The notes: a model not told the origin generated them from the sequence alone. A stretch of 64,000 nucleotides of DNA from Candidatus Aminicenantota bacterium (GCA_011773465.1 WVXO01000039.1:10898-74897); one strand, 5' to 3'. Positions 1 through 64,000 are shown, counted from the first letter of the stretch. Made by a program: numbers and translations.

Positions 1-46
1 ACTTTTTTTATTGTAGCGGCTTTATTTATTTAGGAACTTTTTAATT

Positions 47-157
47 GTAGGGGCTTGATTCATCAAGCCCACCTTTTTTGTAGGGGTTTGATTTATCAAA
101 CCCACCTTATAAAACATATTCAATGGTTAATGTAGGGGTTTGATTTATCAAACCCAC
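47..157 (+). repeat. REP-like cluster: three GTAGGGG palindromes (47-73, 80-106, 132-157)
   Basis: GTAGGGGCTTGATTCATCAAGCCCACC; GTAGGGGTTTGATTTATCAAACCCACC (x2). Confidence 0.92.
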
Positions 158-334
158 AATTATAGAAAGTGCATGATAGGCAAGTTGCTTTTTCGCTTTT
201 TTCTAGTTAAACTTTTCTCACTAGTTATATAATAGTAGGCAAATGAGATGTAAAAGAAGAGATAAACAGACTACTCAGAATAAACCACTTTCTTTCTCTT
301 ATGCTCATCTCAATTTGATTAGCGGGAGGTCTAA

Positions 335-979
335 ATGAAAATTTTTTTGGATACGGCTAATTTGGACCAGATTAAGGAAGCAGCGAGTTGGGGGATATTA
401 GACGGTGCCACGACCAACCCTACTCTGGTTTCCAAAGAGAATCTAAAGTTTGAAGACTTAATCAAGAAAATTTGCAAAATTGTGCCGGGCCCTGTTAGCG
501 TTGAAAGTGTTTCGACAAAACATGAAGACATCATCAAGGAAGCAAGAAGCCTGGCCAAACTAGCCGAAAATGCGGTCGTTAAGATACCGATCTGTGTCGA
601 GGGCCTTAAGGCGATTAAGGTGTTATCCAGGGAAGGGATCAAGGTCAATACAACCTTAATATTTTCTCCAAACCAGGCTCTTCTGGCAGCCAAGGCAGGA
701 GCAAGATACGTAAGCCCTTTTGTTGGCCGCCTTGATGATATTTCTCACCAGGGGATGGACTTAGTGGATGAAATAGTGACCATATTTAATAATTATGGAT
801 TTGAGACAGAAGTGATCGTGGCCAGCATCAGGCATCCCCTTCACGTTGTGGAGGCTGCCTTAATGGGAGCAGACATTGCCACCGTTCCCTTCGCTGTCTT
901 GGAAAAAATGGTGAAGCATCCCTTGACCGATATAGGGATGGAAAAATTCTTAAAAGATTGGGGTAAAGTCAAACGTTAA
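335..979 (+). CDS. fsa: Fructose-6-phosphate aldolase / small transaldolase family
   Basis: [16 protein letters not shown]...[12 protein letters not shown] and VKIPIC...[23 protein letters not shown] are hallmark small-transaldolase motifs. Confidence 0.93.
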
Positions 980-1010
980 AAAAATAAATAACCAATCGAG
1001 AGAGAATAAA

Positions 1011-2561
1011 ATGACTATAGAAAAAAAATTAGAAGAGCTGAGAGAAAAAACAAAATCAGCTGAATTGGGAGGAGGGAAGCAGAGAATAGAAAAACAGCAC
1101 AAGGCTGGAAAGCTTACTGCTTTGGAGAGAGTGAATCTCCTCCTGGATGAAGGGTCCTTCCAGGAAATGGACAAGCTTGTGGTGCATCAAAGTCGTGATT
1201 TCGGGATGGAAAAAAAGAGAATTTACGGTGATGGTGTTGTAACAGGTTATGGCACGATTGATGGGCGCAGGGTGTTTATTTTTGCTCAGGATTTCACCGT
1301 GTTCGGAGGCTCTTTGAGTGGAGCAAATGCAGCAAAAATCGTGAAAATTATGGACCTGGCTCTCAAAGGAGGCGTTCCTATCATCGGCCTCAATGATTCT
1401 GGTGGCGCTCGCATTCAGGAAGGCGTGGCAAGCTTAGCAGGATATGCTGATATCTTTTTGAGGAATGTTCTCGCCTCCGGAGTTATTCCCCAGATCTCGG
1501 CTATCGTGGGACCCTGTGCGGGAGGCGCAGTCTATTCACCAGCCATGACCGATTTTATCATCATGACAAGAGATATCAGCAATATGTTTATTACAGGGCC
1601 GGATGTGATTAAGGCAGTCACCCAAGAAGATGTTACCATGGAAGAATTAGGAGGGGCAGACGCCCATAACGCAATAAGCGGTGTTGCTCATTTTGCGGCT
1701 GATGACGAGAATCATACCCTGGCCTTGATTCGAGAGATTATATCTTTTATTCCGGATAACAACATGGAAGACCCTCCCTTGAAGGAAACATCTGATCCTT
1801 CAGACAGGACAACCGAGGAGCTTAATTTTTTGGTTCCTGATGATCCCAATCAGCCCTATGATATCAGGAAGATCATAAGCGAGGTTCTGGATGACAAGTA
1901 TTTCTTCGAGGTCCAAGCCCATTATGCCAAAAACATAGTGATTGGCTACGGCCGCCTTGGAGGAAAGTCGGTAGCAATCGTCGCTAATCAGCCAGATCAT
2001 CTGGCTGGCGCTCTGGATATAAATGCCTCAGATAAGGGAGCTCGATTTGTTCGCTTTTGTGACGCCTTCAACATTCCCCTCATTACCTTTGAGGATGTAC
2101 CTGGATTCTTGCCCGGTGTTGCCCAGGAGCACGGGGGGATAATCCGTCATGGAGCAAAGCTTCTCTATGCTTTTGCCGAAGCGACAGTGCCAAAGATAAC
2201 GGTCATAACCCGCAAGGCTTACGGCGGAGCCTATTGCGTTATGGCTTCCAAGCATATTAGAGCAGATATAAATTATGCTTATCCTACCGCCGAGATAGCT
2301 GTCATGGGTCCCGAAGGGGCTGTCAATATCGTTTACAAGCACGAGCTGGATAAAATCAAAGACTCGGCTAAGCAGAGAGAGTTAAAAGTGGAAGAGTTCA
2401 GGCAGAAGTTTGCTAATCCTTACATTGCCTGTGAGAAGGGCTATCTTGATGAAATTATCGAGCCGAAACTAACGAGGTCAAAGCTCATCGCTGCCCTGGA
2501 GCTTTTAGAAAACAAGAGGGATACAAATCCTCCTAAAAAGCACGGAAATATTCCATTATAA
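1011..2561 (+). CDS. Acyl-CoA (propionyl/methylmalonyl-type) carboxylase carboxyltransferase subunit
   Basis: [70 protein letters not shown] motifs. Confidence 0.93.
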
Positions 2562-2566
2562 TAGGC

Positions 2567-2787
2567 ATAGGGGCTTGATAGAGGTTTGTAGGGGCTTGAA
2601 CAGAGGTTTGTAGGGGCTTGATTTATCAAGCCCATATAAAAATGTAGGGGTTTGATTCATCAAACCCACCTTTGATAAATTGAAATAAACCGAAGATTGA
2701 AAAAAGAGAAAAATTGCTGTACGTATTTGATTTAAATTGGTAGCGGTTTGATCGAGGTTTGTAGGGGCTTGATTTATCAAGCCCACC
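2567..2787 (+). repeat. REP-like cluster with full units (2610, 2644, 2761) and half-units (2567, 2588, 2740)
   Basis: GTAGGGGCTTGA-NN-GAGGTTT half-units followed by full palindromes. Confidence 0.9.
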
Positions 2788-2832
2788 CTTTAATATAGAA
2801 AGCATAAAGGCGAGAACCGAGAGAATAAAAAA

Positions 2833-4344
2833 ATGGCTAAAATGTTCAAGAAAGTACTAATTGCTAATAGAGGCGAGATTGCTGTCAGGATAATCCGCGC
2901 TTGTCGGGAGTTGGGCATTGTTCCTGTGACTGTATATTCAGAGGCGGACCGGAAGGCGCTTCATGTAAGGCTGGCTGAGGAAGCCTACTTTATTGGTGAA
3001 TCAGTACCTTCCCAGAGTTATCTCAATATCGAAAAAATAATTGAAGTCGCAAAAAAGGGCAAAGTTGAAGCTCTCCATCCCGGCTATGGATTCCTGGCTG
3101 AAAATCCCGGCTTAGTGGCAAGATGCGAGGAAGAAGGGATTGTTTTTATCGGACCTCCCTCTGAGCCCATGGAGATCATGGGGAATAAAACAACTTCCCG
3201 GACGAGGATGACCAAAGCCGGGGTGCCAGTTATCCCGGGCACTCTTGAGCCCTTAAAAGATGAGAAGGATTTAAAGGAAAAAGCTGAAAAAGTAGGTTTC
3301 CCTATCCTTCTCAAAGCAACAGCCGGCGGCGGAGGCAAAGGATTGAGGTTGGTGAGGAAAAGGAACGACCTGCTCTCATGTTTCAGATTAGCCCAGTCTG
3401 AAGCGCAAGAAAGTTTTGCTGACCCTTCCATCTACATCGAGAAATATCTCGACGAGCCTCATCATATCGAGATTCAAATCCTGGCTGACAATTTTGGAAA
3501 TTTTGTTTATCTGGGAGAAAGGGAGTGTTCTATTCAAAGACGATACCAAAAGGTCTTGGAGGAGACACCATCTCCTTTCATTGACCAGGAAATAAGGGAA
3601 GAAATGGGAAGGATTGCGGTGAAGGCTGCGGCTGCGGTAAATTACAGGAATGCGGGAACTGTGGAATTTGTGGTGGATAAAAAGAAAAAGTTTTATTTTT
3701 TAGAAATGAATACCAGGCTTCAAGTAGAACATCCGATCACAGAAATGGTAACGGGAATTGATCTTGCCAAGAGCCAGATTGAAATAGCAGCCGGTTTTCC
3801 GTTAAGCATCAGTCAGGAGGATATAAAACCCAAAGGATTCTCTCTGGAATGCAGAATATATGCCGAGGACCCGGATAATGATTTTATGCCTTCTCCTGGG
3901 AAAATAATTCATCTCCGTACCCCTGCGGGAGGTTTGGGCGTTCGGGATGATAACGGAGTCTACGAAGGATACGAGGTGCCTCTTGAGTACGATCCCCTGC
4001 TTTCCAAGCTGGTTACCTGGGGAAGCACAAGGGCTGAAGCCATTCATCGGATGCTCAGAGCTTTATCCGAATACCAGGTTTATGGTATAAAAACGACGAT
4101 TCCTTTTTTCAGGCGGATTCTTCTTCACCCGAAATTCTTTGCGGGCGATTACAATACCCATTTCATCGCCAATCTTGAGAAGGAAAAAGACGGAGGAGAG
4201 CCAGAAGAGGAGGTAGTGGCTTTGATAGCAGCAGGGATAAAAACTTTTGCGGAGAGAAAATCAGGCCCTGCCCCTGTACCAAAAAGAAAAGAGAGTAAAT
4301 GGAAATTCCAGGGGAGATTGCAAAACTTTTCCGACAGGCTTTAA
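2833..4344 (+). CDS. accC: Biotin carboxylase subunit of acetyl/propionyl-CoA carboxylase
   Basis: FKKVLIANRGEIAVRIIRACRELGI, GGGGKGLR, FLEMNTRLQVEHPITEMVTGIDL. Confidence 0.93.
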   Translation: MAKMFKKVLIANRGEIAVRIIRACRELGIVPVTVYSEADRKALHVRLAEEAYFIGESVPSQSYLNIEKIIEVAKKGKVEALHPGYGFLAENPGLVARCEEEGIVFIGPPSEPMEIMGNKTTSRTRMTKAGVPVIPGTLEPLKDEKDLKEKAEKVGFPILLKATAGGGGKGLRLVRKRNDLLSCFRLAQSEAQESFADPSIYIEKYLDEPHHIEIQILADNFGNFVYLGERECSIQRRYQKVLEETPSPFIDQEIREEMGRIAVKAAAAVNYRNAGTVEFVVDKKKKFYFLEMNTRLQVEHPITEMVTGIDLAKSQIEIAAGFPLSISQEDIKPKGFSLECRIYAEDPDNDFMPSPGKIIHLRTPAGGLGVRDDNGVYEGYEVPLEYDPLLSKLVTWGSTRAEAIHRMLRALSEYQVYGIKTTIPFFRRILLHPKFFAGDYNTHFIANLEKEKDGGEPEEEVVALIAAGIKTFAERKSGPAPVPKRKESKWKFQGRLQNFSDRL

Positions 4345-4345
4345 A

Positions 4346-4837
4346 ATGAATTTTTCACTTTGGCTTGATGATAAAGAATTCAAGCTAAACTTAGAAGAAA
4401 AAGCAAAGAATGATGTTCTGGTCTCTCTCGGAGAGAAAAAATATCATGTCTCAGTCGAGTTCTTAAGCTCTGATGAGATTCTTCTGAATATAGATGGTAA
4501 GATTCACAACGTAATAGTCAATTCAAATTCTTTATCTCATTCTGTTTATGTGAACGGGCGATTTTTTAAGATAGAGAAGAAGTCTGTTTCGCAGATTTTA
4601 GGAAGGAAAGGAATAAAACCCAAGAAGAGAGATATCAAGACGTCCATGCCTGGGCGAATTGTGAAGGTTTTTGTCGAAGAAGGGGAACAGGTAAAAGAAG
4701 GCCAGGCTGTATTAGTTCTGGAGGCCATGAAGATGCAGAATGAGATCAAGTCTCCTCAACCAGGGATAATAACAAAAATAAATCCCGCGGCCGGTGATTC
4801 CGTGGAAGCCGGCTCCCTCCTCTTTTCTATCGAATAG
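4346..4837 (+). CDS. Biotin/lipoyl attachment domain protein (BCCP-like)
   Basis: C-terminal VLEAMKMQNEIKSPQPGIITKI biotinylation motif. ORF track starts at 4247 inside accC; ATG at 4346 just after the accC stop is the more likely start. Confidence 0.85.
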   Translation: MNFSLWLDDKEFKLNLEEKAKNDVLVSLGEKKYHVSVEFLSSDEILLNIDGKIHNVIVNSNSLSHSVYVNGRFFKIEKKSVSQILGRKGIKPKKRDIKTSMPGRIVKVFVEEGEQVKEGQAVLVLEAMKMQNEIKSPQPGIITKINPAAGDSVEAGSLLFSIE

Positions 4838-4846
4838 CATGATGCT

Positions 4847-5478
4847 CTAATCTAAGTTAACAATTTCATCTTCTGCATTAGAATCAGCACATTTAATCCT
4901 AATCCATTTAATATTCTGAAATTGCTCCCCATCTAATAGGATAAAATTGGGTTGATGTATTCTTTCTATTTTTTTCAGTGTCACAATAAGATGATAACGG
5001 GATAAAGAATAAATTGCACCTGATGACGCGTCCGCTAATACGCCCAGAGCACCGGATACAATCCATGCCCTCGATACTGCAGCTCCAAAACTTATATTCG
5101 GAAATATCTCTGCTGTTAAAAAAATGCAGGAATAATGGGTATAAATCCCCCTCCGGTCAGGAAATTTATGAAGATAGATGGGAGTAATCCCTGGATTTTT
5201 CGAGTTATCTTAATTTCAAGAGGATTATATCCTTGTTTTTCTATCCGAATAGTATGGTTCTTTCTCTTTTCTAACTTTAATTCCAATGGCGCATTGCCCA
5301 CCTCTTTTCCATCAACTATAATCCTTGCGCCTGAAGGATTGCTTGTGACAGGTATTTTTTGAGAAGTTCGAAAGCCAGAAGAAATTGTTAGACAACTTTG
5401 AAAGAGAAAAACACTTGTGACTATTAAAGCCGAAATAATTTGCTTTTTTCTTTTAATAATCATTTTACTCCTCTTCAA
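4847..5478 (-). pseudogene. PEGA-domain lipoprotein, frame broken at a T7 homopolymer (annotated part 5116..5478)
   Basis: Signal/lipobox FQSCLTISS, PEGA repeat VTSNPSGARIIVDGKEVGNAPLELKLEKRKNHTIRIEKQGY. Adjacent frame continues LTAEIFPNISFGAAVSRAWIVSGALGVLADASSGAIYSLSRYHLIVTLKKIE... to a stop at 4847-4849. Confidence 0.75.
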
Positions 5479-5590
5479 CGAGAATCGCTTTTTGCTGGGC
5501 TATAACATCAGAATTCTAATGTCAATCTTCTGGATAATCATTTTTATGAAAGAGTAAGATTTTTAGGCCCCCACAAAATTATAGATGCTT

Positions 5591-7126
5591 CTAATAAATG
5601 AAAATTGGAATTATCTTTTTTATTAGAGTTTCGTAATTTTGAATATTTGTAATTAAAAAGAAGTTCTCTGTTTCTACGACAGGCAAGTAGTTCTTCTTAA
5701 ACTCTTCTGATAAATTGTTGTATTCTTCCTTTCTTATATAGCCATAACGGCTGCCTTCGACCAAGGATAATGTAAATGAGGCTTCGTTATCGTATTTATT
5801 TATAGGTCTGTCGACATAAAAGGCGAAATCGGCTACTGTTCCCCAATAACTCATCCTGTAAACGGAAATATGCTCTTTGTTTTCTGTAAGCGATTTTATA
5901 TAAGGAGTGATTTTCTTCAATTCTGTTTTATCAGGCGCGTTTATTTTCCCAAAATATAAGGGAAAAATAGATGTCGCAAAAAGCAGAATTAATAAAAGAA
6001 TTAACGAAAAATAAACGATGCGTCTGAATAATTTTTCAGAAACCATCTCTCCGAGCACGACCCCGATGAAAACGGCGAATGCAGGATAGAGGGGAACCAG
6101 ATATCTGTAGTATTTGGTTTCAGCCAGACTAAAACCAAAAAGCATGATAAGAATCCATAGAATAAAAATCCACAATATCTTTCTGTTTTTTAGCTTTTTA
6201 AACCCGAAATAAAAAGAGAGAATCAAGAAAGGAAGCCAGGGCCAGTATAATTTTGCCAAAGTAAATATATACCAAAAGAAACCGTAGATTTTCCCTAAAA
6301 GATTAATGCCATTGGCACTACCAGCTCCAACAAATTTACCCCAGATCTGGCCAATAAAATAAGTATTCAGGAAATTCTTAACCTCACCTGCAGAGATTAA
6401 GGGTATTAACCAGATACAAAGGGTTAAAGCTATAAAAAACAGGAAAATGAAGGGCTTAGCGCTCATAAAAAACTTGAAATCTTTTTTTAAGATAAAGAAC
6501 AAGAAAACTATGCCTATGATTGATACTGCTGGAAGGCCCTTGGTTAAGATCGCCAGACCTGCGGATATGCCTAACAGAATGTAATATTTTTCACTTTTCT
6601 GGATGGCCAGAATAAAGAATAATATTGACAGTGTTATAAAAAAAGCGAAGGGAACATCCAGCTGGCATTTCCTGCTTATATCAAGAAACGGCTGCGTTGT
6701 TAAAAGTACAAGACCGGATAGAAAACCTATTTTATAAGAATTGCTTGCCCTGTAGCCGATTAAATAGACAAGTAGAATAGTAAGAACTCCGAGAGAGGCG
6801 GAGACGAACCTTGCTGTAAATTCGCTTATGCCGAATAGCTTAAAACTTAGGGCTGTCATCCAGAAAAAAAGGGGAGGGTGCTGCCAGAAATCAACATATT
6901 CTTTACAATGTTCATAATGGAGAACAACCCAATCATTGCTTCTTAAGATTGCTCTGGAGACCGTGGCATAAACAGCAGAATCTAAACCCAGATCACCAAT
7001 CCACAGGTTTGCGAATAGACAAACTGTGGATAACAGGAATAAAAGGAGGAGGTAAATATTTTTATATCTCAGCTCGATCTTTAAGCTGGCTATCTCAGGC
7101 CTTTCATCTTGTGTGTCTTGCTTCAT
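5591..7126 (-). CDS. Glycosyltransferase family 39 (ArnT/PMT-like) membrane protein
   Basis: LDSAVYATVSRAILRSNDWVVLHY...YVDFWQHPPLFFWMTALSFKLFGISEFTARFVSA, multiple TM segments. Confidence 0.85.
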   Translation of the reverse strand: MKQDTQDERPEIASLKIELRYKNIYLLLLFLLSTVCLFANLWIGDLGLDSAVYATVSRAILRSNDWVVLHYEHCKEYVDFWQHPPLFFWMTALSFKLFGISEFTARFVSASLGVLTILLVYLIGYRASNSYKIGFLSGLVLLTTQPFLDISRKCQLDVPFAFFITLSILFFILAIQKSEKYYILLGISAGLAILTKGLPAVSIIGIVFLFFILKKDFKFFMSAKPFIFLFFIALTLCIWLIPLISAGEVKNFLNTYFIGQIWGKFVGAGSANGINLLGKIYGFFWYIFTLAKLYWPWLPFLILSFYFGFKKLKNRKILWIFILWILIMLFGFSLAETKYYRYLVPLYPAFAVFIGVVLGEMVSEKLFRRIVYFSLILLLILLFATSIFPLYFGKINAPDKTELKKITPYIKSLTENKEHISVYRMSYWGTVADFAFYVDRPINKYDNEASFTLSLVEGSRYGYIRKEEYNNLSEEFKKNYLPVVETENFFLITNIQNYETLIKKIIPIFIY

Positions 7127-7288
7127 TTATTCTCCTCTATAACAAAGCAAAAAGTTAAAGTCAACGCGTGCAACGAGCTATATATCCAAGGCCTAACCGT
7201 GTTATAATATAAAACTGCCCCTAAATTTATATTTTTGGCAAATAAATACCATCAGGTCTCATTTTAGCTGAGAAATTAGAAAATAATC

Positions 7289-10200
7289 ATGAAGGCATAT
7301 AAAAAGCTTAGATTGCTCATCATTCTCTTCGTTATAGTCCTCTTTTTGGCAGGATCAGGGGTGGTTATAAAAAATATTCTTCTTAACCGGATAACGAAAA
7401 AAGTACAATCAAGCTTTGAATACTCTCACCTTCACGTGTCTGTTTTCCCTCCCGTTCTCATATTAGAGGATGTGAGAGCACGCACTCCCTCGCCCGTTTT
7501 TTCTGCAAAAAAAATTGCAGTGAGAATCTCTTACAGATCGTTGTTAACAAGGGAAAGACCCTTTAATGTTTCTATCGAACGCCCGATCTTAAGACTAAGT
7601 GGCACCTCTCCCAAAACAGAGAAGGAAAAGAGGGAATTCAGCTTTTCTCTTCCATTTTCGGTAGAAGCAGGATCAATAAAGGAAGGGGAGTTCTATTTTC
7701 AGGGAAAAAAAGTGAGTTTTCAGTCTAAGAATATAAATGCCCGTTTTTCCCAGAAAAAAGAAGAGTTTTCTGTTCAGGCAGAAGCAGAGAAGAATATCTT
7801 ATCACTGGGTCCCACCCGGCCTATGGTAGAAGGGAAAGTGAGTCTTTCTGTCAAAAGCCACGAAAGAGAAATCATCATAAAAAGAATTGAAATCGATGGT
7901 TCTGATTTTATCTTCAAAGCCGAAGGGAGCTTGCTCAATCCCTTAAATCCTGATTTGCGTCTGGAAACTTCTTTGAAATCAAAAGCTTCATTCGTTGTCG
8001 ATTTTCTTCACCTTCCTTTTGATTGGGAAGGAGAGGCTGAAGGGGGAGGAATTCTTACCAGAAGCAGCGAAGGGATTGCTTTTAAAGGGAATTTTTCGAG
8101 CGAGAACCTTGTCTTGAACAAAGTCTTCCTTGGAAAGGTTAGCGGAAAAATCGATTTCAGCGAAAAGGCCGCTAAAACTGTAGAGTTTAGTATCCAGAAG
8201 AAATCGATGCCGCCTGAATATATAAGAATTTATCTGGCAGAAGATAGAATTGCGGGAGAAGCTCAAGGAGTTTATCTGGATCCTATAATGAATTATTTTT
8301 CCCTGCCCTGGCCTGTGAAGTCTCCTGCATGGGGAAGTTTCTCGATTGAAGACGGGAAAGTTCAAGCGGAGGCAGAATTCAGGGAACAAGATTTCGAAGC
8401 CGATTTAGATCGGTTTCCTTTTGACGGCCGGGTCATATTCAACTGGGACGGGAGGGATGAGTTTACCTTCTCTTCTCAAGATCTTTCCTCTAGTTTTGGC
8501 CAGGTTGACGTTGAAGGAAAAGCAGAAGTTGGGAAGGAGCTGGACATAACCATTCAAGGCGAGATCAAGGATGTAAAGCAGGCTCGCCAGTTTACTTCTG
8601 TGATACTTTCACGAAATTTCGACTTTCCCGAGATAAGAGGGAAAGGCAGGAGCAGTATTCATATCTTTGGCGATTATGATCTCCCTCAGATAAAAGCAGA
8701 TTTCGCCTTTACTCCCGGAGGCTATGATAGATTCGATGTAGATTCGGTCGAAGGAGAAGTTGAGCTAATAAGGGATGAGTTTCTTGGAAGGTTCAGGATA
8801 GATGATCCTTTAATGAAAGGGAGGATTAGCCTCTTCTCAAACCCAGAGGGGGTGAAAGTCGACATACGACTTGACCGGGGTCTCGTTGAAAGAATTTTCC
8901 CGGGTTTTGACTTTGATTTTCCTCTCCAGGGAGAAGCTTCAGGAAATTTTGAAGTCAAAATGAAAAATGAGGATATTCAGCTTAAAGGTACCTTTTCCAG
9001 TTCATCGCTGAACTTCAACGACAAGAACCTGAAAGATATTAGCGGCAAACTCAAATGGCAGGGCGATGCTCTTTCTTTCTCCGAAATTCAGTTTCATTTA
9101 CACGGGGGCGTTGTAAAAGGAAACGCCTGGGTAGACCTTAGAGCCGAAGATTTTGATGTCGATATCAGTGGAGAGGAAATTGACCTTTCTTCCCTTTATG
9201 CTGACGTCAAGGGGAACTTGGGATTTAGCCTCAAGGGAAAAGGAGCGCTCGGTCAGGACTTGGCCGTGGGCAATTTTGAAATAAAAGATTTGCACCATAT
9301 CCATCTTCAGAAAACAGAAGCAAGAGGGCAGGCGAAGCTTGGCTACTCGGAAGGAAGGCTTGGTTTGGAGTTAAACGGAAATTTTTTTCCCGGTGAAAAC
9401 GAGTTTAGTATTTCACTCGCTCTCCCCATCCCTGTTGATGTTGAAATGTTTTCTGTAGATATAAGAGGAAGCTTCACCAATCTCGATCTCCTCCTTCCAT
9501 GGAAAGGGGCCAAAGGGCGCGTTAATTATCTGGGCGAAGTCAGAGGCGGAAAAGGGTTTCCTCAGATTAAAGGAGCTATTGATTTTCAAGGATCGATTTT
9601 TCCGCTGGTGCGGTTTGCTCATGCTTTGAGAGATTATTCTGGGCTCATGTTTGTTGAAAACAACAGGGTTTCTTTTCGTTCCCTCCAGGCCAAATTAGGC
9701 GGAGGTGATGTTCAGGGATATGGTGAGTTGGAATTTGGAAACGGGAAGATTGAGAATATCGACCTCAAAATAGAGGGAAAAAATTTGCTTCTTTCTCCGT
9801 TGGAGAGGACCAGAGCCCTAACAGATGGCTCTTTGAATCTCATAAAGGATTCTAATCGCTTTGTTTTGGAAGGAGATTTGTTAGCCCGCAAGCTGTTCTG
9901 GAGGCGTGAAATTGATGAGGAATTTGCTTTTTATTCAAGCCCTTATTATGAGCCTCGAGAAGAGCCAGGCTTTTTTGATAACCTTACTCTGAACATCAGA
10001 CTGAGAGCAGAAGATAATGCGTGGATGGAGAACTCTTTGGGCACAGCTAGAGGCAGGTTTGATTTGACTTTAACAGGTAGCGTGATAACACCAGTCGTAC
10101 TTGGCGATATCGAAGCCTTGGATGGGAATGTCTATTTTCAGGATAGAAAATTTAGAATACTAAGTGGACGCTTGAGTTTTATCAACCCTGCGGCCATTGA

Positions 10201-10702
10201 GCCTTATTTAAGCTTTAAGGGAGAAACGTACGTTAAAGACTATAGAGTGACTTTTTCTCTTGATGGCCCTGTAGACCGTCTCACTCCAGAATTGAGCTCT
10301 TCGCCCCCACTACCGCCAGAAGATGTCCTGGCTCTTCTTGCCTTAGGAGAGTCTTTCAAGCGCACCTATTCTTATGATACGAGCACACTGCTAACCACTT
10401 ACTCTCTTGTGTCTTTTCAGCTTTCAGAAGAAGCAAAGAGGCGCGCTGAAGGCCTTTTCGTCATTGACCGCTTCAGGATCGATCCTTTTATCATGGGTTC
10501 CTCGCCTGAGATGGCAGCTCGCTTGACTGTAGGGAAAAAAATATCGAGAAACTTTTTTATTCTTTATTCTGCCAATCTTAGAACCCAAAGGGAGGAAATT
10601 GCGCGGTTGGAATGGGAACTGACGGATGATCTCTCTATTGTCGGAATCCGTAATGAAGAAGGTCGGATTAGTATTGATGTTAAAATTCATAAGAGATTCT
10701 AG
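7289..10702 (+). CDS. Translocation/assembly module TamB-like protein (DUF490 C-terminus)
   Basis: 1137 aa, N-terminal TM, long beta-rich body, C-terminal GDIEALDGNVYFQDRKFRILSGRLSFINPAAIEPYLSF...PPLPPEDVLALLALG typical of TamB. Confidence 0.88.
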   Translation: MKAYKKLRLLIILFVIVLFLAGSGVVIKNILLNRITKKVQSSFEYSHLHVSVFPPVLILEDVRARTPSPVFSAKKIAVRISYRSLLTRERPFNVSIERPILRLSGTSPKTEKEKREFSFSLPFSVEAGSIKEGEFYFQGKKVSFQSKNINARFSQKKEEFSVQAEAEKNILSLGPTRPMVEGKVSLSVKSHEREIIIKRIEIDGSDFIFKAEGSLLNPLNPDLRLETSLKSKASFVVDFLHLPFDWEGEAEGGGILTRSSEGIAFKGNFSSENLVLNKVFLGKVSGKIDFSEKAAKTVEFSIQKKSMPPEYIRIYLAEDRIAGEAQGVYLDPIMNYFSLPWPVKSPAWGSFSIEDGKVQAEAEFREQDFEADLDRFPFDGRVIFNWDGRDEFTFSSQDLSSSFGQVDVEGKAEVGKELDITIQGEIKDVKQARQFTSVILSRNFDFPEIRGKGRSSIHIFGDYDLPQIKADFAFTPGGYDRFDVDSVEGEVELIRDEFLGRFRIDDPLMKGRISLFSNPEGVKVDIRLDRGLVERIFPGFDFDFPLQGEASGNFEVKMKNEDIQLKGTFSSSSLNFNDKNLKDISGKLKWQGDALSFSEIQFHLHGGVVKGNAWVDLRAEDFDVDISGEEIDLSSLYADVKGNLGFSLKGKGALGQDLAVGNFEIKDLHHIHLQKTEARGQAKLGYSEGRLGLELNGNFFPGENEFSISLALPIPVDVEMFSVDIRGSFTNLDLLLPWKGAKGRVNYLGEVRGGKGFPQIKGAIDFQGSIFPLVRFAHALRDYSGLMFVENNRVSFRSLQAKLGGGDVQGYGELEFGNGKIENIDLKIEGKNLLLSPLERTRALTDGSLNLIKDSNRFVLEGDLLARKLFWRREIDEEFAFYSSPYYEPREEPGFFDNLTLNIRLRAEDNAWMENSLGTARGRFDLTLTGSVITPVVLGDIEALDGNVYFQDRKFRILSGRLSFINPAAIEPYLSFKGETYVKDYRVTFSLDGPVDRLTPELSSSPPLPPEDVLALLALGESFKRTYSYDTSTLLTTYSLVSFQLSEEAKRRAEGLFVIDRFRIDPFIMGSSPEMAARLTVGKKISRNFFILYSANLRTQREEIARLEWELTDDLSIVGIRNEEGRISIDVKIHKRF

Positions 10703-13445
10703 CTTAGGAGAAAGAAAACTAGCGCCATTTTTTCTCCTGTTTTTCTTTATTCTTTTCGTACCCAAGGAATCTTTTTCCCTGTCTCAAAAGCCCTCTCCTC
10801 TCATAGCCAAAGTATCTATCTGGATTGACGGCCAGCCTGACGGTGAAGATATAGCAGAATTGATTCCTGTTAAAGAAGGCGAGGAGTTCTCTTTAAAAAA
10901 GATCAGCAGCAGCATTAAACAGATTTACAGGACCGGGCTTTTCTCTGATGTTCAGGTTTTGAAGGAGGGAGAGCAGGAAATCCAGCTTACTTTTCTTCTG
11001 ACCAGGCGGTATTTTATTAGAAAGATTATTTTTAGGGGAAGACAAAAGGTCTCTCGTAAGGACCTAAAGGAAAGCTTGCTCTCTTTATCCGAGGGAAGTT
11101 TTTTCTCCGATGAGAAGGTGAGCAAGGCTGTTGGAGAATTAAAGGAAGCTCTGACCAAGAAAGGCTATTTTCAACCTGAGATTGAGGCGGTTGCAGAGAG
11201 AGATTTCAAAAGTCCCACGCTTAATGTGATTTTTGAGATTAACTCTGCCAAAACCTACATTATCAAGAAAATCGCTTTTTCAGGAGAAAAGATTATCCCT
11301 GAAGCTGAATTGAAGAAACAGATGAAAATTAAGGAAGGAGATGTTTACGTCCCCTCAGTTATCGATGAGGATCTTACGAGGCTTAAAGAATTTTATAGCT
11401 CGAAGGGCTATCAGAGGACAGAGATTGATATCGAAGAAGCAAGATTTGATGAAGGGAAGCAGGGTGCTTACCTTACTTTAAGAATTATCCCACATGAGAA
11501 AATAGAGATTGTTGTAGAAGGAGCTCAAGTTCCTTTGAGACTTCTGGAACCAATCTGGGAGCCAAGAATATTTGAAGAGTGGGGGCTGGCCGAAGGAGAG
11601 GCAAAAATTATAGGTTACCTGAGGAAAAAAGGTTACCTTTTTTGTTCTGTCAAATCGTCCATTGAAAAAGTGGATAATGAGATGCGCGTTATTTATAAAG
11701 TCAGCCCGGGCGAGAAATTCAAGATTAAGGATATTTCATTTGAAGGTCAGGAATATTTTACTCCTGAACAGCTAAAAAGAGAGCTTGCCTCAAATGCAAA
11801 TGCTCCTTTTTCGAGCTGGATAGATGGGGAAAAACTGTTTGAATTGCCCGCAGAGATAGAATTTCTGTATAAGACCAGAGGATTTCCTGATGCAAGAGTA
11901 AGTTTGAATTTTTTTCCGCAGGGAAAAGAGGTGAGAGCCTATTTTTTTATTGAGGAGGGGAGCCAGGAGAAAATTGAAAAGATATCTTTTGAAGGAACAA
12001 ACCTGTTTAACAAGGAGATCCTTCTTAAGCAAATAGGCAGTTTTGAAGGGGGTTTTTTCTACCAGCCCAAACTCCAGAAAGACATGGAGAGACTTGTTAA
12101 CTTTTACCTGAACCAGGGCGTTAGAGGAACTGAAATTCGGGCCAGGGTTGAACAAATCAGAGAGAATCTTTTCTCTGTTTTTTTCAGTCTTAAAGAAGGG
12201 AAAAAAGTCAAGATTGAGAGAATTTTGACTACGGGAAATGTTGTTACGAAAAGGCGCACTATTATCAGAGAGCTTAGAGTAAAAGAGGGAGAATATGCTC
12301 TCTACGAAAGAATACGAGAGTCGAAAAGAAGGCTTGAAAAGCTGGGTATTTTCACAGAAGTGAAAATGGATGAAATTCCTATCTCTACGGAGAAGGAAAA
12401 CTTGATCGTCAGAGTCAGGGAAGGCAAGAGAAATTATGCCGGGCTCGGTGTAGGATTGGAGACCAGGAGCGAGCGCCAGACTTTTGCTCTCTGGAATAAT
12501 CCGGTCAGGCTTAGAGGAACAGTTGAGTTTATCAAGAGTAATGTTTTAGGTTCAGCAGCTCAGCTCAGCCTCGTTGGGCAATTCAGTTTAAAAGAAAGAA
12601 GAGGGGTTTTTTCCTGGGATCAGCCTTACTTTTTTGGACTCCCGATTCAGACATATATGAACGCTTGGCTGGAGAGAGAAGAGCGGGAGAGCTTTACCTT
12701 CGACCGCCAAGGCGTGAGTCTGACGGCCATCAAGTCCATTTCAAAGAATCTCTTGTTCCTGATGACTATGAGGTGGGCCAGGACAAATTTTGTTACTCTG
12801 CAGATCGAAGAATCAGAAGTTGACCGCCAGCATCGTCCTTTTTCTGCAACTTCTGTCTCCGGTAGCTTCATCTGGGATAGAAGGGATGAACCTTTTAATA
12901 CAGAGAGAGGGTCTTTTTTAAGTTTTGTCGTGGAAAGGGCTTTTCCTTTTCTCAAGTCTGATTCAAATTATTTGAAAAGCTTCATCAAGTATAAGCAGTT
13001 TATCCCTGTTTTTTCCGGTGTTACTTTCAGCACCACAACCCGGCTTGGCCTGGGAGGAGGCAGAAAGCCCATTCCTATTCACGAGAGGTTTTTTGGAGGA
13101 GGCAGCAACTCTTTCCGTGGAGCGAGGTTCGACGAGCTGGGTCCAAAAGACCCTGTTTCGCTAAAGCCTGTCGGAGGAGAAGCTCTTTTTTTGTTAAACT
13201 TTGAACTGACATTTCCACTGATTTCCGCGATTAAAGATCTATCAGGAGCTATTTTTTACGATAAGGGAAATGTTTTCGAGGATACGAAGCATTTCAGCGT
13301 TGCTGCTCTTGAGGATGCTGTGGGGGTCGGAATTCGGTATCGTACTCCTTTGGGTCCCGTACGGTTGGAAGTAGGCTGGAATTTGGATGCAAAGAACGGA
13401 GAAACAAAGCCCTTAGTTTTTATAACGATCGGAAATGTCTTCTAA
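10677..13445 (+). CDS. BamA/TamA-family outer membrane protein with POTRA repeats
   Basis: Repeated POTRA-like GLFSDVQVLKE / KIEKISFEGTNLFNKEILLKQIG; C-terminal barrel FFGGGSNSFRGARFDELGP, VGVGIRYRTPLGPVRLEVGW. ATG at 10677 overlaps the tamB 3' end. Confidence 0.92.
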   Translation: MLKFIRDSSLGERKLAPFFLLFFFILFVPKESFSLSQKPSPLIAKVSIWIDGQPDGEDIAELIPVKEGEEFSLKKISSSIKQIYRTGLFSDVQVLKEGEQEIQLTFLLTRRYFIRKIIFRGRQKVSRKDLKESLLSLSEGSFFSDEKVSKAVGELKEALTKKGYFQPEIEAVAERDFKSPTLNVIFEINSAKTYIIKKIAFSGEKIIPEAELKKQMKIKEGDVYVPSVIDEDLTRLKEFYSSKGYQRTEIDIEEARFDEGKQGAYLTLRIIPHEKIEIVVEGAQVPLRLLEPIWEPRIFEEWGLAEGEAKIIGYLRKKGYLFCSVKSSIEKVDNEMRVIYKVSPGEKFKIKDISFEGQEYFTPEQLKRELASNANAPFSSWIDGEKLFELPAEIEFLYKTRGFPDARVSLNFFPQGKEVRAYFFIEEGSQEKIEKISFEGTNLFNKEILLKQIGSFEGGFFYQPKLQKDMERLVNFYLNQGVRGTEIRARVEQIRENLFSVFFSLKEGKKVKIERILTTGNVVTKRRTIIRELRVKEGEYALYERIRESKRRLEKLGIFTEVKMDEIPISTEKENLIVRVREGKRNYAGLGVGLETRSERQTFALWNNPVRLRGTVEFIKSNVLGSAAQLSLVGQFSLKERRGVFSWDQPYFFGLPIQTYMNAWLEREERESFTFDRQGVSLTAIKSISKNLLFLMTMRWARTNFVTLQIEESEVDRQHRPFSATSVSGSFIWDRRDEPFNTERGSFLSFVVERAFPFLKSDSNYLKSFIKYKQFIPVFSGVTFSTTTRLGLGGGRKPIPIHERFFGGGSNSFRGARFDELGPKDPVSLKPVGGEALFLLNFELTFPLISAIKDLSGAIFYDKGNVFEDTKHFSVAALEDAVGVGIRYRTPLGPVRLEVGWNLDAKNGETKPLVFITIGNVF

Positions 13446-14109
13446 AAATATGCTTAGAAGGAGAAGGTTGATTATTTTCCTCCGGACTTTTTTCTTTCAA
13501 TTGATTAAGTTTATTTTTTTACTTTTTGCAGTTTACTGTTTTTCAGAAACGATAGACCGCATAGTGGGCGTGGTCAACGAGCAGGTCATAACATTAACTG
13601 ATTTAAGGATTGTGGAGGCATTTGGCCTCTACGAGGAAGATTTCAAAGAAAAGTCTGGAGATCTTCGTCCATTGATACTGGAATGGCTGATTGATCAAAA
13701 ACTGGTTATTGCTTTGGCAGGCAAAGAAATCTTTGCAGAAAACGAGGAGTTGGACTCTTTCCAGGCAAGAATAATTGAGAAATTGGGTAATGATCAGGCC
13801 CGCATAAGGCTTGAAGAGTTTGGCCTGGATTGGCAGGATTTAAGAGGTTATATCCTCGAGAAAATAGTCTATCAAAAAATCATCTCTCGAAAATTTGGCC
13901 AGCGAAATATCGTAAGTTTAAAGGAAATCGAGGACTATTACCAACAGAACTATGTCCCTTCTCAAAGAGAGAAGGGATTGGAGGCTCAACCGATGGTGGA
14001 GGTTCTCGACGAGATTGAATCCCGTATCATCCAGGAAGAAATTAAAACTCAAATTAAAGATTGGATAAAAAACCTACGGAAAAAGGCGGATATACAGAAA
14101 TTATTGTAG
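13435..14109 (+). CDS. SurA N-terminal-domain-like periplasmic protein (no obvious PPIase domain)
   Basis: IDRIVGVVNEQVITLTDL SurA_N-like motif, membrane N-terminus, position after the BamA-like gene. Stop codon TAG lies in a GTAGGGG repeat. Confidence 0.65.
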   Translation: MSSKNMLRRRRLIIFLRTFFFQLIKFIFLLFAVYCFSETIDRIVGVVNEQVITLTDLRIVEAFGLYEEDFKEKSGDLRPLILEWLIDQKLVIALAGKEIFAENEELDSFQARIIEKLGNDQARIRLEEFGLDWQDLRGYILEKIVYQKIISRKFGQRNIVSLKEIEDYYQQNYVPSQREKGLEAQPMVEVLDEIESRIIQEEIKTQIKDWIKNLRKKADIQKLL

Positions 14110-14347
14110 GGGCTTGATTCATCAAAACCACCTTAAAGATATATATATGTATATATAATGATTTGCAATTTATGTAGGGGTTTGATTCATCAAACCCACG
14201 ATTGATTCTGATGTAGGGGCTTGATTCATAAGATCCGCACTTAGCGATTTGCAGATAGGATTGTAGGGGCTTGATTCATCAAGCCCACCTTAAAAATATA
14301 ATCAATGATTTATAGTTAATGCAGGGATTTGATTCATCAAACCCACC
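14106..14347 (+). repeat. REP-like cluster (14106, 14174, 14213, 14263, 14321)
   Basis: Five copies, some degenerate; first overlaps the stop codon of 13435..14109. Confidence 0.9.
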
Positions 14348-14411
14348 TTTTAAAATATATATAATGATGTTATATAATATCGCAAAATAAATCATCGATT
14401 AGTAAGGAGTT

Positions 14412-15347
14412 ATGATGAATCGTGTGGCCTTTTTGTTTCCTGGGCAGGGTTCTCAAGGAGTAGGCATGGGAAAGGATTTTTACGATTTTTCATCCCAGGC
14501 TCAGGAGATTTTTTTGAGGGCAGATGAAACTCTCGGCTTCAAAATATCGAAGCTTTGTTTTGAGGGGCCGGAGGAAGAGCTGAAACTGACCCAGAACACA
14601 CAGCCTGCTCTTCTCATCGTAAGCTTCGTTGCTTATGTCCTTTTGGGAAAGGAAGCTTGGATAGCAGCCGGGCATAGTCTGGGGGAATATTCGGCCCTTG
14701 TGGCAGCTGGTTCTTTGAAATTTGAGGATGCACTTCTCCTCGTTCATAAAAGAGGAATTTATATGCAGGAGGCTGTGCCTGAAGGAGAGGGAGCCATGGC
14801 CGCCGTACTTGGCTGTGGTTTTGAAGATGTTGAAAAGGCTTTGGCAAAGATAAAAAAGGGAGTCGTGGAGATTGCGAACTGGAACAGCCAGGAACAGATT
14901 GTAATATCCGGACATAAAAAAGCTGTTCATAAGGCTTTAGCTGTAATTAATCCTCCCGGCTCAGTCATGTTACCGGTGAGTGCTCCTTTTCATTGCAAGC
15001 TTATGAAGAGCGCTGAAGAGAAGCTCTCTTACGATTTGGATCATGCGGAGTTTAAGGATCTGAAGTTTCCGATAATTACAAACGTGGATGCGGAAGTGAT
15101 TCATAAGGGAGACCAAGCAAGAGACGCCTTGAAAAGGCAGGTTACGCGGCCTGTGCTCTGGTATAAATCAATGGAAATGTTGCTTGAGGAAAAGGCTGAT
15201 CCGTTTGTGGAATTGGGTTCAGGAAAAGTCTTATCAGGGCTGGCCAAGAGAATAAGCAGAAAAAGAGCATCTCCTCCTACAATTTTTAACGTAGAAGATC
15301 CAGTAACCCTGGAAAAAGTAATGGAGGCTATTTCAAGAGTGCTTTGA
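14412..15347 (+). CDS. fabD: Malonyl-CoA-acyl carrier protein transacylase
   Basis: VAFLFPGQGSQGVGMGKDFY, AAGHSLGEYSALVAAGSL. Confidence 0.95.
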   Translation: MMNRVAFLFPGQGSQGVGMGKDFYDFSSQAQEIFLRADETLGFKISKLCFEGPEEELKLTQNTQPALLIVSFVAYVLLGKEAWIAAGHSLGEYSALVAAGSLKFEDALLLVHKRGIYMQEAVPEGEGAMAAVLGCGFEDVEKALAKIKKGVVEIANWNSQEQIVISGHKKAVHKALAVINPPGSVMLPVSAPFHCKLMKSAEEKLSYDLDHAEFKDLKFPIITNVDAEVIHKGDQARDALKRQVTRPVLWYKSMEMLLEEKADPFVELGSGKVLSGLAKRISRKRASPPTIFNVEDPVTLEKVMEAISRVL

Positions 15348-15881
15348 CATTACACGGGGACCAAATCTTATATAGTATTCTGCGGCAGAAATAGTGGCAA
15401 TGGCTATAACCACCCAGAGGCCGATTTGAGAAATAAAGTTGAAGCGCCCCAGGTATTCCTCTCCTAGTATCAATAAGCATATTGTAACTGCTTCTGAAAT
15501 CATTTTGAATTTGCCAAGCCTCGAAGAAGCGATGTGGATTCCTTTGGAGGAGGCAATTGCCCTAAATCCTGTGACAGCTATTTCCCTTCCTAAGATTATG
15601 ACAACCATCCAGGCTGAGACAGCGCCCAATTCTACAAGGCAGATGAAGGCTGAGGCGATCAGCAGCTTATCTGCTATTGGATCTAAAATCTGTCCCAAGA
15701 TCGTTACCTGTTTTCTCTTTCTTGCCAAGAGCCCGTCAAGAGTGTCAGTTAGCGCGGCCAAAAGGAAAATTATCACAGCCACCAGTTCTTTCCCCTCAAA
15801 TTGAGTCAGGAGCACGACTACTAAAAGCGGGATGGCGAGTATTCTCAGCATGGTGAGGAGATTGGGTACATTCATTTTCAA
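15333..15881 (-). CDS. pgsA: CDP-diacylglycerol-glycerol-3-phosphate 3-phosphatidyltransferase
   Basis: CDP-alcohol phosphatidyltransferase motif LTDTLDGLLARKRKQVTILGQILDPIADKLL. Confidence 0.93.
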   Translation of the reverse strand: MKMNVPNLLTMLRILAIPLLVVVLLTQFEGKELVAVIIFLLAALTDTLDGLLARKRKQVTILGQILDPIADKLLIASAFICLVELGAVSAWMVVIILGREIAVTGFRAIASSKGIHIASSRLGKFKMISEAVTICLLILGEEYLGRFNFISQIGLWVVIAIATISAAEYYIRFGPRVMSKHS

Positions 15882-15916
15882 GCAGATATACTATAGCCTG
15901 TCCGCATTGTCAAATT

Positions 15917-16093
15917 GTAGGGATTTGATTCATCAAGCCCACGATTGATTCTTATCTTGGGTTATGATTTATCAAACCCGCCTTTAAAAATATAATCGAT
16001 GATTTGCAGTTAATGTAGGGGCTTGATTCATAAGATCCACACTTAGTGATTTGCAGATAGGATTGTAGGGGCTTGATTCATCAAGCCCACCTT
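15917..16093 (+). repeat. REP-like cluster (15917, 15956, 16015, 16065)
   Basis: Includes an 81-nt segment 16013-16093 that matches 14211-14291 with 2 differences. Confidence 0.9.
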
Positions 16094-16271
16094 TTAAAAT
16101 ATGTGCAATGATTTATAGTCAATGTCAGGATTTCATATAACCCGCATTTTGATTTTTAGAATGATATCGATTTCCCAAAACATTTTCTAATAACGGAAAT
16201 GGAGATGCTTACCCTGTCCCCTTTTTTCTTGAAAAATCGGATATGTCTGAGTATATTTGTGTCTAAGGGAT

Positions 16272-18911
16272 ATGGCCAAGAAGAATTCCTCCACACCGAT
16301 GATGGAACAGTATTTGCGGATCAAAAAGGATTATCAGGATGCTCTTTTATTTTTTCGTTTGGGTGATTTCTACGAGATGTTTTATGAGGACGCAAAGATT
16401 GCATCTCCGGTACTGGAAATTGCCTTAACTTCACGCCAGAAAGTCCCGATGTGTGGAGTCCCTTATCATGCGGCTGATTCATATTTAGGCAAGCTTCTCA
16501 GGCAAGGCTTTAAAGTAGCAATCTGCGAACAAGTAGAGGATGCAAAGCTGGCAAGGGGAGTGGTGAAGAGAGATGTGATTAAAGTTTTAACTCCGGGAAC
16601 TGCTGTTGAATTGGAGCCTGAGGGCGCTAAAGAAAGCAATTATATTGCCAGTTTGTTTCTAAAAGATAAGGGTTGGGGATTGGCTCTTATTGATTTGGCT
16701 TCTGGCCAGATGAGAGCCGCTCAAAGCGATTCTGAGGACAAGAGGGTGCTGCCTGATGAGCTCTTCAAGGTTTCGCCAACTGAAATTGTTTTCCCAGAGG
16801 GAGAGGAAAAGCATGTTATCGAGATTCTCTCCAGGAACAACATGATTTCTATCCTGAAAAGCCCTCTGGAAGATTGGACTTTTGATTATTCTCAGGCTAA
16901 AAATTTTTTGGAGGATCATTTCAGGGTCAAATCTTTGGCGGGTTTTGACCTTGCCGACAAGGACATGGCAGTCTCAGCGGCCGGTGCTCTTCTGTATTAT
17001 CTTAAGAAAGTAAGAAGGGATTCCCTCTCCCTTGTCTATAAAATCTCTTACGTACAATCAGGCACACAGATGATCCTTGATGCTACGGCCATAAAAAACT
17101 TGGAACTCGTGAGGAACTTGAGGGACGGAGGAAGGAAGGATTCCCTGCTTGATATTATCGACTTCACGGTGACTTCTATGGGCTCCAGACTTATCCGCAA
17201 CTGGCTCCTTCAGCCCCTCCTGAGCTGTGCGGATATAGAAAAAAGGCTGGAAGCTGTCTCGGAGTTTCTCAGCCGCACTATAGAGCGCAAAGAATTAAGG
17301 GAGAGCTTGAAAGGGATATTCGATTTAGAGCGCCTCAAAGGAAAAATTTCCTTGGCGGTTGCTCATGCTAGAGATTTGGTTTCATTGAAAAAATCACTTT
17401 TGCCTCTTCCTCAAATTCAAAAGATTATTAAGCCTTTTTCCTCAAAGGCGATAAAGAAGATCCATAAGTTTTGGGATGATGCTCAGGATCTTGTGGACTT
17501 GATTGAAAGGGCCATCCTGGAAGAGCCTGCTTTCTTGCTTACTGAAGGAAGGATAATCAAAGATGGCTTCAATTCAGAACTTGATGAGCTTAGAAAATTG
17601 AGCCGTTCCGGAAAAAGCTTTATCACTTCCCTTGAAAAGAAAGAAAGAGAAAAAACAGGAATCTCCTCTCTTAAGATCCGTTTTAACAAGGTCTTTGGCT
17701 ACTATATTGAAGTCACCAAGCCCAACTTGTCCCTGGTTCCCGCTGATTATATTCGAAAACAGACTCTTGTTAATTCTGAAAGGTTTAGCACCCCTGAACT
17801 TAAAGAATACGAAGAGAAAGTCTTAACAGCTGAGGAGCGGATAGCGGATTTAGAGTACAACCTTTTCCTCAAGATTAGGGAAAAGATTTCCAAAGAAACC
17901 ACGCGCCTCCAGAAGATTGCCTCTGATGTGTCTCGACTTGATGTCCTTTCTTCACTGGCCGAGTTAGCTTCCATACGTAACTATCGTCGTCCCAAGGTGA
18001 CCAAAGGAGAGAAGATAACCATTGTGGAAGGGCGGCATCCTGTTATCGAAGTCACTCAAGAAGATCCCTTTATACCTAATGATACATATCTGGATAGAGC
18101 AGAGAATCAAATTCTGATCGTCACCGGTCCAAACATGGGAGGGAAATCCACCTACCTGAGACAGGTCGCCCTGATCTGTATCTTGGCGCAGATGGGCTCG
18201 TTTGTGCCTGCCAAAGAAGCTGAGATAGGTACGGTAGACCGCATTTTTACCCGTATAGGAGCTATGGATTTCTTAAGCGTCGGTCAGTCTACTTTCATGG
18301 TGGAGATGCTCGAGACAGCGAGGATTTTAAACAATGCTACAGAGAAAAGCTTGATCCTGCTTGATGAGATTGGGAGGGGGACGAGCACTTTTGATGGTCT
18401 GAGCATTGCCTGGGCGGTGGCTGAATACCTCCATGAAAAGGAAGAAATTCGGGCCAAAACCTTGTTTGCCACCCACTATCATGAATTGACTGAGCTTGCC
18501 CTGACTTTAAACAGGATCAAAAATTACCATGTTTCTGTAAAAGAGTGGAAAGATGATATTATTTTCTTGAGGAAGATAGTCTCCGGTCCTTCAGACCAGA
18601 GTTATGGCATTCACGTGGCCAAGCTTGCCGGAATTCCCCGGTCTGTTGTGGATAGAGCCAAGGAAATCCTGTTTAATCTGGAGAAGCAGGAGCTCGATGA
18701 TTTAGGACTCCCGAGGCTCGCCTACCGGTCTTCGAAGAAACGGGATAAGGCCCAGCTTCTTTTATTCAAAGAAGATAGAAAACAGGAACTGCTAAAGGAT
18801 ATTGAAGATGAAATAGAGAAGTGCGATATTTCTGATCTTAAGCCTCTAGATGCCCTGAATTTTCTCAGCCAGCTAAAGGAAAAGATTAAAAGCATGAAAA
18901 ATAAGATGTAG
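16272..18911 (+). CDS. mutS: DNA mismatch repair protein MutS
   Basis: TPMMEQYLRIKKDYQDALLFFRLGDFYEMFYEDA, TGPNMGGKSTYLRQVALI, LLDEIGRGTSTFDGLSIAWAV. Likely ATG 16272; stop TAG lies in a repeat. Confidence 0.96.
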   Translation: MAKKNSSTPMMEQYLRIKKDYQDALLFFRLGDFYEMFYEDAKIASPVLEIALTSRQKVPMCGVPYHAADSYLGKLLRQGFKVAICEQVEDAKLARGVVKRDVIKVLTPGTAVELEPEGAKESNYIASLFLKDKGWGLALIDLASGQMRAAQSDSEDKRVLPDELFKVSPTEIVFPEGEEKHVIEILSRNNMISILKSPLEDWTFDYSQAKNFLEDHFRVKSLAGFDLADKDMAVSAAGALLYYLKKVRRDSLSLVYKISYVQSGTQMILDATAIKNLELVRNLRDGGRKDSLLDIIDFTVTSMGSRLIRNWLLQPLLSCADIEKRLEAVSEFLSRTIERKELRESLKGIFDLERLKGKISLAVAHARDLVSLKKSLLPLPQIQKIIKPFSSKAIKKIHKFWDDAQDLVDLIERAILEEPAFLLTEGRIIKDGFNSELDELRKLSRSGKSFITSLEKKEREKTGISSLKIRFNKVFGYYIEVTKPNLSLVPADYIRKQTLVNSERFSTPELKEYEEKVLTAEERIADLEYNLFLKIREKISKETTRLQKIASDVSRLDVLSSLAELASIRNYRRPKVTKGEKITIVEGRHPVIEVTQEDPFIPNDTYLDRAENQILIVTGPNMGGKSTYLRQVALICILAQMGSFVPAKEAEIGTVDRIFTRIGAMDFLSVGQSTFMVEMLETARILNNATEKSLILLDEIGRGTSTFDGLSIAWAVAEYLHEKEEIRAKTLFATHYHELTELALTLNRIKNYHVSVKEWKDDIIFLRKIVSGPSDQSYGIHVAKLAGIPRSVVDRAKEILFNLEKQELDDLGLPRLAYRSSKKRDKAQLLLFKEDRKQELLKDIEDEIEKCDISDLKPLDALNFLSQLKEKIKSMKNKM

Positions 18912-18982
18912 GTGTTTGATTCATCAAACCCACCTATTTATATGTAGGATTAAAATGTGTGTTTGATAAATCAAACACCTAC
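18908..18982. repeat. REP-like inverted pair 3' of mutS
   Basis: GTAGGTGTTTGATTCATCAAACCCACC (18908-18934, +) and GTGTGTTTGATAAATCAAACACCTAC (18957-18982, -). Confidence 0.88.
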
Positions 18983-19174
18983 ATAGGATAAATCAATCCT
19001 CTACGGATAAATTAGGCCTCTACAGAAAAATCTGATACCTTCAGAAATCGCCTAACGGAAAAAACTTACTCTCCGTAATAAAACAATGAAAAAAATCATA
19101 ACTCTATAACTGGCAGTGAGGCTGTGAAAAAATTGATTTTATCAGATTGAATCGTATGGAATTAAAGGGAGGGC

Positions 19175-19507
19175 TTAATAGATTTCTGAATCGTCCTCAA
19201 GTTCGCTGATTTCTTCTTTCACTTCATCTTCGAAAGCATCTTCGTATCCTTCGTCTTCTTCAAAGGGGGTTTCTCCTTCTTCTGCTTTTCGTTTCTCTAG
19301 AGCATTATCATATTCGTCTTTGTTTTCGTATCGTCTTAAAAAATTAGCGCCTGTATCGCTGTAGTATAGCTCTAGATAATCATCTTCAATCCTGCAAAAG
19401 ATAGATTTACAGGGCCCTGTTTGGAGGTTGCCTACTGTTTCCGTAATCGTTGCTGCTTTTTTTATGGCATCTAGAGTCAGCCAGCTTAAAAGTTCAATTT
19501 CTTCCAT
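19175..19507 (-). CDS. Hypothetical acidic protein
   Basis: 110-aa ORF with acidic C-terminus (EEDEGYEDAFEDEVKEEISELEDDSEIY); divergent from clpB. Confidence 0.55.
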   Translation of the reverse strand: MEEIELLSWLTLDAIKKAATITETVGNLQTGPCKSIFCRIEDDYLELYYSDTGANFLRRYENKDEYDNALEKRKAEEGETPFEEDEGYEDAFEDEVKEEISELEDDSEIY

Positions 19508-19617
19508 CGGTACTTATAAGAAAAAATATCAACTTTTAATAAATTGTCAAGAGGAAAAATAGAAAAAATTAAAAAAAATTTTGGTGTAATGCTTTCAGAG
19601 GGTAACTTCATTGGTCA

Positions 19618-19646
19618 TTGACATATAGAGATTTGAATATTTAAAT
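19618..19646 (+). promoter_or_regulatory. Candidate sigma70-type promoter of clpB
   Basis: TTGACA (19618-19623), 17-nt spacer, TTAAAT (19641-19646) upstream of the clpB start. Confidence 0.45.
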
Positions 19647-19662
19647 AGAGGGGGAGAGAAAA

Positions 19663-22248
19663 ATGATGCGGGATAAATTCACGGTGATGTCTCAAGAAGC
19701 TTTCCAGCTTGCCCAGTCAAGAGCTGAAGAATTGGGCCATCAGGAGCTTAAGCCCGAACATCTCCTTTGGGCTTTTTTGAATCAGGAAGAGAACATTGTT
19801 ACTTCAATATTGGCCAAGATCGGGGTAAATATCTCAAAAGTTCTCGAAGGCCTTGAATCGGCTCTGGATAAAATTCCTAAAGTTAAAAGTGAAGGAGAAA
19901 TATACCTTTCCTCTTCCTTGAGGAAGGTAATGAGTAGTGCCCAGAAAGAAGCGGATAAATTAAAAGATGAGTATATTTCGACCGAACACCTGCTCATCGC
20001 TATCCTGAAAGAAGGCTCCTGCGAGTCAAGCCGAATATTGAGAGAAAACGGAGTGAGTGAGGATGTGCTTCTCAAAGCTCTTATGTCCCTCAGAGGAACT
20101 CAGAGAATAACAGATCCCGAGCCCGAAGGAAAATATCAGGTTCTCGAGCGCTATGCTCGTGATATTACTGCTCTGGCAAGAGAAGGAAAACTAGATCCAG
20201 TTATAGGCAGAGAGGATGAGATTAGGAGAGTTATCCAGGTTCTCTCTCGAAGAACAAAGAACAATCCTGTGTTGATCGGTGAAGCTGGAGTCGGAAAAAC
20301 TGCCATTGTTGAGGGATTGGCCCAGCGGATTGCCAACGGGGACGTGCCTCAGTCGCTTAAGAACAAACGGCTTATAGCTCTGGACATCGGGTCATTGATT
20401 GCTGGAACGAAATACAGGGGGGAATTCGAGGACAGATTGAAAGCTGTCCTGAAGGAAATAAAAGAAGCAGAAGGAGAAATCGTGCTTTTTATCGATGAGC
20501 TTCATACAATCATCGGCGCAGGGGCTGCGGAAGGGGCTGTAGACGCCTCGAACATGCTTAAACCTCCCCTGGCGAGAGGAGACCTTCACTGTGTGGGAGC
20601 GACGACTCTTGGCGAGTATAAAAAACACATAGAGCGAGATGCAGCTCTGGAGAGGAGATTTCAGCAGGTTTATGTGGGGGAGCCATCCATAGAGGAAACG
20701 ATATCCATTTTAAGGGGATTAAAGGAAAAGTACGAGGTTCACCACGGAGTAGCTATCAAAGATTCTGCTATTATCGCGGCTTCCACTCTTTCTGACCGGT
20801 ATATTGCTGACCGTTATCTTCCTGATAAAGCTATAGATCTGATCGATGAAGCCGCTTCTCGCATTAGGATTGAAATAGACAGCATGCCTGAAGAGATAGA
20901 CGAGCTCGAAAGAAGGATTATCCAGCTTGAGATTGAAAAGCAGGCCTTGAAAAAAGAGAAAGACAAGAGCGCTAAAGAGAAATTAGACAAGCTGGCCGAA
21001 AATCTGGCCAATTTGAAAGAACAGAGCAGCGCTCTCAAAGCTCGCTGGCAGAGAGAAAAGGAATTGATCGATGCTCTGAACAGGTTAAAAGAGCGGGTGG
21101 ATTCCCTCAAGATCGAGGAGCAGAATGCGGAAAGAGCAGGCGATTTGGAGAAGGTGGCTGAAATAAGGTACGGGAAGCTAATTGAGACAGAAAACGAGAT
21201 AAAAAAGACAGCCAAAAAATTGTCAGAGATTCAGAAGGAAGGACAGATGCTCAAAGAAGAAGTTGATGAGGAAGACGTGGCTCAGGTTGTCTCCAAATGG
21301 ACAGGAATCCCTGTCACGAAGATGCTGGAAGGAGAAGTGGAGAAGCTGGTAAAGATGGAGTCTAATTTGTCTAAAAGAGTAATCGGCCAGGATCATGCGA
21401 TCCGTGCAGTCTCGGATACGATAAGGCGGGCAAGGGCCGGAATCCAGGATGCTACTCGTCCTTTGGGCTCTTTCATCTTTATGGGCCCGACAGGAGTCGG
21501 TAAGACCGAGCTGGCTCGAGTCTTGGCAGAGTTTCTCTTTGACGATGAGAAGGCGATGGTCAGGCTCGACATGTCAGAGTACATGGAGAAACACACAGTC
21601 TCTCGATTGATCGGAGCTCCTCCTGGTTATGTGGGTTATGAGGAAGGGGGACAGCTTACAGAGGCCATAAAACGGAGGCCATACTCTATTATCCTCTTGG
21701 ACGAGATAGAAAAAGCTCATACTGATGTTTTTAATATTCTCCTTCAGATTTTGGATGACGGCCGGCTAACAGACGGAAAGGGAAGAACTATTGATTTTAA
21801 GAACACGATTATCATCATGACCTCCAATCTGGGAAGTCACGTGATCAAAGAACTCAGCCAGGATTTTGATAAAATGGAAAAAGAAGTGAAGGCGATTCTG
21901 GAGAGTCATTTCAGACCCGAGTTTCTTAATCGGGTGGACGAGGTTATCATATTTAAAGCTCTCTCCCCTGGAGTCATCCTTAAGATTGTCGATTTACAGA
22001 TTGATGAATTGAGAAAAAGGCTGCAGGAGAAAAAAATTGAGATTGAAGTGAGTGAAGAAGCTAGGAAATTCCTGGCCGAGAGAGGTTATGATCCGGTTTA
22101 CGGAGCACGTCCCCTTAAAAGGACTATGCAGCGAGACGTCCAGAACTCCCTGGCGCAGAAAATATTAGAGAGGGAATATAAAGAGAGAGATGTAGTCAAA
22201 ATCGATGTGAATGAAAAAAAGGAACTTATATTCGAAAAAAAATCTTAG
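19663..22248 (+). CDS. clpB: ATP-dependent chaperone ClpB
   Basis: Two AAA modules: [18 protein letters not shown] and [19 protein letters not shown]; middle coiled coil. Confidence 0.96.
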
Positions 22249-22417
22249 CCTGTCGCGCCGAAGGAGAAACAGAAGGATCAGGCAAGACGAATCATGCCGC
22301 GCCTGCGGAAATAATTCATGTGTCTGGGAAACAATAATGCAAATGGATTTGAGATAAAATCCAATTTCTAATATATTAGTCTCTCATAAAGATCGAAAAA
22401 AATAAGGAGATAAATCC

Positions 22418-22639
22418 ATGAAAGAAGAAGTCAAGAAAGCGATAGAAGAAATCAGGCCCCATCTTAAGGCAGACGGAGGCGATGTGGAGTTTGTGGATGT
22501 TACAGAGGAAGGTGTAGTCAAGGTCAAGCTCTTAGGAGCCTGCGAGGGCTGCCCGATGAGGCAGATGACTTTAACCCAGGGCATTACACGCTTCATAAAA
22601 AAGAAGGTTCCCCAGATAAAAGAGGTACAGGCTGTTTAG
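22418..22639 (+). CDS. NifU C-terminal-domain Fe-S scaffold protein
   Basis: IRPHLKADGGDVEFVDVTEEGVVKVKLLGACEGCPMRQMTL (CxxC). Confidence 0.92.
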   Translation: MKEEVKKAIEEIRPHLKADGGDVEFVDVTEEGVVKVKLLGACEGCPMRQMTLTQGITRFIKKKVPQIKEVQAV

Positions 22640-22828
22640 GCTGTAGGTCAAAAACAGGAAACATTGCCTGATCCGGCCACAACGGAATCAATGAATATTC
22701 CGTTTGACAAAGAATTTTAAAACTAGTAAACAGAGGAGATATAAGGAAGAGAAGAATATGAAAAGGGGAAGAATGCCGATTTCAACTGATGTATTCTTCT
22801 CCTTTAAGCATAAATTCTGAAAAAAGCA

Positions 22829-23689
22829 ATGAAGATAAAGAAGGCTCTCATTCCAGCGGCAGGCTTTGGCACTCGTTTTCTACCAGCCACCAAATCTCAA
22901 CCAAAGGAGATGCTGTCGGTTGTGGATAAACCCCTTATCCAGTACGGCGTCGAGGAAGCTGTTCAGTCAGGAATCGAAAGCATTGGTATCGTAATTAGCC
23001 GGGGAAAGTCGTCCATCGAAGATTATTTTGACAGAAGCCCGGAGTTAGAGCAGTTTCTGGAAGAGAAAGGGAAGGTCGATTTTCTGGAACAGGTCAGGGA
23101 AATTGCGAGTCTTGCAGAATTCTTCTATATCCGCCAGAAAAAAGCCCTTGGTTTGGGGCATGCCATTCTAATGGGGGAAAGCTATATCGGCCAGGAACCT
23201 TTTGCGGTCCTCCTCCCTGATGATATATTCGATTGCCCTACGCCCTGCACAAAGCAGCTGATGGATGCTTACTCTGAACTTAAATCTTCGATTATTGTCC
23301 TCGGGCGTGTGGATGAGGAAGGGACTAAAAAATATGGTATCGTCAAGCCTAAAAAGATTTCAGATAGGGTGTATCAGGTTGAGGACATGATTGAAAAACC
23401 TGGTCCGGAGAGAGCCTTTTCTGATCTTGGTATTCTTGGAAGGTATATTTTTCACCCTGAAATCTTTGAGGCAATCAAAAAGACCGATCCTGATAAAGGA
23501 GGCGAAATCCAGATAACAGATGCCATAAAGATCCTTCTTAAGACAAAGCCTGTCTACGGGTATCTATTTGAGGGAAAGCGCTATGATGCCGGGGATAAAC
23601 TGGGCTTTTTGGAAGCCAGCATCGATCTTGCCTTGAAGAGGCCTGAGTTTGGCCAGAAGCTGCGGAAATATCTTAAATCGCATTCGTAG
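22829..23689 (+). CDS. galU: UTP-glucose-1-phosphate uridylyltransferase
   Basis: KKALIPAAGFGTRFLPATKSQPKEMLSVVDKPLIQYGVEEAV. Confidence 0.94.
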   Translation: MKIKKALIPAAGFGTRFLPATKSQPKEMLSVVDKPLIQYGVEEAVQSGIESIGIVISRGKSSIEDYFDRSPELEQFLEEKGKVDFLEQVREIASLAEFFYIRQKKALGLGHAILMGESYIGQEPFAVLLPDDIFDCPTPCTKQLMDAYSELKSSIIVLGRVDEEGTKKYGIVKPKKISDRVYQVEDMIEKPGPERAFSDLGILGRYIFHPEIFEAIKKTDPDKGGEIQITDAIKILLKTKPVYGYLFEGKRYDAGDKLGFLEASIDLALKRPEFGQKLRKYLKSHS

Positions 23690-23728
23690 CCTCTTGTTGC
23701 ATCCCCCCTTTTTGTGGTTTAGTTTCTT

Positions 23729-23813
23729 GTAGAAGTTTGATTTATCAAACCCACCTTTTTTCTACAAAAGGATATGATTTTTTAATGTAGGGGCTTGATT
23801 TATCAAGCACACC
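23729..23813 (+). repeat. REP-like pair between galU and tRNA-Phe
   Basis: 23729-23755 and 23787-23813. Confidence 0.88.
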
Positions 23814-23890
23814 TTTTGGAATATATATAATTTCCTATATGTGTAATTTGTTAAGCCTTAGCTAGTTTCTTGTAGCTAAAAAGAAAGGTA

Positions 23891-23963
23891 TGGCGAGGGA
23901 CGGAATCGAACCGCCGACGCAGAGATTTTCAGTCTCTCGCTCTACCGACTGAGCTACCTCGCC
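23891..23963 (-). tRNA. tRNA-Phe (GAA)
   Basis: Reverse complement GGCGAGGTAGCTCAGTCGGTAGAGCGAGAGACTGAAAATCTCTGCGTCGGCGGTTCGATTCCGTCCCTCGCCA folds as a cloverleaf; anticodon loop CTGAAAA. Confidence 0.95.
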
Positions 23964-24091
23964 ATTAATTAGCGGACAATCTTTTTAATCGCTCTTAAGT
24001 ATAATTTTGCTCTAATGTAAAGTCAATTATTAAGTTTTTTTCTTTTGTCCTGTTTCAGGTATCTGATACATCGAGTTACTAAATATAAAAA

Positions 24092-24240
24092 GGTGGGCTT
24101 GATAAATCAAGCCCCTACACAAGAAAAATCAAATCCGTACAAATAATTATTTACACTATAAAAAGGTGGGTTTGATAAATCAAACCCCTACACAACATAA
24201 ATCAAGCCCCTACACAAGAAAAATCAAATCCCCACATAAG
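24092..24240 (-). repeat. REP-like cluster in opposite orientation, upstream of the GT4 gene
   Basis: 24092-24118 and 24165-24191 full units; half-units 24200-24235. Confidence 0.88.
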
Positions 24241-24366
24241 ATTGGTCATGAAGGATTTTGCTTTCTTTCGGCTCCATATTTTGTTAGAATACTTTCCAAA
24301 TTTCGAGCAGTGAGGGGATTAGATGAAAAAAATCTTTAAAATAAAGAGCGAAGCATAGAAACTTAA

Positions 24367-25356
24367 ATGAAAATTGCAGCGGTGCTCCCCCATGTGGATA
24401 TTTTTGGAGGGGTCAGGCGATATCTCGAAATCGGAAACGAACTCTCGAGCAGGGGACATTATTTTGTCCTTTTCCATCCTGATGGGAGTAATCCCGAATG
24501 GTTTGAGTTTAAAGGCGTAACAAAATCTTTCTTATCTCTGGACGAAGAAGCTTTCGACATCGGGCTCTGCAGTGAATATTCAGTTTTACCTTATTTTGAA
24601 AGATTAAATGCAAGAGCAAAATTCTTTTATTTTTTGCTTAAAGGACATAAGGAGGAAAGAAAGACAGTAAAGAAGAATTATTTTTTTCTTGGAAATTCTG
24701 AAGGACTATGCCGTCATCTTGAGAAAAAGTACAAAATTTCCTGCTCCAGGGCCCCTGGCGGAGTGAATCCCGAATTCTTTTACCCAGCAAAAAAAGGGGA
24801 AATAGAAAGAAATGAGATCAGAGTACTCTGCTATGGACGCATTTACAGAAAAAGAAAGGGTATTCAGCATGTCATCCGTGCTGTCGAAGGGCTAAACAAA
24901 GAATTTCCCCGCCTTAAACTTGTTCTTTTTGACAGTTTGGTGGGCGAGGATAGAAGAGACCCGCGCCCGATGATTAAATCCCGTGTCCATCATGAATTTC
25001 ACCTGAATCTACCTCAAAGCAAAATGGCCTGGCTCTATTCACAGGCAGACATTTTTGTGAGTGCTGAGAGAAGGGCGGGATGGTCGAATACAACAGCTGA
25101 AGCCATGGCTTGTCAGATTCCGGTTGTCTGCACGCGGAGTGGAACTCGAGATTTTGCCTTTCACAACCAAACAGCATTAGTCGTTCCCTTCCCTCATCCT
25201 CTATTGTTAAGGCGTCAAATCAAAAAACTCATTAAAGATGATGAGCTTCGTCTTCGAATCGCCCGCGCCGGATACGAAAGAATACTGACGTTTACCTGGT
25301 CTTTTCTGGCCGACCGATTGGAGAAAATTTTTAAGGAACTTGTGAAATTGAATTAG
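24367..25356 (+). CDS. Glycosyltransferase family 4 / group 1
   Basis: PHVDIFGGVRRYLEIGNEL...; C-terminal ADIFVSAERRAGWSNTTAEAMACQIPVVCTRSGTRDF. Confidence 0.85.
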   Translation: MKIAAVLPHVDIFGGVRRYLEIGNELSSRGHYFVLFHPDGSNPEWFEFKGVTKSFLSLDEEAFDIGLCSEYSVLPYFERLNARAKFFYFLLKGHKEERKTVKKNYFFLGNSEGLCRHLEKKYKISCSRAPGGVNPEFFYPAKKGEIERNEIRVLCYGRIYRKRKGIQHVIRAVEGLNKEFPRLKLVLFDSLVGEDRRDPRPMIKSRVHHEFHLNLPQSKMAWLYSQADIFVSAERRAGWSNTTAEAMACQIPVVCTRSGTRDFAFHNQTALVVPFPHPLLLRRQIKKLIKDDELRLRIARAGYERILTFTWSFLADRLEKIFKELVKLN

Positions 25357-25395
25357 GAAATTCGTTGTGATATTCTTTTAAACGGAGGAAACTGA

Positions 25396-25620
25396 ATGAA
25401 AGAGAAAGAGCTGAAAGAGCTTCTTTTAAAAAGAGACGAAGCATTCAGGAAAGCCTACACACAGCACAAACAGCTTGAAAAGAAACTCGAAAAGTTAAAG
25501 CAGAAGAATTTTCTGACTGAAGCGGAAAAGATGCAAGAGAAAGAATTTAAGAAAAAGAAGCTTTTTCTTAAGGATAAGATGTACTACCTGATGACTGAAT
25601 ACAGAAAAGCCCATAAATAA
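25396..25620 (+). CDS. Small coiled-coil protein (DUF465/YdcH-like)
   Basis: 74 aa, LLLKRDEAFRKAYTQHKQLEKKLEKL...EKEFKKKKLFLKDKMYYLM. Confidence 0.6.
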   Translation: MKEKELKELLLKRDEAFRKAYTQHKQLEKKLEKLKQKNFLTEAEKMQEKEFKKKKLFLKDKMYYLMTEYRKAHK

Positions 25621-25636
25621 TTCAGTTGCTGAAAAA

Positions 25637-26656
25637 ATGAGAGAGACAAAAAAGCCTCGGGTAGCCTTGATTGGATCTGATTCCCTGCGCGGGAAAGAGA
25701 TAAAAAATGTCTTGAGCCAGAAAAAGTTTCCTCTTAAGGATATAGATTTCTTCGACCCGGATGTGGAAGAAGAATACAGTAAGCTGACTCAGTTTCGGGG
25801 AGAACCCAAAGTAGTCCGTCATCTCGACAAAGAGTCTCTCTCTAGCAGTGATCTGGTTTTTCTGGCGGCAGACAAAAAAGTGAATCAAGCATTTGGGGCT
25901 CTTGCTCATAAACAAAAATTTCAGGCAATAGATTTGAGCGAAACGTTTAACGCTGAAGAAAGAGTCCCGGTCATTGTGGCCGGAGTGAATGATGAGATTA
26001 CCTTGAAAAAAAGACCCGGTCTTATAGCCAACCCTCATCCTGTGACTGTTGTCCTTTCTCATCTCTTTCATGTTGTCCTCAAGGAATATGGTCTTTTAAA
26101 AGCCGTTTCTTTCATCCTTCAGCCTGTTTCAGCCTATGAGGAATCCGGCATCGAAGAACTGGCTGACCAGAGCTATGCTTTCCTGAGCAGCTCTTCTCTT
26201 TCAAAAAAAGTGTTCAAGGAGCAGATTGCCTTTAATTTTCTCTCCCATACAGAGAAGGCTGATAAAAATGGTTTTTCTTCTGTTGAGAGGCAAATCACAT
26301 CAGAGATAAGAAGAGTTCTTCACCCCCGTCGTTTTCTCCTCTCTTTGTCCATCATACAAGCCCCTGTGTTCCACACCTATTCGCTTATGAGCTATTTAGA
26401 ATTAAAGAGAAAAACCGATATCCAGGGCATCAAAAGTCTTTTTAGGAAACATTCCTTTTTTAAGCTTTCCCCTCCAACTCTTTCCAGCCCTATCTCGGTG
26501 GCAGGGGAGGAGAAAATTTGTATCGGTCAGATAAAAAAAGAAGAGTCGTTTCCCAACAGCTTTTGGATTTGGACAGTAGTGGATAATTTAACTCGAGGTT
26601 CGGCTTTAAATGCGCTTGAGATTGCAGAGAAAATCTTCTCTGAGCCTCCGGTTTAA
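25637..26656 (+). CDS. Aspartate-semialdehyde dehydrogenase paralogue, apparently lacking the catalytic Cys
   Basis: N-terminal Rossmann VALIGSDSLRGKEIKNVL, NPxCxT replaced by NPHPVT, retained LQPVSAYEESG and APVFHTYS. Confidence 0.72.
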   Translation: MRETKKPRVALIGSDSLRGKEIKNVLSQKKFPLKDIDFFDPDVEEEYSKLTQFRGEPKVVRHLDKESLSSSDLVFLAADKKVNQAFGALAHKQKFQAIDLSETFNAEERVPVIVAGVNDEITLKKRPGLIANPHPVTVVLSHLFHVVLKEYGLLKAVSFILQPVSAYEESGIEELADQSYAFLSSSSLSKKVFKEQIAFNFLSHTEKADKNGFSSVERQITSEIRRVLHPRRFLLSLSIIQAPVFHTYSLMSYLELKRKTDIQGIKSLFRKHSFFKLSPPTLSSPISVAGEEKICIGQIKKEESFPNSFWIWTVVDNLTRGSALNALEIAEKIFSEPPV

Positions 26657-26659
26657 AGA

Positions 26660-28465
26660 ATGAAAGAAATATTCCAGCTTTTCAAACTCACCCTTGGAGA
26701 AAAAAAGAGGCTCGCTCTTGCCTTTATATTCAGCTCGTTTGCTGCCTTTTTTACGTACGTGTTTGTCAATTTAGTCCAGCCTATCATAGATAAAATGTTC
26801 CTTCAGCGCACTGCTCCAACATCTGAAGGAAAAGCGGGTCTCATAGATTTTGTTTTCCGCAAGCTCCAGGCTGCCGAGAATCAGTTCATCTGGCTTATTC
26901 CTTTGCTCCTGGTGATTGTTATCTTTGGTAAAGGGTTGTTTACTTTTCTATCCTCTTTTTTTATGAGGTCTATCGGATATAAAGTCGGCAAAAAATTGAG
27001 AGATGACCTTTTTGGAAATATCATCTACCAGTCTTCGGATTTCTTTGACTATAAATCCACGGGTGATTTGATGTCCCGTTTAACAAACGATGTAGATAGA
27101 ATCCAAGTCGCGGTTGCAGGAAGCATGGGAGATTTCATACAGGAAATTTTTATTCTTCTTGCCCTTCTTGTTTATATATTCATCACTGATTGGCGTTTGG
27201 CTCTGATGTCTTTTGTCATAGCTCCGGTAGCCGTTATCCCTCTGGTACTCTTCAGCCGGCAGCTCAAAAAAAAGGGCCTGCTAAGTCAGGAAAAGATGGC
27301 TGAAATTTACAATCTTCTCCACGAGACTATTACCGGTAACAAGATCGTCAAAGCTTTCACCATGGAAAAGTTTGAGATAAAGAAGTTCTTTCAGGCGACA
27401 ATGAACTATTTCAAAACAAGCCTTAAACTTGCGTTGACAGGAAGCTTGTCCTCCCCCTTTATGGAGTTTCTGGGCGGTGTCGTGGGTGCCTTCGTTCTTG
27501 CCTTGGGCGCGACGAGAATAGTCCAAGGGCACATAAGCCCTGGCGATTTTGTTTCCTTTGTCGTTGCTATTTTTTATTCTTACACCCCCATAAAACGCTT
27601 GAGCAGGGCCAACAACACCATCCAGCAAGGAGTAGCCTGTCATGAAAGAATACAGGAGATTCTAAGCAGCAAGCCTCAAATTGTAGAGCATCCAAAGGCC
27701 TATCCTCTTCCTCCTGTTAAAGGGAGTGTGAAGTTCGAAAAGGTTTCTTTTGGCTACAACGAGATGATGCCTGTGCTTCAAGACGTCAGTTTTGAAGTCA
27801 TGCCCACTGAAACCGTGGCCCTTGTTGGGTTGAGCGGGGCGGGGAAGACGACCATCATCAATCTTCTTTCCCGTTTTTATGATTCTACTTCAGGAAAAAT
27901 CACAATAGATGGTATTGATATCAAGGAAGTAAGCCTTTCCTCTCTTCGCGCTCAAATCGGTCTTGTTACCCAGGAGCTCATTCTCTTCAACGACATGGTA
28001 AGAAGCAATATTGCCTACGGCCTGGAAGAGATTTCTATGGATAGAATCATAGAAGCGGCTAAAGCCGCTAAAGCTCACGATTTTATAATGAAGCTTCCCA
28101 AGGAGTACGAAACTATCATAGGAGAAAAGGGAACTTTGCTTTCCAGCGGGCAGAGACAGAGGTTGGCTATCGCAAGAGCGTTGCTTAAGAATCCCCCTAT
28201 TCTTATTCTTGATGAAGCCACATCGGCCTTGGATTCTGAATCAGAGAGATTGATCCAGATTGCCATGGCCAACCTTATGAAGAACAGAACAACTCTTGTT
28301 ATAGCCCACCGTTTGTCTACTGTAAGGAGTGTTGACAAAATTTTTGTGCTTGACAAGGGTAGGATTACCGAAATTGGCACACACGAGGAACTCTGCAGGA
28401 AAGACGGAATTTATAAGAAATTGCATGATTTGCAATTTATTGGAGAGGAGGACGTGGTTCCTTGA
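26660..28465 (+). CDS. ABC transporter, MsbA-like (TM domain fused to ATPase)
   Basis: TM domain with STGDLMSRLTNDVDRIQ, Walker A GLSGAGKTTIINLL, signature LLSSGQRQRLAIARALL. Confidence 0.92.
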   Translation: MKEIFQLFKLTLGEKKRLALAFIFSSFAAFFTYVFVNLVQPIIDKMFLQRTAPTSEGKAGLIDFVFRKLQAAENQFIWLIPLLLVIVIFGKGLFTFLSSFFMRSIGYKVGKKLRDDLFGNIIYQSSDFFDYKSTGDLMSRLTNDVDRIQVAVAGSMGDFIQEIFILLALLVYIFITDWRLALMSFVIAPVAVIPLVLFSRQLKKKGLLSQEKMAEIYNLLHETITGNKIVKAFTMEKFEIKKFFQATMNYFKTSLKLALTGSLSSPFMEFLGGVVGAFVLALGATRIVQGHISPGDFVSFVVAIFYSYTPIKRLSRANNTIQQGVACHERIQEILSSKPQIVEHPKAYPLPPVKGSVKFEKVSFGYNEMMPVLQDVSFEVMPTETVALVGLSGAGKTTIINLLSRFYDSTSGKITIDGIDIKEVSLSSLRAQIGLVTQELILFNDMVRSNIAYGLEEISMDRIIEAAKAAKAHDFIMKLPKEYETIIGEKGTLLSSGQRQRLAIARALLKNPPILILDEATSALDSESERLIQIAMANLMKNRTTLVIAHRLSTVRSVDKIFVLDKGRITEIGTHEELCRKDGIYKKLHDLQFIGEEDVVP

Positions 28466-29340
28466 TCCAGAGTATGACGGGATTTGCAGAGAAGAAGTTT
28501 GATTCAAAGACTCTCTCGGTAAAAATCAGCATAAGAAGCTTAAACCATCGCTTCTTGGATTGGAATTATCGAGGGGCTCAAATTGGGGAGATAGAAAATA
28601 AGCTCAGAGCTGTCTTTCAGAGGAAACTACACAGAGGGCGGATTGAGGTTTTCTTTGAGCTGAATTACCTGGACCCTTCGTTCTGGGAACTTCGAATCAA
28701 TGAAGACTTACTCCAGAAAATTCTTTCTTCTCTGGAGAAGATTTCATCTCGGATGGGGAAAAGCGTGAATTTTTCAGCGGAGAATATGTTCAGTCTGCCC
28801 AATGTCGCAGAGTTTAAGAGAAAGGATTTCAGCGGGGAAGAAGTGGCCTTCCTGGAGAGTAGTTTTGAGAGAACATTGGATGAAGTCGTAAGGATGAGGA
28901 GAAGAGAAGGAAGAGAAATAGGAAAAGAGATTCGAAAACACCTTCAGAATATAAAGCAGGCTGTGAGCCGGATAGAAAAGCTAGCCAAAAGACAGCCCAT
29001 TTTCATAAGAGAAAGATTGAAGAAGCGACTGAAAGAATTGAAGCACGAAGCTCCTCTTTCAGATGAAAGAATTGCCGAGGAGGCTTCCTATTTTGCACAG
29101 AGATACGATTTGACAGAAGAGATAGCAAGGTTGAAATCTCATCTGGGCTATACCCTTGGCCTTCTTTCTCCAGAGAGAGAGGAGCCCGTGGGTAAAAAGC
29201 TGGATTTTGTCGCCCAAGAGATTTACCGGGAGGCTAACACCATAAATTCTAAATCTCACGATATCGAATTGGTCAGAGGGAGTTTGATTATAAAGGGAGA
29301 GGTGGAAAGTATACGACAGCAGGTTCAGAACATAGAATAG
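28462..29340 (+). CDS. yicC: YicC family endoribonuclease
   Basis: IQSMTGFAEKKF...VKISIRSLNHRFLD; C-terminal KKLDFVAQEIYREANTINSKS. Confidence 0.93.
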   Translation: MIQSMTGFAEKKFDSKTLSVKISIRSLNHRFLDWNYRGAQIGEIENKLRAVFQRKLHRGRIEVFFELNYLDPSFWELRINEDLLQKILSSLEKISSRMGKSVNFSAENMFSLPNVAEFKRKDFSGEEVAFLESSFERTLDEVVRMRRREGREIGKEIRKHLQNIKQAVSRIEKLAKRQPIFIRERLKKRLKELKHEAPLSDERIAEEASYFAQRYDLTEEIARLKSHLGYTLGLLSPEREEPVGKKLDFVAQEIYREANTINSKSHDIELVRGSLIIKGEVESIRQQVQNIE

Positions 29341-29372
29341 AAAAGAAAAAGGCATAGGAAAGGAGAGATTTT

Positions 29373-29978
29373 ATGCTTTTTGTTATTACTGGCCCGTCTG
29401 GATGCGGAAAGACCACTCTGGTCAGGCAAGTTATGGAAAATGTGGAAGATGTCCAGTTTTCAGTTTCTCATACAACCCGAAAGAAAAGAAATTCAGAGAA
29501 AGAAGGCAAGGATTATTATTTTGTTTCAAAGTCTGAGTTTGAGCAGATGATTAAAGAGGAGAAATTTGCTGAGTGGACTGTTATCCATGGAAATCATTAT
29601 GGGACCTCCAAGAGAGAGATAGAGAAAAAAGGAATCCAGGGAGATATTCTCCTGGACATCGATGTTCAAGGTGCCGAGCAGATAAAGGAAAAGTTAAAGA
29701 GAGGCGTGTTCATCTTTATCCTGCCTCCCTTATTTGAGGAGCTTAAAGCCAGGCTTGAAGAGAGAGGCCAGGAAAGTCCAGATTCGATAAAGCAAAGGCT
29801 CGAGGTTGCCAGAAAAGATATCAGGTTCTATCCTCATTTTGATTATATCATTATTAATGACGATATGAAAAAAGCTTCGAAGGAACTGGAAGCTATTATT
29901 TTAAGCGCGAGATGTCGCCTCGATATTAAGAAAAAAGAAATTGTTCCCATTCTTCGGAGTTTCTCTGAGGACAAATAA
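29373..29978 (+). CDS. gmk: Guanylate kinase
   Basis: LFVITGPSGCGKTTLVRQVM, FSVSHTTRKKRNSEKEGKDYYFV. Confidence 0.95.
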   Translation: MLFVITGPSGCGKTTLVRQVMENVEDVQFSVSHTTRKKRNSEKEGKDYYFVSKSEFEQMIKEEKFAEWTVIHGNHYGTSKREIEKKGIQGDILLDIDVQGAEQIKEKLKRGVFIFILPPLFEELKARLEERGQESPDSIKQRLEVARKDIRFYPHFDYIIINDDMKKASKELEAIILSARCRLDIKKKEIVPILRSFSEDK

Positions 29979-29987
29979 GAGGTTAAG

Positions 29988-31175
29988 ATGGCTAAAATTA
30001 CATTGGGAGTGTGTTCCTCTATTAGCCTGTATAAAGCTTGTGAAATAATCCGCAGCTTCCAAAAAGAGAAGTTTCAGGTTCAAGTTATCCTGACAAAAAA
30101 TGCTTCCCGTTTGATTTCTCCTCTTCTTTTTAGTTCCCTCTCAGGACAAAAGGCTATTGTGGACCCTTTTGAGGAAGAATACTCGGAGGATATTCCACAT
30201 GTGGATTTGGCGAAGGAGACATCCCTCCTGCTTGTTGCCCCGGCCACAGCAAACATGATCGGAAAATTCGCTTCCGGCGTTGCTGATGATTTTTTATCGA
30301 CTTTCTATACGGCTTCCCAGTGTCCCGTTCTTATTGCTCCTTCGATGAATGAGGCCATGTTTCTTCATCGGCAAACCCAGGAGAATATCCAGAAACTAAG
30401 AGCCACCGGAGTAAGGTTTGTTGAGCCAGAAAAAGGATATTTGGCTTGTAAGGATACAGGATGGGGAAGGTTGGCAGCTCCTGAGAAGATTGTTGAGGAA
30501 GGGCTGAGATTGATAAAGAAGAGCGAAAGCTTAAAGGGCAAAACGGTATTAGTCACAGCCGGACCGACAAGGGAATTCCTGGACCCGGTCCGCTTTCTTA
30601 CTAACCGCTCTTCAGGAAAAATGGGTTATGAGCTAGCTGAGGAAGCACTCAGGCGCGGGGCGGAAGTCATTCTTATTTCAGGGCCGACTTATATTTTTCC
30701 CCCGCCAGAAGCAAAGTTTAAAAAAGTCCAGACAGCTAAGGAAATGGAGAAGGAGGTCGTGGCTCACTTCGGTCACGCTGATGTCGTCATCATGGCTGCG
30801 GCCGTTTCAGATTTCAGGTTTGCTGAGGCGTCTTCTCAAAAAATAAAAAAAGAAAAATTAGAGAAGAAAATCGATATCGTATTAACAGAGGATGTTTTGC
30901 AAAAATTAAGCTCGAAGAAAGGAACAAAAATTATCGTCGGCTTTGCTGCTGAGACAGAGGATGTTGTCAACAACGCACTCAAAAAAATGAAGAAGAAAAA
31001 TCTTGATTTAATCGTGGCCAACAATGTTTTAGCTGAAGGAATTGGTTTTGAATCGGATTTTAACCAAGTAACCCTCATTTTCCCTGACGGCAAAACGATT
31101 GATACGGAAAAAAAGAGTAAGCTTGAGATAAGCCAATTAATCTTGGATAAAGTAGAGGATATCCTTGGAAGATAA
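29988..31175 (+). CDS. coaBC: Bifunctional phosphopantothenoylcysteine decarboxylase / phosphopantothenate-cysteine ligase
   Basis: LLVAPATANMIGKFASGVADDFLST, APSMNEAMF, VTAGPTREFLDPVRFLTNRSSGKMGYELA. Confidence 0.95.
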   Translation: MAKITLGVCSSISLYKACEIIRSFQKEKFQVQVILTKNASRLISPLLFSSLSGQKAIVDPFEEEYSEDIPHVDLAKETSLLLVAPATANMIGKFASGVADDFLSTFYTASQCPVLIAPSMNEAMFLHRQTQENIQKLRATGVRFVEPEKGYLACKDTGWGRLAAPEKIVEEGLRLIKKSESLKGKTVLVTAGPTREFLDPVRFLTNRSSGKMGYELAEEALRRGAEVILISGPTYIFPPPEAKFKKVQTAKEMEKEVVAHFGHADVVIMAAAVSDFRFAEASSQKIKKEKLEKKIDIVLTEDVLQKLSSKKGTKIIVGFAAETEDVVNNALKKMKKKNLDLIVANNVLAEGIGFESDFNQVTLIFPDGKTIDTEKKSKLEISQLILDKVEDILGR

Positions 31176-31827
31176 AGCTCTAAAACTCATCGACCGCCTT
31201 GAAGAGAAATTAAAATATTTTTCCCAGCTTGGAGCTGAGTTTGTTTCATCGTCATCTTCTTCCGAGGACGCCCCTTATCTTTCCCTAAAAGAGAGGATCC
31301 TCAACTGTCAAAAATGTCCGCTTTCTCAAGGGCGGAAGAATGCAGTCCCTGGAGAGGGAAACCTTGGAACTGAGCTAATGTTCGTAGGCGAAGCGCCTGG
31401 TCGCGATGAAGACATTCAGGGGCGTCCCTTTGTGGGAAGGGCAGGGCAGCTTTTGACCAGAATTATCCATGCCATGAAGTTTAAAAGAGAAGAAGTTTAT
31501 ATAACGAATATTGTCAAGTGCAGACCTCCTGAGAACAGAACTCCTCACAAACAGGAAATTGATGTGTGCCAGGATTATCTTAGGGAACAGCTAGAAATGA
31601 TAAAGCCCAAGGTTATCGTGACCTTGGGGAAAGTAGCCGCTGACTTTTTTATCCAGAGCAAACTGGGAATGACAGCCTTAAGAGGAAATTTTTATGAGTT
31701 TAATAATATAAAAGTGATGCCGACCTTTCATCCTTCTTATATTATAAGAAACGAAGGCAATAAAGAAATCAAGAAAATGGTCTGGGAAGACATGCAGAAA
31801 GTGATGGCCTTCCTGGGCAAGAAATGA
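31165..31827 (+). CDS. Type-4/5 uracil-DNA glycosylase
   Basis: CQKCPLSQGRKNAVPGEGNLGTELMFVGEAPGRDEDIQGRPFVGRAGQLL with Fe-S cysteines. Confidence 0.93.
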   Translation: MEDKALKLIDRLEEKLKYFSQLGAEFVSSSSSSEDAPYLSLKERILNCQKCPLSQGRKNAVPGEGNLGTELMFVGEAPGRDEDIQGRPFVGRAGQLLTRIIHAMKFKREEVYITNIVKCRPPENRTPHKQEIDVCQDYLREQLEMIKPKVIVTLGKVAADFFIQSKLGMTALRGNFYEFNNIKVMPTFHPSYIIRNEGNKEIKKMVWEDMQKVMAFLGKK

Positions 31828-33968
31828 CCTTGTATGCAGAAGTTATCCTTTCCCTTCCCTTAGACCAGTCTTTTTCCTACAGCGTTCCTGAATCCTGCGA
31901 GAAAAGGGCTAAGGTCGGCTCAAGAGTGCTTGTGCCGCTCGGTCAGAGGATGCTGACAGGATTCATCGTAAGGCTAAGGAAAAGAAGAGTTTCTCCAGAA
32001 TTTGAACTCAAGGAAATTGCGGAAGTATTGGATGAAGAGCCAATTTTTTCCATATCTTTCCTCTCTTTTACCCGAAAGCTATGCGAATATTATTACTCGT
32101 CCTGGGGAGAGCTTCTTCAGGCTTCCCTCCCGCCATCATTTATACTAAAAAGCAAAAAAAGGATCACCCTCTCTGAAAGAGGAAGAGCTGCGCTCCGGGA
32201 TGAGGATCTCTCTAGGGAAGAAACGGAGCTCTTAAGGTTTATCCAAAAAAGAAGTTACAGCGCTCTTTTCCTTAAAAGGAAATTTAGAGTCAGAAATCTT
32301 TCCCATCTTCTTTCCCGACTGGAAAAGAAAGGTTTTATCCTTATCCAGAAGGAAATAGCGAAAGCGAGAAAAAAGATATTTTCAGCTGCTCCCATGAGCC
32401 AGACTCAGCTTGAAATAGATTTTTCGTTGGATGCGCAGTCTCGGGAAGTAGCAGATCAAATCACTCGCAGAATGGAGAAAAAAGTCTTTTCACCTTTCTT
32501 CCTCTACGGGCCCCCGGAGAAGAGAGAGGCTGTTTACTCTCGTTTGATTAAAGAGATTCTGGCAAGTGGATGTAGAGTTTTGTTTTTGGTTCCGGAAATC
32601 GCCCTGACTCAAACCCTAATAGAGAGGTTTGAGAAAAAGCTGGGAGAAAAGGTTGCTCTTCTTCACAGTCAATTATCAGATAGAAAGAGGGAGCTTGAGT
32701 GGCGAAAAATAAAAGAGGGAGAGGTGGATGTGGTTGTTGGCCCCCGTTCAGCTCTTCTTTCTCCTGTTGATCATCTAGGCTTGATTATTGTCGATGAAGA
32801 GGAGGATGACTCATACTATCAGCTGGAGAGCCCTTCCTATGATGCCCGGAAGGGCGCCTGGTTGAGAGCAAAGCACGAAGGAGCGGCGCTTGTTTATGGT
32901 TCAGCCCTTCCTTCTGTTGAGGCATTTTACAGGGCCAGAAAGGGAAAATACCTTTATTGTTTAGATAGTGAGGCAAGAGAGGCGAAGGTCGAAATTGTTG
33001 ATGACAGGCTGGAAAGAGGATTGATTTCCTCTAAGCTTGAAGAAAAGATATCTGAAAGAATGAAGAAGGGAGAGCAAATTTTAGTTTTCTTTAACCGACG
33101 AGGATATGCCTCTTATCTCTTCTGTTCAAGATGCAATTACATTTCCCGTTGCATTCATTGCGATATTGCCTTGACTTATCATAAGAAAGAAGGGAAATTG
33201 GTTTGCCACTACTGCAATTATTCTGTTGTCATAATGAATCGTTGTCCTGACTGTGGAAGCAGGATGATCAGAGAAAGAGGCACTGGTATCGAGGCGGTTG
33301 AAGAAGAATTGAAAACAATTTTCCCTAAGGGCAGGATAGCGCTTTTTACGACAGATTTAGACAAGAGAGAGCAGGAAAGAATCCTTCGTAACTTCTGGAC
33401 TGGGAAAATTGATATTCTGATTGGAACGCAGCTCTTAGCTCATCAGGTAGAATTACCTCCGGCGTCTTTGATAGCCATTCTCTTCCCAGAAACTATTCTT
33501 ACCCTGTCAGATTACAGAGCCAGTCAAAAAACTTTTCAGACATTAAGCCTGATGATGAGGTTTCTTAAGAGCGGTAATAAGGCGGAGGTTATTATCCAGA
33601 CAGCTCTCCCTCATCATTTCAGTATACGCCAGGTTGCCCTGGAAGATTATTTTTCGTTTTTTAAAGAGGAGCTGAAACTCCGCCGCCTTATGAATTATCC
33701 ACCTTTTTCCCGAATGGCTGAAATTTTATTCCAGGGCGAGAATTTGAGGAACGTGGCCAGGAAGTCAAGGGAATTTTCGACAAGGGTAAAAAGCTTAGAA
33801 GGAGATGTGGATATCTTGGGTCCTGCTTTAGCTTCGGTTTCAAAGGTGAGAGGGATAAGCAGAGTCCAGGTCATCTTAAAGGCCCGCAGAAAGGAAGAAT
33901 TGGACAAGGTTTTAAGAGAGTCATTAAAGACAATCAAATTGAGGAAGTCAGTTTGGGTTTACGAATGA
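31824..33968 (+). CDS. priA: Primosomal protein N' (PriA helicase)
   Basis: FLVPEIALTQTLIERFE, VVGPRSALLSPVDHLGLIIVDEEEDDSYYQ, zinc-binding CSRCNYISRCIHCD...CHYCNY...CPDCGS. Confidence 0.92.
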   Translation: MTLYAEVILSLPLDQSFSYSVPESCEKRAKVGSRVLVPLGQRMLTGFIVRLRKRRVSPEFELKEIAEVLDEEPIFSISFLSFTRKLCEYYYSSWGELLQASLPPSFILKSKKRITLSERGRAALRDEDLSREETELLRFIQKRSYSALFLKRKFRVRNLSHLLSRLEKKGFILIQKEIAKARKKIFSAAPMSQTQLEIDFSLDAQSREVADQITRRMEKKVFSPFFLYGPPEKREAVYSRLIKEILASGCRVLFLVPEIALTQTLIERFEKKLGEKVALLHSQLSDRKRELEWRKIKEGEVDVVVGPRSALLSPVDHLGLIIVDEEEDDSYYQLESPSYDARKGAWLRAKHEGAALVYGSALPSVEAFYRARKGKYLYCLDSEAREAKVEIVDDRLERGLISSKLEEKISERMKKGEQILVFFNRRGYASYLFCSRCNYISRCIHCDIALTYHKKEGKLVCHYCNYSVVIMNRCPDCGSRMIRERGTGIEAVEEELKTIFPKGRIALFTTDLDKREQERILRNFWTGKIDILIGTQLLAHQVELPPASLIAILFPETILTLSDYRASQKTFQTLSLMMRFLKSGNKAEVIIQTALPHHFSIRQVALEDYFSFFKEELKLRRLMNYPPFSRMAEILFQGENLRNVARKSREFSTRVKSLEGDVDILGPALASVSKVRGISRVQVILKARRKEELDKVLRESLKTIKLRKSVWVYE

Positions 33969-33978
33969 AATGATAAAA

Positions 33979-34028
33979 AAAGGGGACAGGCTACTTTTTT
34001 TATTCAGAAAAAGTAGCCTGTCCCCTTT
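33979..34028. terminator. 21-bp perfect inverted repeat between convergent priA and a lipoprotein gene (bidirectional terminator and/or REP-like element)
   Basis: AAAGGGGACAGGCTACTTTTT - TTATTCAG - AAAAAGTAGCCTGTCCCCTTT. Confidence 0.65.
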
Positions 34029-34045
34029 CTTGCGGAAGAATATTT

Positions 34046-34618
34046 TTAGGGGTCAGCCCAGTCGGCAAAGTATATGGTTAGATAGCCTGTAGCTTGAATC
34101 GGGTTGCCATCCAAGTCATGACCAAAAAAAACGATCTCGGCAACTGCCCAGATAACGTTAAAAGTTCCGATTAGGTTGCTCAAGGGAGGGACAGTCTTGG
34201 CTTCCGCTCTCACTGCCAAAATATCGAGATCCACAGTACCGTCAACTTCGCAAACAGCTGAGAGACTGCCTTCGAATCCAAGGGGGACCGGATCTCCTTC
34301 TGGGCTAGTGTAAGTGACCGTGTAGCGGTTAATCATTACGCTGGTTTTGTAGGATTCTCCAGGCAAAAGGGGAGCTGGTTTCTTAAGCTTCGCTTCTAGG
34401 GTTGCCACAACCGGGTTTGTCAGATAGCCTCCTGCTGTTTGGACATCTGATATAAGATAATCTGCATCATTACCTTCTGCATCCATCCCTAGTATTCTCG
34501 TGACTGTCAGAACAACTCCGGACTTTTCGCTATCGCCCACTGTGTTATCGCAAGAAAGGAGGAAGAAAAAAACGCAAAGAATTGCTGTAATTTTCAGGGA
34601 GTTTTTTATTCTTTTCAT
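34046..34618 (-). CDS. Hypothetical lipoprotein
   Basis: Lipobox FFLLSCDNT; located 3' of pilQ on the same strand. Confidence 0.7.
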   Translation of the reverse strand: MKRIKNSLKITAILCVFFFLLSCDNTVGDSEKSGVVLTVTRILGMDAEGNDADYLISDVQTAGGYLTNPVVATLEAKLKKPAPLLPGESYKTSVMINRYTVTYTSPEGDPVPLGFEGSLSAVCEVDGTVDLDILAVRAEAKTVPPLSNLIGTFNVIWAVAEIVFFGHDLDGNPIQATGYLTIYFADWADP

Positions 34619-34631
34619 TTTATACTTCCTG

Positions 34632-37001
34632 TTATTTTATTATTCGAGGAGTGATAAAAATGATCAGCTCTCGGTTTTGCCTTGTGCGAGCGAAATTCTT
34701 GAAAAGGCCTCCCAGAATGGGAATCTTATGGAGCAGGGGAACTTTTTCTCGAGTAAAAGAATCTTCAGTCCTGTAAATTCCTCCAATAACGGTTGTTCCC
34801 CCATCGATAACCATGACCGTGGTGGTTGCTCTTTGAGTAGTTATCGGAGGAATACCATTGACCAGGTTGGCAAAGTCGGCAGCGTTGTTCATTATTTCAA
34901 TATCCATAATAATTGTTCCTTCAGCGGTTATCTGAGGAGTGGCTCTAAGCTCTAATGCTGCATTAACGAATCTCGTGGTTGTGGTAAAGTTAGCTACAGT
35001 CTGGACAGGAATCTGCCTTCCCTGGATAATCTCTGCTTGCTGGTTGTTCTGAGTGGTTACTGTGGGACTGGAGATGATTTGGCCTTGACCCGAAATTTCA
35101 AGAGCAGATATAGCCATATCGAGCCTGAAGGTATCCAAGACGCTGCCAAAAGTGATTCCGAGTGCGGTATTGAATGCAGGAGCAGGGAGGTTAATAGCAT
35201 AACCGCCCAGAGGACCTCCGATTCCTTTGGTGGTGATTCCTTGAGGGATCAGAGCCCCGTCAACTGTTATGTCGCTCGGGAATTTTAGAGAAGTCTGGTT
35301 GCCATGAAGAGGATCCATTACACCGCGAAATCCCCATTGGATACCGAGGTTGCGGACAAAGGTGGAAGTGGCCTCCACAATTCTAGCCTCGATAGAGACT
35401 TGTGGGGTTGGCGTATCAAACACAGCTATGAGTTTTTCCAACGTATCGATTCTGTCTAAGACGTCAGAAATGATCAAGGTATTTGTTCTCTCATCGACAA
35501 TGATTTCTCCTCTTTGGGAGATTTTGGTCCTAAGAAGACCTTCAACATCTCCAGCTTTTGCGTAGGAGAGGTCAAACACTTTAACTTGAATAGGACCGGC
35601 TAATTCTTTGCTTTCTTCCAGCTTTCTCTGCTCTTCGTCTTCTCGAGTGAGAACTGCGATAGGAGCAATTCGGAGAACGTTCCCCTCAATTGTTTTTCCC
35701 ATTTTGTTTAACCTGAGAATAATATCGAGAGCTTGATCCCAGGGAACATCCTGCAAGTCGCAGGTGACAGTCCCTCTTACCTCTGGATCGAAAACGACGT
35801 TCAGGCCGGCAAAATGCCCCAGATACAGAATAACATCTCGCAGGTCAGCATCCTTGAATTTCATGCTGATAATTTCTCCAGTATATCTTACTTCGGGTGC
35901 TTCAAGGATTTTAGGCCTGATGGGAGTTACGGGAACCTCTGGGACTCGTTCAGGTACTGTGGGAACCTCTATTGGCACCGGAGGAGGCGCTACCTCTTCA
36001 ACTGGGATCCAGGGAGCCGGAGGTGCCGGTCTTGGAATCGGAGGAACCATGGCGGGAGCAACTCGAGCTACTTCGTCTTCATAGAATTGGAAGATAAAAT
36101 TCTCTTGCTCAGAGTATAAAGCGTAGAATTTGGGCTTATCCAGGTCGAAGACTAATCGAGCGATTGTGTAAGGGGGAGCCGTTTCAAATTGTCCCGTTCT
36201 TACTCTTTGGATATCCATCTTTCCTAATGGATAGCGGAAAGTGGGATCAGGATAAAATGTGTGGAAGAAGTCAATTACCAAACGCAGAGGATTTTCGAGT
36301 GCAAATATCTGGGTTATAGCTTTTTCGTCCAGTCTTGCCGTGACATTAACAATGCCCTTTTGCTCAAAGATGCCAACTTCTTTAAAGAGTAATTGCTTTT
36401 TAGGCCATCTTTTGAGTTCTTCTTCCGTTGCCGAATCGATTATGTATCCGTTTAAAGTTCTCTGGATTCTATTCAGCTCTACAGTTGTTTGTTCTTGATC
36501 AGCATAGATTCTGTACGGCACTTGCTCCTTCATCTCGATTAGAACATGGATATCGTTATCCTCTATTCTTTCTAACTTTATGTCCTCAACGAGTGCAGAT
36601 TCTCCCAGATTGATTTGAAGATCTTCTGCTGTTTCAGCGTTATCGAACTCGAGCACAATTGTTGAAGGAGCATCCTCCAGATAGTATGTTTTAGAGATGG
36701 CTGGAGGCGCGCTCGTTTTAAATATTATTAATGTATTGAGCTTTTCAGGCTTGACAGAAATTTCATTTATGGTGACCAAGGCTTCGTTGCTAAGAACATA
36801 TCCGCTTAATAAGGCAAGAAGGCAAAATCCAGAAAGGATTTGGAATAAATTTTTCCATTTCATCTTACCGCTCCTCTGGATGAATTTCTTTGACAATATC
36901 TTTTGGCTCAAATAAAGGAAAGCCTCTTTCTTTTGTTTTCCGGAAAGTAACTTTTGACTCTTGAATTGACAAAACGAAGCCGTCAGAGAATCTTTGTCCA
37001 A
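34632..37001 (-). CDS. pilQ: Type IV pilus secretin PilQ
   Basis: AMIN domain, secretin N-domains, VSIEARIVEATSTFVRNLGIQWGF, VPLLHKIPILGGLFKN. Confidence 0.94.
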   Translation of the reverse strand: MDKDSLTASFCQFKSQKLLSGKQKKEAFLYLSQKILSKKFIQRSGKMKWKNLFQILSGFCLLALLSGYVLSNEALVTINEISVKPEKLNTLIIFKTSAPPAISKTYYLEDAPSTIVLEFDNAETAEDLQINLGESALVEDIKLERIEDNDIHVLIEMKEQVPYRIYADQEQTTVELNRIQRTLNGYIIDSATEEELKRWPKKQLLFKEVGIFEQKGIVNVTARLDEKAITQIFALENPLRLVIDFFHTFYPDPTFRYPLGKMDIQRVRTGQFETAPPYTIARLVFDLDKPKFYALYSEQENFIFQFYEDEVARVAPAMVPPIPRPAPPAPWIPVEEVAPPPVPIEVPTVPERVPEVPVTPIRPKILEAPEVRYTGEIISMKFKDADLRDVILYLGHFAGLNVVFDPEVRGTVTCDLQDVPWDQALDIILRLNKMGKTIEGNVLRIAPIAVLTREDEEQRKLEESKELAGPIQVKVFDLSYAKAGDVEGLLRTKISQRGEIIVDERTNTLIISDVLDRIDTLEKLIAVFDTPTPQVSIEARIVEATSTFVRNLGIQWGFRGVMDPLHGNQTSLKFPSDITVDGALIPQGITTKGIGGPLGGYAINLPAPAFNTALGITFGSVLDTFRLDMAISALEISGQGQIISSPTVTTQNNQQAEIIQGRQIPVQTVANFTTTTRFVNAALELRATPQITAEGTIIMDIEIMNNAADFANLVNGIPPITTQRATTTVMVIDGGTTVIGGIYRTEDSFTREKVPLLHKIPILGGLFKNFARTRQNRELIIFITPRIIK

Positions 37002-37326
37002 CTTTGATGAACAGCGGGAATTCCTGAGGACCGGTTACTATAGCGGTGAATTTTCCTCTGGCCTTAACAATACCTATAAGGGTTATATCGTCGATATAAA
37101 TTTCAGGCTTTCCGGTAGGTGAAATTTTTCTCTTGGTATCTCTGCCTGCAAGCAAATCCATGAAAGGATCTTTCCTCCCTGCACGCTCGTAGGCAGGGAA
37201 AGTCCTTTTTGGCATCTCAGAGCTGAGTTCTTTTGCTAAATCCTTTTTTTCTTCCTGAGATAAGACGGGTAGGATAAACAGACAAGTAAGACCGAATAAA
37301 ATAAAGAGATGTAATATTTTTCTCAT
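36865..37326 (-). CDS. pilP: Type IV pilus lipoprotein PilP-like
   Basis: Position in the pilMNOPQ cluster; YERAGRKDPFMDLL, IYIDDITLIGIVKARGKFTAIV. Likely internal ATG start at 37326. Confidence 0.82.
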   Translation of the reverse strand: MRKILHLFILFGLTCLFILPVLSQEEKKDLAKELSSEMPKRTFPAYERAGRKDPFMDLLAGRDTKRKISPTGKPEIYIDDITLIGIVKARGKFTAIVTGPQEFPLFIKVGQRFSDGFVLSIQESKVTFRKTKERGFPLFEPKDIVKEIHPEER

Positions 37327-37336
37327 TTTTTTTCTT

Positions 37337-37897
37337 TCATCTACTCCTCTCTCCGGGAGGAGTTTCCTCACGAAAGATGTATGTTTTTGCTGTATAGGCT
37401 GCAGATATGGTGGAGGCCTCTGTCTGTTTTGTAAGGGATTTAATCGAGAAATCCTCTACATTAAAGAGGCGCGAAAAATTGCTCAAGCGGTCGAAGAACA
37501 TCGCTAGATTGTGATAGTTTCCTGTTATTTCTATCGAAATCGGCCACTCATAGTAAAATTCCATGTCGACTTCACCTTTGGGAAGAAATTTTACAATATT
37601 AAGACGAGAATTAATCGCGAGCTGCTGCATTTTCTTTAGAATGTCCCAGATTTCTTTCCTTTTTGGGATGATAGCCTCTAGCTCGTTAAGAATTTTCCTC
37701 AAGTCAACTAATTCTTCCTCGATTCGACTCAGTTGCAGATTTTTTTGTTTCAGGTTCGTTACTTCTGCTTCAGTTTTCTCCCTTTCTTGTTTAAGAGCTG
37801 TCAGTTTAGTGTTTTGTGGTTTGAAATAGACAAAGAAGAGAAGGGCAAAGACAATCACCGCCAGGAGGAAGTGACCATACCAGGGCCAATCTTTCAT
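37337..37897 (-). CDS. pilO: Type IV pilus assembly protein PilO
   Basis: N-terminal TM then coiled coil, FYYEWPISIEITGNYHNLAMFFDRLSNFSRLFNV. Confidence 0.9.
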   Translation of the reverse strand: MKDWPWYGHFLLAVIVFALLFFVYFKPQNTKLTALKQEREKTEAEVTNLKQKNLQLSRIEEELVDLRKILNELEAIIPKRKEIWDILKKMQQLAINSRLNIVKFLPKGEVDMEFYYEWPISIEITGNYHNLAMFFDRLSNFSRLFNVEDFSIKSLTKQTEASTISAAYTAKTYIFREETPPGERSR

Positions 37898-38493
37898 TTT
37901 GACACCTCACTTACATCTTCTCCTGTAGGCGATTCAGACTCGGGTTGGAGAACATAATTAGCATTTATAGCAAATTCTAAGTATTGATTTTCTCTTGTCG
38001 TCCTCTGAGTGGACGAGAGAAGATTGACGTTATAGAAATAGGGGCTCGTTTCTAAACTGTAAATATAATCTGCGATTAAGTTGTTAGAAAGAGCTTTCCC
38101 TTTTATATGAACCTTTTGTTTATCATAAGTAGCTTCTGAAAGCCATACATAGTAAGGAATGTGCTTGCTTAGCTCATCCATTATCCTTACTGCGACTTGC
38201 TGGTGAGGCTTTAACTGGTTGATGAGGCTTATTTTTCTCTCAAAGAGGCTTTTTAGTTTTTGTGCTTCTTCTAACTTGCCCAGGACATCACTGAGCTTAT
38301 TTTTTTCTATTTGCGCCGCTTCCAAGAGAATTTTCTCTTTATTGAAGGCACTTCTTTGGTAAAAGAAAAGAGCTGAAGCAGCAAACACAACAAGAAGATA
38401 AATTAAGCTCATTTTCGGAGGCTTTATTTCCCTTCTGACTTCTTCGACCGGGAGTTCTTTTGCTTCAGGCTTTAATAGATTTATCCTAATCAT
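37894..38493 (-). CDS. pilN: Type IV pilus assembly protein PilN
   Basis: MIRINLLKPEAKE, single TM, HIPYYVWLSEATYDKQKVHIKGKALSNNLIADYI. Start 38493 with upstream GGAGG. Confidence 0.9.
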   Translation of the reverse strand: MIRINLLKPEAKELPVEEVRREIKPPKMSLIYLLVVFAASALFFYQRSAFNKEKILLEAAQIEKNKLSDVLGKLEEAQKLKSLFERKISLINQLKPHQQVAVRIMDELSKHIPYYVWLSEATYDKQKVHIKGKALSNNLIADYIYSLETSPYFYNVNLLSSTQRTTRENQYLEFAINANYVLQPESESPTGEDVSEVSK

Positions 38494-38497
38494 GATT

Positions 38498-39577
38498 TTA
38501 TTCCTCCAACCTCCTAGTTGCGAGTCCAGTAGCCACTCCAAAAAGCGAGGCCATATCCCGGAGATATACAGAATCTAATTTCTTTTCGTTATAATAGATA
38601 TTTCTGAAAGGATTGAAGAGCTCTGTATCTGTATTAAACTTCTGTTCGAAGGATTTCGGTAGGTCTTTTAATTTGGATAACCCGCCGCTCAACAGAATCT
38701 TGTCAATTTTCTTTTCAGTGCCTTCGCCAGATTCATAGAAAGAGAATGTTTTTTCAACTTCCTCAAGCAGGTTCGAAGTGTTCGTGTCAATAACAGCCTG
38801 CGTCTGTTCAGCTGGCATATCTTTGACAGGAATTCCCTTGAGCACTTTTTCTGCCTCGTCGGAGCTGATGCCCAGGTCCTTTCTTATATTCTCTGTGAAA
38901 AAGTAGCCGCCTATGGAAAGATCTCGGAATAATTGAGGCGTTTCCCTGTCGGTAATGATGATATTGGTTGTATGCGCTCCAAGATTAATCAAAGCAGTTG
39001 TCTTATCTCGGAAAAGCTCTGGATAATTTATCTCCATTGCATTTTGAAGGGCAAAAGCATCTACTTCTATTGCTTCTAAGTTTTTGCGAGCTTGTTGAAC
39101 AACATTACTGTAATTGGTGATTTTTTCTTTTTTTGCCGCTACAAGAAGAATATCTAAAGCTTTTTTTTCTGAACCTGAAGACGGCCTCAAGATAGCATAA
39201 TCCACACTTGTCTCTTCATAGGGATAGGGAATATTGTGCCTTGCTTCCCAGATAATGGATTCTGCTAGCTCTTCTGTTTCCATAGAGGGAAGTGATATTT
39301 TTTTAATGATCACTGAACTTCCAGAGACAGCGATATTGACGTTTTTGTTCGAAATCTTGTTTTCGTCAAATATCATCTTTATAGTTTCGACTACAGCATC
39401 AGAGTCCATGATTGTTCCTTCTACTATGGCATCATGAGGTAAAAACTCAAGAGCTATCTTTTCGACTTCAAAGGAGCCTTCTCCCTCTTTTGCTTTTGAT
39501 TTTAATTCGATAGCTTTTATTGAGTAGGAACCGATGTCCAATCCAACCAATCCTTTCGATTTACCAAGGCCAAACAT
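38498..39577 (-). CDS. pilM: Type IV pilus assembly protein PilM
   Basis: VGLDIGSYSIKAIELK...; actin-like ATPase, TTALINLGAHTTNIIITD, LLSGGLSKLKDLP. Confidence 0.93.
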   Translation of the reverse strand: MFGLGKSKGLVGLDIGSYSIKAIELKSKAKEGEGSFEVEKIALEFLPHDAIVEGTIMDSDAVVETIKMIFDENKISNKNVNIAVSGSSVIIKKISLPSMETEELAESIIWEARHNIPYPYEETSVDYAILRPSSGSEKKALDILLVAAKKEKITNYSNVVQQARKNLEAIEVDAFALQNAMEINYPELFRDKTTALINLGAHTTNIIITDRETPQLFRDLSIGGYFFTENIRKDLGISSDEAEKVLKGIPVKDMPAEQTQAVIDTNTSNLLEEVEKTFSFYESGEGTEKKIDKILLSGGLSKLKDLPKSFEQKFNTDTELFNPFRNIYYNEKKLDSVYLRDMASLFGVATGLATRRLEE

Positions 39578-39603
39578 TTTTTCTCTCCTTTTTAGTAGTA
39601 GCT

Positions 39604-40122
39604 TTATACGTGAGCGCTTCTCTTGAATTTCTCCCTGAGTTTTTTTTCTACTTGCTCTGGGACTAAATCTTTAAGACAACCTCCTAACATGAAAATTTCC
39701 TTTACTAATTTTGAACTTAGGAAAGAATAACTTAGATTGGGCATCATAAAAAGCGTCTCGATTTCTGGATCAAGCTTACGATTCATCAGAGCCATTTGGA
39801 ATTCGTACTCAAAATCTGAGATAGCTCTCAAGCCCCTTATCACAATATTTGCGTTATTGTTTTTTGCGAATTCAACGAGCAGGCCATCGAAGGCTTTTAC
39901 CTCGATATCTCTGTTATCGACGAAAAAATCCTGGATCATATTCATTCTTTCTTTAGTCGAGAAAAGGGGTTTTTTTTTAGGATTCTCCAGGACCGCAACC
40001 ACTATTTTATCAAAAATCTTCAATCCCCTTTGAATAATGTCAACATGCCCGCTTGTTATGGGGTCAAATGACCCTGGATACACAGCTCTTTTCTTTGCAA
40101 GTGCTTGAATTCTTTCGCTCAT
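39604..40122 (-). CDS. coaD: Pantetheine-phosphate adenylyltransferase
   Basis: RAVYPGSFDPITSGHVDIIQRGLKIFDKIVVAV; internal ATG at 40122 fits the family better than 40164. Confidence 0.94.
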   Translation of the reverse strand: MSERIQALAKKRAVYPGSFDPITSGHVDIIQRGLKIFDKIVVAVLENPKKKPLFSTKERMNMIQDFFVDNRDIEVKAFDGLLVEFAKNNNANIVIRGLRAISDFEYEFQMALMNRKLDPEIETLFMMPNLSYSFLSSKLVKEIFMLGGCLKDLVPEQVEKKLREKFKRSAHV

Positions 40123-40481
40123 CTTGATTAAGCTACTACTATCAAAAAAATTTTGCTTTGTCAATTTAAAAATATATCTAAGAGTTTCTCCTGATTTAAT
40201 CTCATTTTAGCTCAATAAACTCTGAATAATTTGACAATTTTTGCCAATCTAATTCGAGGATAAAATTCATATTCAAGATTCACTCTCACCTGTCTACTGC
40301 CTCTTTAATATAGCAGCTAAAATCGAGTCCTGTCATTTACATATCGTTGCAGAGATGGAGTATAGCGTCAATCACCAGATTGGAGGATTTCAAAGGGTGA
40401 ATTTTAGGGTAATTCCATCACCCTAAGGGGTTAAGGCTCTCATCTCTCCAGAGGAGCCAATTTTTCGAATGGAAAATGTGG

Positions 40482-40504
40482 AAAATGGGGCCTGGCCCCA
40501 TTTT
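40482..40504. repeat. Perfect 23-nt palindrome AAAATGGGGCCTGGCCCCATTTT
   Basis: Identical to 50763-50785. Confidence 0.85.
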
Positions 40505-40526
40505 TTATGCAGGCAGGCTTCTTGTG

Positions 40527-40553
40527 TAGAGGCTTGATTCATCAAACCCGCTT
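40527..40553 (+). repeat. Hybrid REP-like unit (C-type left arm, T-type right arm)
   Basis: GTAGAGGCTTGATTCATCAAACCCGC. Confidence 0.75.
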
Positions 40554-40771
40554 TTGGAATACAGAGCAATCTTATATGCCGGATAATATGTCTTAGCGTG
40601 TAATCTGAGGGAACATCTTTATTTTCGCTGGAGGGAATATCCTCATTTTACTTTGATAATAGAATAGGGTTAAAATATTAGAAAAGCTAGTAAATAATCC
40701 AAAAGGAAGGAGGTATCAAGCCTCAAAGGTTTTATCTTTTAGGCTTAAAATCCCCCTGCCAGGAGAAATAG

Positions 40772-41503
40772 ATGAAAGAATGGAATTTTCTTAAATTGAT
40801 ATTTGCTATCACAATAATTTTTTCTGCCGCTTTTTTCTCCTTCTGCGAAGACGATGAGTCATATGCCAGGAAGAGAGAACAGATGGTTCGAACACAGCTT
40901 AAGACACGAGATATAACTGATAAACAGGTCTTGGAAGTCATGGGGAAAGTTCCCCGTCATCTGTTTGTTAGCCCCCTCTTGCGCCAGCAGGCTTACAGGG
41001 ATTCCCCTTTGCCTATTGATGAGGGCCAGACTATTTCCCAGCCTTACATAGTAGCTTTGATGACCCAACACCTTAAATTGAAGGAGGGAGAGAAGGTTTT
41101 GGAAATCGGCACTGGCTCTGGCTACCAGGCTGCTGTGCTTGCCCACCTGACAGATAAAGTATATTCGATCGAAATAAGAGAAAACTTGGCGAAAAAAGCA
41201 GCTGAAACGCTGCGCACGCTTGATTACAATCAGGTGCAAGTCAAATGGAGTGATGGTTATTTTGGATGGGAAGAGCATGCTCCTTTCGATGCAATTATCG
41301 TTACCTGCGCAGCCAATCATGTCCCGCCCCCTCTTCTCAAGCAGCTAAAAGAAGGGGGGAGGCTTATCATCCCCCTGGGAAGCACTCTCTATTTTCAGAC
41401 TCTCACTCTTATTACCAAAAAGAAGGGGAAGCCAAAAGTGAAGCAAATTTTAGGTGTCACTTTTGTTCCGATGACTGGAGAAATCCAGAAAAAAAAGGGC
41501 TAG
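40772..41503 (+). CDS. pcm: Protein-L-isoaspartate O-methyltransferase with N-terminal signal
   Basis: [50 protein letters not shown]. Confidence 0.94.
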
Positions 41504-43873
41504 TAAATAGCCTCCGGCTGCCAGGATTAAGACGAGATTATATCCTCCCCAGAAGGCAACGATCAGGGCGAAAATCGAATTTATAACAGAAGAGAAGGCA
41601 TTGGTCGCCCAGGCCCAGGGGATAATTCTTTTCTCGCCTTGATCCAGCAGCCGAATTCCTGTAGGGAAAGGAAATCCCATTAAGAAACCGAGGGGGAAGA
41701 TTACTAAAAACGTCAGGATTATTTTTGCTGCCAGGCTGAAGCCTATTAGGCTTTCATAAAGGAAGGGAAGAAGAAAAAGATAGAGAACGATAAGGCTCGC
41801 GCAGAGAAGAAGGCTTCGCTTAAGATTCCTTTTTAAGTTTTGGCCGAGGATCCTTTTAGAAAAGAAGCTACCCAGTCCGGATGAGAAGAGCAGAGAAAAA
41901 ATTATGATAGATACTGAATAAAGAGGGTGCCCTAAGAAAAGTATGAATTTTTGTATAAATGTTATTTCCAGAAACATAAACGCCATTCCGATCAGACTAA
42001 AATAGCAGAAAATTCTCGAAGAAAAACCTCTGATTTTGTTTTTTGCTTTTCGGAAGGCAAAAATGGGCAAGAGTATCAGGAAAAAAGCTATAATGATGGA
42101 CTGTACGAAGAGAAGGGGGACTAAGAATTCTCCTTGGAGAAAAGGAAGCCATTTTTTTCCCATTGCTTTGTAGGTTGCCTTCAGTTTGTTTAACTTGAAA
42201 AAGTTAAAGAAAAAAGGGCGGTTGTCTGTTACGGGCTTTATCTGGAAGATGTAATTTTTGTAAAGCTTTGCTCTATCTTCAGGAGAAAGAAGCTTAAGGA
42301 AGAGATTATAGTAAAGGGGCTTCTCGAGCTCGTTATGGATATTGACTTCGTCAATTTGTATTCCCGGATAATAGACAAGGTCAAAAAGACGCTTATCCGC
42401 AAAATCTTTTAACTTCTGGATGTCCAGCCCGGAGAAGGGAGTTTTTTTAATAAAAATGCTTATGGTTCCCCAGCTTCTGACGGCCATGATATGAGAAGCA
42501 GGATTCGTTCCGCTCCTTTCCAGAGCATCAATCCAGGTGGCCAATATTCTTCCCTCCTGCCTGGGAGGAGGAAGCAAATAGAGACTAATACTGACAAGCC
42601 CATCTGGAGACAATCGGTTTAAAATATGGGCAAAGGAGTCGGTTGTATAAAGGTAGTTTTCACTAAATCCATAAAGGCCTGTTCCCGTAGCGCCAAAAAC
42701 ATCGGTTAAGGAAAAGACGATTAAGTCGTAGGTGCCTTTCTCCTGTTTTAAAGCAGCTCGACTATAGGCAGAAACAACTTGAACGTTTTTCTTATGGTAG
42801 AGGCCTGAGGAAAATTGGGCAAGTTCCTGGCGAAGAAGCTTCACAATCAGAGGATTACTCTCGATTACTTTGGTTTGAGAAGCATTGAAATATACAGAAG
42901 AGAGAACGTCCAGTCCTCCTTTTGGTTCAATGATGAGGGTGCGCTGACTTTCGGTTAGAGAGTAGGCAAAGGATGAGGGAAGATAAGATAGGAATTCAAG
43001 CCGTGGTTCTTCAGAATCTCTTGTGCGGGTGATGGCGGAAAGCTCCTCTCCGTCTGTGGAAAGTCCAACCTGAGGCGGGAACTCTTTCTCGTATAAGAGG
43101 CTCAGCCCTGGCGCATATCTTATGGCGGGCGACTCTAGAATATCAACCCGAGAGATAGAATTCCATCTTGTGAGGAGATGCTTTGCCTGGGGATATTTTA
43201 GGGCTACGGGGAGAGCTTTGTAAGGCGAGATTCTAAAGCTCAGCCAGGAAGGAGAACTCAAGAAGAGAACAATTTCTGCAGCCATAAAACAGAGAAGGAG
43301 AAACCTAAAAATAAATCGGTGCCCCCAACTAAAAAGGAATGAGGCAAAAAGAGCTAAAAAGGAACATAAGACGATAACTCCTCTGTCTCCCTTGGGGAGA
43401 AAGACAAAGAGAGCTATCAGCGTGCCCGCTCCTGCACCGAAAAGGTCTGAAAAATAAATCCTGTTCACAAGCTTTGGAACTCTGGAGATGGCGAAAGATA
43501 CTGTCAGGCCGGCGAAAAAAAACGGAATACAGAGAAGGAAGTAATAAAGAAAGATAAAAAATATCTGGTTTTTATCCCATGAAATTCTAATGAAGTCAAA
43601 GGGAACAGAGTTGCACAGCAGAAAGCTCAGAAGAATGGTCAGAGAATAGATAAAAGAGCTGTAGGATAGAAAAGTGTCCCGGTCTAAAGAGCTGAAAGAT
43701 TTGAAAAGGGTTAAAAAAGAGCCGCTTGCTCCATATCCCATAAAAGCTATGCTGACCACCCAAAAGGCAAAATGGTAATGCTGGGAGACAGAAAAATATC
43801 GGGTAAGAGATATCTCCAGACATAGTGTTGCCGAGGATATCAGGAATATAGCCGCCAGTGAGCGACTTTTCAT
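41450..43873 (-). CDS. Polytopic membrane protein, spermidine synthase-like
   Basis: Multiple N- and C-terminal TM segments around a soluble methyltransferase-like core ([74 protein letters not shown]). Likely ATG at 43873. Confidence 0.75.
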
Positions 43874-43928
43874 TTCTGTCACATTGAATAAGTTAAAAAA
43901 GATTCTGGCGGCTGTCAATCTCAATTTT

Positions 43929-44011
43929 GGGGTCAGGTCTTGCTTTCTGCTTTTATTCATACTGAACTTGCACGTAATTTTTGATACAGGCAAAAAGCAA
44001 GATTTGACCCC
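43929..44011. repeat. Imperfect inverted repeat GGGGTCAGGTCTTGCTTT ... AAAAGCAAGATTTGACCCC
   Basis: Arms around 43929-43946 and 43993-44011 in a divergent intergenic region. Confidence 0.75.
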
Positions 44012-44074
44012 ACCGTAACGCTATTGCCCCATTGCATTTGGTTGGTTCTTGTGTTAATTTTGAAAAAAGCAGAC

Positions 44075-45475
44075 ATGATCAAATTCGGGACTTCAGGATG
44101 GCGAGCTATAATGGGAGAGGAGTTCACCTTTCAAAATGTCAGACTGGTTGTGCAAGCAGTTGCAAATTACCTCAAGAAGAAATTTCCTGGAAAACGGATA
44201 GCAGTTGTTGTTAATTATGATACCCGATTTCTATCAGAGAGGTTCGCCTTTGAAGCGGCAAAAGTTCTCTCCCACAACAATATTCATGTTTTTTTGACAG
44301 ATAGGGATGCACCCTCACAGGCCCAAGCTTACCAGATCATAAATAGAAAAGCCCAAGGAGGCATCAATTTCACAGCTTCCTTTAATCCTCCTGAATACAA
44401 CGGCCTCAAATTCAACACAGAGACCGGTGCTCCTGCCCTTCCAGAAGAAACAGATAAAATAGAAGAAGAAATAAGACTTTTGCAGAAAGGATATTCTTTC
44501 TGTCCCTTTTATCCTAAAACTGAGTTTATAGAAAAGATTGACCTTCAGGCAGATTATCTGAGCTACATCCAGAAGAAGATTGATTTCGATCTCATACGGA
44601 AGTCAAAGATCAAGATAGCAGTTGATATGCTTTATGGGACAAGCCGGGAGTATCTAGATGAAATTCTGGAAGAGAACGAAATTCCTGTCGAGGAAATCCA
44701 TGCCTATATCGACCCCTATTTTGGAGGGATTACGCCTTCATGTTCAGAGGAAAACCTTGGAGAACTGAAGAAACTTGTCAAGGCTAAAAAATGTAATTTT
44801 GGAATTGCTACCGATGCAGATGGTGATCGTTTTGGAGTCGTTGATGAGAGAGGAAATTTTGTCATTCAAAACCTGATTCTCTCTTTATTGCTGGATTACC
44901 TTGTCTCAAATAAGAAATGGAGGGGAGGAGTGGCTCGGTCCGTGGCTACAACTCATCTTATTGACCGTATCGCCAGAAAATACGATCTTCCTCTTTATAA
45001 AACTCCTGTTGGATTCAAATTCCTGGCCGAGCTCTTTCTGCAGAAAAAAATTATTTTTGGGGGCGAAGAGAGTGCTTGTATAGCTATAAAGGATCATCTT
45101 CCAGAAAAAGATGGGATTTTCGCTGGACTGCTGGTTGCAGAAATGATAGCTGAGTTGGGGAAAACCCTCTCAGAGCAGATAAATGATTTGTTCCGGAAAT
45201 ATGGGAAAAGAGTAGGAACGCAGAAGAATGTTCCTTTAAATGCGACAAAGGAGAAGAAGATGAAGAAGCTAATAAAGAATCCTCCAGCCCGCCTGGATAC
45301 CAGAAAGGTTCTCAACATCGAAACCATAGACGGGCTGAAGCTAGATTTAGTCGATGATGACTGGTTTCTTCTCAGATACTCCGGGACAGAACCTCTTATT
45401 AGATGCTATGCTGAGTCTGGATCAAAGAAAGAAGTGGAGAAGCTCATGGGATTTGGTTTGGAGATGATTTCCTGA
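44075..45475 (+). CDS. Phosphoglucomutase/phosphomannomutase family
   Basis: MIKFGTSGWRAIMGEEFTFQNV, TASFNPPEYNGLKF, ATDADGDRFGVVDE, LRYSGTEPLIRCYAE. Confidence 0.94.
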   Translation: MIKFGTSGWRAIMGEEFTFQNVRLVVQAVANYLKKKFPGKRIAVVVNYDTRFLSERFAFEAAKVLSHNNIHVFLTDRDAPSQAQAYQIINRKAQGGINFTASFNPPEYNGLKFNTETGAPALPEETDKIEEEIRLLQKGYSFCPFYPKTEFIEKIDLQADYLSYIQKKIDFDLIRKSKIKIAVDMLYGTSREYLDEILEENEIPVEEIHAYIDPYFGGITPSCSEENLGELKKLVKAKKCNFGIATDADGDRFGVVDERGNFVIQNLILSLLLDYLVSNKKWRGGVARSVATTHLIDRIARKYDLPLYKTPVGFKFLAELFLQKKIIFGGEESACIAIKDHLPEKDGIFAGLLVAEMIAELGKTLSEQINDLFRKYGKRVGTQKNVPLNATKEKKMKKLIKNPPARLDTRKVLNIETIDGLKLDLVDDDWFLLRYSGTEPLIRCYAESGSKKEVEKLMGFGLEMIS

Positions 45476-45783
45476 TGAAGAAAAAAGAGAAAGGTGGCAT
45501 ATCCTTTAGGAGAAGGCTGTTAATCGCGGGATTGGTCTTTTTCTTTTTGGTGTTGCTCCTTGCCTCTTTTTTTGGCAAGAAAGGATTGATTGAAATATAT
45601 CGAGCTCAGAAAGAGTACAAAGCTCTGCTTCAAGAGATAGAGCGCCTTGAGATAGAAAAAGAAAGATTGGTGAAGGAGATAGAGGAGTTGAAGAAGAATC
45701 CAAAAGCAGTGGAGAAGAAAGCTCGAGAAAAGCTCTGGCTGGTAAAGCCGGATGAAGTCATTATAATTAAAAAAGAAAAGTAA
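45475..45783 (+). CDS. FtsB/DivIC-type septum formation initiator
   Basis: TM then coiled coil, KNPKAVEKKAREKLWLVKPDEVIII. Confidence 0.82.
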   Translation: MKKKEKGGISFRRRLLIAGLVFFFLVLLLASFFGKKGLIEIYRAQKEYKALLQEIERLEIEKERLVKEIEELKKNPKAVEKKAREKLWLVKPDEVIIIKKEK

Positions 45784-45807
45784 ATCAGTTTTCGTATCAT
45801 TCAGAGC

Positions 45808-48756
45808 ATGCCCCGATCAACCCAGAAGGAAAGTCTGCATCATTTACTAGAAGACCTGAACCCTGTCCAAAAGGAGGCAGTGACCTATGGTTCGGGCCCT
45901 CTTCTTATTATTGCTGGGGCTGGAACAGGAAAAACAAAAGTTATAACCCAGCGCATCGCTTATCTCATCGCTTCCAAGTTAGCCAAACCTGAAGAAATCC
46001 TGGCTGTAACCTTTACCGAAAAAGCAGCCAACGAAATGGAAGAGAGAGTTGATCTCTTGATTCCTTATAGCTACTCTTTCGTTGAAATTAGTACTTTTAA
46101 TTCCTTCGGGGAAAGAGTCCTGAGGAACTACGGGATGGAGCTGGGGTATTCTCCGGATTTCAAGCTTCTCGATGATGTCGAGCAGGCTATTTTTTTTAGA
46201 GAGCACCTGTTCGAGTTTCCTTTAGACTACTATCGTCCCCTGAGTTTCCCTACAAAGCACATCCAAGAACTCTTGAATACAATTAAAAGATTAAAACAGG
46301 AAGATATAAAACCAGAGGAGTATCTGGAATATTCTCAAAAGCTCAGCGCAGAAGCTTCGGATGACGGGGAAAAAGAGATCGCCTTAAAACATCTGGAAAT
46401 AGCTAAAGTTTATCATAAGTACCAGGAATTGCTAAAGGAGGAAGGAAAGATTGATTTTGAAGACCAGGTTCTTTTGGTGGTAGAGCTTTTTCGAAAGCGC
46501 CCTTCCTTACTCGAAGAGTTCCAGGATAAATACAAGTACATTCTTGTTGATGAATTCCAGGATACAAACTACATCCAGTTCGTGCTGCTTAAGCTCCTGG
46601 CAGCAAAAAGCAAGAACCTGACTGTATGCGGAGACGATGACCAAAGCATATTCCGCTTTAGAGGTGCATCTTTAAGCAATATCTATAATTTTCGAAAAGT
46701 TTACCCTAGATACAGGAAGGTCATTTTAAACAAGAATTACCGCTCGACCCAATCCATCCTTGATTCTGCCCAACAACTGATCAAGCAGAATAATCCGGAC
46801 CGGTTAGAATTCAAAGAAAAAATTAATAAAGCCCTTGAGGCCTCAAGGAAAAGCAGAGGAAAGAGTATCCGCATGCTTCAGTTTGATACAGTTTCCCATG
46901 AGGTAGATAAAGTCGCAGAAATGATTTTGGAAAAGACTAAACAGGGGTATAAGTATGGTGATATTGCTATTCTGGTCAGACGAAATGCAGATGCAGATCC
47001 TTTCCTTAGGGCCTTAAACATGAAGGAGATTCCCTTTAGATTTTCTGGAAGCAGGGGATTGTATTCTCAGGACGAGGTGAAAATCCTTATTTCATTCATA
47101 AGATCATTGACTGATTTTGAAGACAGCAAGAGCCTTTTTTATCTTGCCCTTTCCGATGTATATAAGACAGATCCTTACGATTTGACCAAAATTTCTAATT
47201 ATGCTCACAAAAAGAATTTTCCTCTGCATGAAGTTTTCAAGAGGATTTCTGGAAGAAAGAGTCCGGTAGAGATTTCGGATTCAACTGCGGCAAAGATCAA
47301 GAGAATTTTCGAGGATCTGCTCTATTTTGTCCAACTGGGAAGCGCTCAGAATGCGGGAAGGGTTATCTATTCTTTTCTCGAAAAGACGGGTTATCTAAAA
47401 TCTCTTGTTGAGGAAAGGAGCCTACAGGCAGAGTTAAGAATAAAGAATATCCGTATTTTCTTTGATAAGGTAAAAAATTTCTCCGAGTTAACAGAAGATG
47501 ACTCTGTCTATTCTTTTGCTCGGCATCTGGATATCCTTCAGCAAGTAGGAGATAACCCTGCCACTGCAGAGGCGGAATTGGAGGAAGATGCTGTGAGCGT
47601 TCTCACAGTCCATAAAGCTAAAGGATTGGAATTCCCTGTCGTTTTTATGGTCAGTCTGATCGGCGACCGGTTTCCTGGCAGAGAGAGAAGAGAGAAAATC
47701 CCTGTCCCCGATGAGGTTCTTAAGGATAAAGTTCCAAAAGGAGATGATTATGGTCAAGAGCAGAAGGAAAAGATTTATCTTCAGGAGGAAAGGCGGCTGT
47801 TTTATGTGGGGATGACAAGAGCCAAAGACCTCCTCTATTTGACCTGGGCTAGAGATTACGGCTTGAAGCGCTTGAAAAAGGTAAGTCCGTTTGTCCTCGA
47901 AGCTTTTGATCTTCCCCGGATGCCTGATGATATCCTCCAGACTTCAGCCATCGAAGAAATAAAAAGGTATTCCAAGTCACCTCCCCAGCCTAAATTCATC
48001 CAGGAAGCCAAAGTCAAAGGAGTTCTAACCCTAAGTTATTTTCAGGTGGATGATTACGTAACCTGCCCCTTGAAGTACAGATACAGGCACATCATGCGAA
48101 TTCCTGTCCTCCCCCATCACAACTTGGTTTTTGGCCGAGTCCTCCACAACACTATCCATTTTTATTTAAGAAAAAGGTTAGAAGGAACGAAATTAAACCA
48201 AAAGGAGCTTCTAAGAGAATACGACAAACGCTGGATAAACGAAGGATTTCTCAGTCGAGAACATGAAGAAACGAGGAAGCGAGCAGGCGCGAAGGCGCTT
48301 CGTTTATTTTATCGCCGGGAAGAAGACTCAAAGCAACTTCCTCACTTCCTCGAAAAAAACTTCAAATGGCAGCTAAACGACGTTAAATTCATCGGCCGCT
48401 GGGATAGGATTGATTATACGGATTATGGAGCGGTCATCGTTGATTTTAAGGCAACAGAAGTCAAAGACCAGAAAGAGGCTGATAAAAAAGCCAGAAATAG
48501 CCTTCAAATGAATTTGTACGCGCTTTCTTTTGTCAAGACACAAGATATTCCGCTTCTCGCGATAAGGCTCCATTTTCTGGGATCGGATATTGTTGGCCAC
48601 GCCCAGAAGAAAGAAACAGAGATGGAGAAAGCTGCGGAGAAAATAAAAGAGGCAGAAGTGGGCATTCGGGCCCAGAATTATGAAGCTAAGCCTGATTGGC
48701 ATAACTGCAACTTTTGTGATTTCAGGACAATCTGCCCTTCATCATATGCCTACTGA
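45808..48756 (+). CDS. UvrD/Rep-type superfamily 1 helicase with C-terminal PD-(D/E)XK (Fe-S-type) nuclease
   Basis: LLIIAGAGTGKTKVITQRIAYLI, VDEFQDTNYIQF; C-terminal YVTCPLKYRYRH...VIVDFKATE...CNFCDFRTICP. Confidence 0.9.
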   Translation: MPRSTQKESLHHLLEDLNPVQKEAVTYGSGPLLIIAGAGTGKTKVITQRIAYLIASKLAKPEEILAVTFTEKAANEMEERVDLLIPYSYSFVEISTFNSFGERVLRNYGMELGYSPDFKLLDDVEQAIFFREHLFEFPLDYYRPLSFPTKHIQELLNTIKRLKQEDIKPEEYLEYSQKLSAEASDDGEKEIALKHLEIAKVYHKYQELLKEEGKIDFEDQVLLVVELFRKRPSLLEEFQDKYKYILVDEFQDTNYIQFVLLKLLAAKSKNLTVCGDDDQSIFRFRGASLSNIYNFRKVYPRYRKVILNKNYRSTQSILDSAQQLIKQNNPDRLEFKEKINKALEASRKSRGKSIRMLQFDTVSHEVDKVAEMILEKTKQGYKYGDIAILVRRNADADPFLRALNMKEIPFRFSGSRGLYSQDEVKILISFIRSLTDFEDSKSLFYLALSDVYKTDPYDLTKISNYAHKKNFPLHEVFKRISGRKSPVEISDSTAAKIKRIFEDLLYFVQLGSAQNAGRVIYSFLEKTGYLKSLVEERSLQAELRIKNIRIFFDKVKNFSELTEDDSVYSFARHLDILQQVGDNPATAEAELEEDAVSVLTVHKAKGLEFPVVFMVSLIGDRFPGRERREKIPVPDEVLKDKVPKGDDYGQEQKEKIYLQEERRLFYVGMTRAKDLLYLTWARDYGLKRLKKVSPFVLEAFDLPRMPDDILQTSAIEEIKRYSKSPPQPKFIQEAKVKGVLTLSYFQVDDYVTCPLKYRYRHIMRIPVLPHHNLVFGRVLHNTIHFYLRKRLEGTKLNQKELLREYDKRWINEGFLSREHEETRKRAGAKALRLFYRREEDSKQLPHFLEKNFKWQLNDVKFIGRWDRIDYTDYGAVIVDFKATEVKDQKEADKKARNSLQMNLYALSFVKTQDIPLLAIRLHFLGSDIVGHAQKKETEMEKAAEKIKEAEVGIRAQNYEAKPDWHNCNFCDFRTICPSSYAY

Positions 48757-48760
48757 TTCT

Positions 48761-48888
48761 GTAGGGGCTTGATTTATTGTAGGGGTATGATTCATCAAAC
48801 CCACCTTATAATGACTTGTATAGTCTTAAACAATCATACTCCTGCTTATTTTTAAAAATGTGCGTTTGATAATTCAAACACCTAAAGA
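48761..48888. repeat. REP-like cluster 3' of the UvrD-type gene: half-unit fused to a full unit, plus a reverse copy
   Basis: GTAGGGGCTTGATTTATT|GTAGGGGTATGATTCATCAAACCCACC; GTGCGTTTGATAATTCAAACACCTAA. Confidence 0.82.
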
Positions 48889-48917
48889 ATATTAATAAAA
48901 AAATATTACTGTTATGT

Positions 48918-50630
48918 TTATTCCGGGGCAAACCAGAAGGGCATTATGGCTAAGGTTTTTTCTTTATTCAGCAGCATAAATGCAGAAAACATTTTTTCTA
49001 ATCTAGGATTGAGACCGAGTTCTATCTCTAGCGCTCTTCTTCCGAAAAAGGCATCAAAGAATGAGATTTTTCTGGGCCTGACTACGAGTCTAACTTCTTC
49101 ATCGATTGGAATGCCGGCGAGTTCTTTTGCCAGTTCAAGCGCGCGAGATAATCCTCCGAGCTCATCTACCAGGCCACGTTCTTTTGCCTGAGTTCCTGTC
49201 CAGACCCTGCCTTTCCCAATTTTGTCGACCTCTTCTTTTGATAAGGTTCGTCCTTCTGCGACTTTTATTAGGAATTTATCATAAACCCACAGAATCTCTT
49301 TTTTAAGGAAGTCTCTTTCTTCTCTGGTAAGCTTTTTATAAGTAGAAAATAAATCTGCCCTTTTCCCGAAGGTGAGTTTCTCTGAAGTTATTCCCAATTT
49401 TTCATAAAGCTTTATAAGGTTAAATTTTCCAGAGATGACTCCTATAGACCCGGTGAGGGTTTGGGGCTGGGCTACAATTTTGTGGGCGGCCATGGAAACC
49501 CAGTATCCTCCTGAACCAGCTACATCGGACATGGATACAACAAACGGCTTTTGCTTTTTGGTTAAAGCTACTTCTCTCCAGATAACATCAGAAGCCACAG
49601 GCGAGCCCCCTGGGCTGTCCACTCGAAAGACAACTGCTGCAATGGACTTATCTTTCCGGGCCTTCCTAATCCAGCGGGCCGTGGTAGAGCTTCCCATTGA
49701 TTGATAGAAGCCTTCTCCGGTATGGATAGTTCCCATTCCGTAGATAAGGGCAATTTTTTTCCCTCTGTTCAAGCCCAGAGATGACGGATCGATTCTTAAG
49801 TACTGCCCATGTGTGATTTTGCTCAGTTTTTTATCATTTTCTTTGAGAAGATCCTCGAATTCGTCCTCAAAAAGAAGATCGTCCACCAATCCTGCTTCCA
49901 ACGCTCTCTCTCCCTGATAGAAACCATGATCAATCAGTGCTTTTATTTCCTCTTCGCTTTTTTCCCTGGCTTCAGCAAGCGCTTTTATGTAGTGAGAATA
50001 GAGATCTTCGTAAAGGGATCTCATCATCCTTTTGTGAGCTGGTGTGAATCTGTCTTCTGTAAACATGTTATAAGCTGTCTTGTACTCCTCAACATGTTCA
50101 ATTTCAGCTTCAATGCCCAGTTTATCCAGGGAATTCTTGAAGAAGGGAACATAGCCGCCGATTCCGTTTATGACAAACAGACCCAGAGGATGGAGGACAA
50201 TTCGATCGCAGGCTGTGGCGAGGTAATATTGTTTGTCGAATTCTAAGGACTCATCTATGTAGGCAAAAGCCTTTTTCCCAGATTTTCTAAAATCCAGGAT
50301 AGATTCTCTGATTTCGTTTGTTTTTGCCCAGTCGCACTGGATGTAGCCCAGGCGAAGAACAATGGCCTTGATTCGGTTGTCTGCCTTTGCTTTTTTGATG
50401 TTCATCCAGATATCGTGCAGCGATAGAGGGGGGGCTTGTCCAAACATACCTGCCCAAAAGTCTCGTGGCGCCTGCTCCTGAATCTCCCCTGATAGTCTGA
50501 TTTCCAGATAAGAACGGGCCTTTACGGCAGGAGGTCTTCCAAACTCTAAATAGATGAAAGAAAAAATAGCTGCCAGGAACAAAAAGACAAATATCAAAAT
50601 TATGATCAGCACATATTTTCCTCTTTTCAT
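48918..50630 (-). CDS. sppA: Signal peptide peptidase SppA (long form)
   Basis: VFRVDSPGGSPVASDVIWREV, VSMSDVAGSGGYWVSMAAHKIVAQPQTLTGSIGVISGKFN. Confidence 0.93.
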   Translation of the reverse strand: MKRGKYVLIIILIFVFLFLAAIFSFIYLEFGRPPAVKARSYLEIRLSGEIQEQAPRDFWAGMFGQAPPLSLHDIWMNIKKAKADNRIKAIVLRLGYIQCDWAKTNEIRESILDFRKSGKKAFAYIDESLEFDKQYYLATACDRIVLHPLGLFVINGIGGYVPFFKNSLDKLGIEAEIEHVEEYKTAYNMFTEDRFTPAHKRMMRSLYEDLYSHYIKALAEAREKSEEEIKALIDHGFYQGERALEAGLVDDLLFEDEFEDLLKENDKKLSKITHGQYLRIDPSSLGLNRGKKIALIYGMGTIHTGEGFYQSMGSSTTARWIRKARKDKSIAAVVFRVDSPGGSPVASDVIWREVALTKKQKPFVVSMSDVAGSGGYWVSMAAHKIVAQPQTLTGSIGVISGKFNLIKLYEKLGITSEKLTFGKRADLFSTYKKLTREERDFLKKEILWVYDKFLIKVAEGRTLSKEEVDKIGKGRVWTGTQAKERGLVDELGGLSRALELAKELAGIPIDEEVRLVVRPRKISFFDAFFGRRALEIELGLNPRLEKMFSAFMLLNKEKTLAIMPFWFAPE

Positions 50631-50762
50631 ATTTTCCTCCTTAATAAGTGACTGAACATTTGCAAATAGAATATATCAGAAATTGGGTCATGATTGGAAG
50701 CATTTCTAGAAAAAGAGAAATCGAGCCAGCCCCCATTTTACTACTTGTGGGCAGATTATCAG

Positions 50763-50785
50763 AAAATGGGGCCTGGCCCCATTTT
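50763..50785. repeat. Perfect 23-nt palindrome, second copy
   Basis: AAAATGGGGCCTGGCCCCATTTT. Confidence 0.85.
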
Positions 50786-50966
50786 CAAAGCCTCTTCTAA
50801 TAACGGAAGGGGAAATGCTTGTGTTATAATTTAAATATAGAATTTTTCGGAGAGATTGAGTATATTAAAAAACTTAAAGAAAGTCATTGTCTGAAAATTC
50901 TAACTGAGGCTCATCTGGTTATATCATGTAACCTTGGTAAGATAGTTATCTTAAAAGGATAGTGTC

Positions 50967-51896
50967 ATGAATGCTCTGGAGATTGAAAGTATATCCAAAA
51001 GGTTTGGCGATTTCTATGCTGTCAAGAAGTTGTCTTTTGAGATTCCCCCGGGAACGATCTATGGTCTTCTGGGGCCAAACGGAGCCGGAAAAACAACCAC
51101 GATTCGCATGGTGATGAACATTATCATTCCCGATGAGGGCTCTATTAAAGTCCTCGACCGGAGGATGGATGAAGAGATGAAAGAAAGGGTAGGCTACCTT
51201 CCTGAAGACAGAGGCCTTTATCCCAAGATGAAAGTCGGAGAGCTTCTTTTATTTCTGGCTGAGATTAAGGGGCTCAAGGGTAGCGAAGCTCGAAAGGAGA
51301 TCGATTTCTGGCTCGAGAGGTTCGATCTTTCAGATTGGAAAAGCAAAAAGGTTGAAGAACTTTCAAGGGGGATGCAGCAAAAACTTCAGTTTATTGTAAC
51401 CGTCATCCATCAGCCTGAGCTTATTATTCTCGATGAGCCCTTTTCCGGTCTGGACCCTGTTAACACCAAACTTTTAAAAGATATCATGCTGGAGATGAAG
51501 GAAAAAGGTAGAACCATAGTCTTTTCCACTCACCGCATGGAACAGGTTGAAATGATCTGTGACAACATCTGTCTTATAAATAAAGCTGAGAGCGTTTTGG
51601 AGGGAAATTTAAGCCAGATAAAGAAGGAATACGGGAAAAACACTGTGGTACTGGATTACGACGGCGAAGCAAATTTTATCAAGAATTTTCCCGAGATTGA
51701 GAAAATCGATGACTATGGAAAATTCATGGAGATCAGACTGAAAGAAAAGTCTGCCCCACAGGACCTCCTCCCCAAGCTGGTGGGGAAAATCAATATCAAC
51801 AAATATGAAGTAAGAGAGCCAACCTTGAACGCAATATTTATCGAAAAAGTGGGAGGAAAGGAAATCAAAGATGAGGAAGATACTGTCAGTCATTAA
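50967..51896 (+). CDS. ABC transporter ATP-binding protein (NatA-like)
   Basis: GLLGPNGAGKTTTIRMVMNII, ELSRGMQQKLQFIVTVIHQPELIILDEPFSGLDP. Confidence 0.93.
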   Translation: MNALEIESISKRFGDFYAVKKLSFEIPPGTIYGLLGPNGAGKTTTIRMVMNIIIPDEGSIKVLDRRMDEEMKERVGYLPEDRGLYPKMKVGELLLFLAEIKGLKGSEARKEIDFWLERFDLSDWKSKKVEELSRGMQQKLQFIVTVIHQPELIILDEPFSGLDPVNTKLLKDIMLEMKEKGRTIVFSTHRMEQVEMICDNICLINKAESVLEGNLSQIKKEYGKNTVVLDYDGEANFIKNFPEIEKIDDYGKFMEIRLKEKSAPQDLLPKLVGKININKYEVREPTLNAIFIEKVGGKEIKDEEDTVSH

Positions 51897-53184
51897 AAGA
51901 GAATATATTCAAATTGTAAGGACCAAAGGCTTTATTATCGGCACTGTCTTAGGCCCGGTCTTCATGCTCGGTTTAATCGTGGTGCCGATTATTGTTTCCT
52001 CGGCTTCCGTGGAAAAGCAGGAAACCATAGGAGTGGTAGATTTAACCAATGAAATTTATACGGAACTGGATAACAAACTGGATCATAAAGACTATAGGCT
52101 CAAGGATGGATTCCGCCGATATCTCCTTGAGAAATTCGAGCCCTCTCCAGGTATTAAGGAGGTAAGGAACGCGTTGAGAGAAAAAGTGTTAAAGAAGGAG
52201 ATCTCAGCTTATATTTATATTCCTGAAGATGTTTTAGAGATTGGACCTGCCGAGTCAGCAGCCAGAGATTCCGAACAGGAGGAGGAAAAAGTCGAATATG
52301 TCTCCGAGCATACCACAGATTTTGAAGAGTTGAGAGCTCTCAATAGGGCTCTGAATAATGTTGTCGTCGAAAAGAGGTTGAAGAGAGAAGGATTGGATCC
52401 TCAAAAAGTCGCCCAGTATATCAAGCGTGTGGAGTTGCAACCCATAAAGATAACAAAAAAGGGAGAAGAAGAAGATACGGCGGGGACTTTTATGATTTCA
52501 TATTTCTTGGCTCTCATCATCTATATGGCAATTTTGATTTACGGCCAGGTCATCATGAGGGGGGTTATCGAGGAAAAAAGCTCAAGGGTGGTGGAAGTTG
52601 TGCTTTCTTCTTTAAAACCGTTTCAGCTCATGATGGGAAAGATTTTGGGAATCGGAGCTGTGGGTTTAACTCAATTTTCTATCTGGACTTTGTTTGGTAT
52701 CGGTGCTTCCCTGTATAGTGCATCGTTTATTCCTTCTGGGGCAGATTTTGCAATGCCAAGCATTCCTGCCCATGTCTTCATCTATTTTGTGATTTTTTTC
52801 ATCCTTGGCTATTTTCTTTTCGGAACCCTTTATGCAGCCATAGGTTCCATGGTCAATTCAGAAAAAGAAGCCCAGCAGTTGGTTATGCCGGTAACTATGT
52901 TTCTGATTGTTCCGATCATGCTCATGATATTTATCATAAGGGCTCCTGACAGCTCGCTCTCTGTATTTTTATCCATGATACCCTTTTTCACCCCGATTTT
53001 GATGTTTTTGCGTATTACTGTTCTACTCCCTCCGTTTGGGCAGATTGGAGCCTCTGTCGTGATTCTTACCCTGACAATTGTTTTAATGGTTTGGCTTGTG
53101 GCCAAGATTTATCGAGTTGGGATTTTAATGTACGGCAAACGGCCGAAATTTGCCGAAGTCGTCAGGTGGATAAGATATAGCTAA
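51871..53184 (+). CDS. ABC transporter permease (NatB/ABC-2 type)
   Basis: ILSVIKREYIQIVRTKGFIIGTVLGPVFMLGLIVVPI; GVIEEKSSRVVEVVLSSLKPFQLMMGKILGI; overlaps the ATPase gene. Confidence 0.9.
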   Translation: MRKILSVIKREYIQIVRTKGFIIGTVLGPVFMLGLIVVPIIVSSASVEKQETIGVVDLTNEIYTELDNKLDHKDYRLKDGFRRYLLEKFEPSPGIKEVRNALREKVLKKEISAYIYIPEDVLEIGPAESAARDSEQEEEKVEYVSEHTTDFEELRALNRALNNVVVEKRLKREGLDPQKVAQYIKRVELQPIKITKKGEEEDTAGTFMISYFLALIIYMAILIYGQVIMRGVIEEKSSRVVEVVLSSLKPFQLMMGKILGIGAVGLTQFSIWTLFGIGASLYSASFIPSGADFAMPSIPAHVFIYFVIFFILGYFLFGTLYAAIGSMVNSEKEAQQLVMPVTMFLIVPIMLMIFIIRAPDSSLSVFLSMIPFFTPILMFLRITVLLPPFGQIGASVVILTLTIVLMVWLVAKIYRVGILMYGKRPKFAEVVRWIRYS

Positions 53185-53426
53185 ACCTGAAATTATTATT
53201 CTTTATTAGGCTCGTATTAAGGGGAAAAACGCGAATTATCATAAATTTATTTTTTTGAGGTGAACCTTTTCGAGAATTGTTCCGTAATAAACTCTGAAGA
53301 TTAAATCATGAGGTAGTGAATGCAAAAACTAAAAAGGGATGATGGGGAAGTTAGAGCATAGATTTGGCTGGAGTGAAAGAACCGGTTCTAGTTCTTTTCC
53401 AAGGAAAATCCTCAGAAAAACATAAA

Positions 53427-54008
53427 ATGGAAGAAAAGCGAGAGGTAGAACATGAAGACGTCTACATTCTTGTGGATAAAATCAACGAAGGAGACAGAGA
53501 GGCTTTCATGACATTAACCAGTCTTTACCAAAAGAAAGTTTTCTTACTGGCTTTCTCTTTCTTTCGTAACAAGGAAGATGCTCTGGATATAGTTCAGGAA
53601 ACCTTTTTAAGGTTTTACGAGAAGGTAAAAATGTTCCGGAGAGGGAAAAATTTCCAAAACTGGCTTTTACAGATTGCCAAAAACCTGTGTATAGATTATT
53701 ACAGAAAAAATTACAGCAAAGATAAGGAATGGGTTAGGAATAAACCTATCGACGAGATGAATTTGCCCATTCAGAATTCGTATGATCCGTTAGTTTCGTC
53801 AGATCTAAAAGAAATCATTTCCACCTGTCTTACAAAGCTGGCAGAGAAACAAAGGATGATATTCGTGATGAGGCACTATAACCAGCTTAAATACAGGGAA
53901 ATAGCCCAGATATTAGATATTTCCCTGGGAACAGCGAAGTCTCTTCATTTTAAAGCCGTTCAAAATTTAAAGGGGTTGATGGCCCCCTATTTAGGGAGAC
54001 AGCTATGA
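53427..54008 (+). CDS. ECF-type RNA polymerase sigma factor
   Basis: INEGDREAFMTLTSLYQKKVFLLAFSFFRNKEDALDIVQETFLRFYEKV; region 4 KLAEKQRMIFVMRHYNQLKYREIAQILDISLGTAKSLHFKAVQNLK. Confidence 0.93.
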   Translation: MEEKREVEHEDVYILVDKINEGDREAFMTLTSLYQKKVFLLAFSFFRNKEDALDIVQETFLRFYEKVKMFRRGKNFQNWLLQIAKNLCIDYYRKNYSKDKEWVRNKPIDEMNLPIQNSYDPLVSSDLKEIISTCLTKLAEKQRMIFVMRHYNQLKYREIAQILDISLGTAKSLHFKAVQNLKGLMAPYLGRQL

Positions 54009-54811
54009 TGGATTGTAAAAAAATTAAAAAAGATTTGGTGGCTTTCCTCTACGGAGAGCTTCGAGAAGATGAAAAAAAACTTATGGAAGCTCATCTCGAT
54101 GCCTGCAACGATTGCAGGAAGGAACTGCATCATATGAAAGAAGTCATCGATGGAGCAGACTCTCTCCAGGAAGATATAGAGAAAGCCATGGCTTCAGTAG
54201 ATTGGGAAGAGCTCCCTTCAAGGATTACTGAAACTGTGTTTGCCAAGGAAGCCTCTCTTCCTCGAGAACGAAGGTTGGCAGGTATTTCAAGATTCTTCTT
54301 TCAACCAAAGTTGAGGCCTGTTTATGCGGCTCTACTCATAGGTGTTCTGCTGGGTTCTTTTATCACGTTCATGGTTCTCAGGTCTCCTCTTCCAAGAGAG
54401 ACTGGAGCAGGAGAATTCTTCGTATCTCAGGATTTCTTGGAAAGAGTAGAGCTAGAAATGGCCAGGAGGGAGACATTGGACTATCTTGAAGAGAGTCAAT
54501 ATCTGCTTTTGGACTTTATCCAATCTCCTTCTGAGAAATCGGCTGAATTCTGGCAGAGTGAATTTGCTTTCCAGAAGGCAAGAGGTCTTCTCGCCAAGAA
54601 AAAATACATCAGTCCTCAATTGGACAAATTTAAGATGGCCAAGGCGAAAGCGATCTGCGATCAGATTGAATATCTATTCTATGAACTAACAGAGATAAGC
54701 GTCCAGCTCTCTGAAGAAGAGATCAGCAAAATCCAGAATGTGATAGAAGAAAAAAAGCTTCTCCTAAAGATAAAACTATTGAAGAAAGAATTGGAACAAA
54801 GTGAGGTATAA
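54005..54811 (+). CDS. Putative zinc-finger anti-sigma factor (membrane)
   Basis: CKKIKKDLVAFLYGELREDEKKLMEAHLDACNDCRKELHHM; central TM; overlaps the sigma gene. Confidence 0.82.
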   Translation: MMDCKKIKKDLVAFLYGELREDEKKLMEAHLDACNDCRKELHHMKEVIDGADSLQEDIEKAMASVDWEELPSRITETVFAKEASLPRERRLAGISRFFFQPKLRPVYAALLIGVLLGSFITFMVLRSPLPRETGAGEFFVSQDFLERVELEMARRETLDYLEESQYLLLDFIQSPSEKSAEFWQSEFAFQKARGLLAKKKYISPQLDKFKMAKAKAICDQIEYLFYELTEISVQLSEEEISKIQNVIEEKKLLLKIKLLKKELEQSEV

Positions 54812-55652
54812 GATGAGAAAAATAACCATAAATATTGGCATTCTTCTCCTTGCCTCCTTGCTTCTTCAAGCTTACGCTCAGGCACAACCCGATGAGAGAC
54901 TTTTCGAGGAGGCAAAAATCCTTATATTTGACAAGGAGTGGAAAGAGGCTCAAGAAAAACTAGAGGAACTCCTTGAGAAATATCCGGACAGCCCCTGGTA
55001 TTCCCAGGCTGTTTTCTACAGAGCTAAATGCCTTGAGGAACGGAAAGGAAAAGAGCTGGAAGCATTAAAGGCATATCGCGACTACCTCAAGCGAAAAGAC
55101 CGGAGCAAAAGCTTAACCGAAGATTCGGAGCTTTCGATAATTGATTTAGCTTACGGGCTTTACGAGGATGGGAAAAAGTCCTACCTGGCCGAGATAGAAA
55201 AAAGGCTTTCCAGTTCAAACAAAGTGGTTAGGTACTTTGCCGCCGTTAAGCTGAGTCAAGTTGAAGAAAAGAAGATTGCGTCCAGAGCGGTTCCTGTTCT
55301 GAAGGAAATCATACAGAAAGAAGAGGATGATGAGCTCAGAGACAGGGCAAAAATTGCCCTTCTCCGGGTTGATCCTGGTGTTTTGAAGGATTTGGAAGAG
55401 GAAAGACCCGTAGGAAAAGCAAAGTTATTGAAAATAAGAGTTTGGAAAGACGGTGAGCTGACGCTTAAAGTCAATATTCCCTGGGCTCTAGCTGACCTTG
55501 CCCTGGACTCTATTGAGGAAGAGGAAAAAGCCGAGTTGAAAAAAGAAGGCTATGATCTGGATACAATCGCGAAAACTCTCGTAGAGGTCGGGGAAGTCAT
55601 TTACATAGAAAATAAGGAAGAAGGAATTATCATCAAAATATGGATAGAATAA
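54801..55652 (+). CDS. Secreted TPR/HEAT-like protein with C-terminal domain shared with the next gene
   Basis: Signal peptide LLLASLLLQAYAQA; repeats; C-terminal LLKIRVWKDGELTLKVNIPWALADLAL...IIIKIWIE. Confidence 0.7.
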   Translation: MRYKMRKITINIGILLLASLLLQAYAQAQPDERLFEEAKILIFDKEWKEAQEKLEELLEKYPDSPWYSQAVFYRAKCLEERKGKELEALKAYRDYLKRKDRSKSLTEDSELSIIDLAYGLYEDGKKSYLAEIEKRLSSSNKVVRYFAAVKLSQVEEKKIASRAVPVLKEIIQKEEDDELRDRAKIALLRVDPGVLKDLEEERPVGKAKLLKIRVWKDGELTLKVNIPWALADLALDSIEEEEKAELKKEGYDLDTIAKTLVEVGEVIYIENKEEGIIIKIWIE

Positions 55653-55668
55653 TTAAAGGAGGTATCAA

Positions 55669-56055
55669 ATGAAGAAAGTTGCGAGTATAGTTTTAGTCGT
55701 TTTTGTGCTGGGTGTTTTTCTGCCAAACCTTCTTATGGCAGATAGCAAGGATGATATCCAGACGATCAAGAAAGCAGTCAAGAAGAATCCAGAGTATAAG
55801 GCCGGACAGGAAGCGAAGTGGTTCAAGGTGCTTGTCACGGATAACAAAACAAAGAAAGACAAAGTTAAGATCACGCTGCCGATATCTGTAATTGAAACTC
55901 TTCTCAAGTGCGTCGATCTAGAGGACCTGAAGATTGACGAGGATGAGTGCGATATTGATCTCAAAGAGCTGTTCGCGGAACTGAAAGAACTGGGTCCGGC
56001 GGTCCTCATCGAAGTTATTGAGGACGATGAGACAATAAAGATTTGGTTTGAGTAA
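55669..56055 (+). CDS. Small secreted protein, paralogous C-terminal domain
   Basis: Signal peptide; KWFKVLVTDNKTKKDKVKITLPISVIETLL...DDETIKIWFE resembles the C-terminus of 54801..55652. Confidence 0.7.
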   Translation: MKKVASIVLVVFVLGVFLPNLLMADSKDDIQTIKKAVKKNPEYKAGQEAKWFKVLVTDNKTKKDKVKITLPISVIETLLKCVDLEDLKIDEDECDIDLKELFAELKELGPAVLIEVIEDDETIKIWFE

Positions 56056-56246
56056 GGTCGGAATAAGCGCGCAAAAGTAAAAAGGGAAATGGAGTATCAT
56101 TCCTGTGGTCACTGCTTCCACTCCTTACAATTCAACTGAGAAAACAGGGGAAAATGGGCTTTTTCTAGGTTTTGTCTTTTAACTTATAATCCCGTAGTTT
56201 CAGCTATTTTAAGCAAAGTTTGGCACATGGGGAGAAGTCTGATTGT

Positions 56247-56311
56247 TAAATAGAGCTACGGACTTCGAATCCAAAGGTCGGGGGTTCAAATCGCTCTCTC
56301 ACCTTGGTAAA
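56247..56311 (+). pseudogene. Degenerate tRNA-Arg(UCG)-like fragment
   Basis: TAGAGCTACGGACTTCGAATCCAAAGGTCGGGGGTTCAAATCGCTCTCTCACC: anticodon-loop CTTCGAA and T-loop GTTCAAATC recognisable, anticodon stem mismatched, no proper acceptor. Confidence 0.5.
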
Positions 56312-56445
56312 CGCATCCATAATTAGGCAAATTTTCAACAAATCTGTGACGTAGATGTGGCGTGGGGGGAGGTGTGTTTTTCTTGTTTGAATCAGGTTTT
56401 CATTTGTGATATAAGTCGAAATAAAGTTAGTGAAAGGTTTATGTA

Positions 56446-57917
56446 ATGAATATTGAACAATCATGTCATTTATGTGGGCTTGAGGCAGGTTATCCTCCCC
56501 GTCATAAGAATCCTCTTATTTACGGTTTTTCTTGTAGACGATGTGGAAATTATTATATTGATAGCTTCTTAGTGGATTTGGGTGAGCCTACTGAAAATGA
56601 GGATAGAGCAATTCTTTCTGGGTTTACACGGTGGGAGAATGAATTAGGAAGACCAACACCAGAAATACTAAATGAAAACTATAAAGATATTATAGAAAAT
56701 AATAAAAATTATTCAGACGAAGAGAAAGTCGATAAATTATTAATATATTATTCCAAAAAATATCCAAAAAAGGGATTATCTCCAAATTATGATTCCAATT
56801 TGGATTATCCAATTACGTTCTCTAATGATAACAATGAGTTTCTTTATTTGCTAAAAGATTTAGCTGATAAATACATTGGATTTATAGAACATAAAGCTAA
56901 GGGAATTTTTCAGATAAGACCAAAGGGTTGGAAAAGAATTGAATGGCTCAGAAAGCTAGAACTTGCTGGCGAGAAATATGAAATAGAACGTGAAAAGATT
57001 ATGAAAAAGATTAATTCTAATGAAGCAGAGATGAAGGAGAAAGCAGGGCTTGAGGGCATGAGATGGTCAAGTAGTTTATCGAGAAAAATTAGAGATTTAT
57101 ACTTACAAGGAACGATTGAAAAGTTAGAAAAAAAGCTAGAAATTGAAAAAAAATCCTGGGATTACAGATTGTTACGAAAGCTGAAGATATTAATTACTTA
57201 TCTGAGCGTATCGGAGAATTAGCAGAATTTGAAAAAAGCTTTTTAGCTAGAAGATTGATAGAGATTTATGAAGATTGCAAAGCACAAAGTCTTTTCGGTC
57301 ACGATATTACAGAAGTTTATAGTGTGGTAGATAAGAAGGCTAAGGAAATATTAATTGATTTAGAAGTTGGGGGATTAAAGAAAGAAAAAGTTAAAATTCC
57401 TGAATTGCCAGAAAGAGATATTGATACTCTAGTTGAAATGGATGAGAGTATTCAGCTTGAATTTAAATCAACCTTTCAATGGGATGTTGTACAAAAGCGT
57501 AAAAACAAGGAGTTAAGGAAAGAAGTTATTAGAACTATTGCAGCTTTTAACAATACAGAAGGCGGATACCTAATAATCGGTGTGAGTGATGATAAGACTA
57601 TATTTGGATTAGAGAAAGATTATAGTTCATTTAAGAATCGTGGTGAAAGAGATGAAAGAGATGTTTTTCTTCAGACGTTATCTAATATTATTGAAAATAA
57701 TATAAGCCGAGAGTTTTCAACAAAAATAGACGTGGAATTTCATAATAAAGAGGGAAAGGATATATGTAGAATAAAAGTTAGTTTCGGAGATGAGCCTGTC
57801 TGGGTTAAGGAAAACCAGAAAGGCGAAGTGTTTTATATTCGGACTCAAAATTCAGAGAAGTCATTATCTCCTAAAGCAAGTTATCAATATATACATAGAA
57901 AATGGAAGAAAGATTGA
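56446..57917 (+). pseudogene. Zinc-ribbon-like N-terminus + AlbA_2 (Schlafen-type) domain protein, split in two ORFs (56446..57222 and 57255..57917) at an A8 tract
   Basis: CHLCGLEAGYPP...CRRCGNYY in ORF1; ESIQLEFKSTFQWD...AAFNNTEGGYLIIGVSDD AlbA_2 in ORF2. The ORF2 frame is open back to 57147, at the A8 tract 57146-57153. Confidence 0.65.
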
Positions 57918-57926
57918 GCCAAGTGC

Positions 57927-57971
57927 AAGCCAAATCCCCTAAAGCCCTAGCCTCCTGGAATTGAAAAAATA
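57927..57971 (+). repeat. 3'-of-gene hairpin repeat, copy 1
   Basis: AAGCCAAATCCCCTAAAGCCCTAGCCTCCTGGAATTGAAAAAATAC. Confidence 0.8.
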
Positions 57972-58291
57972 CACTAAGCAGATTTAGAGAATATCCCCCT
58001 TTCTTTTTCCACCAATTATGTGAAAATCTTTGTTGAAATTTAGAAAATCTCTTTATTAAAAAGTTGAACTAATTATACTTATGGTGAATTGCACAAATTT
58101 TGGGCATAAGTGAAAGCGGGCTGTTGTCAGCAAAAGGGGGGTTGATTATGGGGTATAAATGAAGGTGTTCTCTCCAGCCCGCACAAGAGAACCATGACTT
58201 TTTATATCAGAAAGATAAAATCTTGTAAAGCATAAATTGACATCAAATCTCTTCAGTGCTATAAGTCATAGAGTCACAGCTTAGGGACAAT

Positions 58292-58378
58292 ATGAATCCA
58301 GCAAAGAGGGAAGAATTCCTCTTTAAACAAGAAAAACAGATTTCTATCCCCATGCCTATAAAAAAAGGAAGGGAATGA
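58292..58378 (+). CDS. 28-aa small ORF overlapping the next start as ATGA
   Basis: MNPAKREEFLFKQEKQISIPMPIKKGRE*; its TGA overlaps the ATG at 58375. Confidence 0.3.
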   Translation: MNPAKREEFLFKQEKQISIPMPIKKGRE

Positions 58379-58599
58379 AACCGATAACAATACTAGCAAT
58401 AGTCCTTTTGGCTTTGCACTGGAAAGGACCAAACGCAGTTTGGGGTGGAGCTACTTTGGGGGTGATAGTGGGGTTTATAGTCGCCCTCGTTGTCGGAGAC
58501 TGGGGTCTTCTTGCACTAATATTTGCAATCGGCACCATTGCTGGAACGATTTTTGAATGGATTGGTCGCTTAGCCAAACGAATGGGTCGTAGACTGTGA
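58375..58599 (+). CDS. Small hydrophobic membrane protein
   Basis: MKPITILAIVLLALHWKGPNAVWGGATLGVIVGFIVALVVGDWG... Confidence 0.6.
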   Translation: MKPITILAIVLLALHWKGPNAVWGGATLGVIVGFIVALVVGDWGLLALIFAIGTIAGTIFEWIGRLAKRMGRRL

Positions 58600-58613
58600 A
58601 AGAGAAGTGGTTA

Positions 58614-58660
58614 GAAGCCAAATCCCATAAAGCCTTGGCTTCTCGATTCTGAAAAAGACA
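58614..58660 (+). repeat. 3'-of-gene hairpin repeat, copy 2
   Basis: GAAGCCAAATCCCATAAAGCCTTGGCTTCTCGATTCTGAAAAAGACA with perfect 8-bp GAAGCCAA/TTGGCTTC stem. Confidence 0.85.
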
Positions 58661-58678
58661 ACGAGACTGAAAAATAAA

Positions 58679-58876
58679 CTAGAGACACCAGAAGAACTTC
58701 TCTCCAAATTGGATTCTTAAACGCACGTTCCATGAAAGCCACCACAAGGAAAAAGCACCTATATTGAGCGTTGTCATATTTTTGAAGTAATCGTATCGGT
58801 GTTTAAGAGACTCAAGTCGGACTTTTATAAATTCAGTTATAAGTCTTGTCTGACTTGGCATTTCTGTGCTCGCCAT
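58679..58876 (-). CDS. Small membrane protein, possibly truncated
   Basis: AGGAGG Shine-Dalgarno just upstream of ATG 58876; LKHRYDYFKNMTTLNIGAFSLWWLSW. Confidence 0.5.
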   Translation of the reverse strand: MASTEMPSQTRLITEFIKVRLESLKHRYDYFKNMTTLNIGAFSLWWLSWNVRLRIQFGEKFFWCL

Positions 58877-58906
58877 AACCTCCTAAATGACCTCTCTAGA
58901 GAGCGA

Positions 58907-59095
58907 TTATTTCTCAGTATCCATAAATGCTTTTATAAGTGCCTTTGGTTCACCTTTCCAGAACGACTTGAATCGCATCTTGCTACGCTTACCAATCGGA
59001 TACCTAACGATGAGGAGATATTCGCCGTTGTAGTGTTCAAAACAATCATCTAAAATGGCCTTAACAAATTTTAAATTTATCTTTTTTTCGTACAT
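58907..59095 (-). CDS. Hypothetical 62-aa protein, first gene of a minus-strand pair
   Basis: AGGAGG upstream of ATG 59095; MYEKKINLKFVKAILDDCFEHYNGEYLLIVRYPIGKRSKMRFKSFWKG. Confidence 0.55.
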   Translation of the reverse strand: MYEKKINLKFVKAILDDCFEHYNGEYLLIVRYPIGKRSKMRFKSFWKGEPKALIKAFMDTEK

Positions 59096-59375
59096 AAACA
59101 CCTCCTCTTTTGCTTTGGTTTTATAGTATTCCGGAAGGTGGGGGTGTGTCAATCTAGGCTACCAGCAGAGAAAGTCTAGAAACACTTCTCCAGCTCTTTT
59201 GTCGTCTTCCTCAAATCCCTTCTGGTCAAATAAATTTCTTGTTTTTCTCGTAAGTAATCTCTATGGTCTAGCTATTAGGAGTCCCGGAGTCTCTATACCC
59301 CCCTCCTTGACTTCACGGGCACCTGAGAGTAAAATCACTCTGAGTTTGTCAGTAGAATAAGCAAGGGAGGCAAAA

Positions 59376-59900
59376 ATGAAAAAATCACTCATTCAATCCA
59401 TCACAATCATTCCTTTTGTTTTTTTGCTTTGTAATACTTTTTGTTGGCTTAAGCAGAGTGAAGAAGTAGCAAAGCCCTCACTTGAACAAACTAAGATAGC
59501 CTTTCAGTCAAACAGAGATGGGTCTTGGGAAATCTATGTTATGAATGCAGATGGAAGTGAACAAAAAAGGTTAACAAATAATCATACTGGTGGTGTATCT
59601 CCTTCGTGGTCTCCGGATGGAAAGAAAATAGCTTTTCAATCAGACAGAGATGAGAATAGGGAAATCTATGTTATGAATGCAGATGGAAGTGAACAGAAAA
59701 GATTAACAAATAATCGAGCTAATGATTTGTATCCCTCTTGGTCTCCGGATGGAAAGAAAATAGCTTTTTTCTCAGATAGAGATGGGAATTGGGAAATCTA
59801 TGTTATGAACGCAGATGGAAGTGGATAAACAAATTTAACAAATAATCCTGCTGCTGACTTTAGTCCTTCTTGGTCTCCATTTTTGAAAAATAGGAAATAA
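59376..59900 (+). pseudogene. TolB/WD40-like PD40-repeat protein interrupted by an in-frame TAA at 59826
   Basis: Three 132-bp units ([30 protein letters not shown]...SWSPDGK); after TAA the frame continues TNLTNNPAADFSPSWSPFLKNRK* to 59900. Confidence 0.75.
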
Positions 59901-60010
59901 CCAACTCAGAAATCTGCTTTCAAAAGCAAAAAAACAAGTTCGATAATTATTTAATAGTAAAGACTTTAAGAAAGTTACAAGCTGATTTAAGGATATTGAT
60001 AGATTAAAAA

Positions 60011-60059
60011 GGAAGCCAAATCCCCTAGAACCCCGGCTTCCCTGGATTGAAAAAGGACA
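60011..60059 (+). repeat. 3'-of-gene hairpin repeat, copy 3
   Basis: GGAAGCCAAATCCCCTAGAACCCCGGCTTCCCTGGATTGAAAAAGGACAA with GGAAGCC/GGCTTCC stem. Confidence 0.85.
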
Positions 60060-60079
60060 ATGAGCGAGTTAGAATTTTT

Positions 60080-61303
60080 ATGAGTGTGGGTAAAATGGAA
60101 AGCAAAACCAAGATTGTTTCAATCATTCTATTATTTTCTACCTTCATGATGTTCGTTTCCTGTGGACAAAAACAAGAAAAAGTGGAGAAGATTATGGAAG
60201 ATGGTGTGGAAGTTGTTCTGAATCACCTTGAGCCTTACAAAATTAAAGGAGAACCTTCTCATTTGAATCTTGATGAAGAATTAATCATTGATTTTGAAAA
60301 GGAAGAATTCACAGAATTAGGAATGACTGACGTTTTAGGATTTGATGTCGATTCTGATGGTAACATATATTTTCTGATTTCGAGAAGTACAAAGAATTTC
60401 ATTTTTAAGTTTGATGACAATGGGAATTTTTTATTCTCCTTTGGACGGAAAGGCCAAGGTCCAGGCGAACTGGGACTATCCAGGTATTTTGCAGTCAATG
60501 AGCTTGATCAAATCGTTGTGACAGATTTTGGCAGGAAAAAACTGCATGTTTTTGAAAGAAACGGAGATCTCATCAAGGAAATATCTCTTGCTTCAAATTA
60601 CCGAAGGGCGGGTCTTCTCAGGAGCGGGAAAATTCTTGCTATGAAGGAAAGTTTTAATAAGGGAGAAGGAAGGTTAGAATTTCCAATAATATTATGTAAT
60701 GAAGATTTGGAAGAAATGAAGATGTTGCATCCAGGAAAACACATGCCTAATTTCACTTTTGCAAATAAAGTCAATGGCTTGCAGCTATATATTGATTACA
60801 ATGTATGGAAAATCTCAAGAGGGCTAATCTATGTGGGCAATTATGGCAGCGGATACGAGTTTTTGATTTATGATGAAGAGGGAAATTTACTCCGAAAAAT
60901 TAGGAAAGAATATCAAAAAGTCAAAGTTCCTGACCAAATAAAAGAAAAAATTTTTAATTGGTTAAAGAATAACTTAACTCAATTCGAGCAAGTGAAAACA
61001 AAGCTCTATTTTCCTGAATTCTATCCTTCGTTTCAATTTTTCTTTCTGGATGAGAGAAGCAGACTTTATGTGATGACTTATGAAAGAGGAAAGGGCCCAA
61101 ATGGATTTATGTACGACATTTTTAATCCTAACGGCGTATTAATCGGGAGAATAGAGTTGGAAAATTACGGATTTCTGGCTTCTTCCCCCATCATAAATCC
61201 CTTACCCTTGAATGTCGTGGCAAAAAACCAAAGCCTCTACTGTCTTAGAGAAGGTGAAAACGGCTATAAGGGATTGGTCGTTTATAAGATGAAGTGGGAG
61301 TAA
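60080..61303 (+). CDS. 6-bladed beta-propeller lipoprotein
   Basis: Lipobox FMMFVSCGQ; DVLGFDVDSDGNIYFLI...IFKFDDNGNFLFSFGRKGQGPGEL. The track start at 60047 is a TTG inside repeat copy 3; ATG 60080 or 60095 more likely. Confidence 0.82.
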   Translation: MSVGKMESKTKIVSIILLFSTFMMFVSCGQKQEKVEKIMEDGVEVVLNHLEPYKIKGEPSHLNLDEELIIDFEKEEFTELGMTDVLGFDVDSDGNIYFLISRSTKNFIFKFDDNGNFLFSFGRKGQGPGELGLSRYFAVNELDQIVVTDFGRKKLHVFERNGDLIKEISLASNYRRAGLLRSGKILAMKESFNKGEGRLEFPIILCNEDLEEMKMLHPGKHMPNFTFANKVNGLQLYIDYNVWKISRGLIYVGNYGSGYEFLIYDEEGNLLRKIRKEYQKVKVPDQIKEKIFNWLKNNLTQFEQVKTKLYFPEFYPSFQFFFLDERSRLYVMTYERGKGPNGFMYDIFNPNGVLIGRIELENYGFLASSPIINPLPLNVVAKNQSLYCLREGENGYKGLVVYKMKWE

Positions 61304-61313
61304 ATATTATAAA

Positions 61314-61356
61314 GCAAAATCCCCTAAAGCCTTGGCTCCCATGGATTAAAAAGGCA
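61314..61356 (+). repeat. 3'-of-gene hairpin repeat, copy 4
   Basis: GCAAAATCCCCTAAAGCCTTGGCTCCCATGGATTAAAAAGGCA, 11 nt after a stop codon. Confidence 0.75.
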
Positions 61357-61430
61357 GCTTCTGGGTAAGAATAGGGCCAGTCCCCTTTCTCCTGCTCGGG
61401 CGGTAATCTCTTGTCTCAATAATAGGTCTT

Positions 61431-61503
61431 GGGGAGTAGTGCAGCCTGGTTAGCGCGCCTGCCTTGGAAGCAGGAGGTCGTCAGTTCAAATCAGATCTCC
61501 CCA
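61431..61503 (+). tRNA. tRNA-Pro(UGG)-like, possibly degenerate
   Basis: GGGGAGTAGTGCAGCCTGGTTAGCGCGCCTGCCTTGGAAGCAGGAGGTCGTCAGTTCAAATCAGATCTCCCCA; anticodon loop CTTGGAA, mismatches in acceptor position 7-66 and T stem. Confidence 0.6.
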
Positions 61504-61573
61504 ATCAATGATTAAGACGGATAAAGCAACAATCGGATATCAAAGCCGATTGAGATATAATGATATCAAGGAT

Positions 61574-61650
61574 GCGACTGTAGATCAGTAGGATAGAGCA
61601 GCTGCTTTCTTAGCAGCGGATCGGGAGTTCGGGTATCTCCAGGCGCGCCA
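61574..61650 (+). tRNA. tRNA-Arg(UCU)-like, degenerate
   Basis: GCGACTGTAGATCAGTAGGATAGAGCAGCTGCTTTCTTAGCAGCGGATCGGGAGTTCGGGTATCTCCAGGCGCGCCA; loop TTTCTTA; single mismatches in the acceptor, D and T stems. Confidence 0.5.
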
Positions 61651-61820
61651 TCCTTTTCTCTTTATTTTTCAATAGCTTTCCTCAGAGTAAAGTTTTAGCC
61701 ATAGTGTGTAATTTTAGTTTATTTTTGCCACTGAATGGCAAACAAGTGGCAAATCTATTAAGTGAAATGAGAGAATAGGTCTATTTGGAGATAGAGCGAC
61801 GGACTCCTTCTGACTAAAGT

Positions 61821-62615
61821 TTAAAAAGGGTGCTTAGGGATTCCGAATATCAGGAACTCCGCCAGGATTACCAGGCTACCCATTAACAACATAATGAAAC
61901 CATTCAGTCCCGAGACCTCAGCATGATGAGCGCCACTGTAGACCCGCTTGGCCCACAGATGACCGCACAGGGCAAACAAACCAGTTACAGCCAGCCCGGT
62001 GGCGGCAAATCCACCCCACAAAAGGAGTTGTTCTGAATTATACAGGTAATTGTACAGAACGATCATGGCCATATAGGGAGCTACACCCGCTATCATCACC
62101 AACAGGCGGCGGGAGAATGACTGCTGGGGATCAATCCCCAGATTTCTCTGGGCCTCAGACCAGATAATCAGGGCAAAAAGAACGTAGACACTCCCCATTG
62201 CTGACAGCAGAATCGGACTGACTCCGAGACTGGTTAATTCAGCTCCGTCCCCAACGTTATATAACACCCCAAAGATCAGATAAATCCCGTTGATCAAAAA
62301 GCCAAGGCCAGCCAGAAGTTTGAGCACCAGTTTAATTCCGTTATTCTTCACCAGACTGATAAAAAATAGAGGTATTAAGGTGTAACCAAGTCCAATAGTC
62401 ACTCCACCCCAGGCAGTAAATAAAATATCCCGAACACCACGTCCCAGATTCCAACTCCAGGAAAAGGGATTGAGGACAAACTCTTGAATCTGTCCGCCGT
62501 CAATAAGGACAGCCGTGGCATGTCCCAGTTCGTGAAAGGCTACCGCCAGGTTAAAGGCTATGGTGAAGGCCCCAAACAACAGCAAAATTGAGTGAAAGGC
62601 TCGAGTCCGATTCAT
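61821..62615 (-). CDS. Polytopic membrane protein with HExxH (M50-like metalloprotease)
   Basis: FNLAVAFHELGHATAVLIDGG plus multiple TM segments; start ATG 62615. Confidence 0.7.
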   Translation of the reverse strand: MNRTRAFHSILLLFGAFTIAFNLAVAFHELGHATAVLIDGGQIQEFVLNPFSWSWNLGRGVRDILFTAWGGVTIGLGYTLIPLFFISLVKNNGIKLVLKLLAGLGFLINGIYLIFGVLYNVGDGAELTSLGVSPILLSAMGSVYVLFALIIWSEAQRNLGIDPQQSFSRRLLVMIAGVAPYMAMIVLYNYLYNSEQLLLWGGFAATGLAVTGLFALCGHLWAKRVYSGAHHAEVSGLNGFIMLLMGSLVILAEFLIFGIPKHPF

Positions 62616-62775
62616 GAAGATGCTCCCTGAAAATGGCAAAAGCATTTATACCATTTTTAGCTAAGCCTTGTCACTTCTTCTGATGTTATTCTGGATTACG
62701 TGAGGGGAATAGAGGGTAGAATAATCAGTTCATTCATACGCAATACAAATTCAAAGCATATTGGAGACTATCTGA

Positions 62776-62822
62776 CTAACGGATCAGAAGGTCGGGAGTT
62801 CGAGTCTCTCCAGGCGCGCCAC
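62776..62822 (+). pseudogene. 3' half of a tRNA-Arg(ACG)-like sequence
   Basis: CTAACGGATCAGAAGGTCGGGAGTTCGAGTCTCTCCAGGCGCGCCA; anticodon loop CTAACGGA with one extra A; no matching 5' half. Confidence 0.55.
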
Positions 62823-62963
62823 ATATACCATTGATAAATCCTCATTTTCCTTTGGTCGTTCTTAGTCAAATTTGGTGACAATACGGAGAGGTGTTTGCCT
62901 TTGTGATTTGACTTAGCACTTCTCCAGTGCTATAAGTCAAAGGATCACAACTAGGGGATAGAA

Positions 62964-63368
62964 ATGAAAAGCAAAGCCAGCATTGTTTCAATCGTTATTG
63001 CTCTTTCAGTTTTCATAATGCTTGCTTATTGTGGAAAGCAAAAAGCGGAGTGGAAGGGGACAATAAAGGAAGAAAATGGAGTCAAAAGATATAGTCGGTC
63101 GCTTAAGTTTGCATTTCCTAAAAACCACTCAGCATATCAGAGTTTCTCGCTCGATGAAGAAGGTCGGATTTTTGTACAAACTTGGGAGAGGACTGAAAAT
63201 GAGGAAGGAAATTTTTATGATGTCTTCAATTCAGAAGGAAAATATATCGCTAAAATTTTTCTTAAATTTTCTCCTAAGGTATGGAACGGGAATAAGCTTT
63301 ATACAATAGAAGAAGATAAAGACGGATTACAGATTATAAAGAGATATAAAGTTAATTGGAATATATAA
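62964..63368 (+). CDS. Short lipoprotein resembling an internally deleted version of 60080..61303
   Basis: N-term KSKASIVSIVIALSVFIMLAYCGKQK; C-term FPKNHSAYQSFSLDEEGRIFVQTWERTE..FYDVFNSEGKYIAKI resembles FPEFYPSFQFFFLDERSRLYVMTYERGK..MYDIFNPNGVLIGRI. Confidence 0.65.
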   Translation: MKSKASIVSIVIALSVFIMLAYCGKQKAEWKGTIKEENGVKRYSRSLKFAFPKNHSAYQSFSLDEEGRIFVQTWERTENEEGNFYDVFNSEGKYIAKIFLKFSPKVWNGNKLYTIEEDKDGLQIIKRYKVNWNI

Positions 63369-63392
63369 TCTTCAGGATAAATTTGAGGCGTG

Positions 63393-63439
63393 TAGATGCC
63401 AAATCCCCTAAAGCCCTGACTTCCCTGGATTGAAAAAGA
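63393..63439 (+). repeat. 3'-of-gene hairpin repeat, copy 5
   Basis: GATGCCAAATCCCCTAAAGCCCTGACTTCCCTGGATTGAAAAAGAAG. Confidence 0.8.
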
Positions 63440-63511
63440 AGCTGACCGGATTGGCACCTGATAGCTAAAGAGGAGGTAGGGAAAAAATGAATTTTTAACT
63501 AAAGGGTAAAA

Positions 63512-63694
63512 ATGAATTTTGAAGAGAAGATAAAATCTCAAAGAATAATAATCGCTATTGCCTTGATATTGATGTCCTTGATCTAGATTAATTTCGCGAT
63601 AAAAGGCACTCTCACAATTATTTCTTTTATTATATGTCTTGCTTTTTTAGGGACGGCGCTTTATCTCTTATTTGGATTAAAGAAGAAACATTGA
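63512..63694 (+). pseudogene. Two-TM small membrane protein interrupted by in-frame TAG at 63584
   Basis: MNFEEKIKSQRIIIAIALILMSLI*INFAIKGTLTIISFIICLAFLGTALYLLFGLKKKH*. Confidence 0.55.
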
Positions 63695-63701
63695 GGCGAG
63701 T

Positions 63702-63750
63702 GAAAGCCAAATCCCCTGGAATTCCCGCTTCCCTGGGTTGAAAAAGGACA
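63702..63750 (+). repeat. 3'-of-gene hairpin repeat, copy 6
   Basis: GAAAGCCAAATCCCCTGGAATTCCCGCTTCCCTGGGTTGAAAAAGGACA, 8 nt after a TGA stop. Confidence 0.8.
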
Positions 63751-63859
63751 GCCTAAATCATCATCTTATTATTTAGCGTATTTTAATATCTGCCCTTGAC
63801 GCCTCAGTTTGTGTCATATAAAATTGAGAAGACTAAAAGTCAGCAAAGAATAGTTCCTA

Positions 63860-64000
63860 ATGAGAAAGAAGATAATTTTACCCTTGATATTTTCTCTTTG
63901 TATATTTATGACTTCACAGGTCTTCTCAGAACAGATAAAACTCTCATTGGATTTAGAGATAAAAGAGCCTGAAAACGTAATATTTCATCGTATAAGAGAT
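63860..64000 (+). CDS. Secreted protein, 5' end only (runs off the window)
   Basis: MRKKIILPLIFSLCIFMTSQVFSEQIKLSLDLEIKEPENVIFHRIRD, signal peptide-like. Confidence 0.55.
   Translation, partial: MRKKIILPLIFSLCIFMTSQVFSEQIKLSLDLEIKEPENVIFHRIRD

Follow-up and report, generated by a model that had tools for sequence, protein, structure and literature searches.

Genomes of one family of uncultured Candidatus Aminicenantes carry arrays of mostly unrelated accessory genes that are strung together by copies of a conserved intergenic site of about 75 nucleotides. Comparison of the flanking sequences makes it very probable that neighboring genes change at this site, that is, the repeat appears to be the joint between exchangeable units. 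Whether these arrays constitute an integron-like cassette system, in which a dedicated recombinase would shuffle the units through a sequence-conserved joint distinct from attC, is in our assessment evenly balanced.

The window analyzed here, a stretch of 64,000 nucleotides (contig C14:10898-74897), comes from a draft genome of 2.59 Mb (81% complete). It contains six copies of the site, all on the plus strand and none before 57.9 kb, in agreement with the initial annotation; a seventh copy lies directly beyond the window end (C14:75871-75929). The number of copies is well beyond chance: the 18-nt core GCCAAATCCCCTAAAGCC, with at most 3 mismatches allowed, has five matches in the window against 0.05 expected, and none of 100 shuffles reaches five. 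The sixth copy (63,706) has diverged further than these five. The sites and the genes around them are the following (window coordinates):

57255..57917, plus strand, gene for a 220-aa protein before copy 1, AlbA_2-like according to the initial annotation
57913..57986, plus strand, site copy 1, center CT|GG at ~57949, 3' of the AlbA_2-like gene
58375..58599, plus strand, gene for a 74-aa membrane protein, the unit between copies 1 and 2
58601..58674, plus strand, site copy 2, center at ~58637
59376..59828, plus strand, gene for a PD40-repeat protein ('TolB-like') with an in-frame stop, in the unit between copies 2 and 3
59999..60072, plus strand, site copy 3, center at ~60035, with promoter-like TTGAAA-17-TAGAAT in the right half
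60047..60075, plus strand, promoter-like TTGAAA-17-TAGAAT in the right half of copy 3, matching 10 of 12 consensus positions
60080..61303, plus strand, gene for a 6-bladed beta-propeller lipoprotein, the unit between copies 3 and 4, from the commonest cassette gene family
61298..61371, plus strand, site copy 4, center at ~61334, a weaker copy just 5' of tRNA-Pro and tRNA-Arg genes
62964..63368, plus strand, gene for a 134-aa lipoprotein that ends just 5' of copy 5
63382..63455, plus strand, site copy 5, center at ~63418
63690..63763, plus strand, site copy 6, center at ~63726

All five stop codons previously noted next to the copies (57917, 58599, 61303, 63368, and 63694) are present, but the open reading frame (ORF) ending at 63694 contains an in-frame TAG. 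Similarly, the copy at 60.0 kb does follow the TolB-like gene, but 59376-59828 is cut short by the in-frame stop, so that this copy follows a broken gene; three tandem 132-nt repeats, corresponding to PD40 blades, are found at 59493-59888. Farther downstream, the 3' end of the tRNA-Arg gene (61574-61650) recurs after 1.17 kb at 62785-62821 (37 nt, 86% identity), and the two repeats flank a peptidase-like membrane gene on the minus strand (61821-62645); this duplication is probably the remnant of an element that inserted in the tRNA gene.

Alignments of 86 and then 81 copies show that the repeat is real but longer than described initially, with ~75 conserved nucleotides: ATTGAGGCGAGTGGAAGCCAAA(TC or GA)CCCTAAAGCCCT|GGCTTCCC(TGGATTG or GATTCTG)AAAAAGACAGCTGAGCGAATTAG. 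Positions within the site are counted hereafter from the bar in CCCTAAAGCCCT|GGCTTCCC. The copies are only ~85% alike, and there is no association between the sequence variants of the left and right halves (16/8/11/11). The core does not appear to resemble the usual TTATGTTAAAT-type box of Xer/dif modules. In locus L127 (4324-4334, minus strand), one site contains its 10-nt core twice, CTGGCTTCCC CTGGCCTCCC, which looks like an imprecise joining of two cores.

The conservation of the site is that of sequence, not of fold. The initial annotation took the repeat for a hairpin, and the arms GGAAGCC/GGCTTCC do pair in 85% of the cells across 81 copies; this, however, is what shuffling gives, because both arms are conserved and covariation does not rise above that of shuffles. 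The shorter dyad AAGCC-CT-GGCTT behaves in the same way, pairing no better than shuffles; RNAalifold finds 0 pairs and no consensus fold for the aligned copies; and neither half of the site shows an evident separate hairpin. Folding as single-stranded DNA gives window copies 2 and 3 a modest advantage over shuffles (z -1.95 and -1.10, respectively) and the other four none (z +0.2 to +1.5). Thus, a hairpin is not supported as a conserved feature of the site. Structured RNA was rejected on the lack of covariation, of RNAalifold pairs, and of an Rfam family for the site, and tRNAs are the only credible Rfam matches in the 54-64 kb region. The suggestion of a mobile terminator fares no better, none of the six window copies being terminator-like (a stem plus a T-run).

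The window's own genome contains approximately 36 copies. A sequence-only model produced matches in 23 of the 38 genomes of the same family, the richest of which contain 36, 29, 28, 20, and 18 copies, and a single weak match in 56 other genomes of the order; the named relatives are bins of Candidatus Aminicenantes. Searches of phages, plasmids, and viral contigs detected no site, and we found no account of such a site in Aminicenantes within open-licence papers. One record binned as Lokiarchaeota (DXJM01000439; L143) contains two sites and a DNA methyltransferase gene that is also present in cassettes of genomes G004 and G013; probably, this is an Aminicenantes contig binned with an archaeon.

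The position of the site relative to genes was assessed for 93 copies across 79 loci, which had been selected for holding sites. Only 2 of the 93 copies lie inside an ORF, compared to 70% of random positions. A stop codon on the same strand is located within 150 nt upstream of 67 of the 93 copies (9.8% of random positions) and within 60 nt upstream of 48 (4.7%), and the nearest upstream gene is on the strand of the site in 84 of 91 cases. The preference for gene 3' ends noticed in the window is therefore strong genome-wide and family-wide.

Consecutive copies delimit 77 units with a median length of 1,273 bp (~1.3 kb), 50 of which contain exactly one gene, and 98 of the 107 genes in these units run in the direction of the site. 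As already apparent in the window, the units are mostly unrelated to each other: their 107 proteins form 65 clusters, mostly singletons. The largest family (32 members) consists of 6-bladed beta-propeller lipoproteins; the other proteins include a trypsin-like protease, a KAP NTPase, a TIR protein (ThsB), and further defence-like proteins.

The most direct evidence that the repeat is a joint comes from pairwise comparison of the flanks of 151 sites, with 220 site-free intergenic positions in the same loci as the control. Altogether, 139 pairs have a homologous flank, upstream in 57 and downstream in 85, the latter number being inflated by beta-propeller paralogues, and only 3 of these pairs share both flanks; the respective numbers for the control positions are 5, 16, and 3. 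An earlier subset of the comparison gave 34 upstream, 50 downstream, and 2 both. Copy 2 of the window is a case in point: over 678 bp, the sequence downstream of it matches contig C2 of the same genome at 95% identity, the cassette upstream of it matches G004 at 90%, and each of the two partners is unrelated to copy 2 on its other side. The mini-gene upstream of copy 6 recurs in G001 and G016, where its mini-cassette ends at a different site and is followed by different downstream DNA. A whole unit is common to different genomes as well: L057 (12089-14304) and L116 (5637-7841) are 88% identical, and this 2.2-kb stretch, found in G000 and G003, has both of its ends at the site region. All the genomes are draft bins, so cassettes that are 97-98% identical across genera may include binning errors.

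Gene content between copies thus differs among genomes, and the change is located at the repeat. The cassette-array idea survived both checks proposed for its refutation: the copies did not turn out to be placed without regard to gene 3' ends, nor was gene order between them identical in all relatives. The exchange of neighbors and the gene-end preference support the cassette-array reading; the hairpin that accompanied it is not supported.

The exact point of exchange is less sharply defined. In homologous pairs of units, breaks occur at the center (-21 to +3 and -21 to +6) and also at the site edges (left, approximately -34; right, approximately +48), with a scatter from approximately -44 to +48 across pairs, and breakpoint modelling yields wide or scattered intervals rather than a single point. 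The breaks at the edges imply either that sites are also converted or replaced, or that recombination does not take place at a single point.

The half-sites point to the center. There are 18 left-only and 16 right-only copies; in 15 of the 18 left-only copies, the similarity ends between +4 and +14, and in the 8 right-only copies that could be placed, it begins at approximately -14 to +3. The other 8 of the 16 right-only copies were not placed by the ungapped method, probably, owing to small gaps. Half-copies at array ends meet unrelated DNA around AAAGCCCT|GGCTTCCC; for example, the array in L170 (G043) starts with a right half (12858) and ends with a left half (1048). Because AAAGCCCT|GGCTTCCC is the part common to left-only and right-only copies, we infer that the exchange occurs there.

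A search with the joined flanks of the single unit of L170 retrieved no contiguous match, and comparison with G009 identified this single-gene unit as a deletion remnant of a longer one. More generally, we found no locus with both flanks of a site together and the site absent, among loci that are biased toward site presence.

Several arrays occupy island-like places, close to tRNA-Arg genes and to integrase genes or their remnants. A terminal segment with further core-like sequences is common to array ends in four genomes, including the window's own array, and may be an anchor or a secondary recombination region; the best pair is ~77% identical over 116 nt. It is found at

L059 11925-12042 (C14:75924-76041, just outside the window)
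L137 7349-7233
L176 781-723
L112 3424-3492

The array end at L056 14670 adjoins the apparent 3' end of a 5S rRNA gene, with a similar flank at array ends in two other genomes (L121 and L165).

Some of the right halves appear to contribute a promoter. Of 117 right halves, 15 contain, at the conserved TTGAAA, a -35/-10 pair matching at least 10 of 12 consensus positions, where shuffling of the downstream part gives 2.4; at least 9 of 12 positions match in 27 (15.3 shuffled). Hence a subset of the right halves, represented in the window by copy 3, carries its own promoter-like sequence.

Taken together, these features are best accommodated by the following scheme. The right half of the site (GGCTTCCCTGGATTGAAAAAGACAGCTGAGCG...), including a promoter in a subset of units, would open a unit; usually one accessory gene would follow, and the left half, TTGAGGCGAGTGGAAGCCAAA(TC/GA)CCCTAAAGCCCT, would close the unit just 3' of the stop codon, so that adjacent units would be joined through one full site. 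The enzyme exchanging DNA near AAAGCCCT|GGCTTCCC would be a site-specific recombinase, most plausibly one of the tyrosine type that acts in trans. Units would be excised and inserted as they are by an integron integrase acting on attC, but with a site that is conserved in sequence and unfolded.

The initial annotation proposed to look for a tyrosine recombinase or RAYT linked to the array. Searches for IntI, IS91-type, Y1, serine, and phage-type enzymes detected none linked to the site. Serine recombinases (PF00239) were rejected, as most site-rich genomes lack them: they are found in 8 of the 38 family genomes, including the site-rich G013 and G016, and in none of G000-G004, G043, and G050, so that G013 is the only one of the richest genomes to have one. 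Y1 transposases, present in 30 of the 38 family genomes, including site-free ones, are distributed patchily relative to the sites, with none found in G050 (18 sites) or G018. Three genomes, G000, G002, and G016, contain full-length IS91-type elements accompanied by a tyrosine recombinase, G005, G009, and G043 have additional strong Y2 matches, and sites are present in all six; the Y2/IS91 transposase was nevertheless rejected, being missing from the site-rich G004 and G003 and present in the site-free G052. The companion of IS91 in L071 (G000:C7), L156 (G002:C207), and L155 (5484-6350) is integron-integrase-like and lacks the middle part of TIGR02249 (approximately positions 177-236). A phage-type integrase on contig C45 lies 0.7 kb past a half-site; it too was rejected, its close relatives being prophage integrases, mostly, without sites nearby.

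Among 41 genomes, only G004, G032, and G033 encode an integron integrase above the TIGR02249 cut-off; the G004 gene is apart from the sites, and G032 and G033 yielded no site. The window's own genome has none above the cut-off, an absence that is not final at 81% completeness. At three places, the G004 integron contains short repeats of its own, ACATAACAA(A/G)TCGNTNCANC(G/T)GA, and the 18 kb around this integron hold no copy of our site. In this locus (L159; G004:C47, 5133-14484), the reading frame of the integrase gene is interrupted, attC-like short repeats are located at 11816, 13893, and 15495, and the cassette-like genes resemble nucleotidyltransferase/cyclase-type and SIR2-like defence genes.

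The main rival explanation, which we consider unlikely although deserving serious attention, is that the site is a dispersed conserved intergenic element, joint and promoter, between copies of which ordinary homologous or illegitimate recombination occurs without a dedicated enzyme. The scatter of breakpoints in different pairs, the lack of association between left and right variants, and the failure to find a recombinase all favor this explanation, and a promoter in a subset of right halves would account for conservation without a recombinase. However, the copies are short and imperfectly alike, the half-sites are joined to unrelated DNA with no more than a short core shared, and the left half has no known cis function.

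It strikes us as improbable that the element of 75-110 nt is itself mobile, in the manner of small MITE- or REP-like elements, and inserts after stop codons, with the neighbor changes resulting from unrelated rearrangements. The gene 3'-end preference is of the kind seen in REP elements, and Y1 transposases are widespread in the family; but in nearly every pair only one of the two flanks loses homology at the site, the empty locus that insertion would predict was not found (in the biased set of loci), and the distribution of Y1 does not follow that of the sites, as the site-rich G050 and the site-free genomes illustrate. REP/BIME elements with their RAYT partners resemble our site as short repeats after gene ends and differ from it in that here there is no conserved hairpin and no consistent Y1 partner, and the neighbors change at the repeat.

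The units are very unlikely to be passive single-strand transposons of an HUH enzyme (IS200/IS605 Y1 or IS91-type Y2), with the joint as a right-end/left-end junction. Such an end-to-end junction would yield the same joint, and the Y2 matches listed above, in G000, G002, G016, G005, G009, and G043, all come from genomes with sites, but the enzyme shows the gaps already mentioned, the IS91 elements that were checked contain no site, and neither half of the site is an evident hairpin. A degenerate canonical integron (CALIN) with unusual attC sites, suggested by the array architecture and by the classical integron integrase gene of the relative G004, is scarcely credible given that none of 127 sites contains RYYYAAC...GTTRRRY on either strand (shuffled mean 1.0), as the initial annotation had suspected from the window, that no stem covaries, and that the G004 integron region has repeats of its own and lacks the sites described here.

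The capture and shuffling of single genes is the textbook role of integrons, and the resemblance of the Aminicenantes arrays to IntI/attC arrays is extensive: mostly single-gene units in one orientation, with unrelated genes, a recombination-like site directly 3' of each stop codon, one-sided exchange of neighbors, and half-sites at the start and end of the array. The differences are equally clear. An attC site has an inverse core RYYYAAC and a core GTTRRRY (PMC3053210). It is recognized as a folded bottom strand and is conserved in fold, whereas the Aminicenantes site is conserved in sequence over 75 nt, lacks the R''/R' boxes, reaches far beyond the joint in both directions, contains a promoter in a subset of copies, and is not accompanied by IntI. 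The array thus behaves like an array of integron cassettes but, by attC motif, fold, and integrase alike, is not an integron, and integron-like is the best description of it. CALINs are similar in comprising arrays without a linked integrase, several per genome, but their defining motif is the one missing here. Finally, tRNA-borne islands with phage-type integrases are reminiscent of the several arrays that adjoin tRNA-Arg genes and integrase genes or remnants, but the integrase family is of the prophage type, and most of its members have no site nearby; islands account for where the arrays reside, not for the joints within them.

We tentatively propose, at somewhat short of even likelihood, that the arrays represent a second, independently evolved cassette system, with a lineage-specific recombinase exchanging single-gene units, a site recognized by its sequence, and a right half that can supply a promoter. 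If so, a unit would be expressed at any place of insertion, which most integron cassettes are not. Arrays of cassettes joined through an unrelated site would demonstrate that the same architecture can come about around a different joint and, perhaps, through a different enzyme. Searches based on attC would miss such arrays and leave the accessory genes of these uncultured bacteria, including the defence-like ones, uncounted, whereas the site itself is easy to search for.
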